Positions 1-64,000 of a stretch of 64,000 nucleotides of DNA are shown here, piece by piece. The stretch is taken from the NCBI GenBank assembly GCA_003194525.1, contig NBIV01000276.1, forward strand, positions 43,466 through 107,465, read 5' to 3'. The notes beneath the pieces were generated by a model that saw only the letters and a list, made by a program, of their open reading frames with translations, did no database searches and had not been told where the DNA came from. Every line of letters begins with the position of its first letter. Position 1 is the stretch's first letter. The translations under genes were made by a program, and so were the position numbers. Source of the stretch: Gracilariopsis chorda. Lineage: Eukaryota > Rhodophyta > Florideophyceae > Gracilariales > Gracilariaceae.

Positions 1-10
1 CACATGCTCT

Positions 11-45
11 ATGATGAACGAGAACCGTCAGTTCTCGTTCATCAT
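11..45. repeat. Perfect 15-bp hairpin
   Basis: The arm ATGATGAACGAGAAC (11-25) is followed by a 5-base spacer (CGTCA) and by its exact reverse complement (31-45). No gene overlaps it. It could be a terminal or internal foldback of the Harbinger-like element to its right, but I found no matching copy at the far side. Confidence 0.85.
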
Positions 46-513
46 ACAGCGAGAAGTTCCCGCGGCCGGTTTCAGACGGTGTGAGCTGCACTCCCTGCTG
101 CCATAAATATAGGGTCCGTAGGGAGCATAAGGATAATCTGTCCGTAATATCTGTGCCGCGCCTGTGAGCCGTGACCCCCGAACTCTGTCGGAGGTTCGAG
201 TTTACTGGTGAGCTAGCCCTATGTAAACTCTGTACTGGTGTACTGGAGTCGCCGGCGGTACTTACTGTGCGCGGTCTGACAGTGCCCGAGTTCTGTATGT
301 AGACAACATGCACGAGTATGAATCAGTTGCGAATATCGGAAAACTCCGAGGTCAGTTGCCAATGGTGGAGCAGGGATTCCCCTTACGTAATAACATTATA
401 AGACTTTTAAGTAAAAAAAGCATTGCGTGCCTCTTTGACTTACAGCCTTGCGTGTTGTAATTACGTTCCGAGCGATCGGAGGTTGACAGTGGGTCGCTCC
501 GAAAAACACAAAT
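46..513. other. Non-coding stretch, nothing recognised
   Basis: No reading frame of interest, RNA gene or clear repeat is visible. It lies directly 5' of the first transposase relic and may hold its promoter and terminal repeat, which I could not delimit. Confidence 0.5.
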
Positions 514-1827
514 TTGTACCAGCACTCAAATATCAAAATACGTATTGACAGATTTGATACGACTGAAATGGGCACGAAAAGTCCGTACCAATTTGGCAAC
601 TCTCGCACACAATTGTGTGCGAGTACAACACCGAGTACGAGCGTCCCTATGCCTTCTATATCTGCACTCTTGCTCGCGATGCTGGCGCACCGTCAGCGCC
701 AGGTGCCACGGATCGGCTTACGAAATCGATTAACGATTGCAGGAAGAAGACGACGAGACCGCAGAGTAACTTGCCGGGCTTTACAAAGTCCTGCCATTTC
801 CCCGTTTATGGTGCTGCTTCAGTCAATGTGCGATCAATCTTTGAAAACGGTGACCGGCTTTGACCATTACACGTTTGTTGCTATACTACAGCAGTTTGCT
901 CCACTATATCGCATATTTACACCCTACTCGGAAGATGGAGTCATCAGAATCATCGCCTTAACGAATGGCACAAGGGGGAGGCCGAGAAGTATGTCCGCGA
1001 CTCAGTGTTTGGGGTTGGTTCTTGCATGGCACAGAACACGCGGATCGATGTTTACGTTATGCATGCTATTTGGCATTACATCTTCTGTGTGTTCAATTTT
1101 CATTCGCTTCGGGAGAAGGCTTCTACTTCGTGTACTTTCAAGGGACAGCCGGGCACAAGTACGGATGTCGCATCAGCACGAGATGGAACAGTATAAAACT
1201 GCCTTTTCCACTAGGTACATGTCTCTACAAAATGTGTACGCTGTAGCGGATGGCCTCAAGCTGTAATTAGAGCAGTCTGGGGACTTCGTAATTCAAAACA
1301 TGTTTTACAACGGCTGGACTCATAACCACTACGTTGGTAACGTCCTTGTTTTTGCACCGTCGGGGACTATCGTATCATGCGCAATAAATGCACCTGGATG
1401 TATGCATGACTCACAAATAGCAGAATAGGGCGGAGTATACAAAAAACTTGAAGATTGCTACAGGACTTACGGGGGCCAATGTGTGGTAGATTCTGCGTTT
1501 TCAAAAGGAGACTATCCGTTTCTCATCAAATCCGCTCAAGATGAAACTAGGGCAGATGGTGCGGCCGAAGTCGTTCTGTTGAGATAAGCAACTTCTGCAA
1601 GACAAGCGTCGGAGTGGGGTATGAGGGCTTTTCAAGGCTCATTCCCAAGAATGAAGGATCGACTCGTTTATGAAGAACACGGAGAACGAAAGCTAATTCT
1701 ATACTGTACCGTCCTACTCTTCAACTTGAGAGCTCGTATGGTTGGTATCAATCAAATCTTATCATCGTATATGCCGCATCTTAGTGCAGAAGTTAACTTT
1801 TTCTTGCACGAATCGCTACATATCTAA
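514..1827 (+). pseudogene. PIF/Harbinger-type DDE transposase, three in-frame stops
   Basis: One reading frame runs through the whole interval with stops TAA at 1264, TAG at 1426 and TAA at 1585. The middle has the look of the DDE_Tnp_4 / HARBI1-like endonuclease superfamily: an RGRPRSM segment, then VADGLKL with the first catalytic Asp, FYNGWTHNHYVGNV, APSGTIV, INAPGCMHDSQIAE, VVDSAF with the second Asp, and SEWGMRAFQGSFPRMKDR with the third acidic residue. The enzyme would cut and rejoin element ends, but the stops separate the catalytic residues, so it should be inactive. Its 3' end meets the Myb-like gene tail to tail, the usual two-gene layout of Harbinger elements. The family call is confident; the true 5' end is uncertain. 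Confidence 0.82.
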
Positions 1828-2861
1828 AGTTCTTTAGCGCGAGCGTTTTGAGCTACACGCATGGTCATCATTTCCATAAGCTGCTGGTGTCGTGTAGCCT
1901 CTTCTTGAGCTCTCCTTCTGTTCTCTTCTCGATCCTCTCGACGACACCTCATATCCTCCTCTCTACGCTGTTGCTCTTGCAACAGCGACATTTGAAAAAG
2001 CTGGTAAAAATTATCTCCTTCGGTTTCCCTTGATGTGCGTGAGAGACGAGCTTGGGACCTCTTGAAGACGATGGGGCGCACTCCCATAGTCGGGCGTAGA
2101 CTATCAACAGAATCAGCGAGAGTGTTGCTCGGGGTGGCGGGAACGTGCTCAACATTTGGCGAGTTCGGGGCAGCGAGCTCGTTTTCATCGGCGTCCATTG
2201 TGTCATCAGCTTCGTCATCACTGCTCGGTAGAATTCCACCGATAGTCTCTTCTGCACCTGCACCTTCGCCTATGTCAGCTCTCTCGCACATACGAAAGCG
2301 TAAACGCTTAGCTCGTCGCATGTCATTCGGCATCCGTGGGTCACCGGTTGGAATTTTACGACGGTGGAGTGTAGCAAACTTACGCTTGATTCTATCCACA
2401 GTGCGGTTTTCTACGAAAAATGTCTCGCCGTGCTCTTTTGCAACCATATCCCACTCCTCTTTACAAAGAGGTAGATACTTCTCAATTACATTTAATACAC
2501 TTTCGACTTCTTTTTGCGTGAAGCCGGTACCTCGACTAGAACCAGAACGGCGGCCGCCTCGCTGACGAGGTCGCGGTCTCGGGCGATGAGCAATGGTAGG
2601 AGTATGACCACCATTTCCAAGTCCATATGCCTGGGAACGGGACTGCGAAGCCGCTGTAGAAGTTGCGCGTGCAGAAGGCGCATTCTGCGAAAGCACGGCA
2701 CCGGCAGTGCGTGGAGGCGGTTGAGAAGCGCCCAGCAATGGCGCCGGGGTAGTGGGGGGCTGCGGAGAAGAATCGACAGATAGAGGTTCTTCAACGGGAG
2801 TGGTTGAAGCAAATCCGGAAGTCGGTGAAGCGGAGTGAAAAGGGATGTCTGCTGGAGCCAT
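1824..2861 (-). CDS. Myb/SANT-like DNA-binding protein (DUF6818-like), Harbinger accessory protein
   Basis: An uninterrupted 345-residue frame. Residues 1-110 are Ser/Pro/Ala-rich with a basic Arg/Gly patch near 90-110. Residues ~113-195 form a trihelix/SANT-like domain (FTQKEVESVLNVIEKYLP, then EEWDMVAKEHGE, RTVDRIKRKFATL, PTGDPRMPNDMRRAKRL), the pattern of DUF6818 proteins of oomycetes and algae. An acidic stretch follows, and the last ~55 residues are a Glu/Arg/Gln-rich coiled coil. Harbinger elements carry such a protein beside the transposase, where it helps nuclear import and terminal-repeat binding. The stop codon overlaps that of the convergent transposase within CTAA at 1824-1827. 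It is the longest intact gene in the window. A host trihelix factor is the alternative. Confidence 0.75.
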   Translation of the reverse strand: MAPADIPFHSASPTSGFASTTPVEEPLSVDSSPQPPTTPAPLLGASQPPPRTAGAVLSQNAPSARATSTAASQSRSQAYGLGNGGHTPTIAHRPRPRPRQRGGRRSGSSRGTGFTQKEVESVLNVIEKYLPLCKEEWDMVAKEHGETFFVENRTVDRIKRKFATLHRRKIPTGDPRMPNDMRRAKRLRFRMCERADIGEGAGAEETIGGILPSSDDEADDTMDADENELAAPNSPNVEHVPATPSNTLADSVDSLRPTMGVRPIVFKRSQARLSRTSRETEGDNFYQLFQMSLLQEQQRREEDMRCRREDREENRRRAQEEATRHQQLMEMMTMRVAQNARAKEL

Positions 2862-3567
2862 CTGAAGGGCAACGGTTCCGGACTTGAAACCGCAGGGAGG
2901 CGGGAGGGGGAAGGGAGGGGCGGGTGTTTGGTGGTAAATGGTACGTAAGCCCGCCTTTCAAAAAGGTCGTTCTCAACGCTCAGAGTATGCGTAGCGCGCT
3001 TTCTCTTATTGCGCGCCAAAATTTGATATTTGCTACATTGGAGCAATCTGTCTGACGAGTGGGTGGCATAACCACTTCGAGCGGTTTGCGCACACTCTTT
3101 TGGTGCAAATGCTATCAATTTGAGTACACGCATTTTGCGATTTGTGTTTTTAGGAGTGACCCAGTATTGGTTGATAAGTGGGTGGTGATTCCTTACTTTA
3201 ATCTTTATGAACTCCTGTTCTTATAAGAGACTTTACACAAACCAAATTCTCGTGAATTTTGCTCGTAGCCACATATGCCACGAAGTGTACCACGAGTTAC
3301 GTACGAGAAGTGTAAAACCTGCTTTACGCACATCGCGTGGAAAGAATCTCGTGAGCCTCTATATCTTCCATGCCCATCTTGGAACGCCCATGGGTTTTCA
3401 TGGTTCGCCAAACAGATTATTCGATTAGAGCTGCTCGAATCCGTGTACAGTTCTGCGTGCGGCATGTTTTTCTCGCCAACCAACTTAGCAAAGATCCTAC
3501 TTTTCTCCTAGTGCTCTGGCGTCGCTTCAAACGGCCAAAGTCAGACTAACGAAACATTAGGCATCGC
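2862..3567. other. Spacer between two Harbinger relics
   Basis: This contains the 5' flank of the Myb-like gene and short open frames on both strands (for example plus 3275-3511 and minus 3205-3483) with no recognisable domain. I could not find convincing terminal inverted repeats. It may hold the right end of the first element and the left end of the second. Confidence 0.4.
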
Positions 3568-4536
3568 TTGCATATAATTCATAACTATACTTTCAATATC
3601 AACGCGCTGTCTGAAGAACAATGCTTAAATTATTTTTGCTTTCGGCTTAACAATATAAGGCGCATGTTTAGGATGATAAAATGGAATTTACAGCATACAA
3701 GCAGAAACCGTATCAGTGCGATGCATTCAAAGCTGCTTGCATACTATTTAAACCCTTATCCTGCACACAGACTTTGTATGACATGGAACTGATGTTTGAA
3801 ATGCGGTACAGTCACATCAGTGAAATATTCTGGGACGCAATAGAAAAATTTGTAGAATATAAAGGGCATCTCGTAACTAACTTGCAATCAGAACTTCTAC
3901 GATCTTGCGCTCATATTTATTCTGAAGCCATACGTAGACTTGGGTCTCCATTGACCAGATGTGTTGGGTTCATCGATTGCACAAAAATAGAAATGAGCCA
4001 CTCTGGAAGACTGGCAAGCAACAAAAGGTCTTGCTTCTCGGGGCATACGCGAAAATTGCTTGAAGTACCTAACTATATCTATGCCTGATGGATTAATTGT
4101 TTACCTATATGGACCTGAAGTTGGCCGTCGTAACGACATGACCGTTATGCGAAGAATTGATATTGAAAGTAATATGGAATCATCTTTAGTAATTAAAGGC
4201 ATTCAGTACTACCTTTATGGAGATCCGGCTTTTGGTTTAAGACCCTGGCTTCAAACTGCTTTCGATACGGAAAATGCAACAGAAGATGAGCTAAAGTACA
4301 ACTGTGCGATGAATACAATTCGTACTTCCGTCGAGTGGAACTACAAAGATTTGAAACAGAGATGGACGAGGAATGCGTTTTCTAGATTACTACGTGTGAG
4401 GCAACTTCTAGTTGCCCTTTTTTACATCGCGTCTGCCTTGCTCCTGAATTTCAAGACTTGCATTGAGAAAGGAGGACAGGCAAGCTATTACTTTGATTGT
4501 GATGCTCCAATTTTTGATGTCTACTCCACTTTGTAA
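3568..4536 (+). pseudogene. Second HARBI1-like DDE transposase, frameshifted
   Basis: Three plus-strand frames make one protein. The start (SEEQCLNYFCFRLNNIRRMF) shifts near 3680 into a frame with FIDCTKIEMSHSG, then near 4060 into KYLTISMPDGLIVYLYGPEVGRRNDMTV, YYLYGDPAFGLRPWLQ and VEWNYKDLKQRW. The catalytic triad is visible: D of FIDCTK, D of LYGDPAFG, E of VEWNYKD. This is the HARBI1/PIF nuclease type and it differs from the copy at 514-1827, so it is a separate family. With two frameshifts it is probably dead. The Gypsy element inserted 37 bases after its stop codon. Confidence 0.83.
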
Positions 4537-4572
4537 CAGCGTTTGCGTACTGGAGAGGTAAGGAATTCGAAG

Positions 4573-4577
4573 GAAAA
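4573..4577. repeat. Target-site duplication (left) GAAAA
   Basis: GAAAA directly precedes the left LTR and recurs right after the other LTR at 13966-13970. Five bases is the usual duplication size for Ty3/Gypsy integrases, and it fixes both element borders. Confidence 0.9.
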
Positions 4578-5400
4578 TGTGGTGCAATGCCCCAAAGGGG
4601 AAAAACACCGAAAGAAGTTCGGGATCTTCCTCTCACGAGGTGAAACCAGTTGGGTAGAGCCCTCCCAGATGTGTCACGGCGAAGCCGGTTTGTAAGACAA
4701 GAGACACCTGTCCCGACTCGCGCAGGGAGGTGAACGCGAAGAGTCGGTATCCGCGTGAGCGGGGTGTGATCCTCAGTAGAGGTATGTTTCCACGTAAGTG
4801 GGGATGCGTGAGCGGGTGCACACAGGAGGGCCGCGGGTAGCGGGATGTACTACCCTGAAAGGGGGAAAGGAGGAAGAGTGGGCGAGGGTGAGTCGCAAGA
4901 GCGACGAACAAATACGGCAATGCCGGTGGGCAGGACTCCCTATACAGGGCGAAACACCAATGTGATTGGAACAATTATACTCCCAAGTGTGGGTCTCTTT
5001 AGGTGTGCAAGGGGGTTAGAGGTCCCGTGGTTCACGGCGTTTCCCTCCAAGGAGGAGTTGAGAACGCGCGCAAGCGGCAACAACTAGAGCCAGTTCCCCA
5101 GGTTGGGGTCCCTTGTTGGGGAAGCTTTACTGGTGCAACGGCAGTGCGCCGTCGCACTAAGTACTAACTTCCCAGAAATGGGTGTAAAAATAATAAATAC
5201 ATCTAACTAAAATTATTAGAAATACTCCACATTTCATGGCAACATCCACTACCGTGGCCAACCGCCAATTGGCCCAAAACCGTGTCCCACGTGTGCATAT
5301 CTACCATAGTGAGGCGTAGTTCATATACACACTACACAACCGATAATATCGGGAAAACAATCAAGTACCAGGAATCCCTCCCTGAGGGCGTTGCACTTCA
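4578..5400 (-). repeat. Gypsy LTR (3' LTR of the element)
   Basis: Begins TG and ends CA, and matches 13133-13965 along its length. Perfect mini-hairpins are packed into it, for example GTCGC-AAGA-GCGAC (4892-4905), CCTCC-AA-GGAGG (5044-5055) and CCGAT-AAT-ATCGG (5340-5352). It lacks the ~20-base duplication present in the other LTR. Confidence 0.93.
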
Positions 5401-5413
5401 TATCCCCCTCCTG
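5401..5413 (-). other. Polypurine tract of the Gypsy element
   Basis: Read on the minus strand, the bases directly before the 3' LTR are AGGAGGGGGATA, a purine-rich run in the position where plus-strand DNA synthesis is primed in retrotransposons. Confidence 0.75.
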
Positions 5414-5656
5414 AGACGGGAAAACGACCGCGGACGCGGAGGACTCCCAGACGAAAATGGGTGATAAAAGCGCGTGCGCCGTCTCCGGTTCTTCTTTCCT
5501 GGCTTAGCCAGCTGGTGTAGTATAGTGTTGTGGGGCGCTAGCTGCTCCCTTGAATAAACTTTCCCGTTTAGAACGGTGATTATCGTTTGAGTTCCCCGTC
5601 TTCGACGGACCTTGCCTTGTTATCCTTTCCTATCGCCCTTCGCTCGCCCGGCAACG

Positions 5657-6553
5657 TTACCCAACTTGGGCATTGACCAGCGTGGCTGGAGCTGCAGTTC
5701 CCGTTTGACGGTGGTATCGCACGACGTGGGACCGTGGGAGGTGTTCGATTAGCTCCCACGTATCCCCACTGGGGTCATACCCGTACCAGCGGACGCAGTA
5801 TTGTAGAATACCATCCTGGTCCCAGGTGTGTCCGACAAGTCGGTCTACTACGAACTCTCGTTCGTAGACCTGCCGGCCGTACCGGGTGGTGGTTGTACTC
5901 CCTTGAGAGGGTTGCCCGCGGTGCGGTATAATGTCCCTTAGTAGGGTGTTCGGCGACAACTCCGTCGTTGCCGTGCGCTGTGGTAGCGGCCTCTGCTCGT
6001 GCGGGAGGATATCCCTCAAGAGGGTGTTTGGCGTCATGGTTTTCACCGCCAAGTCATTCCCCATTGGGGCAGGGTCGTTTCCACTTTCGCGGTATTGCGG
6101 GCGAACCGCCAGTCGGCGGGGAACTTGGGCTCCGCCTTGGCTGTTGAGCTCACGAACCGCGAGTTTGCGGGAAGATGACCGCTCCTGCGGAATCAGCGTT
6201 TCCACGATCCCCTGGGGGGTCGTGTGCGACGCGGTGATTGCATGGCAAACCGCCTCCCTGCCAGGCGCACGAGCGCTCTGCACCATACGTTCCGGCGACG
6301 CCGTGGTGTCCACGGCTACTGACGGGCTACCTGGGGCTAACTCCGCTACACCGGTATTTTGGTCCAAATTCCCCTTTGGGGGGTGCCGGGCAGGTGCCGG
6401 TGACACCCTTTTCAGGGGCTTGGCCGCTAAGTGTGGTGCACCGTCTCCATGGGGAGGGGCAGCGTCCGGTACGACCGGTTTCGAGCGTGCGATGGCGCGC
6501 GTTTTTCCCGAGTTCCTCGGTTCTTCGCCACAGTGTTGCGGAAGTTGGCGCAA
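5657..6553 (-). pseudogene. C-terminal part of Gypsy integrase with chromodomain
   Basis: A 298-residue minus-strand frame offset from the integrase frame. It ends in a chromodomain (EFVVDRLVGHTWDQDG, then LQYCVRWYGYDPSGDTWEL and LPRSHVVRYH), which in chromoviruses guides integration through chromatin marks. Before it lies a Pro/Arg-rich linker with a duplicated 12-residue motif of the form [TS]PNTLLRDI[LI]PH (DNA near 5930-6045). The frame differs from that of the integrase core (6427-8154), so a frameshift near 6430-6550 separates the two, and I treat it as a broken part of pol, not an independent gene. A continuous in-frame version would give a C-terminal extension of usual chromovirus type. 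Confidence 0.85.
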
Positions 6554-8154
6554 ATTATTCCCCGGAGCGGGGGCTTCGATTCCGTCGACGACGGGAGGCG
6601 TTTCCGGCGCCTGCGCACCAGTGTTCCATATGTTAAGTGTTTCCCGTTGTGACGGCGATATCGTTCCTCGAAAACGAGTGTTCTCCTCCCCCTCCTGAGA
6701 CGGAGCGGTGGGATAAGGGATAACATTCCCCGCCTGGCGGGTGTAAATTTGCGCCAGGGGGTGGGCGTGGTAGGGGCGGGCGCTGAGAGGCCCGAATTAC
6801 CCGGCTGAGCCGGTGAGTCCGACAGGGTTGGTAGGTCTGAGAGTCCCCGGCTGGGGTGTGGTAGTACCGTAGGCCTAGTACTCCCGGATGATTCCGGTGT
6901 TCCAGAGTCCGTAGGAACGGGGTTGCCTGGATCCAGGACTACCTCTGACGAGGGAGGAGGGGTAAGGACAACACGATTACGGGAAGTCCGTTCGTGCGTG
7001 TCGCCCATCTCTACCACGACAGTGTCGGTGTTTACAGAGATGACCTTGAATGGTCCGTCCGCCACAGGCGAGAGTTTATGACGCTTCTCCCGTTCCGGAT
7101 TGTAGTACTCCTTCCTGATGAAGACGTAGTTATTTGCCCGAATCGGGGGGGTCTTTCCTCGCAAGCGATCATCAAAATCCCGCTTATAAGCGGCTTGGGC
7201 CCGTGCCATAGACCTCCGCGCAGCGGGGACCAGCTTGGAAAGCCATTGCTTCCATTGCCGCCGGTAGATACCCACTGATGGGAAATTGTCCAAGGTAGCT
7301 TGGGGTTCCAGCGCCACAGGCGGGGGCATTCTAGATAGAACCAACTCGAATGGTGAAACTCCGGTAGTCCAGTGTACCTGCGTATTGTGCGCGAAGGTTA
7401 ACGCGTCAGCGTAGAGATCCCAATTCTTTGGGTGGCCAGCGACGTAGGAACGTAGCGCCGCGAGTAACGTCCGGTTAAACCGTTCAACTTGCCCATTACA
7501 CTGGGGGCGGTAGGTAGTCGTGAACAAGTTCTTGACATCCGGGATGCCACAAACATCCTGGAAGAACTTGCTCGCGAATTGTTTCCCGTTATCGGAGAGC
7601 ACCTCCACAGGAGGACCGTAGACAAAAATCCAGTGGGTCACAAGAGCCTGGGCCACCGTGAAAGCGGTTATCCTCCGAAGAGGGACAGTCCACACCAGCT
7701 TGGAAAAGCGGTCGGTAATGACAAGTAGAAACGTTTTTCCACGTTTTGTGGTGAGTAGTGGTCCGAGAATATCAATTGCAATAAACTCGAGTGGCGACCC
7801 TGCGGGGAATAGTTTCATCTTCTTCGCATTTTTGCGGAGCTTGACGCGATTCTTCGCGCATTCGCTACAGAACCGCACAGTTGCGTAGCAATCCACCGCC
7901 ATGGCGGGCCAATAGAAATCCATTCGCAGGGTTAGGTAGAGTTTTCTCCCACCTGGGTGACCTCTCATGGGGGCGTAGTGTGATAGATGTAACACCCGCG
8001 ATTGCAAGGAATGTGGTACCACAATCTGTGGGCGGGATTCCACCTTCCGGACGAGGTAGCCCTTGTTGTCCACCCCGAAAGGGAGATCTTCACCACCGTT
8101 AAGACGGGCACGAATCCTCGTGCAGAAGGGGTCACCGAACTTTTCTCGGATCAT
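6427..8154 (-). pseudogene. Gypsy integrase core
   Basis: A minus-strand frame of 575 residues, in the same frame as the reverse transcriptase but cut off from it by TGA at 8188-8190. The N-terminal HHCC zinc module is visible (HLSHYAPMRGHPGG, then CSEC). The rve catalytic core follows with D in FIAIDILGPL, D in VLSDNGKQF and E in NGQVERFNRTL, spaced as usual. A GPY-like segment (DGPFKVI) comes after. It would insert the cDNA into the host genome. The last ~150 residues enter a Ser/Pro/Arg-rich zone where the frame probably shifts to that of the chromodomain. Confidence 0.93.
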
Positions 8155-8187
8155 CTCTTCCGGTGAAACCGGTACAAAATTTCCCGG

Positions 8188-10182
8188 TCATGGGTTCTCA
8201 GAATCATCTCGCGATGCGAGTAGGTCGTCAAAGTCAGCATCCTCGTCCCAGTTTTCTGGCCCAGCCTCGACGGCACACTCCGGATCATCCGGGTCTATAG
8301 CCATGAAGCATGGGACTTCATCATCCTCTGTTGGGAGTGCTTCCCCACTTGTGGGTAACCGCGATAAAGCGTCGGCCTGGGTGTTCTGCGCACCCTTTTT
8401 ATAAATGACTTGAAAGTCATATTCCGCGAGGCGGAGTCTCCAGCGCATGAGGCGTCCCGACGGGTCGGAGATATTCATCAACCACCTCAATGAGGAATGA
8501 TCCGTGTACACGGTGAAGTGAATTCCCATAAGGTAGGGGCGCAGAGTGGTCATCGCCCATACGACGGCGAGGCACTCTTTCTCCGATACGGAGTAGTTCC
8601 GCTCATGAACATTGAGCGAACGTGACCAATAACCAATTGGATGTCGTTCCCCCTCGGGGGTGGTTTGAAAAAGAGCACACCCGACTTGGTAGTCGCTCGA
8701 GTCCGTATCTACGGAGTATGGCAACCCAAGTTTTGGGAGATGTAGGATTGGTGCTGATGTGACAGCCTCCTTTAAGGAGTTAAAAGCTTCCGATTGCTCG
8801 GGCGTAAATGTTCCCAGGTTTGGGGAGTTCCCCTTTCGCAACAACGCGTTCAGGGGCGCTGCAGTATCCGAAAAGTTCGGGATAAACCGTCGATAGACGT
8901 TGACCAGTCCCAGAAAGGAGCGCAGATCCGTTTGAGTACGGGGTTCTTTCGCCTCAACGAGGGATTTGACTCGAGCTTTCTCGATCGCTAACCGTCCAGG
9001 AAGGATAATGTGACCCAGATACTTCACAGTATCTGTGAAAAACTCGCATTTCCTCAACTTGAGGTTAATTCCCGCATCGCGGAGTACGGTCAGCACGTCT
9101 CGGACGTGAGTGAGATGGTCGTGCAACGAGTTGGAGAACATGATAATATCATCAAGGTAGACCAGACAACTCCGCCACTTAGAGCGATTGAGTAGCATAT
9201 CTACTGCACGCTGAAAGGTGGCAGGGGCGTTGGTTAACCCAAATGGCATCCGCTTGAAGCGGTACGTTCCTGCGTGGCAGATGAATGCGGTTTTGTTGCG
9301 ATCCTCCTGTCTGACAGGTATTTGCCAATATCCCCAATTGGCATCGAGAGCCGTGAACACGGTGGCGTCTCCGAGGGATTCAATACACTCGTCCATACGA
9401 GGGATAGGGTACGTGTCCCTAATAGTCACGGCATTGAGCCGGCGGTAGTCGACACAGAACCTCCAGGTTCCGTCGGCCTTCAAAGCCAGTACAACTGGGG
9501 ATGCCCAGGGTGATTGAGCGGGCTCAATCACCCCTGCGCGGAGCATCTTGTCCACTTGGGACTGCTCCTCTTCCCGAGCTTTCGGACCTGCCCTGTAAGG
9601 GGGTTGCGCAACCGGTCGCGCACCGGGGATTAGATCAATCCAGTGTTCCGTTGCATTTATCTCGCCAAGCGAGCTATCCCACATAGTGGTGAATCCCCGT
9701 AACATATTACGGGGTTTGTCAGGGTGCGACTCTGGCACATGGCTGAAGTCCAGTGCTTCAAGTGCCTTATCCGGATCAATCCGGTCGTTGCTCAACGGAG
9801 CATTGTCCTCTTTCACAGGTGTGGTTCGCAATTACGAGTTACTCGGTATGTTCGACGCTAAAGTAGCGGTTTCCTCCCCCTCCTTAGACTTGACTTCTTC
9901 GGACGGCGGGGCGAACTCCTGAGAAGAGGTGGAAACTCCGAGTACATCGGCGGCTGTCATCTTCGTTGGCAGCATTCCCATAGGATGGGGGGTTACACTC
10001 CCAATTACTTGGTGTTTTACCAGATACTGGGGGTGTTTGCCAAGGTTGGCAACCAATATCCGGAAAGGGACATCCGGGGAAATGGAAACAATTCCATTAG
10101 CCAGTGCCTGCGGGGATTTCTCGTACAACGAGGCGAGGGGTTGTATAACCCGAAGACCGTGTTGACGGGAATTTATCTGCAC
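8188..10182 (-). pseudogene. Gypsy reverse transcriptase and RNase H, two stops
   Basis: One frame, broken by TAA at 9832-9834 and bounded by TGA at 8188-8190. Upstream of the first stop lies a linker (residues like ISPDVPFRILVANLGKHP). The reverse transcriptase shows GVIEPAQSPWASPVVLALK, FCVDYRRLNAVT, YPIPRMDE, FKRMPFGLTNAPATFQ and the catalytic CLVYLDDIIMFS. RNase H follows with YSVDTDSSDYQVGCALFQ, NYSVSEKECLAVVWA and YTDHSSLRWL. This copies element RNA into DNA and removes the RNA strand. All catalytic residues are present, so the damage seems late. The EPAQSPW codons form a perfect 12-bp palindrome at 9508-9533. Confidence 0.95.
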
Positions 10183-10195
10183 CCAGACGTGGGAC

Positions 10196-10645
10196 TCAGG
10201 CGGTATAGAAACCGAGGCAGCGATGCGGAGCTTGGTGGACTCGCGAGACGCGGGCGGTGGTTCCTTGCGCAGCAGGGAGTGGAACTTGTTTCCGAGAGGA
10301 CCGCTTTAGCGGGCGGTGAACAATCGGAACCGACGATCCGTCGTCCAGTTCTACACGCCTGAGGCGGGGCCTGATTGCGTCGACAAATCTGTCGCAGTAA
10401 TCACATCCCAGTATAACTGGTGCTGCCAATGAACGGCAAACGATGAAGTCCAACTTCACCGCAGAGGTACCAAGTCTCACGACGAGGTCCACTGTGCCCA
10501 CCGTTTGTAACCGATTGTTGTTCGCATCCGAAATTTCGGGTACCGCGTCAGAGCGGATACAAGACCGCACAAGCGGGGGTAACAATGATTCCACAACAAA
10601 GTTGGGGCCTGCACCTGTATCCAGGACAGTGAGAAACCTCACCAT
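10196..10645 (-). pseudogene. Gypsy aspartic protease
   Basis: A minus-strand frame of 149 residues starting VRFLTVLDTGAGPNFV, the active-site DTG of retropepsins, with the later LGCDYCDRF segment typical of Gypsy proteases. It would cut the Gag-Pol polyprotein. Its frame differs from both gag and reverse transcriptase, and the linker that should follow it (HVWVQINSRQHGL) sits in the next frame, so a frameshift lies near 10190-10320. A short frame at 10639-10875 bridges gag and protease. Confidence 0.88.
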
Positions 10646-10875
10646 AACTGGGGATCAAGGCCAAGGTCAGCATAGACCTTATAATTCCGCTTGGCCAAGA
10701 CCAAGACTCTACCGGGAATCCGGGGATTTTTACTCCGTACCCACGGGCGACGCAACACACCGAGGTGCGCAGATTCCGCGTCGGCGGTGTCTTTCCTCGA
10801 GAGGACTTTCACCGGGGAGCGAGGCCAGGACACCTCGGGTGCCAACAGCCTCTTGTCTGAGGACGCCTCTCCCAA
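10639..10875 (-). pseudogene. Gag-protease linker segment
   Basis: A 78-residue minus-strand frame (EASSDKRLLAPEVSWPRSPVKVLSRKD and on) between gag and protease. The degenerate gag copy near 24000 has a matching stretch (EASSESRLFTPEAPSPCSPVKILSRK when read on plus), so this is real element sequence. It is likely part of the polyprotein, joined to its neighbours through frame changes. Confidence 0.6.
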
Positions 10876-10892
10876 AGCGGAGACTCCCTCAG

Positions 10893-12695
10893 TTAGTTTT
10901 CTGCCTTCGGCGGTGGGTTGGTTTCCTCAACAACGACTGCTTCATCCCGTTGACGGGGGTTTCTATACGCATAAGCGGGGGTTGCAACGGATGGTTGCGC
11001 GATCTCCCGAATCGGGGTGTATGAAGCTTGCCGTGCACGCGGGGTTTGTGGTAGGGCATGGGAAAAGTCCGTTTTAGCACGGAGGTAGGAAGCCGTCGGG
11101 ACGGAACGTTTCTCCTCTGGAGTGAGGGTCTCGTAGTTTGCCACCACCTTGGCCATATCCTTCAGTGAGCAGATACACTGAGGCGAGGTTTGGCCATGGG
11201 CATAACAAAGGTGGCAAATGAGAGCCAACACCGCGACACGCGGATTATTATTCCGAGTATCGGAGGAGCGAACCGCAGGGCGGGTGTCAGTCCATCCAGA
11301 CCGTTGATAACGGGATTGACCGTTTGAAAACGGGAGTCGTTGGGGTTGGACCCGACCGTTACCACCGTGTAGAATGCGATCTTCTGTTCCCGTATCACGG
11401 GTCATCTCCGTCGTTGACGGTAAATCGGTGGTTGGAATCGACACACCATCCCCCTGCACTAAATGCACGGTATCAAATCTCTGTCTAGGGTTCCCATACG
11501 CAGTGAGCGGGAGCGATGAGTAGTCGCTCTTCATCATCAACGCCTTGGCGGATTTAGACCGATTGTTTGGAGTTCTTGCACGAAGGGCATCCCCTTCCGC
11601 TCGAGCGTGTTGTAACAGCTCGAGATAGGTGATCCTCCGCTTATCCTCCCGATAACGGGTAACTAAACTCCGGATTGCCGGGTCAAGACCATCGATGAAC
11701 ATGGTAACGCGCTCCCCAGCGGGGTATACGTTACCACATCTGTGGAAAGCCTTGTTAAGGCGCACCGAGTAATCGGTCTCGGTCTCTCCAGCACGCTGGC
11801 GTGTATCTCGCAAAGCGAGGATAGCCTGCTGAATAGCGGTGTTTGTGGCGTAGGAATGCAGTAGATACTGCACCGCTTCCGGCCAGCAAGTAAGTCCTCC
11901 CTCGGAGGCGCGGGAAGATCCTCTGACAGAGTTGTATTGGTCCTCCGCCACTCCCCGTAAGAAATACGGTAAAGCCAAGTAGGCTTGTCCCTCATTCATA
12001 CCGAGGATATCGGCCTCCGCTACAAAGCGGGATAGGAAATTCAGTACTAGGACCGGATCCTCTCCAGTAAAATACTGGTTGCGGAGTGAGAGCTGCATTC
12101 GCTTAATGCATTCTCGCACCTTTCCCGTACCACGGGGCGTACGTCCAGGTGACGAATCTTCGAGCCGGTAGTACCGGTATGATAATAACGTCCGGTAATC
12201 TGGGTTTGTCAGCTTCAACTCCCAGAGCCCGGGGTGTCTTCTCCCCTTCTGGCGGGTTTGGATCACACCTTCAGTGGCCGATGACCGCTTCGAGCGGGAG
12301 GAGTAGCCTGGCTTCTCGTCCTCCGAGTCGGAGTCCGAGGAGCTCGACCTAACCGAATGGTTTCGGGATGAATCCGACGATGTCGAAGAATCAGAGTCCG
12401 AATATTTTCGGTCGTGTTTCCGTCGATGACGTCGTTTCTTCTTCCCAGCAAGCTGGTCGTTGTGCGATGCCTCGTTTACTGGATCATCCGGGGATGGTTT
12501 GTCCATGAGGACGAACTGCTCCAACATCTCCAGCCGGGCACCAATCCTATCAAATCGGGCTTCAACTCCTTCGATGAAGGTGGCGGGTTGCCCCATACTC
12601 TCCAACACGGAGTTGACATCAGACCGTAAAATACAGAGGTCCTCGGCAACCTCTTTCACATGGGTTGCCATAACCACCTCTTGGAGGGATTTCAA
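10893..12695 (-). pseudogene. Gypsy Gag capsid/nucleocapsid protein (frame-shifted 5' end)
   Basis: A 600-residue frame on minus. A Lys/Arg and Ser/Asp-rich segment lies near residues 85-150. A helical capsid region follows (MQLSLRNQYFTGEDPVLVLN, FVAEADILG, QAYLALPYFLRGVAEDQYNS, ETDYSVRLNKAFHRCGNV, RVTMFIDGLDPAIRSLV). A variant zinc knuckle CHLCYAHGQTSPQC follows, with the His two residues earlier than in CX2CX4HX4C. It would package element RNA. The relic at 21.7-24.1 kb aligns along most of its length. The real N-terminus is in another frame (12701-13036), so a frameshift near 12700 has cut this copy. Confidence 0.9.
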
Positions 12696-12700
12696 TTCCC

Positions 12701-13036
12701 CTACAAGGGTGTCGTGGGCAGTCCACAGGGCGCGGACCTGGGAATCCAGGGGTGTCCCCTGGGGGTGTTGTCGACCGTTCCACGGGATTTTGATACCGCG
12801 ACAGCGGGAGTCGATGCATCATTCCCCTGCAGGGGTGACAACAAGGGCAAAGGAGTGTTCCGGGGTTCCCGTGGTTGGTTTGAATTCCTCGAAGAGGGTC
12901 CACCAGCAAAGCTGGAGCCGGTCCGCTTCGGAATGCGCGATACGAACCGAACTTCGGGGACTTCTCCACCATCGTGGGAACGACTGCGGGTGACTGCACG
13001 CTCCGCATCGGAGGGTTGCCTGGACATGAGGAGCAA
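12701..13036 (-). pseudogene. Gag N-terminal segment in another frame
   Basis: A 111-residue minus frame (MSRQPSDAERAVTRSRSHDG, then Ser/Pro-rich) ends exactly where the main gag frame picks up LKSLQEVVMATHVKEVAEDL. The second gag copy reads across the same junction in one frame (LVREYPTFLEVVEENFVVHV, then TEDLRLIR), which supports a single-base lesion near 12700 in this copy. Confidence 0.7.
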
Positions 13037-13110
13037 CCGTCACGACGGAAACGATTCCGGAACTTCCGGGAAGTGGAAGACAAACCTCGAAAGAGGGAAA
13101 ACAAACACCG

Positions 13111-13129
13111 ATTCTAGGTCAGGAGACCA
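13111..13129 (-). other. Primer-binding site of the Gypsy element
   Basis: Three bases inside the 5' LTR, the minus strand reads TGGTCTCCTGACCTAGAAT. It begins TGG as expected for the complement of a tRNA CCA end, and its complement has the form of a tRNA 3' end with discriminator A and a seven-base acceptor strand TCAGGAG. I cannot name the tRNA. Confidence 0.75.
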
Positions 13130-13132
13130 CTT

Positions 13133-13965
13133 TGTGGTGCAATGCACCAAAGGGGAACAACACCGAAAGAGGTTCGGGATCTTCCTCTCACGAGGTGAAC
13201 CCAGTTGGGTAGAGCCCTCCCAGAGGTGTCACGGCGAAGCCGGTTTGTAAGACCAGGGACACCTGTCGCGACTTGCGCAGGGAGTTGAAGGCGAAGAATC
13301 GGTATCCGCGTGAGCGGAGTGTGATCCTCATTAGAGGTATGTTTCCACGTAAGTTGGGGTGTGTGGACGGATGCGCACACGAGGGCTGCGGGTAGCGGGA
13401 TGTACCACTCTGAAAGGGGGAAAGGAGGAAGAGTGAAGGGAAAGGAGGAAGAGTGGGCGAGGGTAAGTCGCGAGAGCGACGAACAAATACGGCAATGCCG
13501 GTGGACAGGACTCCCTATAGAGGGCGAAACACTAATGTGATTGGAACAATTACACTCCCAAGGATGAGTCTCTTTTGGTATGCAAGGGGGTTAGAGGTCC
13601 CGTGGTTCACGGCGTTTCCCTCCAAGGAGGAGTTGAGAACGCGCAGAAGCGGCAACAACTAGAGCCACCTCCCCAGGTTAGGGTCCCTTCTTGGGGAAGG
13701 TTTATTGGTGCGACGGCAGTGCGCCGTCGCACTAAGTACTAGCTTCCCAGAAATGGGTGTGAAAATAATAAATAAAACTAACAAAAACACTCCACATTCC
13801 GTGGCAACGCCCACTACTGTGGCCAAGCGCCAATTGACCCAAAACCATGTCCCACGTGGCCATATCCACCATTGTGAGGCGTAGTTCATATACACGCTAC
13901 ACAACCGATAATATCGGGAAAGCATTCAAGTACCAAGAATCCCTACCTGAGGGCGTCGCACTTTA
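13133..13965 (-). repeat. Gypsy LTR (5' LTR of the element)
   Basis: The partner of 4578-5400. It starts TG and ends TA in place of CA (terminal base changed). Near 13420-13455 it has a direct duplication of about 20 bases (AGGAGGAAGAGTG appears twice). Transcription of the element should start here, leftward. Confidence 0.93.
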
Positions 13966-13970
13966 GAAAA
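13966..13970. repeat. Target-site duplication (right) GAAAA
   Basis: Exact copy of the five bases before the left LTR (4573-4577). Confidence 0.9.
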
Positions 13971-14058
13971 AGGCGACAAATGTCACTCAGATGCGTGTAT
14001 TTCGGTTGCAAAGCTTCGAACTCAGCAAAAATACCAGTTCGTACTATTATTAGTATTA

Positions 14059-14108
14059 TCAGCTTATATGGTTGTGAATGGGAGTCCATTCACATCCACA
14101 TAAGCTGA
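14059..14108. repeat. 23-bp imperfect hairpin at the edge of the RPC2 fragment
   Basis: Arms 14059-14081 (TCAGCTTATATGG and on) and 14086-14108 pair with two mismatches around a GAGT loop. The first recognisable RPC2 codons lie inside it, so it marks the 5' truncation point of the gene fragment. Confidence 0.8.
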
Positions 14109-15765
14109 CGGTCTACCTTCGAGATATGAGAAGAACCGGTGCTATTGGAGAGTATGTGATCGTCTTTGAACAACCTGAGCACAAAATCGTTCACATGGCT
14201 TGTGATGGAGGTAGAGTTACAACAACGCTTGTCATCGTTGATACCGAGACAGGCATGCCTCGGGTTCGAGAAAAGCACGTGAAAAAAGTTCTGAAGGGTC
14301 TCATGGGTTGGAAGGATCTCTTGCAAGAAGGATTGATAGAATGCTTGGATGTGAACGAAGAGAACAACACATTTATCGCAACTTACGAAAAAGATATTGA
14401 ACATGGGAAAACCACGCATCTTCAAATAGCTCCATGGACGATTCTAGGAATCTGTGCAGGCTTGATTCCCTATCCAAATCGTAATCAATCACCGCGTAAT
14501 ACGTATCAATGCGATATGGGAAAGCAAGCAATTGTTGCGATAGCATACAACCAACATATGCGAACTGATAACCTGCTCTACCTACTCAGCTATACGGAAC
14601 GGCCTTTGGTGCAAACAAAACAAATACCTATTGTCGGATTTGAACGACTGCCGGGAGGGCAAAACGCTTCCTCAATGGTAATGTCATAAGGTGGCTATGA
14701 CATTGAAGATGCAGTTGAATTGAATAGGGCATCTATCCATCGGGGATACGGACGTTGCATAATAACTAGAAAGCATGCCACTGGTTGTCGCCGATATCCC
14801 AATGGAAAATGTGACAGAATCATGCCTGCCCCAGAGGACCCCTTCCGAAAAGAGGAAAACTCAAATAGTGGCCGCCCAAAGGTTCATCTGTTTTACTCTT
14901 CTCTGGATTTGAACGGTAATGTTGCTCCAGGTGAGCAGCTTTCGAAAGGAATTGGTGTTTGTGAACAAGGAAGTGCCGCGTGTGGGATTAACAAATGTAC
15001 CTGGGGGTACAAGCGCCGTCTCCTACCGGCCGCAGGGCTTTAAAATCAAGGGTGCGTCACCAGTTGTTTGTGACAAGGTTCTCCTAACAAGCAATGATCA
15101 CGATCATGTGCTTGTGAGAGTAGTGTTGAGGGAAACGCGACGGCCTGAAATTGGAGACAAGTCTTCATCTCGGTATGGACAGAAAGGTGTGTGTGGATTG
15201 ATAGTTTCCCAGGAAGATATGCCATTTTCAGACAAAGCAATATTCTAGACCTGATCATGAACCCTCGCAGGTTTCCAAGTCGCATGAATGTAGGGAAGAT
15301 GGTAGAGTTTTTTGCGGGGAAGGCTGGTGTATTCGAGGGACATTGCGGAGACGGCACGGCATTCCACGATGACAAGATTGAAGTATGTGCTGTCAGCCTG
15401 GTACGAGCCAGATACAACTGCAATGGGAAAGACTTTGTATATAGTGGCACGTCTGGAGAACCACTTCGGGCGTTTGTGTTTTCCGGTCCAATTTTCTATC
15501 AAAAGCTGAAGCACATCGTGAAAGACAAAATTCATGCTCGGGCAAGAGGGCTGCGTGCGATGTTGACTCGGCAGCCTACTGAGGGTCGAAGTAGAGATGG
15601 AGGGCTACGTCTAGGAGAAATGGAACGAGATTGTCTAATCGGTTACGGCGCTTCCATGCCACTAATGGAACGGCTAGTGGTTTCTTCGGACGAATTTACG
15701 GTGCATGATTGCAAGAAGTGTGGATTAACTGCATATAAAGAATGGTGTCAGACTTTTGTAGTATG
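14078..15765 (+). pseudogene. RPC2: RNA polymerase III second-largest subunit (RPC2) fragment
   Basis: Strong similarity to the middle and C-terminal parts of RPC2/Rpb2 proteins: DGGRVTTTLVIVD, ICAGLIPYPNRNQSPRNTYQCDMGKQA, the PGGQNA motif, then [41 protein letters not shown]-type core, [39 protein letters not shown] and the zinc region [15 protein letters not shown]. The subunit forms one wall of the Pol III active centre in the nucleus. A TAA replaces the Tyr codon expected in MSYSGYDIEDA (near 14687), and frameshifts lie near 14950 and 15240. The N-terminal half of the gene is missing, and the end is cut before the last zinc-binding residues. It is a duplicated fragment, not a working gene. 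Confidence 0.93.
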
Positions 15766-15967
15766 TCCAATGAAACGAAGCAACTTTTGGATGCGAATAC
15801 CTACATGCCCGGTGATCATGCAAAGTACCCTTATTTCTTCATTCAACTTTCGGAGAACGAAGAGCGTGATTTTGACGGCCAACTCGTGTCCGATGCCGTA
15901 GTCCAATATCTTCTTACTCACACAGTTACTCATATTTTTGTACAGACTCATGGCTGGAACACCCCAC

Positions 15968-16063
15968 GTGAGTTTACGCTTGCTTTCTACCCGTTTCCGC
16001 TGAAAATGTATTTGGTGCTAACTTGGCACACATCTAATCGTGTGTCACTTCCTGTGCATGTAG
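15968..16063 (+). other. Spliceosomal intron (96 bp)
   Basis: GTGAGT donor after NTP codons, TGCTAAC branch site at 16016-16022 and a TAG acceptor. Removing it leaves the hydrolase reading NTPPDKAVAVAFTYF. Its length is a multiple of three, so retention would also keep the frame. Confidence 0.75.
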
Positions 16064-16971
16064 CGGACAAGGCCGTTGCTGTAGCTTTCACGTATTTTAT
16101 GGGTGGCATGCAAGATGATAAGGCCATGCCAGATCCTTCAGATGATTTCCAGCCCATCTTCGTGGCCTTTATATGGCCGGCTCTACCGATCGAATTTGGA
16201 AGGACAGATGACGCTCTCACCAAGGCGCAACTGTTCACGAACAGCGAAAGAGAACAAGGTGAAGACTGGCAAATTGCCCGCGCTTGCGATGCTGCTGAGC
16301 GTGCTCAACGAAGATCCGGATGACGATGATCTCAAGCAAGCCATGCGTAGTTTGGTCGTTGAAAGCCGTGTCGACGATAACGATGACGAAGAGGACCCGG
16401 ACACCGTTGTTGAGCGAGAACAAGAAGTTTCACGTCAGCAAGGATCACAGGAAGTGGTTGAGAACCGCGGTCTTAACAATATATTCACCACTGTGATGCG
16501 TCCATTTGAAACCGTTGTGTTTGGCAGGCTCATGAAACGCGGACAGAGAGTTGGTCATGTCATGGGGAGCGTTCTTGGTAAACTAATGAAGGCTACCGAA
16601 GACAGAAGGAAGGTCTGTGTGATGGCCAATTCGTTGGGTGCCCAAGTTTTGTGTGGCTTGTTAAACAGGCCACATCAACTACCGTATAAGATTCACACCA
16701 TTTTCTTCGTGCAGGGTGCGATCGCCAAGGACTGGTTCCACCCGGGGGCCAAGTACGGATATGTTCATGAAGTCGTGGCTGGACCTGTATTATGCACGTA
16801 CAGTCAACGTGACCTCCTTCTTCGTAACATATTTGGTTGGTTCCACGGCATTGCTATTGGATTTGATGGTACCCCGATTGGTCAGATGATACGCATGAAG
16901 CATTTGCATGAAGTCGCGGATGATCCTTACGGTTTCGGTTGTGAAGCATGGAACAACGTAGATGGAACAGA

Positions 16972-17112
16972 GTAAGTTTCCTTTTGCATCTTATGCATTG
17001 CATATTTTCAATGTGCCTAGGCGTCATGTAGCACATCAGAAGCGACCCACAATTCTAAGGCTTGTGATCTCATGTACTTCATTTGCGACCAAATGTATTT
17101 TGTACTGAACAG
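16972..17112 (+). other. Spliceosomal intron (141 bp)
   Basis: GTAAGT donor and CAG acceptor. Splicing joins NNVDGTE to FIDEGNAVAGGNSDF, whereas reading through ends at TAA within the donor. This is good evidence that the hydrolase gene is a eukaryotic nuclear gene. Confidence 0.8.
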
Positions 17113-17440
17113 GTTTATTGATGAGGGAAATGCAGTCGCAGGCGGTAATAGCGACTTCAAAGAACACGAAACGACCAGTTTATACTAGTCCGCCATCAAG
17201 ACGGAGCTCGATGATTCCCAGTACGACTTGGATTATCTCATCAACAGAAACACAAAATTCTTTCATTATCGTCACTGTACGATGGTTATGGCCGATATAT
17301 TAGTGTACAGGTATATACGTGCCGTCGATTCCTGTTCAAGTTGAAGGAGTCAGAAAAAGAAGCGCTCGAGGCTTTTGTTTATGATCCGAAAGTACTAGTA
17401 AAAGAATTCTTTCTAGTCTACATCCGGTGTGCTCAACAGA

Positions 17441-18542
17441 GAGCAGTCCCTCTGACCTCCTAATCTATCCTAAGGTTATGAGAGACTGTGGTTCAGCAGT
17501 TCCATTGTGTAGAGCAGTGGATTTCTTTACATTCCATGTCGTCCACGGATGCCCACCTTCCCAGCTTTCCACTCCTTGCTCCCTCCATCCTAAGTCTAAA
17601 AGAGAAAGCAAATGATTGAAACGCTGCTCGCGGTTTATTTATCGGTCAATGCCACTCAGCAGATTCTCATGGTCCCCCTCCCCTCAGTACACTAAGCCTT
17701 CCACAGTAGAGGTCTTACCGCTTTTAAACCGGTCTACTAGCAGCCCGACAACCCTGTAGAGTCAGTGTAACTGTCCCCAGGCAGAGTGAAGCTGCGAAGC
17801 TGTCACACTCTGCCCATCCCACGAACATGCTGAAACCTTGCTCTCAGACTTCCAAAACTGGATATTGCCATCAGTTCACACCGTATGGGTCCCCCCCTGG
17901 TAATTTTGATATGTGTTGGGCCGATCTCCACCAGCAAGACGTCTATTAACCCACGACTTCAATCATCGATGGTGCCAAGACTCTGTCTGTTTCCAGTAAA
18001 TGGTGCAATTTTCTACACCCCCAACGCCACTATGACTTGATCTATTGCCACGGTCGATCCTGATAAAGATTCTTTTACGGACAAAGGTGTTGCCAAAAAC
18101 TACAGCACGTGTGGTACGGTTAAACTATGTCAATGCTCTACATGTAATAATGTCACCGTATCTGTCCCGCTTAAGCATAGCGAAAAGTTTACAATCTCCG
18201 ATAGATGTATCTTGCAGACATCGCATTTAGGTGACGTTCCATAACATTCAGAACGTTCGGTGCCATAAGAAAGTGAAAAGTCTTGGCTCCGGTTCGATCA
18301 GTCCCTCCATCCCTTCCTTCTTTTAACAAACTGACCAAACTCGGTTTTTGAATCGGTCGTCAATTTCCAAGCAGACGTTGGGATACATTTCATCATTAAT
18401 CGTTCGATACCATTTCGATCAGAGAAACAACAACAGTTGCTTCATGACTGGGCCATTTTGCCAAAGCCATCCTGTTGCTTGTTGATAGACGTTCTTCTAC
18501 GCAAAGGATTGTGGACGATGTGGTGAAGAAAATCATGTCACG
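17441..18542. other. No gene seen
   Basis: Only short frames without recognisable domains. I see no repeats or RNA genes. Confidence 0.5.
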
Positions 18543-19410
18543 TTAATCAGTTACATGGCGCCAATCCGCTTGGACAATGGGAGAAAACAGAGATTTGGCC
18601 ATAACCTGTAAACCATAAGCACCACGCACCACAACGTCAAAATAAGGCACTTCAGTTAGCTCAATGTCCTTCTCAGCTCCAGCTTCACGCAACTGTTCTA
18701 TACACTTGGACTGATTGTCAATAATACGTCTGACAAACGCGGTAGCGGCAGTATCGCCAATAATCTGATTGATAATAAGGTTCTCAACCATAACACAGTC
18801 CTTCTCCAACGACTTCACCAACCTCTCACTCTCCGCCATAGCCAAACCAGTCATTACAGTAACAACAGCAAACTGAGTACGTTTTTTATCCCTTACCAAG
18901 TCCCTCAGCTCTTCCATGTTCTCCCGCAATCGTTGTACTCATTTTGCAGCCTTATCTACAGCATCAGGTTTTCCATCCTTTCTACGGATAACACTGCGCA
19001 GCTTGTCAATTACCGAGTCCAGTCGGTTCTTGAGTCGAATAACCTTTCCCAAAAGCGTATCCAGAAACTCTGGAAAACTCAACAGACGTAACGTGTGACC
19101 GGTCACCGCAGTATCCACGTCAACGCGGTCAAAATCGCCAAACTTGACGAGTTCCATAACCTGCGTAAGCGCAACAAGTTCGTCAATCCCGGGCGGCGCA
19201 TTATCCAAATGTGCAGCAAACTCCTCCAACCCCAGCTTCCTTGCAATATCGACACCGGCACCACGCCTACCCTTCGTAACAAAATCATTAGCCAGCATTA
19301 CAAAATCCTTGATAGCTCCCTCAGTGTCAATTTCCATTGAGAATAACTCACCCCCTGCACCATCCAGGGAAACTGGCGCACCCCCATCGCCTTCACGCGG
19401 TGTGCATGAC
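18543..19410 (-). pseudogene. GET3/ArsA-type ATPase, C-terminal fragment
   Basis: Reads on minus as LFSMEIDTEGAIKDF, PPGIDELVALTQVMELV, DTAVTGHTLRLLSFPEFLD, LLGKVIRLKNRL, RTQFAVVTVMTGLAMAESERL, ENLIINQII. These match the second part of GET3/TRC40 (ArsA) ATPases, which deliver tail-anchored proteins to membranes. The switch motif normally written DTAPTGHTLR has Val for Pro. A TGA at 18939-18941 interrupts the frame (KAAK, stop, VQRLRENMEEL). The P-loop part at the N-terminus is missing: coding fades above 19410, where stops begin. Resemblance to plastid-type GET3 of algae and plants is my impression only. Confidence 0.85.
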
Positions 19411-19462
19411 TTCTCTCACGATTTTCATCCAAGGCGCCGAAGCAAGGACTTCCCAGTGGTAC

Positions 19463-20170
19463 TTACTGTAACTTCCGACCCAACATGTCCATAATATTAA
19501 GAAACTTGTTTCGCTCTTCCATTGCCTGTATACGCTGGCGCTTTTCCAACTCGAAGCGCTGCTGATGAAGTTTTAAACGCTGTAAAGATTCTTTCTGTTG
19601 TAATTCAAACTTCTCCCGCTCTATTTCCACGTGATCTGCATCCAGCCACTGCCGCTTCTTAGCTTGTTTGATAAGAAAAGTACTGATTGCATCATCGGAA
19701 GTTGATGGTTTTGACTTCTTCATTCTTTTTTTTGGCGGGAACCTTTGACTCTTGAGTCCTGGTACTATCACTACGATCCGTTATACTAAAGCGCTTAAGC
19801 GCTCTCTCTCTTATGGACTCACCCGCTCGTATTAACTGCTGCTCGTTCATGTTCTGCTCTTCTTTCATTAGCCTTGTTGTCTCTGCTCTTTCATCCATTT
19901 CTAGTATTAAATCATCCAACAGCGATTCCTTTTCTCCATATGTTTCCGCTATTCCGGAAAATGCCATATTTATCGTATTATCTGCTCTTCGCATGGAAAC
20001 AAGACGTTTGCATCTATCTATCAGAGTCTTAGTTGATGGGTGATTCATTTAAATAAAAACAGTACATGGTACGCGCTTCAGGAACGTTTCAAGAACTCTT
20101 TTCTAAACGGATTCCAGTTCTCCCCATTTTGGAATGTGAGCGTCTTCTTTCCGAACAGCCCGTGGAAGGA
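19463..20170 (-). pseudogene. Myb/SANT-like and coiled-coil protein remnant
   Basis: Two minus frames joined by a frameshift near 19730. The upstream one (HPSTKTLIDRCKRLVSMRRADNTIN, ERAETTRLMKEEQN, ALKRFSITDRSDS) looks like the back half of a trihelix/Myb-type transposon protein; the downstream one is Gln/Lys/Glu-rich coiled coil (EREKFELQQKESLQRLKLHQQ, then ERNKFLNIMDMLG). A degraded WN-containing stretch before 20048 may be the DNA-binding start. Such proteins accompany Harbinger-like elements, as at 1824-2861, but sequence similarity between the two is limited to general layout. Confidence 0.5.
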
Positions 20171-21595
20171 ACAAGTCGAAAGTCTCTGTAAAGCGAAAGC
20201 GTTTAATCTTTGTATGCGAAGAAAAGTTAGAGTCGTTTCAGCTGGTTTCTCTCTCTTTTGGCTTGGGAAACGTTGGTTCTATATCGTCAGAGAGGTTTTG
20301 CTGCTTGTTTCGTGCGATATCCGCGGCTGAATGAGAGTCGTTCATCGTGGACACGTAGTCTACGGAAGTAGTCGTCACGCTTTCTGTCTTACAGACTGTA
20401 CGAGAAGTTTCTAGTAGAAACCAGAGCGCAGACGAGATTTCGTATGCATTCGTGGTACAATTCTCGGCCACGACGGTCACGTAAAATTCGTGTACGCTCT
20501 GTATACGATATTTTTACGAGATTTGGCTGTGCTTAAAGTCTCTATAGTCTTGGGATCTCTTCCTCTCTTGCCAGTTCAAAAAACATACCTACAATAAGAG
20601 CAAGACTACCCGTGCTGTAAATTATTGAAAAAAGCTATACTTTAGCCATTTTGCCATCTCTACAAGTGTGCTATATCTACTTTTCACACTTAAAATTTGG
20701 CGTTCAGCTGTATTTCAAAATCTATCTCGTGCAAATATACATTTCGATATAGCACACCACCGCCGTCAAAAGAATAAAAAACAGCAATTCAGCAACCAAT
20801 CATATTTCAAGCTCTGTATGTGCCAAATCAGAGCCGCATTCAAAGCCTTTGCTTTTCTTTGCGCCAAGCTTTCGGTCCAAGCATTTGTGCCAAGACAATA
20901 GAACATTCCAGGAGCCATGGTGGTATCAACTTCAACAACCCAACCGGAACTCTTCTTCGTGAAGTGTTCTACGCCAAATAATCCCCTATCGTCTTCTTAT
21001 CGGTGATATACCAACTACAGATCCTACGATTGCTGTATCTGACACTCATTAACATACAACCTTATGAAGAGCATGGCAGCTTAGAGAAATACTCGGGCAC
21101 TTATTAATATCCCAAATTAGTCCGGCTCACCTCATGTATAAGAATGTATGAGATGTGGTTGGCCCAAGCGACGAAAAATACAGGTGTGCCACGGATGTTG
21201 GTGTACAACTGATCACCATAGGTGGATAAATAGGAACTCACTATCTAGTTATTTATTCTTTCTACCTGTTTTCACCAAACGCGACAGTGCTTTAGTGCCT
21301 CGGTGTCGCCCTCGTCGCACCAGTAAACGCCTAACCAAGGTCTTGGTTCTAAACTTTCCGCCTATGATGGTTTTCAACTTCTCTGCGAGGAATACTTCGT
21401 AGCCATCGGTAGGTCATCCACCTTTTTCTTCTACAAAACCCATTATTAGGATTCTTATCACCTGCAACTGTCAGGTTTGACCTTGCGTAAGGAATATCAC
21501 CTTGCCGAATTAATCGTCATTCTTGTCCCCCGCTCTTTTCTTTTTTCAATTTTCCTCTTTTGAGTGGTACAATCGCCACTCACGTGCATTGCACT
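20171..21595. other. No gene recognised
   Basis: Short frames on both strands (minus 20238-20480, plus 20668-20901, plus 21148-21402) lack recognisable motifs. Nothing repeat-like stands out. Confidence 0.4.
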
Positions 21596-21599
21596 GGCA

Positions 21600-24090
21600 G
21601 TTTGGCCAAGCTCTTCACTTGGTCTACCCCCGTAGAGACGGCATAGGCCTTGGTATTAAACTCGGCTTAGCTGTTTCTACCACCTGAGAGGGCTCTATAA
21701 ATCATTACGTCTCAAGGGAGGAAGAACTCGAACATATTTGTTATCCCTCTTTGAGGTTTGTTCGCTTTGCTCGCCGAAATATATCATGATTCCAGTTTTA
21801 TCGGTTTTGTTGTGTCCTGAAAGTCCTCGTTTACGAAGCATGCTATCACTTGCAGCCGCTTCAACCATAATAGTGACCTTCCTGATGATCGGTGTTTGTC
21901 GAAGGCTCCGATTCTAACGGCACATAACCTGGCCGTCAAGAATGCTTCTAGATTGACGGGCCAAGGACAGGAATCCCGGAATCTTCCACCAGCTCTACTG
22001 GACAACTTGACACCCAATTTAGGGCCGTCTACGACAGTTACTGCTGTAGCCAAAATACCTGTACGATCTGGGACTGTTGAGAAGAGCTGGTTTGCGCGCC
22101 TGGACGAGCAGCTTCGCAATTTGCCTACTGCTCACAACCACCTTGTCAGAGAATACCCCACATTTCTTGAAGTGGTTGAGGAGAATTTTGTAGTTCATGT
22201 AACCGAGGATCTCCGTCTGATACGATAGGACGCCAACAGCATGCTTGAATGGTTCGGTGGACCTTTTCTTCGTTCAAGTCATCCAGATTCGATTGGGTAG
22301 ATTTCATGCCCGTTTGGAGACGTTGTAGCAAAACATCTTGGCTGACGCACCTGCGGCGGCGGACGCTGAAGCTTTTTCACAGCGTACTGAAATCAAAGAG
22401 CAGCGGAAGGACCGCAGGAAGCAGAGATCGGGAAAAAGGAGATATTCCATTCCATCATTGACTTCTTCATATTCTTCTACGAGTGACTCGAATAGTTCCG
22501 TAAGCTTGGATTCCGAAGCCGGCAACAATCGCCGAGGACGCTCTTTCAGTTCTAAGAGGTAGTTTGCCACCGAAAGTGCTGTTCGCGCCCGGGCAAGGGG
22601 CAAGAAGCACTCAGGACTCAACGAGCTGGACCCTACGAACCCAATGTATCAGAAGTTGTTTTTGTACCGATATGATTGGTTGGAGGATACCTCGATGGAT
22701 GGAACGGACTGTGACACTGGTAGAGTGCGAGATTGCATCACGCGAATGCAGCTCTCAATCCTTAACAAGACCTTTTCTGGAGAAGACCCCGTTCTGATCT
22801 TGGACTTCCTTCCTGGATTCGTGGCGGAAGCCGACATAATATGGTTGAAAGAAGCTCAGGCTTACATGACTTTGCCTTACTTTGAATGAGATGCGGCTGA
22901 AGACCAATTCAACTCTGTAAGAGGCTCTAGTCGTGCCTCCGAAGGAAGGGTTAGCTGCTCGCCAGAAGCTGTGAAGTGCCTGCTGCAGTCATTTTCAGCG
23001 AATCTGCGAGACACCACCCAGAAGCCCAGTGAGCTGGAAACCGACTATTTTGTACGCCTGAACAAGGCTTTCCATCGATGTTGTAACGTCAACCCCGCTG
23101 CGGAGCGGTGCAAGATAATCATCGACGGAATGAACCCAGCCATCAAAACCCTTGTCAGAAGATACCAGGAAGACTGGCCCAAGCTGACCTACCTCAACTT
23201 CGTGCAGTGCGCCCGTGAAGAGGGCGACGCACTTCGTGCTCGTAACCCTCAGCAGAGGTCGAAGCCGGTGAAAGAGTTGATATTGGAGGATAATTCCAAT
23301 TCTCTATTGCTTATAGTGGAGGAACCAACCGAGCTGAGGTACGACAACGTCCATATCACACAGGGCGATGGTGTTTCGGTCCTGATGTTGGAACTTCGGT
23401 CTACCTTAGACGGAACATACGCGACTGCGCTAGAGTACGACCTGTTGTATGCCAGCAATGGTAGATCCCAGGATCCCTGAATCCCGTATGCCAACGATTA
23501 CACCCGCAAACAGTGGCCTGGTGGGCAGAACCCCCGCTCAGCATGACAGGCTCCTGGCAATTGGAACGTAGACTTGAGCACCTCGGTGATGTTTACTATC
23601 TGTCATTTGTGCTAAACGTATGCTACACCTCCTCGCAGTGTCTCTATGCAACCCGGTATCTCCGGAAGGTAGTCGCAAATTACGAGGCGTTAACTCCGAA
23701 TGAGAAACCATCTGTCCCAGCAGCTTACTACCTGCGGACCAAGACAGACTTTTAGCAATCAGTGCCTACTGTTTCTTTCCGGAGAACCGTACTAACTTCT
23801 CCGACCAACCCCCGTCACCGGAAGATGGATCCAAACCCCGCTTCTGCGAATAACCAAGGCCGGACTGGCCAAGCCCTTGTGATCGAGGAACCTGAGCAAC
23901 AATCTCAGAAGACCCTTCCGCAGGGAAACTAATCGAAGGAGTCTCCTTTTCTGGAGAGGCATCCTCAGAGTCGAGATTGTTTACGCCCGAGGCGCCATCG
24001 CCTTGCTCCCCGGTGAAGATCCTCTCGAGGAAGACACTAGAAGGACGCGGAAGGTGTGATTCGTTTTGGTCGCGCATGCCGTTTCTCAAC
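21600..24090 (+). pseudogene. Decayed Gypsy gag with leader and LTR-like trace
   Basis: A second, older relative of the chromovirus at 4.6-14 kb, in the opposite orientation. A leader stretch (CCCTCTTTGAGGTTTG near 21750) matches the first element's leader, and weak LTR similarity lies just before. Gag segments recur over several frames: RMQLSILNKTFSGEDPVLILDFLPGF, FVAEADIIW, EDQFNSVRGSSRASEG, DYFVRLNKAFHRCCNVNPAAER, KIIIDGMNPAIKTLVRRY, VVANYEALTPNEKPSVPAAYYLR. Stops lie at 22887-22889 and elsewhere, with several frame changes. No protease, reverse transcriptase or integrase follows, so only the gag end remains. The element is cut near 24090. Confidence 0.87.
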
Positions 24091-24219
24091 GTGTGAGAAT
24101 GTTAAGGTGGAGAATATACGTAACGAGTAGAAACAATTAAAGCTTATTGCCACACATTTATTGTCACCAATATGGACTCATGCAAAGCTAAACAAGATCA
24201 GTTGTAGATTTGTACCAAG

Positions 24220-27200
24220 TTACGAGGCGTAGAAAATGAGAATGGCCCTGCAGTCTGTTGTTGTCAACCAGGAATGGAAAAGTTGGTCTTGTTGCTCTTT
24301 TTTAGCAGATTCGGATGTACTGCTCGTAGCAATATTGTTCAACTGAGAGTTGGGTTCTTCGTCAAAGAGGTTGAGTGCAATGGTAGTGCACATGTCTTGG
24401 GAGATGCGCCAGAGAAGCCATGCAATCTCGCGCAGTGGGATAAGCTCACACGCCCGAGTATCATATGTTTTGGGGTCTGAATAGGTCTTGAGTTCCTTGC
24501 AGTATCCCATATGCATTTGTAGCAGGTATTTGGTAGATTCTTGTTGTGTGGGCACTCAACCGCATGGTCGGAGTCCGGGAAGCATTGATAGCATCGAAAA
24601 GATGCATAGGAGCATACATGATTTTCTTTGGTTACGGGAGATTGAGTTTGGTTAAGACACGGAACGCATAAAGAGTGGAGACAGCGTGCTTTCTTGTGAA
24701 TGAGGCGCACAATGCGAGCGGGCGGAATTGAGTTGATGCGATAGAAGAAGGAAGCGGAAATATTAGAATAAAGTGGGATGTTGTGCCCCTCCGAAGAAGA
24801 GAAAGAAGTGATGAAGGGCAGCGAAGACGAGAGAAAGTTGTTGGTTAGGCGTTTGAATGAATTGGCGGCTGCGGACGCCGAAGGGAGTGGTTGTAGCGAG
24901 GGTAGAGAACCAATGTATGGCGACATCTGAAGATTTGTGCTCGGGTCAGGTAGGATGAAGGGTGATATGTCAAGTGAGGTGGTACCTGTGGAGGCTGTGG
25001 GTGTCTGATTTGGAGGGGAGGGTGTGGGTTTGGCAGGGTGTGACGGTGTATTTGGTGCAGACTTGTTTTGGGTAGGTGCCATGGGAAAGAGGTTGGAAGT
25101 TGCGAAGATTTTTTCGCAAATGTCAAAGTTCACAGCGTCTTCGGTGAATAGGCAAACGCCTGGTTCAGTTCCATAGCAGTTATGGAACTGCGATGGAACT
25201 GAACCAGGCGTTTCCATCCACCTCTTCATTTGGTTCCAGTGGTCTGTGGCAAGCGAGTCGAGTTAAGATCGGGCGATGTCATTAGGGTTCACCAAAGTAT
25301 ATCCTGTATCATTTTGAAGTACGGGTTTGAGTACATGGTGATGCACTGTGCGTTTCGGCTGTCACGACCAGCCCTGCCGGCCTGCTGGGCCAGGTTGGCC
25401 AGACTGGCACAGAATCTTAAAATAAACTCTAGCCGAACGTTTGGCGTATCGAGTCCTGTTCCAGAGGCGGAAGTGCAAGTCATGAAAATAACGGTTTGGG
25501 TTTCGGCAGCGGATGGCAGAACGGAGAAGCGATGGAGCCAGCCGGCGTGTGGTTTATCCTTTTTCGTGGTCGGATAAGCCGGTCTGATAATAAAGGCAAA
25601 TGAAAGATGTGGGAGGGAACTGGTGAGATATTGTTCCTTGTACGTATTGTTGAATGACGTGGTGTAGTTGTTCTGTAGCGGAGCGCGTACGTGTGAGGAG
25701 CATGATGCGGACCAAGGATTCAGTACTGGCCGTGAGCAATGTTGATACTTGTTGTTGGAAGTACGGTACGCCTGCCTGAAGCAGATGTTGGAACAAGCTT
25801 TGATAGGTACCTGCGGCAGTACGAAGGCGAGGAGTTTTTACGCTTGGCGAAGCGTCGTACACGGAGAAGCAGATATTTCTATGGGCGGCGGAAGTTTTAT
25901 ACAGGTAAGCTGTTGGTATTGAGAGCGTCGATAGCAGAATTGGACGATTGCGGGGCGGCACTGTGGCACTGAGCAGTACACGGGGTATATGGGGGGGTAC
26001 CATGGAAAGTGCATTGTGGATTTGCGCGAGGGATGGGCGCGAGGGATGGGCGCGAGGGATGGGCGGAAGTGTTGCCATAAAAGAAATACATGCAATTCAT
26101 CCACCACGATGCCGGCCGGTTTTGTTTTTGCAACAAGCGTTGAAGCAGAGAGTTGAAAGAGGCGGAGTCAAGCACTTCGACTAACAAAATATGAAAATCC
26201 GCAAATGTTTCTGTGCCACTACTGGTGTGCGAGGATGTGCTGCTTTGAAGCTGAAAGGCTGCTGCAAGTTGTTCATGCTGATTATGGAGGGCTTTGAGAG
26301 AAACGATAATGATGGAGGAGTATGAGCCCTTCTCCATGTACATCCGGAGCAGTACAGACTTTGTTTTACCGGAGGAGCTCAGAGTGATCATAAGCTTTTT
26401 TCCGCGCTTTTCAAACACGGCGACCATAACGTTAAACTGCTTAGGTAATTTAAACAATGAGGAGCCATTCGCAAGCATTTGTCGGAGTCCATTGAGGAAC
26501 ATGCCAAGTGTTTCTTCGTAATTGAGCGGTGGCGATGTATGGAGCGATGCACCACCGCGTGGGAGCTGGGATGGGAGTGAGCGGTTGCAGATTAGAGAGA
26601 ATGAGCGGCCAGGGGTACAAAGACGTCGTTCGGCAGATTGTGAGGGCGGTGCGGAGGTAAGATAGGTTGTAATGCGGAAATTGGGCCCTAGGCGGGAGGG
26701 GTGGTGCTCTATTTTCAGGAGTGTCACCACAAGAGCGCTTCTCTGTGGCGTGCTTGCTCAAATTGAGTAGTGAGTGCCATTTGCTGGACCAGTCTTTGTA
26801 CTTGCTGAGCTCGGTGTGTGTCATTCCACTTAAATCGTGTGGGGTGCGTGCGTACACCAGTTCCGCAGTATGTGCCGTGTGCCCCGCTTAACTATGCACG
26901 GTGGAGATGAACTCTTCGAGGATTGCCTTAGAGAGCGTTTCAACAATGTCGTTTGCAGCGGTGGAGGAAGTGAGAGCGTTGATTTCTACTGTGAAGTTGT
27001 GGTACACGGCAAAGGTGAGTTTAAACCCAGCATCGAACAGAGTAGAGTTGACGATTCAGCGAATGTTTCTAGCGTCAAGTGGCATTCTTTGGGTTGAGAG
27101 TATACACCAATATGCCCGTTTTTTGTGTTTCGCAGAGTATAGCTGAAACAAACCAGATTTCGATCCGGCGAATGGGCTTCAAGTAAGTAAGAAGGAGTTC

Positions 27201-29240
27201 ACCTGTATTTGGGTCTGGGAAGCGTGGAATTGGGCGAGCCCCTCCTTCAGCGTTTTGTGTTTTGAGATAGCGCTTGATTATAACGGGTTGAGAGTCGAGA
27301 GGTATGAGGCAGCGTTGTTGAAACAAGTATTTGTCGAGACGATACGAATCGATCTCGGTTCCGCGGGCTCAGCAGCTGGATTCAAAGTTGAGAACGACCA
27401 GGGGCCGCTCCTGGACTTTTTGTGCGCATGCGAGCCAGCGGGTGAGAGCTGATGTGTCGAAATGGATACCAGCAATGAGAACGCTGGCGGTATCGTTGGG
27501 TGGCAATGAGAGAGCTTGGAGCGAATGGTGCGATGTGTTTCCAGATGGGTTTATTAGGCATTGCAGTACATACTGCATGCAGGTCTGTAGAAAGGAGCCA
27601 TTGTGCGTTTGTTGGAGTAAGGAGAAGCAGGGGGATTTGTTTGAGGTTTGGTCTTTTAGTGCGTGGATTTGGGTTGTGAATGCAGTGGGGAAGGGAGATA
27701 ACAGTAGCAGATCATCAATGATGATGTCTTAAAGTTTGGCGTGGAGCGTTTTGACGATAGAGCCCAGTGCGGGCAGACCCAAGTGAATGTGGCGGACGAT
27801 GCAATAGTGCGGATGCATATTGCAGTCCAAGAACGACACGTTGATGCATCTTTTGGTTGCGATGTTCATAGCAAAGCTGAGGGTATTGCGGATGAAGGAA
27901 AAATAATTGTCTGATTGCACTTCAACCGACAATTCCACTTGCTTCATCTCGCAAGTAAGCTAATGAGGGGTTTTCCTTGCTGCGTGGTGAGTTTATGCAA
28001 GTAATGGATGGCGCATGCTTCCACTCCGTATTCGAGAGCGGCGAGCAGATGGGTGAGCTCGTCGGAACTAGCAAAGCGGTAGCGCTCGTTGTGTTGGTAG
28101 TTGGCATCTTCGGCGTTATGAACCAGCACAGAGGGGGCTGCAATAAAGTTGCGCACAGTGAGTGTATGCGTAGAAGCATACGGGCGGTGCGTCTGCAGAA
28201 ACTGGGCAGTGAGCGCGCTGTGTAAGAGTTTAGGTTTTAAGTTAACTCTGTGAAGGCAAACTGTAGTGTTCTGCGCTTGTGAAACCAGGTTGACGTCATG
28301 CTCGTGGCCTTTTCTTGTGAATACCAAGCGACGGACAATATCAGAGGCGTAGCGTTTGAGCGTCTCCTGCGAGACGCTACCGAAATTGCTTTCGGAGCGT
28401 TTGTTGTGCTTTTGTAGAAACAATGGCGGAATGGTGCACATGAGAAATGAAACTTTGGTGAGGTATATCAAAACATTGTTGGGCATAGCAGCCATTGCAT
28501 CGATGTCGCTTGCACATGTTGGATTTGTGAGTACGGTTGCGTCTTTGAGGCTGACAGAAACAGACTGAAGAATGATGTCTAGCTTGGTGCACGCAATGAA
28601 GATGTAGGGTTTTTGTTGTGCTTGTGGTTGTAGGTGCAGATGATTGGTTTGACTATGTAAGCTGCTTAAGCTTTTGAAGAAGTTGATCACTGCTTTTTCG
28701 GTTTTGTGTTCTGGTTGCAGTATTTGTCGGGGTTTAGAGGTTGTGTTCGGGTTGGGGAATTGCGTGGGCTATGACAGTATCGGTGCTGGTGGTTGGGACG
28801 GCAGTGTTTGGGGTAGACGTGGTTGCTGCAGAGTGTTGACCGTTCGGATAGACAGCTGAATGAGTTTGATTATGGTTCCAACGGGGGAGGCGTAGCTAAC
28901 CACAAACAGCAGACGGCAAGGGCCGCCAAAAATAGTGTGCGGTTTTACGGTGCTTTGATTTGATGTTTGTTCTATTAGCCAAGGAACCGAATGCGCGTGA
29001 CTGGAATGTGTGTCTGTGATATGCTCATGGAGATGCTGAAGGTCAATGTGGCAGGAGGGGCTCTGCACGCAGCAGTAGCCGTTCAACATTTGTAGCCCGG
29101 CTAGTGGGCACAGAAACCCACGTTTTGGATCGGCACTTCCGGATCATACGATATACATAGCGGGTGGAGAGTGTTGTGCTTACAAACTTCAGTTCTGCGG
29201 GTTGACATGATGTCCGATGCCTTGCAAGCCTCTTCAAGTG
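24220..29240 (-). pseudogene. RecQ-type helicase resembling telomere-linked helicases, heavily decayed
   Basis: Read from 29240 down to 24220 on minus. A Cys/His region comes first (CCVQSPSCHIDLQHLHEHIT), then QETLKRYASDIVRRLVF and DPNTGELLLTYLKPIRR, parts of the long N-terminal region seen in fungal subtelomeric RecQ proteins. Helicase motifs follow: a damaged Walker A LSSSGKTKSVLL (26357-26391), MVDELH (DExH box, 26092-26107), VLLSATVPPRNRP (motif III, ~25950), GTGLDTPNVRL (motif V) and QQAGRAGRD (motif VI, ~25380-25480). A C-terminal Cys-rich tail (CYQCFPDSDHAVECP, NTCYKC) completes the layout. Almost every module is in a different frame, so it cannot encode an active helicase. Mobile-element helicases are the alternative family. 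Confidence 0.8.
25155..25212. repeat. 58-base near-perfect hairpin inside the helicase pseudogene
   Basis: Outer arms 25155-25174 and 25193-25212 are perfect 20-bp inverted repeats. Inside them GCAGTT (25176-25181) pairs with AACTGC (25186-25191) around ATGG, leaving a single A/G mismatch in the whole stem. It could form a cruciform or be a foldback created by a repair event. Confidence 0.9.
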
Positions 29241-30092
29241 GCAGGAATTGCGGCTTCAGCAGATGATAGCCCACGGCACGTCGTGGGGGGATGCCAGATT
29301 TTTAGTTGATGCACAGGGCGAAGAAGCTGATGGAGTGAATGCCAAGGATGATAACAGTGTCGAGCGGGTTGGTGAAGGAAAAAGATGCATTTCGTTCTTT
29401 ATCCGCGATATGCCCAACTGACTTTGAGATTATGGCGATAGCGTTGGGTTTGGGACGGTTGAATTGTGGGGTTTTGGCGTTTGGAGCCGGAACGGGCTGG
29501 ATAGAGTCCAGTCTTATGTAGTTATCGTGCGAAGTAAGGTTGTTCATATTTGTATGCTTTAGGGTGCTCAAGGTTTGCTTGCTTTCGTAGTAAGACCGCG
29601 TGGAATGATATCTGCAGAAGGGAAGGAGATAAAATGAAATGCAGAGCAGGAGATAGAAAAAGAGAGAGGTTTAGGCGGGTGGTTTTAGCGTGCAGTTGAG
29701 TTGTACGCGTTTCTGGGGGGAGGGGAAGATATGGGAAGGGGTTTCTCAGAGGCGGGTTAGTGGGCTTTTTGTGGTAATGTTTGTAAGGGGCTTGCGCAAA
29801 GGCACAGCGGTGTGGGATGGTTGGCTTCAGCTCGCTCATACAGCGTCGGAAGTATGAGCTCGCATATGTTGTGAGACTAGTACTGGCAAAATATGTATAC
29901 TACGAGGTGCCGAGGGAAAGCGGGGGTGGTCTAATATATGTACGAGTTGGTTTAGGATCACACATGACGTCATACATAAACTGTAATTGGTTTCAAGATA
30001 AGGTGGGGGGTTTGGTGTGTGTCGGGTGGTGCACATGCCCATGCCCACACTTGCAATGAGCCGGTACACAGGGCATTACGCCACAGCTTTTC
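29241..30092. other. Possible helicase 5' region, nothing certain
   Basis: Minus frames at 29302-29571 and 29522-29839 are Pro/Thr/Asn-rich and could be the disordered start of the helicase gene upstream of its zinc region. They carry no recognisable domain. Confidence 0.3.
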
Positions 30093-31142
30093 ATGTCGAT
30101 AGCTACAAAGATCACTGTTCTTTATCTGACTGTTGGCGGTAACCACCGAAACATTCTTGGTTCTCGCTGGCTGGTTCCATTCTTTGATTGCCTGGTTCTT
30201 GATCTCTCCAGCGTTCTCTCCCGTCATAGAGTATTAAAGAATGAGACATTGATCACCCTGGCTGTAGAAGATGAAGAAGAACGACCGTCTCCGTATACGA
30301 TAATGAATCATGTGATGGTCCTGAAATCGCTAGAAGGGTCGTTGCGTTCGCAGCTATACCGAGAAGATCCAATCAACTTTGCATCTACGAAGGTTAGTGT
30401 ACCTAACACTAAGCGCCGGGAACTTTTGACTCCATACTGGAGGCAGATAAACCCGAACTACAATGATGAAGAGGGTTTTATCTTCGAACCTACGCGAAGC
30501 TCCGACTAGTATCTTCTCGCTGCTCAACGACTGCTAGCGTCTGGGGTTGCTGTTCAGCTACGGAACTGGGAAGACATGGTTTTTGTGACTTTTTCAAAGA
30601 TGGAACTTTGTCATGCATCAACAGTTTTCACTGAAGAGCTTCGGACCATCGTAAACTACCGGTTCTCAAAATCAGCCTGGCAGACAAAGAAGTGCACATT
30701 TACTGCCTAGAAACGGAGTCTCGCAGATATAAGGAGTGAATTGAAGTCTGGAGCAAAGGCTAGTCTTAGAAGTGATGCGCGGGGAATCACTTCTAAATCT
30801 ACGAAATCCTATTCCGTACCTCTCCGGTCAATTATTAAGCTGTTAAATCATCCTCGGGTCAACACCTAAGCAAAACACAACCTACGGGCATCAAAACTAA
30901 ATCCTGTGCGTTGGCTAGGTCTCCGTCCTCGTTCCTCTACCACGAAGCCCCCAGAACAATTTTTGCCTCACCGAGAACGCCAACCAGATCTGAAGGACGG
31001 TGTAAAAGGTGTTCTGGAACGGATTTATACATCAAAGAAGTGTCCCAGGCCAACTTTCCGCTCCGTACCGGCTTCAAAACCGATTATCGAAGTCTCTGTT
31101 GAGAAAGATTGTACCGTGAATCATTTGAAGAGGCCGAGATAA
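30093..31142 (+). pseudogene. Unrecognised protein remnant
   Basis: One plus frame extends from 30093 to 31142 with stops at 30507, 30708 and 30867. It reads TIMNHVMVLKSLEGSLRSQLYREDP, ELLTPYWRQINPNYNDEEGFIFEP, MELCHASTVFTEELRTIVNYRFSKSAWQ and ends in a basic, Pro-rich tail. Codon choice and length argue for former coding. I do not recognise the family; the basic tail might bind nucleic acid. Confidence 0.45.
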
Positions 31143-31339
31143 TCTGAAATATTCTCTGGTATGCCTGCAAAGCTGAGGAAGAGGTCCATGTGCTCTGCTG
31201 TGAAGGATGATGTTGAATCGTTGCAGTTTACTGCCCTTCCAGGCAACGAGGGCCCTTCTGCGAAAGTAGAAACAAGCATGATCGACGAAGCCAAAAAGCC
31301 AAGAGATAGCAAGGCAATTGTTAGAGTGGCAAAAAAGGG

Positions 31340-31700
31340 TGAGAAGGGCCTTCGGCCCTACCACTCTTGACTGCAGTTGTGACGTCTGCATCTTGCCTGC
31401 AGGAAAGAGTGGTAGCGCCACCCTACCACAATTTCTTGCAGTTGTGATGTCTGCATCTTGCCTGCAGGAAAGAGTGGTAGTGCCGGCCTACCTTTCTTTC
31501 CTGCAGTTGTGACGTCTGCATCTTGCCTGCAGGAAAGAGTGATAGGGTCAGAGCTTGAGCGCTTTCACTTTCACTTGAACACTTTCCTGCAGTTGTGATG
31601 TCTGCATCTTGCCTGCAAGAAAGAGTGGTAGGGCCGCCCTACCATTCTTTCGTGCAGTTGTGACGTCTGCATCTTGCATGCAGGAAAGCGTGATAGGGCC
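31340..31700. repeat. 65-bp foldback tandem array, five units
   Basis: The core GCAGTTGTGA(C/T)GTCTGCATCTTGC recurs at 31373, 31438, 31503, 31589 and 31654 (spacing 65, 65, 86, 65). Each core is framed by inverted arms: CCCTACCACTCTT...CTGCAG on the left and CTGCAGGAAAGAGTGGTAGGG-type on the right, so each unit can fold on itself. A half unit (TGCAGGAAAGAGTGATA) occurs alone at 48335-48351. Confidence 0.85.
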
Positions 31701-31726
31701 GGAGCTTGAGCGGTCACAAACCTGAA

Positions 31727-31760
31727 AATCAAACGTTTTGGTTGTCCAAAACGTTTGATT
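31727..31760. repeat. Perfect 15-bp hairpin
   Basis: AATCAAACGTTTTGG (31727-31741), loop TTGT, exact reverse complement 31746-31760. It follows the foldback array and is not coding. Confidence 0.9.
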
Positions 31761-31979
31761 ATCAATAGCGCAAAACGTTGGCGAACCAAAATGCTCAAAA
31801 AATGAACTTGAAGCACGATTCTGGGTGTTGCAGCAGTTTGCGCCAAAAAAACGAAATCGTGCATTTTACTAATTTTTTAAGGGGTGCAAAGGTCCTTGTT
31901 GCACAAATCCTTAGTTAGGTTAGATGGTGAGTATTAGGATACCAAGCAGACGAACGATAAAGAGATAGAGGAGACATAG

Positions 31980-32700
31980 GTCGTGCAGCAATGAAATAGA
32001 CGTTGCGTTTAAACTTGAAGATATCTCTGAGTTTTTCGATACAAAAAGGGAGAAAGTTGCTCTTGAGCCCCATAAGAAAGATGAAGAAAAAGAACAAGAA
32101 CAAGAAAAACAAGAAAAACAAGAAGACCAAAAAAAGAAAGAAGTGGGAGAAGTAGAACAAGGCGGAGAAGAAGACGAAAAATAGAAAGAGGCAGCAGAGA
32201 AAGAAAGGAAAGAAGAGAACCGGCAAAGACAAGAAGACAAGAAAACCCCAAATGCTGAAAAGAAACCAAGCGATGACTTTAAGATGCCGGTGCTCTCTTG
32301 ACAACGAACCGTACAACCGCGAACAGAATTGCTGTTATTGCTGTCCCTCTTAAGGAAGCCGTCCCACTTGCACTTAAAAGGAATCAAGAAGAGATTCTCG
32401 GTGTCTCACCGTGTCAGACTCAAGATGGTATATCTTCGAATACTCTATTCATAAGCGAGGGTGCATCTGCAACTTCTGCCGCAGATGAAAAGATACGCTC
32501 TACCATTTTGGCTTACAAAGGCAACCAAGAAGATGATCCGAAGAAGATTATATCGCGTTATACTCTTACCAGTGATATGAAAGGAATTGATGAAGAAGGC
32601 CATATGTTCTACGATCATGAAATGGTGTTTCTTATAGTAGTGTTTCAATTAAGTTTGGGTTTCCGCTTGGTTCTGACCAAATCTTTGAACAAGTAGGGAA
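31980..32700 (+). pseudogene. Lys/Glu-rich low-complexity protein remnant
   Basis: A plus frame begins NEIDVAFKLEDISEFFDTKREKVALEPHK and runs into a long Glu/Lys/Gln-rich stretch (KDEEKEQEQEKQEKQ), with stops near 32182 and 32300. An overlapping frame (32298-32696) carries RNQEEILGVSPCQTQDG and ends in the dispersed repeat. It could be a charged linker of a nuclear or cytoskeletal protein. Family unknown. Confidence 0.35.
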
Positions 32701-32990
32701 AATGCTGTATATACGTTTTTCATGCCTTCAGTGGATGAAAAAGCTCTGTGTACCAGTTATGAAAGAAACGCTTGAGCTCAAGAAACGTGGCTGATTTTTA
32801 TAGCTTTGTTGGTTCGGCTAAAAACCAAGCGCACACTTCAAACAATTAGTATTTGGCAACGCCGTTTGCGATTGCTATTGGGCATATATGGCACGTGCCG
32901 TGTGCACGTCGTGTAAGATGGAGAATTGAGCGCAGGTTCAAAGGTTTAGCGCTTCAATGCAGGGTGTCCCAGCGCTTTGTTTTACCCAGT
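32640..32990. repeat. Dispersed direct repeat, copy 1
   Basis: About 350 bases, clearly similar to 50795-51150 in the same orientation, including TTTCATGCCTTCAGTGGATG, TTGAGCTC-AGAAACGTGGCT and ATGGCACGTGCC. Copy 2 has an extra segment near its start. Confidence 0.8.
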
Positions 32991-32999
32991 GCTAATCTG

Positions 33000-33390
33000 A
33001 GATATGGTCTCGATATAGGTCGGATATAAATCAAGATTGTTAGATATCGATTAGATACATTTTTGATATAGAAATAATATACACGATTAGAAGGTTTTTC
33101 CGTCGGTAGGGAAGAGATACATGTTTGATACAGGTTTGAATTCATGATACAGGTTTACTATAGCTTCCATATACACATCAATTTGATAAGGTCAGGTAAA
33201 GGCTCTCGAGACGTACACTAGATATACAATGGATATAGATGTATTCTGAAACAAGTTAGAGAGCGATAAATGAGATATACACTGGATAAGTGATTGATGC
33301 ATCTTCCATAGTAATGATGTTTGATACAGATATTGTACTGGTTGAGTACGGATTGAGTGATAGTCCGTGGCGGGCAGAGCACTCATCTCT
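33000..33390. repeat. AT-rich GATATA/GATACA repeat tract
   Basis: Degenerate repeats of GATAT(A/C) and TTTGATACAGGT type follow the dispersed repeat. A similar AT-rich tract precedes copy 2 (50290-50500), apparently inverted. No gene. Confidence 0.55.
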
Positions 33391-33699
33391 CTCTCGGCCT
33401 GTCGTCACCACCTTCTCAAATCACCAACTGAGCTTCGACCGTAATGTCACGGGCCACTATTGATACCAACCAACCACCGTACCACTTTCGGAGCAATACC
33501 ATGTGCCGCGTGTTACTATCACATTTTCATGCCTTTTGACCGGTCTCCACGGTCCACAGCTTCCGAAAATCGTGTGCAGTTCGAAAAGAAGTGTCAGTAC
33601 ATAGTAAGGCTCTCAGTCAATGCCATATGACACATTTCCAGAATCATGTGGTGAAGATGAGTATTGGTGATACGTACCTAAACGTTTCTGGTGATGAAT

Positions 33700-34010
33700 T
33701 TCGCAGAAGTTCGTGATTGTGATCATCGAGGTCGTACCGCTCTGCTGCTTTTTCGAACGCAAAATTGTTACCATGACCTGCCGTTCCACCCCACCTGATC
33801 ACTGCAGTCATTCTCTTCGACACCTCAAGTGCTCCTCCTGCACCGTTTTACAACAGCTTGCCGGCTTATTTTGGGTTCAGCAGTCTTGTTTGCAACTCCA
33901 TGCGATTTAATTGTTCAACGTCTTTCGGTTCTCGCCATGCATCTCCATCTCTTGCAGCTTCAAAAGACTCTACAATAGATTCTTTAATATTCTCATCCTT
34001 GCTCTACTTC
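33700..34010 (-). pseudogene. Short coding remnant, unrecognised
   Basis: On minus, a codon-like stretch reads ENIKESIVESFEAARDGDA, WREPKDVEQLNRMELQTRLLNPK, then stops, followed in another frame by SKRMTAVIRWGGTAGHG and FAFEKAAERYDLDDHN. It is not continuous with the NB-ARC/WD40 gene. I do not recognise it with confidence. Confidence 0.3.
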
Positions 34011-34059
34011 GTGGCTACAAGTAGCAGCGCACATGTGCTGGCATAGCACTCTTGAATAT

Positions 34060-37000
34060 CGCTGAATCCGTATTCGACAATGTCAGTCTGTTGAACCACC
34101 GCGGATTTCGTTGAGAATATAGTCCCAAACGTACCTCCACCACGTTTGCCACGCTGTTGACGTCCATATATGTATGCGTTTCGGTTAAGCCTGCGAGACG
34201 ATGCTCAGCAACGGCTTCGCCACTGTTCGCGTCCTACGCTCGAACAGTACCGTCGTCCGATGCGGACACAATGCGATTCGCGTCCGCGCTGACCGCAACA
34301 CACTTCACCTTTCCCGTGTGAGCTGCCAGAGGCTGGCCAATGCGGTCGCCGCTCTCATCGTCCCACAGCCGGATGCACCAATGACCACACCCGCTCACTA
34401 CTTTCGAGCCGCGACCACAGTACGCAACACACCACACTTCTCCTCTGTAGCGATACGGGCCATCGCCAGTGTCCGCGTTCTCCACGTTCCACACTCGTAC
34501 AGAACCACGAGATACTTCAGTCACAACCTCGTGGCCATCTGCGCTCAGTCCGACACAATCTATACCCTGTGCATATCCTTAGCACAGCTCGATCTTCTCA
34601 CCTGTTTCTGTGTTCCACACAAAAACCGTACCGTCTCCAGAGCTAGAGACAAAGCGGTTTCCATCTGCGCTCAGAGAGACGGACCCACGCCCTTATTGTG
34701 ACAATGTATCGTTAGTACAAGCATTTTATCACTGCGAAACTTCCACACCCGAATGACACCAGACTCCGAACCTCTCACGACCCGCCTTCCATCTCTGCTC
34801 GCCGTAGCACACAACACATCATTATCCCGCACTTCAGGTGGCGCTGTATTCATCTCACCCCTCTCTTTGTCCCAAATGCAAATACGATACCATCCGGGAC
34901 CACTGACACTAACAATCACGTTTCCGTCAAAGCTCGTGGCGAGGTGTTTCGTGTCGTTTTCTTCCGGGTGCCCTACGAGTTGATTTCCGACAGCGTTCTC
35001 ACTGGATGCTGTCAGACACTGACATAGTCCCCGGCTGATGCAATCACGATTGTTCTTCCGTCACCACTTATGGAAACATATTCGACGTCATTTGGACTTT
35101 CGAAACAGTTCTCAAACTTGTATCCAGAGTCTGCGTTCCTCACGACTATTCTTCCATCACTATACCCAATGAGTACCCTTTTCTGGTCGTCCGGGAATGC
35201 ACCACATGTACATTTCGTCCGACTTGTAGACTTCTTTGACGAGGACCGGTGACCATCCGAGTTGTCTGCATGAGGCCCCGAGTAGTAAGCGTCGGTGAGA
35301 TCGCTTAGATCCAGCCTGTGTAATTTCTGGCTTCCGTCCATCTTATAATACTCCGTAGCATAACATTATTTTTTCCAATCAGTCCGAAGGATTTTTATAA
35401 CATCTCCACCGTGCGATATGCACAGTATGAGATAGCAATTCCCAATTTGTATAATTTCCGAAGCCGCACCCCCGGCTTCTTCAAGGAACCCAACCAACGG
35501 TTTCACCCCTGATCTAGGCGCGTGTTCTTCTATCTCGACAAGAACATCCGTGTGCGCTCGCATTGCTTGGCGTACCACCCTATTCTTCCGTACAGCTGGA
35601 ACCAAGCCTCGTACGCATTCTCGTTAAAAGCAGCAAAGCTCATTCGAGCTGCACTTCCCACAAGCTTCAAATATCTTCCAATCCTTGTCTCATTACTCTT
35701 ATCCTTTTCTGATAATTGCAGTCCGATAGCCACGTCCTTCTCTACTCCGCTGATCGCGACCTTCTGAAGACGCATTACAACCCATTGCGCTCTCTCCAAA
35801 ATCCATAAGGGTTCTTTGCTTTCTTCAGCCCCTTGCAGAATCCGGCAAGCATTATCGTGGATAAATCCGTCATTTTCAACGTTCCACCACAGACTAAACG
35901 TGTATCTTTTTTCTTTCTCACCCGTACTGCCTTGAGCTTCGTTTTCTTCACTGGTAAAGAACCTTTTTGCCAATGCCATGAGACAACTGAGCCCTTTTCG
36001 TGATTGTCGACTCTTCCTTGCATTATCTTGGGCTGCTTCCACTTAATAGCGCACAACTTCTGTGTTCGCATGTCACTCCTTTCGCATTTAGTTTTCAACC
36101 AGTGTTCCAAATCACCGCGTCACTTTGTATCTGTCCGACGCCTTTTTCATTGCTATGTCTGGCACCAAGTCATGCAGTTGCACATAAAACTTGTTCCGGC
36201 TTCCCGTCATCTGTACAAGACACACCACATTAAATCTTTCAGCAACTTCTCGAGCCTCTCGCAGCTCGCCCGAGTTCCATAATCTTTGCAGAACCTGCCC
36301 GCTCACCTTTTGTTGCTTCCCAACTACAAAAAACCCTCGAAACATTTCTTCAACACTCTTCGTGAGCCCTGTTCCCTTTTTCAGAACGTCCACAGAGCTA
36401 TCAACCATCATTCGCACTTTCGGATACCGTTATGCGCTATCACCAATGATATTCTCTTCCTTTGATATCAGATTGGGATAGTAATCGATCCATGCATTCT
36501 GTTTGTTCCTCTCTCGTCGGTCGTAATATTTGTACACCGTAGCTCCAGCAATCCCGATAGCCAGAGGAAGTCCCTTGCATATGTCAAGAATGTCGTCAAA
36601 AGCTCTCCTGTTTTCGAAACCCAGCTCAGTATCAGTGCCCAACCCCGCGTGCGTCAGTAACATATGTTCAGCAATTTGCCCATGCACCGCTTTATATGAG
36701 AGTTCCATGTCCGCTTCCCTCAAGAAGCGCTTATCCCTCGTTTTATACACCAATAGGCTTTCGTTGTGCAAAATGATACCCAGAGCTCCGAAAAAATCCC
36801 GCGTGATTCCACTCACCCACCATATGTAATCGACTAGAAACAGACATTTGTGCGGCTTAAACCAACGTGCCGCCTTGTCGTATGCCTCTTGAGCTTTTCC
36901 GACTCCCCTTATTCCGTTTGCCAATCGAACTCCCCCAGTTATATCTACAGCCCGAGTGATCTGGCTGATCATATCAGTCAAATGTCAGTCTGTTCCAAGG

Positions 37001-37681
37001 GAAATATACAGAATGCCATCAGGAAACCTACGTTCGACATCCTCCTCCCTCGCTAGTCCCCGCAAAGCGCAAGTCTTCCCAACCACTCCAAGTCCAGATG
37101 CCACGATTCCAATCACCCCGCTGCCACTCCCTTCCAAAACAGCCGCTTTCAGTCTCCCCTCACAAGTGTTCGTTGTAGTGTAGTCTGGTGTAATTTGTGG
37201 TGGATTCGGCTGTAAATTGCTACCCGGTACATACGACTCTGGTACATTCTGATCACTGGAAACGTTTTCCTTGAGCCATGGTAGCACTGTCCCAGTCAAA
37301 AAAAGTGTGGAATCTTGAAATATGCTTACCACATTCTTCTAGGATGTTGTTCACTCTCCTGACCGGTCTTGTCACACCTGCATTGCTTATTTCATCTCTG
37401 AGAGGTTCGAGCCCCTTTTTGGTGGACTGAATTTTGGACCACATCCTGTCCAGTCTACTCCGTACATATTTGTCGCGTAGAGGAACACCGCCGCCTAAAT
37501 TGATCTGTTGTCGTACCACTTCAAAAATGAGCTGTAACGCCCCCTCATGTTCCTCCAGCAGACTTGTATGCAGCTGAACATTGTTCGCAGCCTTTTCCTT
37601 TCGCTCCACGTACGATTCGGCCCTATCAACCAATTCGGATGCTCCAGTTATTACACCGATTATTGCATCTGGAGCCGCCAT
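34060..37681 (-). pseudogene. NB-ARC / WD40 STAND-type NTPase, broken
   Basis: Read on minus from 37681. The N-terminal ~130 residues are helical. Next comes the NB-ARC ATPase: Walker A GLGVVGKT, kinase-2 KCLFLVDYIWW, LVYKTRDKRFL (sensor-like), CKGLPLAIGIAGA (GLPL motif) and LHDLVPDIA (MHD-like). A helical linker follows, then WD40 repeats (VRVWNVENADTGDG, IRLWDDESGDRIGQ, GHW, SASDDGTVR, ISGDGRTIVIASAGD). This APAF1-like layout is that of STAND proteins acting in cell death or immunity. In-frame stops lie at 36985-36987, 36430-36432 and 36112, and further frame changes occur down to 34060, so it is a pseudogene. An intron lies at 37287-37329. Confidence 0.85.
37287..37329 (-). other. Putative 43-bp intron in the NB-ARC gene
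   Basis: Minus-strand GTAAGC donor and ACAG acceptor with a T-rich run before it. Splicing joins NNILEEC to VLPWLKENVSSDQN and changes frame correctly; without it the first exon runs into a stop. Very short for an intron, but both exon frames fit. Confidence 0.65.
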
Positions 37682-37689
37682 GGTTTTGC

Positions 37690-38100
37690 AAGGAAATGTT
37701 CTTGCTCATGTAGTCATTGACCGGGGCGGGGAGGAAGAGGCGAGCTTTCGGCGACACTGGGCAGGGAAAAAGCGGGATCTCACAGTGTAAAAAGTGAGGA
37801 CGAAAACGCTTGCAAGTGTGGCAATGGAAATAGAGTAAGCGTTCGAGAAGTGTGCCCGTAAACTTCGAACAAGGAAGACAGAGTTCACTCTTCTTTGAGA
37901 ACGGAGAACAACGAACCGGAGATGACAACCCTTGTAATAGTCTTTGTTGGGCTGAGAGGGTCGGATTGGAAAAGGTACAAGGCAGTGAGTTGGCACTGAA
38001 TGTGGCCCATTGCTCCTATTCTGCCGCGGCGAACTTGAATCCGTGTACCCTTGTACCATTGTGTCAACTGAATATTTGCTTTCGCATTCTTGTGCAAGCT
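37690..38100. other. Spacer, no gene recognised
   Basis: Upstream flank of the NB-ARC gene and downstream flank of the reductase fragment. Minor frames only. Confidence 0.4.
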
Positions 38101-38101
38101 G

Positions 38102-38434
38102 TTACATCTTCTCTACAGATCGTGCTAGAAGGATGATTTTGACGCCTCGCGCCGCCCGAAGGCGACAGAACTCCGCGCCAATGCCGCCGGAAGCGCCCGT
38201 CACAACCGCCCACTCGCTTCCATACGACTGGAACGAAAACTTGTACACACAGTAGTGGTATATCGTGTTTAGCTGCGCCACCACGGCGTAAACCACCATT
38301 GCCGATCCCACAGCGCTAAACACTGTCATCACCAAAAGCAGTTCGTCCATGTCGTCACTCGCTTTCTCCCATAGCCCATCTCTTTCGCGCCGCGCCTCCA
38401 ACTTTTGGATACCGCGGAGGCACACATATGCCAT
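38102..38434 (-). pseudogene. Short-chain dehydrogenase/reductase, N-terminal fragment
   Basis: A 110-residue minus frame with a hydrophobic membrane segment (LLLVMTVFSAVGSAMVVYAVV) followed by the Rossmann start SEWAVVTGASGGIGAEFCRL (TGxxxGIG) and KIILLARSVEKM. A membrane anchor before the cofactor site is the arrangement of 3-ketoacyl-CoA reductases and 17-beta-HSD12-like enzymes of the endoplasmic reticulum. The frame stops right after the second beta strand, so the catalytic Ser-Tyr-Lys part is missing. I infer a truncated gene copy. Confidence 0.75.
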
Positions 38435-38606
38435 CGATCACGCACTGAGCTCTGATCGCCGAATCATCGCGCCGCATGAACCATGTTATCCACGTTGCAC
38501 ACACGCAATCGTTCGCACTCTTTCGCTTTGATCCCCAGCGAAAGAAAATGACACCTTCGTTGCTCCGCTAACCGCAAAACCAGCCACCGTCGCTCCACGT
38601 CCGTCA

Positions 38607-40730
38607 TGGAGCCGGCCGCCGCCTTGCATTTTCTCACCGCGCACAAGCTACTACTTGCACTCGCCGCGTCGTCTCGAGCAGTCGCCAAACCACTTCCACC
38701 TTTCTTTCCCATCATCCACAACTTCGTCACATCCCCCCCTCCCACAAAACCTTCTTCCGTCAACTCGATGCCATAACCGTTCATCCAAACGTTTCACTAC
38801 TGGCTACATACGTTCCTAACCCAATTCCTCCAGATTCAATACCGCTATCACATCTGCCCAACGCCATTGTAGAACATGCTGTCACCTCTTCCCATGCGTG
38901 TTTTTCGCTTGTGTACCTCTTCGAACATTATACTGATCCGGAATTACTGGGCGTTTATGAACTTGATTCCGTTGTTGCACTCTCCTTACGAAAGGTTGCG
39001 GTCGCTTTTCATTCCCTGTCATTCGAATACCTCACCGATCTTCAATCCACCCTCACCTCCCTGTACAGACAATCACCCAACCTGCGCCGTTATGCAAAAC
39101 TTCTTGCAAGTAGTCAACCGCTCCCCGATACCATTTTCAAACTATTTTCAGATGCCCACCATAAACCCTGCGCCCTTACAATGTTAACACATCTTGAATC
39201 TGCACGTCATTCCGATTTCCCTCTTGCCCTTACCGCATACCCATCGTCATTTTGACATGCACGCTCCTAATATCACTCCACTTCACGCTGCACTGGCTCT
39301 CGGTATTCATTAAGCCCGCTTCTCACACAAGGCGCACGCCTCTACAGCGCTAGGAGATGCGCTCCGTGCTGCGCAGACCACTGATGACACCCACTTTGAA
39401 AAGACTGGCTGCCCAAAAGGTTTCCATGCAGTGGCTTGTACTGTACCCTTGGTAGAACCACTCGAGCAAGCGCATCTTTTGCTAAAGCATGCCCCGATCA
39501 TTTGGTTTTGACGCGATATCAGTTGCTCACTTCTTCTCCACCGTCTCCCTTTGAAATGGCGACTGCGTGCATTAGTGTCGATGCTCGGTTGCTTGCTACC
39601 GCGGCTTGGCTTACCCGTGCTTCACTGCCTATTGTGCTTTGCGGTGCGCATGCTGCTCTTAAGAGAGCGCAACGCCGTCAGAAAGATTCCTGTGTACTCG
39701 CTGATATCGCAGTTGCGAAAATGACTGCGCTTGATGCTGATTTTCCAGTTGGATTGTCTATGCTCCGCAGGCATATCTTGCGGTTGAAACACCTTCATAT
39801 CAATTCTACAACCGCACGAGAGCTGTTTATGCTGGAGAGATCCCTCAATTTGTCCCGTTTCGAGCATACTGTACGCTTGATGCAACTGCCTGAAGCATGT
39901 ATCCTTCGCGATAAGATCAACGCAATTGCACAGTGTGCGAAAACCATTGCGCTTGCATTAAGTGCGAAAAGATGTGGAGCTGGATACAATGGAATCCGAT
40001 GTCAAATGTTTAATTCTCGCTGAAGACTCGCGAGCAGGCGTTGACTAAGCGCTTCAACGGGCTAAGAGAGCCGCGGTATTTTCGCGACCAGAGCGCGTCA
40101 TCACCAGTCTCCGATTGCGAGCGGAGGCTTTTCTCAGCGCCGAGAAAGCTGGCGGGGCGCTTTCGGACGCGTTGGCAGCTGCATCTTTGGTAAAGGGAAT
40201 GCATCTTGATGCGGCGCATGTTCGAAGCTCGCTCACTGTTGTTGAGACGCTTCTCAGATTGAAATCACCTTCGAAGCAGGTGAGAATGCAACTCTAACAC
40301 CGATTTTGCCTCGTGCTTTGGAAGTACTTGGTTCGTTGGTTCACTTTCGTGCTTGTCACCTTCATGCAGAATGTCTGATGAAGGCCTGTGCAGAAACGGA
40401 AAGTGTTCTGGCTAAGCAGGTTGTCAAACTGGTGGAACAAGTACTTGAGGGGTATATGAGCAATGGCGACTTAAAGAGTGTGCGTGATGGAGTGCATATC
40501 TTGGCAAGAGTGCATCACTGGCGACGAGAGATTCCTTTGAAGAATCGAATGTCGTATCTGTTTAACCTGCATGGTGACAGGTTGGGGAGCAACAATCTTC
40601 CTGGATTATTACGAAATGTGACTTCAAATCCTTTTAATTATAGAGCTACTCCATCTCCCCTTCCCTTCCCCACCAGCTGTTTCACACTCTATACATATTC
40701 CTTTTTCATCGTGAGAGATCAACCTTAAGA
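38607..40730 (+). pseudogene. Large helical protein pseudogene, unrecognised
   Basis: A coherent plus-strand protein over at least five frame changes. It begins MEPAAALHFLTAHKLLLALA (38607), continues as AIVEHAVTSSHACFSLVYLF, TDPELLGVYELDSVVALSLRK, LTDLQSTLTSLYRQSPNLRRY, then at 39436-40023 DARLLATAAWLTRASLPIVL and HTVRLMQLPEACILRDKINA, then RAEAFLSAEKAGGALSDALA, and ends LAKQVVKLVEQVLEGYMSNG. The alternating amphipathic helices suggest a helical-repeat (ARM/HEAT/TPR-like) fold. I do not recognise the family. The opposing minus frame at 38464-38784 is most likely a shadow. Confidence 0.6.
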
Positions 40731-41518
40731 TGTAAGATTGGCGCTGATGTCATCGTGATCGAGTTTCTCATTCATTCGCAAGACCTTGATGGTTGCTCGA
40801 CAATCCTTCTGCCTTTCCATGTATGTCTCTAGAAGAGCCACGAGACGTTCGCGGCTTTCGACATATGTTGCGCACTGTTAGAATTAGTTATTATTTACCT
40901 TTCTTTGAGTATAGTTGGCTCTAGCATCAGTTCTTACCTGCAAAAACCAGCTAGTTTTATTCTACTCGATCTGCTCAAGAAATCCGTTACCCATTTGCAA
41001 TGCCAAACTATCCTCAAAGCCGAGTTGACCTCTTCGTGACACCCTGTAAATATGACATGACAACATTTTGATGTCAAAGAAGTCTTGGTTGACCACGTGG
41101 ACATATTGGCTCTAAATTACACGTTGCGTACTATTCACAACGTTGACATACACTTCGCACGGTACAGCAGGGATCGAACGGTCATGGAAGATTCACGAGG
41201 GAGTCGTGCCAAGTCATCACTGGTACCCTGGGTTCATGCCAGATCATCATGACCTTGTCTGATGACAAGTCATCAGCATTGATGGAATTTGCTAAGTCAT
41301 CAAACGACTAGATCTGGCACTAAACCCGGTAAACCAGTCGCGTACAGAGGCCAGCACGAACATCAACCATCATACCGTTTAACTCGGACGAATTCTCATC
41401 GACTAGTGGCACTGATAAAACCAGACTAGAAACTCTATGTGAACCCCGATGGATGTTCCGAGCTTCTAACTCGGATCATCACCATCGACTTCCAACCAAT
41501 TCTATGACTGCTCCTCTG
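40731..41518. other. No gene; contains a foldback at 41219-41338
   Basis: No coding signal. The only structure is the inverted repeat listed separately. Confidence 0.5.
41219..41338. repeat. MITE-like imperfect inverted repeat
   Basis: Left arm 41219-41245 (ending TGCCAGATC) and right arm 41311-41338 (starting GATCTGGCA) pair over ~27 bases with a few mismatches and one gap. An inner hairpin TGATGAC-AA-GTCATCA lies at 41260-41275. Size and shape fit a miniature transposon, though I could not see a target-site duplication. Confidence 0.5.
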
Positions 41519-41521
41519 TTC

Positions 41522-41990
41522 CTAACACGCACGAATCTTCTCATCTCCGTGTTCTAAGCGCCCATTCTTTCCGCCTCCCCACGTGAACACCAGACCCGTT
41601 ATAGTTCGCGCAATGGTATGGTAATGGCCGCAATAGACTTCTGCGACGGGAAGAAAAGAGCTTTCTCCTTCTTTTGAAATTACCGCTTCTACTTTGTTGG
41701 CGCTCGTGGGAGGTATGAAGATCACTTCGATGGCATCGCACATTCCACACGATCTCCTAAACCAATATTTCCCTAATGATTGTAACCTAACAAGGAACAG
41801 CAATCACCAGCCAGAACAGTGCAGTAGGACCATAAGCAGCTTATTTTACCGGGACGCCTTTGAATCTTAAAACCATTTCTAGGATACGTTCGTCTGTGCC
41901 AGCAAACGCTCGACCGAGGTGATGATTTTGGCGCTGCCCCATGTCCATACCGTGTTTCCGCGGCCGCCACTGCACCAGCCTTGTATGGAA
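41522..41990 (-). pseudogene. RCC1-repeat protein fragment
   Basis: On minus, two RCC1 blades appear in different frames: GGRGNTVWTWGSAK with HHLGRAFAGTDE in the next frame, then VAEVYCGHYHTIARTITGLV, FTWGGGKNGRLEHGDEK. RCC1 repeats form seven-bladed propellers in exchange factors and ubiquitin ligases. Only about two blades remain and the frames disagree, so this is a fragment. Confidence 0.7.
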
Positions 41991-42164
41991 AAAGAGTTTG
42001 AGGTCAAATGATTTGTCCCCATCTTACTTTGACACGGTTGCGGAGAGCTTGTGGCACGCGCAAAGCTGTGTAAAGCTATGAACGTAATCGCGAGGAGTGT
42101 GGAGGGTGGTATGGATGATAACCTAATAGCGTGGTACAAGCTACCCAAAAGGCGAAGCATCATA

Positions 42165-45100
42165 AACTGTCATGGATAATTGTGACAAAGAGCAGACCGA
42201 GGCTACGAAGGGTAGGAGCCAAGCTTCCCTAATACCTGGTTGTGACCTATCAGATCATCAACTTCCGGGAAAGCTTGTGCCCTTCTCCAACTTTAAACTA
42301 ACATAAATAAAGCACTGGCCAATCAGGTAGCTACGACCATCGTGTGATAAAGAGGCCTATAGTGCAGCTGTTGATCAGTAAACTGCCGTTGATCCGGCTG
42401 TGGGGGCGACGGGTTCGAGGCTTGGGTGATACTGGATAACATGATTTTTTACATGTTGCCCCGTTTTGATATTTTTGAAATGTACGGAAGGGGTGTGGTC
42501 GTCCCAAACTTGTGGTTGACCAGCCTGTAGACGAGCAGGGCGTAGCCGTCACTACTATACAACTGCATTGCCAGGATATTCCTGGCACTTCTTGTAACGT
42601 CTGCTCGTATATTCCAAAACCAGCAGCTTATATGAGGCCAAGTGCTACAAAACGCTATGGCACTTTGACGAGCTACTTAAGCCGTTGTTAAGTCAGTAAT
42701 ATTAACTATACGTTTTTATATCTTCTGCCAAGAGGATCTACCAATAAATATATGGCATTGTGCTCAGACATTGTTCGACACGATGTACTGAAATTGTGAT
42801 TCATAACACGTACTTTATGGTAGCTACCGTTGGTAACGTTGGTCTCTGTACCTTCGCGCGTGCACATCGCACCACAGCACGCCTCGCTACTAGCTGTCAT
42901 GCTGCGTGTAACGTATGTTAAGCGCGCGGACCAGTCGTACACGTGTTGCCACTCGCCCTTTTCTCTCCTGCGTTGCTTGCAACATACATGGCACCGATGC
43001 ATGACGCAGCATGCGACGTTTATACCTCGATGCCAGCGGAGCTCTCGCTTTTTGTTTCGCGTCACAGGTCAGCAGTTCTGCTTCTGCCGGCGTTGTCTTC
43101 CACCGTTTCAAAGACAATTGACTTTCCTTCTGCGACTCCTTTGCACCCGATCCTTCCTTGATCTAGACGATCTTTTATTGTTTCCTGCCTCCATTCATCA
43201 GGTTCTTTAGTGCCTCGCCACCCATCCTCCTCGCTACAATCTTCAATCTTCATGTTGCCATATGCTCCCTCTCTCTTTCTAAGACTTTTTTCTTGGGTCT
43301 TGCTGGCGTGCCCCGCTCTCTCAGAGCAAATCCAGTCAGCGCCCAGGCTCCAACTCAATCTTCGCATTATAAAACCCGTTTAGAATGGCCGCCATTGATT
43401 CTTTACTGCACTCAACTCTTTGCCAAAACTGCCATTCCTGGCATAGCATGCTCTTTGCTTGTATGCTAAGACGCTTTGCCCGACGAAATGGATCCTGTAC
43501 ATACCCACAGGTCATGTCGGGCTCGCTTTCTTGCATTGTGATGCAAGAAAGATTAGGTTTACCACCGATATGCCTTGAATAGAACTCACTGTGGACGTTT
43601 TGTGTGCATCACCATTCTTGGATGATAGCTAAAACGCGTTAAAGACATTGAGATCATCAATGTTTTTAGATACCGAGTGCTTCGTGTTGACGATAAAGCC
43701 ATGCTTAGACCAGTACGTGCACTGCATAGTTCAACTCTGGATCATGTTTTATTGGCGAGATGTAGTGAAGAGAATCTTCAACAGTCTCACATAAGAATAG
43801 GCGCAGATGCTGCGGATTATGTGACATGGATGGAACACAACACGGAGTAAGTGTTGCAAAAATATTTCGAGGCTCCGATGGACAGATAAAAAGAAAGCGT
43901 GAGTGAATTTCAAACGCTCTATTGTGTTGAATACCGCTCAGTACCATCTTTACATGAGCAGGTTGGCAGAATTTTGTCCTGAATCGTTAAGGTTCTCCAA
44001 TCGCAATATTTTGAAACGGAGAGAACTAGGAACTAGGTCGATAGGTTGGTCTAAAAGAAAGTCAGGCTGCGCATATCTCGAGAGTTTTTCTAGATTCCTT
44101 TCATTGTTTTAGAAATGCTGTAGCCGACTGTCCCAGTCTCAACATCTTTTGGGTGGACACCATGACTGCGTAAACTCTTTGTCAAGGCGTTCCGAAGACA
44201 AGCCGCACACCATCCTCTCGCACGGCGCATGAAAACACAAATCCACTTCCCAACCCTCGGAACTGACGCATATCATTCTTTCTAGCGCATTTGCGTGTCA
44301 TTACGACGTACTTTTGTGCGTCACGAAATAATGAGAACGCCGATCACTCGATTCTGTCACTATTTCGTATTCATACGCCGCTCCGCTGTATCTGTCATTG
44401 CCGATTACTCCCACTATCAACCACCGTCCATCGATAACAATGGATTTGCTTTGTTCAAATTTCTAGATCGTCGTTTCGATCACCATGCCTTGCAGGTGAT
44501 CGAAATGGGTACTACCCGCAGTGTGAGCAGCATCCTCGGGATAGCACTTCTTGACAAACCCTGTGAAGCCTAGATACAATAATCGAAGGACGTACGGTAC
44601 TCCAGGAGGGATAGGCTGCTCGACGGAAAAGAAATCACGAATGAAACGAGCCCATACCGGGTTGTACAGCTCAGAGATGCGAGTCATATTAAACTCAATC
44701 GAAACACGAGTGATTGCACATGGGTTTCAGAACCACACTGGATAAGTACGGTCATTACTTCTGACTTTTGGAGTCAGGGAACCTCGTGTAATTTTGTAGA
44801 TGGTGTGGCAAAATGAGTTGGGCCGAGTGTACCAGGTGAGCCTGGACGCTGGATGGGCGGCACGCCTACACTTTTCGCAGACATAATAGTTTTCCCAAAT
44901 ATCCTAATACATTTTGCACCATATGTAGTCATGAGGAGAACACTCCATGGACTCTCGTTCTTCTACAACGCCAAGGCCCTTGGCATCTCCTAGAACTCAT
45001 TTCTCATCCCGCTGTTCACCATGCACACCCTCTTGATCGTTTTGATGCGTTTCTTCTCATGAACCGAAGTGCATTGGGAACAGCACATGCTTTCTCTCGT

Positions 45101-45574
45101 CTTTACTCGTGATCTGTCCTACAAAGTGCAGCCACAGTGGGATTACATTGCCACCGTTGCCTCTAATTCTCTCCACCTTCTCTGTTCTCAGTGCCATGCA
45201 AGAACCAACGGTGGTACGACTGCTCCGAATTTTCCATTAGCAGGCTTAATGTCTTGATAACCGTCACCGCCATCACTGCCTCTTCTGTCGTGCATCAAGA
45301 CTCTGGCAGCACCACCTAGCATATCTTCAGGCCCACCGCCAAGACTCTATTCACTTCGAACATGCATCCAAATACGTGCGTTTGCAATCGTACGTAGATC
45401 GGCCTCCATCAAACTGATGATAACTGGCGGAATCACCAGTAACCGCAGGGTGCTTTGAAAAAGAGAAGTTTGCATCCAAGTTAGATCTCTGTAGGAAACG
45501 GGGAGACCAGGAAATTTACCACTTGATACGCCCGCGGTAAAGACGCCTCCGCGTTTGACGACGATGGGTATTTC
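42165..45574. other. No recognised gene; two short perfect hairpins
   Basis: Several short open frames (minus 42706-43065, minus 43062-43367, minus 44463-44687 reading ELYNPVWARFIRDFFSVEQP, minus 45347-45613) look partly coding but match nothing I know. Perfect hairpins lie at 43527-43550 (TTTCTTGCAT stem, loop TGTG) and 44474-44505 (TTTCGATCACC stem, 10-base loop). Confidence 0.4.
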
Positions 45575-47740
45575 ATGACGACGTGTTATGTTTCTATGGG
45601 TGAAAGTTCGCATTTTGCGTTTTTGTTCTTCTCTCTTCTCCTTCCCTTTCTTCCTCTAGCTCTACCGACATACTTGTACATGATTGTGTTCTTGTCCTGC
45701 AATCATGACTTTGATTTCGTTTTGGATTTCTTCCCTACCATTACTCGGACGCCTATTCATTACCATTCAAACTGCTTGTTCATATTTGCCAATCTTCTTC
45801 GCTCGGACGACAACTCATCTGGTCCAAACATTGAAGGGATATCTGCGTCATGATATTAACGAGAACGGAATCTTTAACATGAATGACACTGATACACGGG
45901 CTTGCACACGTTTTACGTTATGCTTCGAAATTATTGAAGTACGGATTGGGACGGTTCACTCTTTTGAATATGGATGTCTCTCACAGATTAAGAGCCTCCA
46001 ATGTTCTTATCCTAGCTATCGTACCCTGTTCCAATGACGGGGATCACTTTAAAAATTTTTTCTGCCCATTTTTGACGACTTGGAACGGCTAGAACGTGCT
46101 GTGGATATGCTTTGTTGGGATGGTCTTGTAAGAAGAGTTCAGGTCTTTTATTCTTTGTCATAGTGGAATGGCCTGCTGCCACGAAGCTCGGCGGGTTCGT
46201 TGGACATCAAAGGAAAAGATGCTGTCGATACTGCAGTAAGGAACGCACCGGCAAAGCCCTTATGCCGTGTGGTGGTATTGCGAAGTCGACGTCGTGCATG
46301 TAGGATGGATGAGTACTACGGGTGGATTAACGTGGAGTGTCCGAGTCCGTGTACGAACGATTCGATTAGAAACGCATGGGAGAACCTTCGTACTGCCCAC
46401 GACGAAATTGGTCGTGGTTCAAGTCTAAGGATTATGCGGATCACAGGAATGAAGCGCAGACCGCTAGTAGCTCGCGTTCTTTCTGATTTCGCGCACGCCT
46501 TTCCGTATGACACTACGCACCTGAGTTTCAGCGGACTGGTTTCTATGATGATACCTCTGACATTTGGAATGCTCAAAAAAATATGCCCTGCATCTTGTTC
46601 TGTAATACCTGATTATGAAGTAATGCAGATCAACAGCTCTCTTGGTGCTTGCGCGTCCAGATTTCCAACTGACTGGGGCCGCTACCCACTTTCCTTTGAT
46701 AAGTATTCTTCCTATAAGGCCAAAATGATGAATTTATTCGCACTCTACTATGGCATTCCAATTTTGTCAAAGTCAAGTTGCAATTGCTCTATGCTTGATA
46801 TGTGGATTACGCTGCGCAGGGTGTTGATTATGGTTTTGGATCCTACTTCTCGGTCAGACTCACCTCCAGTTCTCACTTCGCCTTTTCAGAAGCTCCATGC
46901 TCTTTAATCACAGAAAAACGTTTCCTAACGATAACCATTCTTTTGTTTTCACACAGACATCTCATGCTTTTCTACACCTGCCTGAAATGTTGCAGGAGAA
47001 TGCTCCGTTATTGAATATGTTGCAGTTTCTTGACGAGCGAGTAACTAGAGAGTTATTGCGTTACGCAAAGTCCCCCTGTTTACTTGACACCATTCTATTG
47101 AATGAATACCTTCATGTTTTCGGACCAGGCATGCTCTTTGGCGGTTTTCGAAAAGGAGAGGTAACCCATACAGGGAACACTTCTTCTGCGTTGCTTTTTG
47201 GAGACAAGGAGTATCGAACTCGAAGTAATGAAACCGACACAGAGAATTTCCCAAGCAGAACGGAATGAGTATCTAGCTCACACTCGCTACCCAAAGTCAC
47301 TTCTTGGACTGAACAGTCGATGTGGATGTTTACTGGAATGGCGAAGAATCATTTCAAAAAAACATACCACGCGATCTCGTTGAGTCTATTCAAGCCACGC
47401 TCTCTCCAGACTACGTTTTGTCTCGAATAGAATGGGTTAAAGCGTATGAAAGCGCTGATTTACATGATGTCCATCATGGTTTTTCTGTTGAAGTTTACTC
47501 CAGATTCTGGAGACGAGATAGACAATTATCTAGAAAAGAATTCGTGGCTCGTTAAAGCCATTGGATCGCAGCAAACTATGCATCGGATTTTGACGAATGA
47601 GTTACTGAAACCTATTACAGTAGCATTCTGGATCTCTACGAAATCGGAGTCTATCTCGAAAAGTCTGAATGCGCCAAAAATGAGGTTCTGTCTCTCAAGT
47701 TTGTTCTTGTCGAGTGGCAGCATTGACTTCACGTGAATAG
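45575..47740 (+). pseudogene. CACTA/Plavaka-like transposase remnant
   Basis: Plus-strand pieces in several frames follow the order of TNP2/Plavaka transposases. At 46165-46240, WPAATKLGGFVGHQRKRCCR and YCSKE give the zinc-knuckle-like GFxGHxxxxxCxxC signature. Then FPYDTTHLSFSGLVSMM, FPTDWGRYPLSFDKYSSYKA, LFALYYGIPIL, HAFLHLPEMLQENAPLLNML and FLDERVTRELLRYAKSP (DUF4218-like end). Such enzymes move CACTA-type DNA transposons. Stops and frame changes are frequent, and the first ~500 bases are weakly supported. No terminal repeats were found. Confidence 0.65.
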
Positions 47741-47759
47741 AAGAAACGAGACGGTTTCA

Positions 47760-48480
47760 ACAAAACTGAAATCGGGCACACAAAAACAACCTATCCTGGG
47801 TACGTACAACACCTTCGAGCATATATCTTTTGTTGATCGAAAGATTTGATACTTTGACCCTGCAGGTGTTCGCTACTTTGTAGATGATGTACAGAGATGA
47901 GTATTCGATGAAGGCTCTGTTATTTTTTAGGGACCAGGTTGAATGTTTGCCGCGTATAGGACGTGGCTTAGGAGGTCTTCATCTTGATTCTCAGAATGCT
48001 TATTCTAAATTCATGGTGAATTCTGTCTGACACATCCCATGGCTTTCTCTTATGAACGTCTCACACTTTGATGGCCAGCGTCTTGGGCAATGCCTAAAAC
48101 GTTCTGGGTGCATTCAATGAAAGTAATGCGGAACACTTTGACTGTACTTCACTGTGCGGGAGATATGGAAAAGATTTAAAAGTGAGCATCAGCATGCAAA
48201 CCAGAGCGGCATGTGCTGCCTCATGACAGATCTAGTGACTTCTTTATGACACAGCATGTTTGAGGTTTCGCAACAAGTCACCTTGCAAGGCAAATAGCAA
48301 TGTGAAGCATAATGTTTCAGGCGGGCTCTTCTTGTGCAGGAAAGAGTGATAACATGTACAAATGTACACTTATGCAAGTCAAGTACGTCGTTGGAATGTA
48401 ATTCTGCCATTCTTCTCTTCGAATAGCAACACGATCCAGTACCTATCACCAAGCCGCCCTTCACAACATCGAATGAAAAC
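47760..48480. other. No gene; one half-unit of the foldback repeat
   Basis: Nothing coding recognised. TGCAGGAAAGAGTGATA at 48335-48351 repeats the right arm of the array at 31340-31700. Confidence 0.45.
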
Positions 48481-49486
48481 TTGGCTCAAGAACTGAATAG
48501 GATGTCATCCTCACGGCACAATGCACCGCGCCACCGAGAATGTCCACCATCTAGCCCTTCAAACGCAAGGCAACCTCTCTACAATCTTTCAGTTGGTGCT
48601 GGGTGCCCTCGGAAAACGTCAGAACTCTTGCCTCATTTCTTCGCATTTATCCACTCCTTCCAGCTCTTCCTCACTTTCTCTTCTCCTTCCCCTCCATGTT
48701 CCACTACACCGTCTCTTCTCTTCAATTTGTGTTTCTCGCGCAGACCGCACTTCATTCCTGTTGGTCTTCTTCTTCATCGCTCATGGATGTGGGCAGTTCG
48801 AACAATCGCTCATAAATTTGTTTCAAACGTTCTGTCCACGGTGGGTGTTTTGTTCAGCAATAGTGATGGAATCCGTAACGTCTTGCAGCCGTCCTCAAAT
48901 TATGCAGATTTGACTGTAACGCAGATGAAAATGCAGCCCTATGTGGCTTTTTCAAAATCCCTCTCGAACCGGAGATCGTGTTCAATGTGTTTGCATCCGA
49001 TCAAATGTACCGCCAGTGCAGCTAGCTCTGCACACTACTTTGTCGTGTTTATCAGTCGTGTTACAACCTCTTGGTGCGCGTGTTGTGGGATCTGCGAATT
49101 CATTACCTGTTACTCCGACAGCAGTATCGACTAAAGTGCGTAAAAAACTGTCTGTACATCCTTCCCTACATTCTGCATTCCCAAAAGCAACAAGTAGTCA
49201 TTCCTGCCAGACAATAACGCCACACTCGAATCTCACCTCTCCAACACGATATTTGACACGGCATCAGCCGTCTCATCTTGTTGCTCAAGAACAAATTTAT
49301 TACGCTGTTAAGATCCCAACCGCCTCATGTAATGACGCTGGCACTAGTGCAGTCCACTGCGCCTTTCGCACAATCTCCAAGCCACTATACATGCTTATAT
49401 GGTTCTATGGGACAAGATCTTCCAAGAAGAGGTCACCAATGCCGAAACCCAGTATAGTTTCATCAAAACCTGCACTTGGAAGTTAA
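48481..49486 (+). pseudogene. Possible protein remnant, unrecognised
   Basis: Overlapping plus frames (48481-49134, 48941-49486) share a Ser/Pro-rich and hydrophobic composition, with TIAHKFVSNVLSTVGVLFSN in the first and a Ser/Thr-rich region (LPVTPTAVSTKVRKKLSVHP) in the second. A frameshift near 48940-49000 would join them. No family recognised. Confidence 0.3.
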
Positions 49487-49489
49487 GTG

Positions 49490-50289
49490 GATGTTTACAG
49501 GACCGGGGTTGTTGTTTTGCAGGACATCTCTTCAGGTATCATTGGTTTAGGGATGAGTTTGATCAGAATGGCTAGTAGGATGTGATTATTACTAATTGGT
49601 TGGCATTGTAGTCCATGGCGTGGTGCATTGAATGCCAGAAGGGGGGATCCGAGGGAGACGATGAGGACACCTTGAGGTGTACATCTCACGCTTTACAGAT
49701 TAAAAGGTGTGAATGCACTGCCTGCTGCTGTCGGTTTTGCTCTACCCGGAAGAACGATATTGACAGCACACGCTTGTCAACGAAAGAATGAGAAGCGGTA
49801 TACTGGGCTCTTTTTGGACAGCGAGGGACTGCTAATCCATACTACTGGGGTTGCTTGCGGGAGTTGAGATGTTTTGCTTGGACCTGTGACCATTGGCACA
49901 CATGAATCTTGTATCGAATCTGGATAGTTTCAAGACAATGATCATTTCCAATGGGATTGCCAGTATATTGAAGTCGTTTCATACTTCGTGCACGCTAACG
50001 CGCACTAGAACATTAAGGTGAGCACTCTATTATGCGTCACGGGTGTGAACAGCTGTACCATCACGCCCTAGGATGGGAGTGCTGGACGCGTTTGGAGTGA
50101 GTGAACATAATTGGGTACAAGAACAGTACCATACATTAACACTAGAACATCTGAATCACATCTGTTTTGTGTAGAGAGCTCGTCAAAATAACATCCATGG
50201 CTTATCATGAATTCATCTTTGTGGTCTTCGCAATCTTTTCAGGCATTGTCTTACCAATAATCACGTTATAGACATATCTTATCTCTCCA
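49490..50289. other. No gene seen
   Basis: No coding signal, repeat or RNA gene that I can support. Confidence 0.45.
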
Positions 50290-50500
50290 GCTCTGACAGG
50301 TGCATCAAAATTGTACCTCATTAATATACCAGAGTTGTCCGCCTCTTGTCCAAACTATATCTTAATTATGCCCGATATATATATACCATCTCCGATAAAT
50401 ATCGGACATCTACACACAGTGTATCAAATGTATGTCAGCAAATTATATCAGAAATATATCACACAAAGTGTATCGAAGTAGTATTAAACCTATGTCTAAG
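50290..50500. repeat. AT-rich GATATA/TATATC tract
   Basis: AT-rich repeats similar in style to 33000-33390, here with TATATC and TGTATCAAA forms, i.e. mostly the reverse orientation. It lies just before the second copy of the dispersed repeat. Confidence 0.5.
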
Positions 50501-50794
50501 ATGTTCATTGGGTTTAGCTATGATTTCTCAGAAGGTTGTAGGGGTGTCCTGAAATTGCGCACGCGCGCATATGTGCCTGTTGTAGGCTTTGGGAATTTGC
50601 CGTCTGAGGTTGTTTTGCGAGCTTTGGTCGCATGCTCCATGCACTTGGTTTTAGCCAGCTTTTCGCAGACCCAGCGCGTGGGATGTTTTTTGGCTCTTTT
50701 GAAGAACGTGGGAAAGCGCTTGGTTTTGGACAGAAATGCAGGAAGTAAGGATCGTGTGATTGTTTTGCATATTTTACAAATGTACAAAAGCACA

Positions 50795-51150
50795 GTGTTG
50801 CAAGTAAGCTTGGGTTTGCACTTGGTTTTGAGGGGTGTCAGCAAGCGCTTGGTTCTGACGCAAAACGTTGAACGAGTGGTGGAATCGCTGTATGTACGAT
50901 TTTCATGCCTTCAGTGGATGGCACAGCGCTGTGGGCCGGTTATGAAACGAGTACTTGAGCTCGAGAAACGTGGCTAACTTTTATAGATTGCTGGGGTTGG
51001 CTAGAAACCAAGCGCATACTTCAAAAGAAATAGGATTTGACATCGCCTTTCGCACTTGGTTTTATGCAAATATGGCACGTGCCTCGTACATGTGGTGCAA
51101 GTTGGGGATTGGAGCGCATATTTAGATGTGTGACGCGCCAATATAGTGTG
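50795..51150. repeat. Dispersed direct repeat, copy 2
   Basis: Similar to 32640-32990 in the same orientation over about 350 bases. Nearby, the words GCGCTTGGTTTTGG and CTTGGTTTT recur several times between 50640 and 51060. Confidence 0.8.
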
Positions 51151-51163
51151 CCCCAGCGGTCCA

Positions 51164-52330
51164 TCGTTGCGGTCCATTGTTGCGGTCCTTTTTTGCAGTT
51201 GCCTTTCTACTTTTCGCCCATGATTCTGACAAGCGATTTTCGGGGCATCAATTACAGCACCATAAGAGAAACCTAGTGACTTTTCAAGACAAGAGGCAAG
51301 ACACTCAGGAGAAAGCTCCGCCATTGGATCCCAAGAGTAGAAGCGCAATACTTTGCGGTTTTTGCAGTCTCCGTCAAACTTTATTCGGTTCTCAATGAAA
51401 GACAGGAGGAAACTTGCCTCATCTCCTGCGCATGCACTTGCTTCCTTGCCTTGATACGCACATCTCAGTGTATACTCGGATAAAGCACACATATGAATAA
51501 CAAGTTCTTGCATTCTAGGGAGTGTATTGTCTTCAAACCACTTCTCTGCAATTGTTTCGTCGCTTCTGCATGGGCTGAAGAGAGCTATCGCATTCTTGGG
51601 CAAGGAGAAGAGATGTACCCTCCTATTGGGAACAACCATATTTCGCCCATACAGCAACGTTGAACCGCTGTAGACGATCTTAGAAGAGGGCTAGCGAGAA
51701 ATGGCTTCAAAAATGTTCCTTCCTCGCCCTTTTCCTGGGCTTTTCGCCGACAGGGCACAAACTTTCTCCCACATCCTAGTCTCATCTTTCGAGTACTTCG
51801 AGCCGTTCATCAAAATACGCATGTCGCACTGCTTCACAATCTTTTGAGCAAAGAACCGCGCGTTGTAGAAAGACTTTCTGTTCTGATTTCTCAAGAGGCC
51901 ACGCGCCTCTTCAGTTTCTTCGATTTCGGCATCTATACGTTCTCATACCTACAGCCCAACATCTGAAATCGATTCAAAAAGTACTATCTTCCGTGGTCCC
52001 AGTTCTTTTTCAGCGGTTTTTTCACGAACCTTCACATTACTGATGATCCTCTTGCTACCACTCTTTGTGATATTCTTCGACACTCCTTTTCAGGCAGTTG
52101 CTCCTTTCGCATTGCCGTTTGAGGCCTTTGCTTTTTCTTACACTATGCCTCTCTTTCTTGTGTCTAGAGAATATATTGCAGTACTCTTTTCTTATCAATC
52201 TGAAGAAGTCGACCTCCGTCGTGCCAATGAAATGCTTGGTTCTGCATATTGTGAGCGCTATTTGACATGAGAGGCCGTGGGTTTCAGCGAAGTACGAGGA
52301 CCGTACATATATGTAAGGCCTCACGAACTT
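51164..52330 (-). pseudogene. Unrecognised protein, read-through frame with stops
   Basis: On minus a single frame continues from ~52035 to 51164 with stops near 51950 and at 51691-51693: SNVKVREKTAEKELGPRKIV, ERIDAEIEETEEARGLL, NRKSFYNARFFAQKIVKQCD, VVPNRRVHLFSLPKNAIALF, EKWFEDNTLPRMQELVIHMC, KVLRFYSWDPMAELSPECLA. Codon use looks coding throughout. Upstream, another frame (52055-52324) is Lys/Arg/Ser-rich. No family recognised. Its 3' end runs into the dispersed repeat, which added the last ~50 residues of that frame. Confidence 0.5.
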
Positions 52331-53405
52331 TCATGGAACGCCCCTTATGGGGGTATAATTTTCGTTCGAAATGTGACGACAGTCCAGTTCCACGAACCTG
52401 AAAAACTTCCCAAGAAAACGTTCGTTGGAGAATTAATGCCGGCCAGCCTGTCCAATCAATTGTTCATCTGTTTAAAATCGATCTTCGGCTTGGCCTCGGG
52501 GTATCATAGACACTCGAACGGCTTCCGAAAGAGGACGGAGGTACGATATTCGAGACATGATTGGTCTATGACGAAGTCTATCGGCTTTCCCGTCACGCTT
52601 TCGAAGTTTGTGTGCTCTTTGAAGTCGTGTGGATACATACATACAATACGACTGATTCGCTGCTATCTACGAACTGCAACCCTGATGTGCCATATTCATC
52701 TTAAACGTCTGATTTTGTCCGAGATCTCCTCCAAAATGACAGGTGAGCTTCATTCTGCGCATTTGTATGTTTTTGAAAGGTGCAAACTAATTCACTGGGA
52801 TATTGGGTGTGCGATAGTTTTTCTGGAACTACCTTCGTTCTTCTTTTTTATTGGGGTCTACAGTTTTCTATTACTAAGCTGTAGGAGAGCTTTCACTAAA
52901 AGCTTTCTCTTTTCAGGAAGACCAAGAACTTCTGTGGCTCATGTCGAACTAACTGTTGTATACTTTTCTTACACTCCTTGGGAGACCAGCTAACAACTCT
53001 TTACGGGCTGTATTTGTCTGCAGGCATCAAAAAACGCCATGGGCCTGCTTCGGAAGCTGTGCGCGTTTGGTGGCGCCAAGAAGACCGCGGCAATTGAGCT
53101 GCAAGATGCGTATACATCTCTGCTTTTCCAATTTCGAACTTTGTACATCCGTCCCTTGCCTCTGATGAATATCCGTTTGCGTTCTAATTTCCTTCCGCCC
53201 GGTGAAGAGGTATCGGATTCACGCCGAACACGTGAGGGCGACATGCACGTGCCCAACTACCTCCGTATAAACTACACTTCCGTGCAATGCGAATTCTGGC
53301 AGTTGGATATTCTACAGCTTCATTCGCTTGCTTTTACTGATAAAGTTAAACTTGGCAACATGGAATCAAGTAGTATTAACCGGACACGAAGCAGGTGTTA
53401 GGTAG
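52331..53405 (+). other. Open frames of uncertain coding status
   Basis: Frames at 52277-52993 and 53039-53401 have ordinary composition (the second begins MGLLRKLCAFGGAKKTAAIE) but no motif I recognise. They may be a small real gene or chance frames. Confidence 0.3.
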
Positions 53406-53727
53406 GGGGTCATGATAGAGAAACGGATTAGAATATCTGAAGGCAAAGGTTTAACTTGACGGATACTCAATCACGAATGACTGCTTCAGTTTGTATACGA
53501 CTCTTCTCCCCACTCGTTCCCTGACTGTTCTCTTCTGTTTGTAACAAGTGTTATGATACAGCAGGTCAGCGAGTGAATCTGTGCGGATGATACCGCATAA
53601 GCTTTTGCTTTTGTAGCTAAAGGTTACAATTTACTCAACTCGAGATTCCCGCTCAACTAGCTATGTGAAACTGTGCCCCAACACTTAACGACCTCCGCCG
53701 TTTCAGAGAAGATCTTCTACGAATGAT

Positions 53728-55104
53728 CTAAGTACGTTTCGCAGTCCCGGTTCTTAGTTCAATATATGAGCTTTGCTCGCCTAGAAATGTCAGCTGCTGG
53801 AATTCTGCCTTTTTCGGGTGTTGAAGTCCACTAAAAACTTGTGGTGGCTGTCCACCTGACAACGCCATAATAAAGCCCATGAAATTCATATTCAAGATCT
53901 GCAGGTGGGAGCGCATGCTTTCCATGGCCACATCAGTACCGCTCCTCTTTTTATGATGCCAGAACGAGCGCATCGTGAAATTAAGCGCGCCCAGAGCTTG
54001 CCTCTTAATGAGATCGAGATGTCTTGGCACGGATCGGCTGCTGAAGTCCTTTTTTGCTTAACAGCGTTTGTGATAAGCGCATTTGGACCCATTTTCCATG
54101 TGTTGAAGAACACTCAAAACCAGTTTGAGCCCCACTACAATGGCTATTTCTCCTAATACTATAACCCCAACGTGGCAACGTCTTTGCATAGACGTAATTT
54201 TGTTCTTTACTGTGCCTGGGAATCTTCGCAGCATAAACATTTCGATGAATCGGTTAACAACCTTTGATCTGCCAAAGCTCAGAATAAATAAAACATGCTC
54301 CTTCCAAACGTCTGTTCCCGAGCACGTATAAGTACAGATAGCCCTTCTCAAAAATTGGGACACGGTTGTCGAGAGATGCGTAAACGCTGCTGCTCCTTTT
54401 CTGTACTTCTCCAGCCTCGGTTTGTAGTATGTCTCGTAAAGCCTTAGCAGTCCGAGGCAGTTCTTCGCAGTTGCTCCAATCCCCTTGAAGTAGAATTTCT
54501 CAAGGAGGGCATCACGAACTTTCAAGAAAATCATTCACTGGAGTAGAAAACAACTTTGGATGACACTTTTCCAAATGCCTTAATTGCTCATACAAACGAG
54601 TTCTGTAGCTTCTCTCCAGAAGAAAACTGCCCATCAACTCAACATACAATGATATCGCCTCCGATTCAGCGACAGGCGATATAAATTCATCACCATCATG
54701 GTGATTTAGCAGTACATCGCCTCCATTGCTGCCATTTGCCATTTCGTGCTCTTCGTGGACAGGGTTAGTGGTGTCTGAGGGGAGTCCTTGGGACGACCTG
54801 AAGCATAAATTCGACATCTTCGACAGATTCTTCTGTGATGACTTCTTCCTGAGTTGTGGCGGATACCTAGCTTTATATCCCTGATGGATCTCGGGGTGAC
54901 ATCTTCTGTGCTCCTGCTGCGCATATTGTGTTGAGGTGGAGCTGCTTCATATTCGTGAGGCAGATCATGCACAGATTTGAATTCCTCGAACGCTATGGCG
55001 TCCATGCCCGCAAAGTGAACAGGAGAAATGTGGGCTGGTGTTGAAGACGAACCAAACAGTCTCTTGGAATGATCGAGGATATCGTGGGAAGTCTGGTTAG
55101 CCAT
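53728..55104 (-). pseudogene. Membrane-protein-like gene, unrecognised, broken
   Basis: Minus-strand protein over three frames. It starts MANQTSHDILDHSKRLFGSS (55104), continues ESEAISLYVELMGSFLLERS and RTRLYEQLRHLEKCHPKLF, then VRDALLEKFYFKGIGATAKN, GLLRLYETYYKPRLEKYRKG, SFGRSKVVNRFIEMFMLRRF, a hydrophobic helix HVGVIVLGEIAIVVGLKLVL, and after a stop (54058-54060) DLIKRQALGALNFTMRSFWH and MNFMGFIMALSGG. Two frameshifts (near 54850 and 54520) and one stop break it. The alternation of helices and two hydrophobic stretches suggests a membrane-associated protein; I could not assign it. Confidence 0.55.
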
Positions 55105-56227
55105 CTATCCGAGAGAGCGTGGGGACTCGCCCCAGAACGATTATACAGAGAGGTTGACTTCTTCACAAAGCCCTCCCAACAAGTGATATGCCATAATAAT
55201 ATCTGAAACTTAATCTTTCACGGCAAAGCACCTGTCTGAAAATCTTCACTCAGAAGCAACTGCACAAGTTTTGGTTAAAAGATATCCTGAAATATGCCAT
55301 TCTGGAAGCGTTGGAGTGGATCCACACAAATTCAGGACCACTTTGTAGCAGAACGCTGCGTCGGGCTCTTGTTGCTACGGTTGAATCTTCCCATGTGCGT
55401 CAGAGAGCGCAAAACGAGTGGGTGTGAACGAGCACTCACCGAAATTGCTCTTGCGTGAGATCAAAGATGATCCATACAAGTCTTCTAAGATTCGTTCAAA
55501 AGCGCTTCGATGCAGTTGAGCATACGTAAATGCGTTTGATGCACAGCAACTGATACTTCAAACCTTTTGGGCCTTTGTCATCCGCGCGCGGGGATGCCAA
55601 GAAGGTGATGGTTTATCTGGGGAACCCCTGAAAAGATGATGCATACGCTAATACTGCTCGTTTATGATGCAGCAAAAACAGCTCAAAGCGTTCTGTTCAT
55701 TGCGCAGCGGCGCCCGATGACAGTATAAAGTCCGCTTGTGAGTAACTTGGCCGATTGTTCCTCATCCCCGAGAGATTGTTCCACGAGGGTCACGGTTTGA
55801 GCACGCTCGTAACAAAGAGGGCGGCTTAGGACATAGAACGCGCGAGTTATCCTTACTTGGCGAAATACAGCTAGCTGTATATTTCTGGCTCCACGAACCA
55901 AAGGCTCTCCACATCACAACTTTGCATTGTAACACGTTGTCACCGTTACCTCGTGCTTGACGTTATGTACGAAGGTACATTAGAAGAAAACTTACACAGA
56001 GGTCGGTACAAAGGTACATAGGTACGAGGGGTAAACCCTTACCAACGGTAGCCTTACCCGCCGTGGGTTAGTACTGAAGAACAAATAGTTTTCAACCATG
56101 AAGTGTAGCGGGACCACATGAGACGCTCATTCACATCGACGGCCGGAACACGGTCGATGACGTTCTGGAACGCGGTGACCGTGGACGGGATTTAACTGAA
56201 GTTGGTCTAGTTCACCATTTTCTCCTA
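55105..56227. other. No gene; GGTAC-rich short repeats
   Basis: Short frames only. Around 55970-56050 the word GGTAC(A/G) and related GTAC words recur several times, next to a short GGGTAAACCC-type inversion. Nothing else is visible. Confidence 0.4.
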
Positions 56228-58072
56228 TTACGCCCGAGTGAGACCTGTTTTGACGCCATGCACCGCGTATTGGGTGATGGGTATCAACTCTCCAGATGCT
56301 CGGCCCGGTGGCACGGTGTTGTTACCCGGTGCACGGATCATGTGCAATGGGCAGTGGTCCACGCGGAACATTGGGGCAACGGTACCATCGGCTTCCCTGC
56401 GATCAGCGCTGTTCAAAAGCTTACGCCAACGCGGGAACTGCTCAAGCGAGCAGAAAATGACGAAATGGCCACCAGCATGTAACAAGCAACTCATTGTTAT
56501 TGTAATCCCTTTCATGTCAGCGACGGTGAGGGTGTCGTAGTCGCTGTTCGGCCTGCCACGCATAGAACGAATGGCGTAAGGGGGTATGTCAATACCAATT
56601 GGGGCTGGGAACATGGCACGGGGTCCGGGGCACGCAATGTGTTGTGCACATCCACGAGGTCTTCAAAGACGCAGCAATACATTGCGTAGTGTTTCATCAT
56701 ATGCTCCTGCACCAATTCCAACGCATTGCGCACGTGTACGTCGGCCGGCTGGTCTGGGGAATGATGTCCGCCTGCTCCTCGCTGTAGGGAATATCGCGCT
56801 TTATTGTACTCTGTGGGTCCGGGCCTAGCGAGGAGGGGGGGTGGGGCGCTTTGGAGTTGCTGGCCGTGGTTCCACCGCTGCTACTGCTCCTGGTGGGTTC
56901 TTGTACCACGTCTATGACGTCCACTGGTATGGCGGAAGTGGCGGGACGCTCAGCAGCAGTAGTGGCAGATTTGGCATGGCGTGCGCGTTGTGGTGTTGGG
57001 TGTTGACATCACGAATGGGTTTCCAAAGCTGCGCACTCAGCTTGTCGAACCGTTGGGGGAACGAACGCTGCCGGGAATGCTGCGGTTGGATTGCCTTACG
57101 CTTGTCGTATGGAAGCAACTCTAGCAGCAACTACCATGGGCGCAAGTTCGCCTCGTACAGTCGGGGATGTTAGAAGACGCTGACCACATCGCTAAGGAAC
57201 TCCTCACTCAGTGTGCGGAGGCTTGAATCCACCACGTCCGATTGTGCGAACGCTTTGGAGTCCACTTGGGATGGGTCGGTGCATGATTTAAGGTCCCGTG
57301 TGAGCGTTTTAAGCTGCGTGAGTGGTGAGAAGCCATCTTCACGATTGCCTATTAATTCAAACCCCAAGCTGTCCGGATCGAAAATGATATACGGGTACAC
57401 CATGCTCTCAACGTCAGCGAATCCGAGAAAGGTGGCAAAGCAATCCCATGAACGAGTCACCTGTTGCACACCGTACGCAACGCGACTGCATGTGAACGCG
57501 TCGAAGTTCTTAAGGGAGCCCGGCGTCGTCTGAGCACCCGGAATGGGTGGTCCTCGCTTTTGCTTTCCAGAGAAAGCTACGCGCTGGCGAGACAACCGTA
57601 CGAACATCGTCATGTAAATCAACACCTTGAATCGTGAAGCGCGTTCTGTTGGGACATCGTTGCGTTTGTTCTTGCGCTTATTAATGCCCGTGACCGGCGA
57701 TTTGATCAAGTCGCTGAGCAAGAAGCGAATTGTGAAGTTTATACCACGTGCGTTGCATACGAGGTAGTAGTCCTTCACCCTTGATTCGTTTTCGGTGTCT
57801 GTTTGGTCCATCACTTTCGCAATATGTTGCGTATTTTGGATCGCATTGCGAGTGGTATTCGAAGTGGAAAACAACGCACGGCGTAGTTCTTCATCCCTGA
57901 AAGTAGACACGTTCAGGGTGTTGGTTGCTTGGGAGCAGAGCTCGCGTGCAGCAGTGGAGTTCCTTCGCACCCGAATCGCGTGATCCACGAGAGTGGCATA
58001 CTTGGCGTTCCTAGGACGATCGCCTGGCGTTCGTTCACGCGCATACTCATCGCGTAGCTCCAACGGAGCCAA
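56228..58072 (-). pseudogene. N6-adenine DNA methyltransferase-like gene, broken at its catalytic motif
   Basis: Read on minus from 58072. The first ~300 residues are unrecognised (FKVLIYMTMFVRLSRQRVAF, SWDCFATFLGFADVESMVYP). After two stops near 57130-57172 the frame continues (LLPYDKRKAIQPQHSRQRSF), then a Ser/Pro-rich linker. The C-terminal part reads QLVLT, then PPYAIRSMRGRPNSDYDTLT, HAGGHFVIFCSLEQFPRWRK, the pattern of DPPY-type N6-adenine methyltransferases (motif IV followed by a GGxxxIFCS strand). A one-base loss and one substitution near 56590 destroy the DPPY Asp and shift frame right there. The enzyme class is inferred from this motif set. Confidence 0.6.
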
Positions 58073-58470
58073 GATGGTCTTCGTCTAGTTGGGCATTATG
58101 AAAATTGCGTTTCGCAGCCGGTTGGATGAGCACCTGGTACAACGATCTTCACGTTTATATACGTGAGAAAGTCGTGAGCAAGCGGTCGTCTGATTACCAG
58201 CGGGGTTCACAAGCGTAACAGGAAGCAGCTCAAATATCCGTAAACGGAGCGGGCGTTGGTGCGTAATACAAAATCTTCTCGGAACGGTTTTGAAGTACAC
58301 CAACGGTAAAAAGAGGAGGAAAGAAAGGAAAGATTGGGAAGCGTAGGGATACGGAACGTGAAACAATCGCTTAGGAGAAAGAGAGGTGAAGACGGAGGCT
58401 TAGGGGTTTGAACGTCAGGAATACATCCTGCGCCGCGACCGCAGCTGGGTATTAAGGCGTTTTTGGGCCG
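58073..58470. other. Promoter-side spacer of the methyltransferase-like gene
   Basis: No convincing coding. It leads into the hairpin array and probably holds the 5' region of the leftward gene. Confidence 0.4.
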
Positions 58471-58863
58471 CCAGTGGTCGAGCGACCAATGCAGCTATGT
58501 AGTGCAGGCAACTGTCCTGTCGTACATGGCGGTGGTGGTCGCTCGACCATTGCGGGCTAAAAAACTGTAAAGGTTTTGGGACGGCAGTGGTCGAGCGACC
58601 ACTCCGCGAATGTACGACCGGAATTTTTCCTGTTGTACATGGCGGCGGTGGTCGCTCGACCACTGCAGTCTAAAAACTTGTAATTTTTTGCGCCAGTGGT
58701 CAAGTGACCATCGCCGCCACGTACGACAGGAAAAAGTCCTTTCGTACATGGGGACGGTGGTCACTCGACCATTGCAGGCTAAACACTTGTAATGTTTATG
58801 GAGCGCCAATGGTTGAGCGACCACTGCCCACATGTACAACGGGATATAGTCCCATTGTACATG
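58471..58863. repeat. Tandem array of nested hairpins, ~111-bp period
   Basis: The palindrome AGTGGTCGAGCGACCA or a variant starts at 58472, 58585, 58694 and 58806 (spacing 113, 109, 112). In each unit it is followed by ATGTACGAC, a short loop, GTCGTACAT-type sequence and then GGTGGTCGCTCGACCA in inverse order, so each unit is a long foldback whose ends are themselves palindromes. No coding function is evident. Confidence 0.88.
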
Positions 58864-59308
58864 TAAGCACGTGCAGAGTTGCGCGAATGCTTGAGCACTG
58901 GTCAGGGCTGTTACAGGAAGGGAGGTCTCAAAAGCTTACGAAGCATGTCTTATTGCAGTGTGGCTTTTCAAACTGTGTTGCATTATGATTGCGCAGTGTG
59001 TGGCATGAACTTTGCAAGGTGCCATCATTAGGTTGCAGGGGACATAACCGTTTATTATGCACTGTGCCGGGGTGCACCGGGGGCCTTTGAGATTGAAAAC
59101 TGGGAAACTAAAAACTGCGGGCACCATCAAATTGGCGTGGCCGCTCACGAGAGTTGCAGCCCGTCGCCTCAATCTACAACCTCCCTGCTTGTTTGTTCTT
59201 CTCCTAACTGGTTCCCCATCCGTACTCCCTGTATTCCCTCTTTCCATCCATTCTGTACATCCCTTTTCGTTTTTCTTGAGGTTGGAACCAAAAGCCTGCG
59301 AACTCAAT
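58864..59308. other. Spacer before the small ORF
   Basis: No gene seen. A pyrimidine-rich stretch (59200-59280) sits just before the ATG of the next frame and could be part of its promoter. Confidence 0.4.
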
Positions 59309-59668
59309 ATGGCGAAAATCACACACTCGTTCAGGGCCGGCGAAGAAGTAACATTGATCTTGGCGGATACGAAGGTTGCTGGCGAGGCTGTTCTGTTCTC
59401 GCGTGATGGAAAGCTTAGCCGTACGCTCCATGGGCATGAGCTTTCGGAGATCGCAAAGCCAAACGAGGATTTGGTGGTTGTGCACCGCGTTCGCATAACA
59501 GGTGATCGGGGTGCGGCGTACCCTTATCTTTTCAAAGAAGGCGAAGAACCACCGGAGCATCTGTCTGAAATTCATAGTGGACTGTCTGTGGTGTGGAATT
59601 TAACGTTGATGCGTCCCCGTGGAAGTGCGTCAGCTTCTGTGCCGTTAAGAAGTCAAATCCTGAGGTAA
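59309..59668 (+). CDS. Small conserved-looking protein, unknown
   Basis: A 119-residue frame starting MAKITHSFRAGEEVTLILAD. It continues GEAVLFSRDGKLSRTLHGHE, LVVVHRVRITGDRGAAYPYL and ends in a Ser/Ala/Arg tail. The open frame extends upstream, but this ATG lies after a pyrimidine-rich leader and begins the well-composed part. It is predicted to be mainly beta-stranded. It precedes the two larger plus-strand genes and may belong to the same subtelomeric unit. Function unknown. Confidence 0.55.
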   Translation: MAKITHSFRAGEEVTLILADTKVAGEAVLFSRDGKLSRTLHGHELSEIAKPNEDLVVVHRVRITGDRGAAYPYLFKEGEEPPEHLSEIHSGLSVVWNLTLMRPRGSASASVPLRSQILR

Positions 59669-59782
59669 AGCGGTTCAAGGAGAGCTGTTTAAGGCGGGCG
59701 TTCCAGGTCGGCATCCCCGCGGGCTAGCGGCACGAGAGCGATTGTTAGAAGCAATGTTCATCCGGGTACTCGACCTTCAAGC

Positions 59783-62010
59783 ATGAAGATTCCGGGCCAC
59801 ACCGTTTTGGTACAGTCAAATCGTTCTGCGACGGGTTCCTTGTCGAAGTCTGGCACAGCCCCAAGCTCCGCATTACCAACTATGGTGCCCACCTCACAAA
59901 TAGTACCAGTGTCGAGTTCTGGAGCGGATGGTCGGAATGATGCGACCCACTCTTCACGTGGGCCGGTCGCCGGAAACTTTAGCGTTTCAGGTGGCAGTAC
60001 GAGCCGTGCAGGCACGCTGCGCCGTGCACCTGGTGTAGCGAGCACCAAGACCCTACCGCCGATGCCACCGCTTTTGTTACCCGCAAAGGTGCGTGGAGGG
60101 GATGGCGAAGACGAATCCCAGCTGAAGCGCATGTCATTAGCGTGTCCCGGTACTGCTCTCCATAGTTCTGGGCGAGGTACCGCGACCCAGAGGGGTGAAA
60201 TGGATGAGGTGGAGATTGTGGCGGTGACGGCAGCGCCGGATGGTAGTGTGACCCCACGCAATCTGTACAGCGAAGGTGATGTCGAACCGTTGGTGAATAT
60301 AGGCACTTGCATTGTGTACGAGTGTATCAACTTCACTGATTATGAAATACAGGAATATATAATTGAGTTAGACCTCATTGATGATCCTCACTTCAGTCCG
60401 CGTGGTGTAAGTGAGAATCATTTGCAGGAACTGGAAGAGCAATTTGATCGGAAGGGTTTGCTGTATTCGTCTGGCATGATGATTTTTACCGTGGACACAA
60501 ACGGGCGTCCTTTGGAGGACGGATTTGTGGAGAACAGGCGTATTGTTCGACGTGTTGAATTCATTTATGGCAGGCACCGTCGAATTATACATCGGCGTCG
60601 GCAGGCTAAACCGGAGTTGTGGCGGCAGATCACGCAAGCATTGCCCGTGTCGATGTGGAAGAGGCGAGATGGTAAGGACCTCACACCAAGTGAGATTCTT
60701 CGTCTTGGAACATTATTGAATGATAAGTCGTCGGCGGTGCTGAAGATGCGCTTTGCGGATCGCGTACACTCCACAGTGAGTATGGTAGGAACCGTACACG
60801 TGGAACGCGAAGTGGGGTTGGAAGAAATTACCCCTTCGCGATTGGCGGGTGTGCTGAAGTCGAGCGAGGTGATCGGGAAGCTAGACACACCTCAGCTTCG
60901 TCTTTTTGGTGATGTGGGTCTTCAACTAGCGCGAGTGTCTGCGCTTCTACCGGTGTTTGAGAAGTTGTGTGAGGAGCGGCCCGCCATCGGGCTCACACAC
61001 GTTTCCAGTGATATGCTCCTGAAACTGGATGTTCGTGACTTCTCATTCGCGATGGAATGCCTCAAGTTTTATACCAGACCGAAGGGCCCCGACATTCGGG
61101 TGGGTTTGAGCTGGTGTGGTCATACTTTTACAGTCGGGTGGTTGCGTTCAGCCGCGAAATTAAGTTGTGGGCTCGCGCCCTCAGTCTTGATGTGGAGGAA
61201 TTTCTACGACAGGAAATTACGATGTCCGCGGTAGCAAACGGAACGACTACAGTCGAGGCTTTCGGCGTTGAACAAGTCAACAGGTTCGTGAAGGTGCCGC
61301 GTATGGATTTGCGTGAAGTAACCATTGGGCGGGCTGTGAGCTCGTTCAAGGGTAAGCTGGGGAAGTGGATGCCCGAGTTGTGCGTTAATGCTGAAGGTGA
61401 AGGCCAGGGCGATGTAGAGCTCTCAGAAGCCACTGCATCCGTCCAGCAAGAGGCCGAGCCTATGGAAATTGCAGTTCAGGATGTCGAACAAGCTGGGGAG
61501 GACGGGGAGGTTGAAATGGTGAGTGGAACGCCACGAAGTTCAGCACCGGCATATAGTGTTCATTCAAGGGGCGGATCGAGTAGCTTGAAGGGCGTACGAC
61601 GAAGCCTCCGGCGCCGCCGTAACGTAAGGACCGTGGTGACTCCTGCATCTTCTGTGGATTACCGCAGCACTTTGCGCCGCGGTCCTATTCGGAAGGCTGG
61701 TAGAAGAGGCGGTTGGTTGCCGCCCGCAACCGTACGTTTCCTTCAAAGTTTGGACACTGAAGGATGGCGTATGTTATTCAGGGAGAACAACATTCGTGGT
61801 GTGGGGTTAGTGACCGAAGAAGAGGAAGACACCGAGGACGAGGAAGATAGTAGCGATGGTGACGACGGGTTTCGAGCGGACGGTGGTGAAGAGGATGTTG
61901 TGGAACGGTTATTCGACGACGCAAATCCGGATGACTGGCCCAGCACGTTCACTCAGAGCGAGCCGTACGAATGGGAAGATGCGTATCCTCGTTGGTGCAT
62001 AATCCCCTAA
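59783..62010 (+). pseudogene. Large subtelomeric protein, one frameshift, possible ParB-like motif
   Basis: Two plus frames (59783-61234 and 61057-62010) join near 61110. The first ~150 residues are Ser/Thr/Pro/Gly-rich. Then ECINFTDYEIQEYIIELDLI, FTVDTNGRPLEDGFVENRRI and RRVEFIYGRHRRIIHRRRQ follow; GRHRR (residues 263-267) recalls the GxxRR box of ParB/Srx nuclease-like domains, but this is a weak resemblance. The region DLTPSEILRLGTLLNDKSSA is helical. The second part reads EEFLRQEITMSAVANGTTTV, a basic Arg-rich patch (VRRSLRRRRNVRTV), and a strongly acidic tail (EEEEDTEDEEDSSDGDDG). Basic-plus-acidic tails suit a chromatin protein. If the single frameshift were a sequencing error, the gene would be intact. 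Confidence 0.55.
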
Positions 62011-62032
62011 AAACCCCTAAACCTATGCCGTT

Positions 62033-63337
62033 ATGCCTTCTGGTCTTTGGCCTAAGAACGAGAATTGCATTCAACATGTGCTCCCACGGCTCAAGGCGCT
62101 TCACATTCCGCCTGGACATCGCGCCGAGGTGCTCACGGCAGACGAACTGCGGAGTGTTCACCACACGGTGTACTGGCATGCCGCAAAGCATTGCTACGAT
62201 GATTTGGGTTGGGGGATCACAGGCGTGCTTGAAGGTCTACAGCAAAGTGGGACCAAGAGCGCTGGCGGTGTAAGTTTGGGCGGTGATCAGCCTTCAGAAA
62301 CCGAAGTACGCTATATGGACTCTTTGGGTGTACAGTTTTTCGCGGAAAAACGGCAGGAGGTGAAGGAGAAAGGCTTTTGCGTTCTTCCCGGGTTTGCAAT
62401 TGATTTGGATTGTCCGTTTAGGGCAGGGGACGATGAAGATGTGTCAGGGAAGATGCTGGAGTTCGTCGTTACGAACTAAAGTGAGCAACCGGATTTGCGA
62501 GTGTAATCGAACCGGACGTGTTGGAACGCAATCATCAATACTGGAAAAAGGGTGGATGGTACGGAAAGTGCGAAAGGGGAAGGGCGCTTTATAACAACGC
62601 GCGAGGGAAGTGTGCTTGCGATGGAACGCGAGGAGGGGACCCATTGGGTGGGGAAGAAGCGAGCCCTTCTGGATGCTCGGTTGGGGCAAGTAGCCGCAGC
62701 GTTGCGGTTGGCAAACAACCGAGATTCGGGTACAAGGAAGATGTACGTGCCACGTACTGGGGGACGAGTGTTGGCAACGTCTCGGAATTTTATGCTTCAA
62801 GCGCTGCACACTGACTTCCGTGGGCTGACTATGGACGAGAGATGGGATGAGGGGAACCCGGGCTACTTTTTGATGGTTTCATGGCAGTTTTCATTCCCAT
62901 TATGGATTCTTGAAGGGAGCCACAAGATTTTGGTGACGGACTGGAGGAAGTTGAAGCAGGTGTCGCGAGGAATGGTCGTCCGGAAGTATCAAGTACCGCC
63001 GTACTCCACTCTTGTGGGACGTGGGGACGTGTTCCACGCTGGGGCTGGGGGTTTGGACAGCACTATGAAGGACATGATTTTCCGGTATCACATGTACATG
63101 ATACCGGATGGGTACCATCTGCCAGATGCGGTGCATCGCGATAAAGGGTTCAAACCTCAGTTTGTGGAGGACGATACGCGACTTTATGGGGCGGGTGATG
63201 ATGTGGAGAATGAGCACGGAATGGATGACGTCGTGGATATAGAGATGGAATCAGGAAGCGGCGAGGAGGAACGGGATGCGGGGAGTGATGTGGGGGAAGG
63301 AACGGGGGATAGAGTGATTTTAGAACTGGAGGAATGA
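62033..63337 (+). pseudogene. 2-oxoglutarate/Fe(II)-dependent oxygenase-like gene with two stops
   Basis: One plus frame with stops TAA at 62477-62479 and 62504-62506, otherwise continuous. The N-terminal part has EKGFCVLPGFAIDLDCPF, like the start of PhyH-type folds. The second part has the facial triad: HTD in LQALHTDFRG (His at 62807-62809), GYFLMVSWQFSFPLWILEGS, and the distal His in LVGRGDVFHAGAG, followed by MIFRYHMYM with the Arg that would bind 2-oxoglutarate. Such enzymes hydroxylate or oxidise proteins, small molecules or DNA bases; the substrate is not predictable. The tail is acidic (DIEMESGSGEEER). An intron over the stops cannot be excluded but I see no good donor before the first. 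Confidence 0.65.
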
Positions 63338-63559
63338 AGGGGTAACTACGGATTCGACCTTCTTGTTGGTACAAGTAAAAAATCGCTTGCTGCTCGTATA
63401 TGTGCGGAGGACTTTCTTTCACTGCATGTTGGTCTTTGTAAAACTTGCGCAGATGATGAGGTTGTGGCAATGGTGCTTTGAAAAATGCGTATGACGTTTT
63501 CGGTGCTGCAAATGCGTGCAGTTGGCGTTTTAGGGGGTCTTACCAAAAAAAAACAAATG
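63338..63559. other. Short spacer before the telomere-like tract
   Basis: No gene. It ends with ACCAAAAAAAAACAAATG and GCGGTTTTTAGTGG, after which the repeats become regular. Confidence 0.5.
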
Positions 63560-64000
63560 TTTGCGGTTTTTAGTGGTTTTAGGGGATTTTAGGGGATTTT
63601 AGGGGATTTTAGGGGGTTTTTAGAGGATTTTAGGGACTTTAGGGGTTTTTATAGGGGTTTTTAGGGGTTTTAGGGGGGGTTTTTTAGGGGTTTTAGGGGT
63701 TTTTAGGGGTTTTAGGGTTTTAGGGGTTTTTTAGGGGATTTTAGGGGTTTTTAGGGATTTTAGGGGTTTTTTAGGGGTTTTTAGGGGTTTTAGGGGTTTT
63801 TAGGGGTTTTTTTAGGGTTTTAGGGGTTTTAGGGTTTTTAGGGTTTTTAGGGGTTTAGGGGTTTTTAGGGTTTAGGGTTTTTAGGGGTTTTTAGGGGTTT
63901 TTTAGGGGTTTTTTAGGGTTTTTTTAGGGGATTTTAGGGGTTTTTAGGGGGATTTTAGGGGATTTTAGGGGTTTTAGGGGTTTTTAGGGGTTTTTTTAGG
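63560..64000 (+). repeat. Irregular TTTTAGGGG telomere-like tract
   Basis: About 440 bases of 8-11-base units of the form T(3-7)AGG(G)(G) with occasional extra A (TTTTAGGGGA, TTTTTAGGGG, TTTAGGG). The G-rich strand runs 5' to 3' toward the right end, the correct polarity for a right-hand chromosome end. Units vary in length, unlike most telomerase products. It could be a true telomere with slippery template use, or a subtelomeric satellite. The window stops inside it. Confidence 0.8.

Follow-up and report, generated by a model that had tools for sequence, protein, structure and literature searches.

Mini-hairpins packed along one group of related Gypsy LTR retrotransposons, possibly kept by selection on element DNA

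The stretch of DNA analysed here (the window, 64,000 nucleotides), apparently red-algal, carries at 4578..13965 a Ty3/Gypsy LTR retrotransposon of the chromodomain type. Its LTRs are 88.5% identical by self-BLAST and are bracketed by a 5-bp target-site duplication, GAAAA on each side. In successive minus-strand frames Pfam matches reverse transcriptase and RNase H first, integrase after them and then a chromodomain (PF00385, E 6.6e-9). The gag frame has a Ser/Asp/Arg-rich stretch and a zinc-knuckle-like CX2C...C; it has no Pfam match of its own, and PF03732 is present in homologues. The interval between gag and reverse transcriptase is, from its position, probably the protease region; a Pfam search with a 152-aa frame in it gave no match. 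The features are as follows.

4573..4577, no strand: target-site duplication GAAAA, left (direct reading)
4578..5400, minus: LTR on the left in the window, the 3' LTR of the element (self-BLAST)
4578..13965, no strand: hairpin array, CC-N8-GG and CC-N9-GG sites inside 336 stems of at least 4 bp with loops of 3-5
4892..4905, no strand: example of a tetraloop hairpin, GTCGC-AAGA-GCGAC, in the LTR
5340..5352, no strand: example of a triloop hairpin, CCGAT-AAT-ATCGG, in the LTR
5657..6796, minus: chromodomain frame, 379 aa, downstream of integrase (Pfam Chromo)
6427..8187, minus: integrase frame, 586 aa (Pfam Integrase_H2C2, rve)
8188..9831, minus: reverse transcriptase and RNase H frame, 547 aa (Pfam RVT_1, RT_RNaseH)
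9508..9533, no strand: exceptional 12-bp stem over the VIEPAQSPW codons
9832..10892, minus: gag-RT interval, split into short frames; probable protease region by position
10893..12818, minus: gag open frame, 641 aa
13133..13965, minus: LTR on the right in the window, the 5' LTR of the element (self-BLAST)
13966..13970, no strand: target-site duplication GAAAA, right (direct reading)

Small perfect hairpins are found along the whole element. A preliminary description had put them roughly every 20-40 bases; the 11 that it quoted are all present at the positions given, and stems of at least 4 bp with loops of 1-5 occur once per 24 bases (387 versus 163.0±10.9 in dinucleotide shuffles). Perfect stems of at least 5 bp with loops of 0-6 number 182 versus 55.8±5.3 (z about 24), and stems of at least 4 bp with loops of 3-5 number 336 versus 110, about one excess hairpin per 40 bases in 9.4 kb. 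All eight regions of the element are enriched, 2.5-4.1x. For example, the left and right LTRs have 33 and 27 stems of at least 4 bp with loops of 3-5, where 8.6 and 9.2 are expected, the gag-RT interval has 39 versus 12.0 and the integrase frame 50 versus 19.9. The earlier figure of at least 15 for the left LTR pointed to a real abundance and was an undercount (37 versus 13.3±3.5 for stems of at least 4 bp with loops of 1-5). The gag frame has 69 hairpins versus 20.8 in dinucleotide shuffles and 27.2±5.0 in codon shuffles that keep the protein and the codon counts; for the RT-RNase H frame the numbers are 63, 18.1 and 21.3±4.2. Across these two frames and families A-D, z is 8-12 against codon shuffles. 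The argument that protein constraint cannot explain the hairpins therefore holds, and coding and codon use are ruled out as the cause, as chance and composition are by the shuffle counts.

The excess ends at the LTR edges. For stems of at least 5 bp with loops of 0-6 the other parts of the window stand at 0.8-1.2x shuffles (left flank 1.14, 14-24 kb 0.81, 24-44 kb 0.91, 44-63.5 kb 1.19). The saturation is thus real and, inside the window, specific to the element, with a density far above both the shuffled controls and other DNA, equality with which had been named as refutation. The gag relic at 21.7-24.1 kb, also described as poorer in hairpins, is so (9 versus 14.3); this is weak evidence, because the relic is split into short open frames and its lack may reflect decay. 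General repeat richness is not the cause: direct repeats of at least 5 bases within 20 bases (133 versus 122.6±9.6) and mirror stems of at least 5 bp (43 versus 48.8±6.6) are at shuffle level. Longer direct repeats are mildly raised (at least 6, 40 versus 30.1±3.7; at least 7, 13 versus 6.6±2.3).

Related Gypsy families, as a group, share the excess with one contig of another source (L060). Extending the count to other copies and families, as had been proposed, separated these relatives from other elements. No excess was detected in Gypsy L048, L050 and L051 (three of the 14 loci of the PF00078 search), in Gypsy L067 (z 1.5), L059 and L061, or in any of six Copia loci. A genome-wide property is ruled out by the remainder of the window, the Copia loci and L048, L050 and L051. 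In the reverse transcriptase tree, which left out L060 (only 100 residues matched) and L053 (no match), the array is restricted to one group; L067 is a long branch with 41% identity, and its placing beside family B is not trusted. A scan of viral_contigs for relatives found none.

Hairpin size is nearly fixed. Two shapes prevail, a triloop on a 5-bp stem and a tetraloop on a 4-bp stem; 57 triloop stems are exactly 5 bp long (versus 7.5) and 102 tetraloop stems exactly 4 bp (versus 29.5). Together these shapes cover 25.9% of the element versus 5.8% in one shuffle, and stems of 4-5 bp make up the bulk of the excess. Stems of 6 bp or more with loops of 3-5 (21 versus about 7 in shuffles) are mostly what chance extension of many shorter stems would give, and triloop stems above 5 bp are rarer than that (27/196 in 13 loci versus 25%, p=0.0002). 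The 12-bp stem singled out earlier is present, but stems of 8-10 bp and more are not special to the element; the left flank and the 24-44 kb interval have more of them than shuffles too (at least 10 bp, 2 versus 0.0 and 3 versus 0.2). Loops of 6-9 are at chance level here (126 versus 116.6). They are mildly raised in some relatives (family B 70-72 versus 46-50, L063 48 versus 26.4, L068 42 versus 26.8), which shows that the limit on size varies in sharpness.

Most of the sequence information sits at the stem base. Hairpins with CC..GG at the base number 108 versus 5.7, those with GG..CC 7 versus 5.5. The 108 sites, in which all inner pairs are Watson-Crick, comprise 68 CC-N8-GG and 40 CC-N9-GG and occur at 2-11 per 500 bases; 14 are in the left LTR (versus 0.6) and 9 in the right (versus 0.5). 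A plain sequence motif without folding is weakened as an explanation, since CC-N9-GG with a fully paired interior is found 40 times versus 1.0 and the fully unpaired class 16 times versus 8.4. In 12 pooled stretches the outermost triloop pair is enriched 10.4x as C-G versus 2.2x as G-C, and the loop-closing pair has no orientation bias. With family labels assigned by eye, the families do not share one preference: A, B and L065 have C at both outer pairs, D has C or T there, in family C and its kin the preference peaks one or two pairs inward, and L071 has tetraloops only (43 versus 9.0) with a G-rich 5' arm. Loops have a mild base bias only, and on the sense strand are poorer in G than in C (0.203 versus 0.260; 0.242 versus 0.268). 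Thermodynamic preference alone is weakened by the similar enrichment of inner G-C (4.1x) and A-T (3.4x) pairs and by the unbiased loop-closing pairs. A limit on this objection is the third tetraloop pair, which favours G-C (3.7-4.2x) over A-T (2.0-2.6x); stability may therefore count. The near-fixed size, the family-differing stem-base code and the restriction to related families were absent from the preliminary description.

The end-to-end packing of hairpins in coding and non-coding parts alike suggests that element DNA is under a constraint, or subject to a copying process, that is as yet undescribed. As the best explanation it is proposed, tentatively and with slightly more doubt than belief, that in this group of related Gypsy elements selection preserves the mini-hairpins as DNA structures, with a protein of the element as their probable reader. 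The dense, dispersed array of mainly two shapes would be maintained in the replicating lineage by point mutation together with selection. Pairing would matter at the DNA level, most plausibly while the cDNA is single-stranded within the particle. The candidate reader is a family-specific element protein, Gag/nucleocapsid first and reverse transcriptase or integrase next, which may recognise each hairpin by its stem base and its overall height; a copy has 100 or more such sites, and these would help to coat, compact or protect the cDNA.

Variation between copies bears on this selection and on a serious, if less probable, rival, mutational writing. There, the reverse transcriptase of the group would make short intrastrand template switches that perfect small quasi-palindromes: the growing cDNA would turn back on itself around a loop of 3-5 bases, copy a short stretch, then melt and go back. 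Size would be capped since longer stems cannot melt, a 3'-GG end would aid re-annealing, and no function is needed. Writing accounts for Watson-Crick-only pairing, for stems either perfect or at background, for an array in coding DNA and LTR alike, for the turnover of positions and for the restriction to one reverse transcriptase group, and has precedents in the available portions of PMC8794818 and PMC6649704. Among polarised hairpin gains (21/230 resolved), 5/7 multi-change gains, a small set, lie within one arm as writing would have it; against it, unpolarised differences are not clustered in one arm (21/80 hairpins with 2-4 differences versus 29.5 expected if independent). Differences in broken hairpins are even across arms (223 versus 236; these arm tests use ten comparisons, each pair read in both directions). 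Extension avoidance and the directional, family-differing stem base need extra assumptions under writing.

In 29 copies, shared variants number 30/1050 in stems, 26/407 in loops and 123/2835 outside hairpins, and singletons 99/1050, 32/407 and 227/2835; shared variants avoid stems and private ones do not (Fisher p=0.007, stems versus rest). In 29 LTRs the direction is the same and not significant (odds ratio 0.57-0.64, p 0.07-0.14). The mean in the distance table, in sense orientation, is 0.0144. Positions turn over between families: in eight comparisons, hairpins with a gap in the alignment being set aside here as in the other pair counts, 166/248 are found broken in the family compared, which leaves room for few individually essential hairpins. 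The shift control used for shared positions takes no account of the ancestry that the sequences have in common. The compensating changes proposed as a check were found in part. Conserved YSVSE codons carry paired synonymous changes, and the 29 LTRs have two private paired C-G to T-A changes, compatible with writing, one in L008 in the stem matching the 5340..5352 hairpin. However, the pol copies have no two-sided change among 26 shared stem changes, which also counts against writing, and slid controls are not beaten in every pair (two-sided Watson-Crick changes L068->L070 0 versus 0-3, L064->L062 3 versus 1-5, L063->L066 5 versus 7-8).

An RNA-level function, with stem-loops of the genomic RNA bound by Gag in packaging or a genome-wide ordered RNA structure by which silencing is avoided, is unlikely. 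The array does span LTRs and interior, loops of 3-5 are physical, and a family-specific stem-loop feature resembles the packaging-signal model as given in the available part of PMC6281560. Perfect stems are enriched 3.6x overall, and inner G-U pairs (1.21x), looked for in the 12 pooled stretches as wobble tolerance in sense RNA, are no higher than A-C (1.26x) or other mismatches (1.11-1.20x) although A-T is enriched. In the three middle pairs of triloop stems single mismatches are mostly at 0.8-1.4x (C-A once 1.85x); at the end pairs they reach 0.9-3.1x and there equal shorter stem classes. One-sided changes between loci, summed over 13 overlapping comparisons, give 149 G-U versus 172 A-C. Sense-strand folding is in excess over one 1-kb stretch (z -4.9), yet the antisense strand folds about as well (z -3.95; 20 shuffles each). 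In five bearing loci (16 shuffles each, in windows of 100 bases over pieces no longer than 3 kb) the local folding excess is the same on both strands within error, with no better folding of the sense strand, and is larger with DNA than with RNA parameters in all five, within error in L060. Loops of 6-8 would be tolerable to RNA and have no excess here, a mild one in some relatives. At the single Ser-Ser site that has many haplotypes, five G-U stand against one A-C (by eye, 24 distinct sequences from 100 matches listed of 831), as RNA would show and counter to a DNA reading. The RNA-folding roles first suggested for the hairpins are thus weakened by the G-U counts, strands and DNA parameters, and the copying process named beside them stays a live rival.

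Defence evasion without a specific reader is more improbable still. Hairpins could make unpaired stretches shorter and keep a host nuclease, a deaminase or sense-antisense annealing away from cDNA or from both RNA strands, as the equal strands and the presence of hairpins in every region would allow; but a generic shield should favour longer stems, when triloop stems above 5 bp are avoided, and predicts no stem-base preference, when a strong one is observed. Other Gypsy and Copia loci of the same genome manage without the array. Chance, composition, codon use or an assembly artefact is refuted by the shuffle scores and by the recurrence of the pattern across many contigs and also in one from another source, and nothing in its support was found.

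Selection on DNA hairpins is favoured by the near-fixed size, the stem-base dialects, extension avoidance, DNA-like pairing and folding, fewer shared stem variants, even arms and the YSVSE paired synonymous changes. Against it stand the 166/248 broken hairpins, the slid controls, the raised loops of 6-9 in relatives, the Ser-Ser G-U surplus, the loop G deficit and the G-C preference at the third tetraloop pair, as well as the conversion argument from perfect stems without an imperfect excess, made for Nematomorpha in the accessible part of PMC6649704. A bolder form is possible but doubtful: a second code over the whole sequence, with more than 100 single-stranded DNA hairpins of near-fixed size per copy, a family-specific stem-base code and an element protein as reader, by which cDNA identity would be recognised along the whole molecule and not at one packaging site. 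Selection or writing, each would be new. If selection is true, the genome of a retroelement uses a distributed code of DNA structure, with dialects by family, and offers a model of how proteins distinguish their own cDNA from other cDNA; if writing is true, this would be a strong example of a polymerase that shapes an entire genome through foldbacks, and template switching could be measured in it. A full-text literature search, with most subscription papers outside its scope, found no such retrotransposon arrays in titles or abstracts among the matches listed.

The element is like chromodomain Ty3/Gypsy elements in its LTRs, 5-bp target duplication, RT-RNase H-integrase order and chromodomain; other Gypsy loci (L048, L050, L051, L067, L059, L061) differ from the array bearers in having no hairpin excess. 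Genomes of RNA viruses with genome-scale ordered RNA structure (GORS) have folding energy in excess of shuffles. The excess is shared here, but is local, DNA-like and of mainly two hairpin shapes. Packaging signals of RNA viruses, in the part of PMC6281560 available, are likewise many stem-loops that share a recognition feature across a genome. They act in RNA, whereas here wobble is unfavoured, the strands are equivalent and information is at the stem base.

Template switching, according to the accessible portion of PMC8794818, creates and perfects short hairpins, with four-base loops enriched among instantaneous compensatory changes. The likeness would be a DNA copying process that makes short perfect hairpins, and the perfect stems here lack a single-mismatch excess, as that process would have it. 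Its hairpins are those of RNA genes whose structure is known to be selected, and G-U intermediates occur in them; the base-pair asymmetry predicted for it is towards more G-C and U-A (5' base first) where a C-G bias is seen here, and saturation of a coding element is not in the available part of that account. Mitochondria of Nematomorpha (PMC6649704, in the part available) have perfect inverted repeats of up to 284 bp in coding genes. Such long repeats in mitochondrial coding genes are not what was found; this is an LTR element. Both the Nematomorpha genes and this element have perfect repeats in conserved coding sequence, dynamic gain and loss and no imperfect excess; unlike those repeats, the hairpins described here are mostly of 4-5 bp with loops of 3-4, occupy coding and LTR retrotransposon DNA alike and have a directional stem base.

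The Gypsy element of the window carries 182 perfect hairpins with stems of at least 5 bp and loops of 0-6 bases, compared with 55.8 ± 5.3 in dinucleotide shuffles; the parts of the window tested outside the element have ratios of 0.63-1.19. A density difference of this kind had been proposed in the preliminary description, and all 11 of the hairpins quoted there are found in place. The excess is 2.5-4.1x in each of the element's eight regions and stops at its LTR edges. Protein coding, already judged an insufficient explanation, does not remove it: against shuffles of synonymous codons there are 63 hairpins vs 21.3 ± 4.2 in RT-RH and 69 vs 27.2 ± 5.0 in gag. Stems of 8-10 bp or more are also commoner than in shuffles in some of the flanking DNA and therefore lie outside the special feature. 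The element comprises:

4578-13965, minus strand: Gypsy element, recognised by its LTR pair, target duplication and protein frames
Both sides of the element: target duplication, GAAAA
Within 4578-13965, minus strand: gag, RT-RNase H, integrase and chromodomain frames

The window copy is degenerate, because the zinc knuckle of its gag (10893-12818, minus strand) has Q in place of the H of nearly all aligned relatives and its pol region is interrupted by stops. Its LTRs (4578-5400 and 13133-13965) share 88.5% identity; they are thus 11.5% divergent, yet 39 other copies among the matches listed reach 96-97% identity in the RT stretch. An LTR elsewhere in the genome matches the left one (4578-5400) at 95% identity. 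Immediately left of the element, a reading frame encoding a DDE_Tnp_4 domain (3997-4533, plus strand) is probably the relic of a DNA transposon.

Other features of the window include tandem arrays at 31356-31712 (units of 65/151 bases) and 58461-58844 (unit of about 113 bases, with an inverted self-match over about 220 bases). Strong GC skew occurs in blocks at 24-30 kb (+0.28 to +0.34), 34-40 kb (-0.15 to -0.25) and 62-64 kb (+0.40). An irregular tandem repeat with units similar to TTTTTAGGGG occupies 63565-63995, and the window ends where its contig ends. Three units of this repeat with at most 2 mismatches have 528 matches in the genome, compared with 5 for a reversed control. Most of the 100 matches listed are on the minus strand no further than about 1.3 kb from the start of a contig, or on the plus strand at high coordinates; those on contigs C263 and C343 seem internal. 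This is likely a telomeric repeat of the genome.

Hairpin excess has been detected well beyond this copy in the genome (91.3 Mb, 1081 contigs). All 30 pol stretches analysed for the family, the window's included, show it at 4.2-5.4x, and the LTRs average 30.3 hairpins vs 9.0 (n=29). The best named protein match of the element is to the red alga Agarophyton chilense (68% in RT, 50% in gag). A comparison with other Gypsy families, suggested earlier as a check, gave a mixed outcome: of 14 loci taken from the 150 RVT_1 matches listed, out of 3380 first-look candidates, 11 bear the excess and L048, L050 and L051 do not. The 11 bearing loci give three further families, with DNA identity of about 71-73% over 1.3-1.4 kb. 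No excess was found in 6 Copia loci picked among 150 listed of 2239. Ten further loci were selected by Ser-Ser haplotype among 100 listed of 831 matches; z exceeds 4 in seven, the lower values being 3.0 (L062), 2.0 (L069) and 1.5 (L067). A search of the genome_contigs set gave three contigs. L060, filed under a Robiginitomaculum MAG, has a related gag-pol and 21 triloop hairpins with 5-bp stems vs 2.9, with the CC bias absent; L059 (filed under Moorena; 97 vs 83.3 ± 9.7 hairpins) and L061 (36 vs 39.4 ± 5.7) show no excess. In a tree of 19 RT sequences without L060, where 5 of 16 inner branches have strong support, the bearers form one group (support 91/83), which includes L067 on a long, untrusted branch. 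L059 falls directly outside, and L048, L050 and L051 are more distant.

In the window element the excess is limited to loops of 3-5 bases; the apparent surplus at loops of 1-2 would be close to that produced by random pairing within triloops and tetraloops. The dominant shapes are triloops with 5-bp stems (57 vs 7.5) and tetraloops with 4-bp stems (102 vs 29.5), followed by triloops with 4-bp stems (72 vs 29.1), tetraloops with 5-bp stems (30 vs 7.2) and 5-base loops with 4-bp stems (42 vs 23.5). Loops of 6-9 bases on stems of at least 4 bp show no excess in the element (126 vs 116.6) but are more numerous than expected in family B (70-72 vs 46-50), L063 (48 vs 26.4) and L068 (42 vs 26.8). Over 13 loci, 27 of 196 triloop stems are longer than 5 bp, fewer than the expected 25% (p=0.0002), a sum without L067 (1/5) and L071 (0/5). 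The outer two stem pairs of the element are 5'-CC...GG-3': with a paired interior, CC-N8-GG occurs 68 times vs 4.5 and CC-N9-GG 40 vs 1.0, and the reverse orientation GG...CC is no more frequent than chance predicts (6 vs 4.5 and 1 vs 0.95, respectively). With labels assigned by eye, this preference differs between families: A, L065 and B have C at the two outermost pairs, D has C or T there, and in C and its kin the preference lies further inside the stem. L071 has a different base preference and tetraloops only (43 vs 9.0).

Families A-D (the window element's and the three further ones) share hairpin centres at the same codon-alignment position more often than under shifts, a control that ignores common ancestry: 18 vs 0.64 (A-D), 12 vs 0.61 (B-C), 11 vs 0.56 (B-D), 9 vs 0.64 (A-B), 7 vs 0.57 (C-D) and 5 vs 0.66 (A-C). 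With L060 they share 0-1 vs 0.2-0.3. Of 248 gap-free hairpins in eight comparisons between families, 166 are broken in the other member of the pair. Paired synonymous substitutions are present in YSVSE, whose two serine codons are TCC/TCG, TCT/TCA, TCG/TCC and TCC/TCG in families A, B, C and D, respectively. Compensating stem changes between copies were a check suggested in the preliminary description; two-sided Watson-Crick changes outnumber slid controls in certain pairs, such as A to L065 (12 vs 1-7) and B to C (11 vs 2-6), but fail to do so in, for instance, C to B (11 vs 3-11), L068 to L070 (0 vs 0-3) and L063 to L066 (5 vs 7-8). In 29 copies of the family, stems have fewer shared variants than the sequence outside hairpins (30/1050 vs 123/2835), and private variants show no such depletion (99/1050 vs 227/2835); p is 0.007 for stems against the rest. 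LTR shared variants go in the same direction, below significance, and the LTRs hold two private paired C-G to T-A changes.

A tentative reading is that the hairpins form an array in DNA, which would be kept by selection and read by a protein. An RNA stem that takes A-U about as well as G-C is expected, from known pairing energies, to take G-U. In 12 pooled stretches, inner pairs are enriched 4.1x for G-C and 3.4x for A-T, with G-U at 1.21x, A-C at 1.26x and other mismatches at 1.11-1.20x. Local folding excess is equal on both strands within error, and each of the 5 bearing loci gives a greater excess when DNA parameters are used, though in L060 the difference is within error; L048 and L055 have none. 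Counter to DNA, G-U outnumbers A-C among Ser-Ser haplotypes (5 and 1 of 24, a small count among the matches listed), sense-strand loops are slightly short of G, and the third tetraloop pair favours G-C. A serious, somewhat less likely rival is that the hairpins were written by the element's own RT through template switching, a process that would account for strict pairing, for turnover and for their confinement to a single RT group. Stem-creating changes should then fall in one arm, but unpolarised differences show no such clustering (of 80 hairpins differing at 2-4 positions, 21 have the changes in one arm, 29.5 expected), and changes per arm are 223 vs 236. Polarised hairpin gains were resolved in 21 of 230 cases, and the few multi-change ones lie in one arm in 5 of 7. 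Near-fixed size, avoided extension and a family-specific directional stem base suit a protein reader of selected DNA hairpins more directly.

No retrotransposons with such hairpin arrays appear in the titles and abstracts listed by literature searches. A packaging-signal model is described in PMC6281560. The nearest described cases are the coding palindromes of Nematomorpha (PMC6649704) and template-switch hairpins (PMC8794818).
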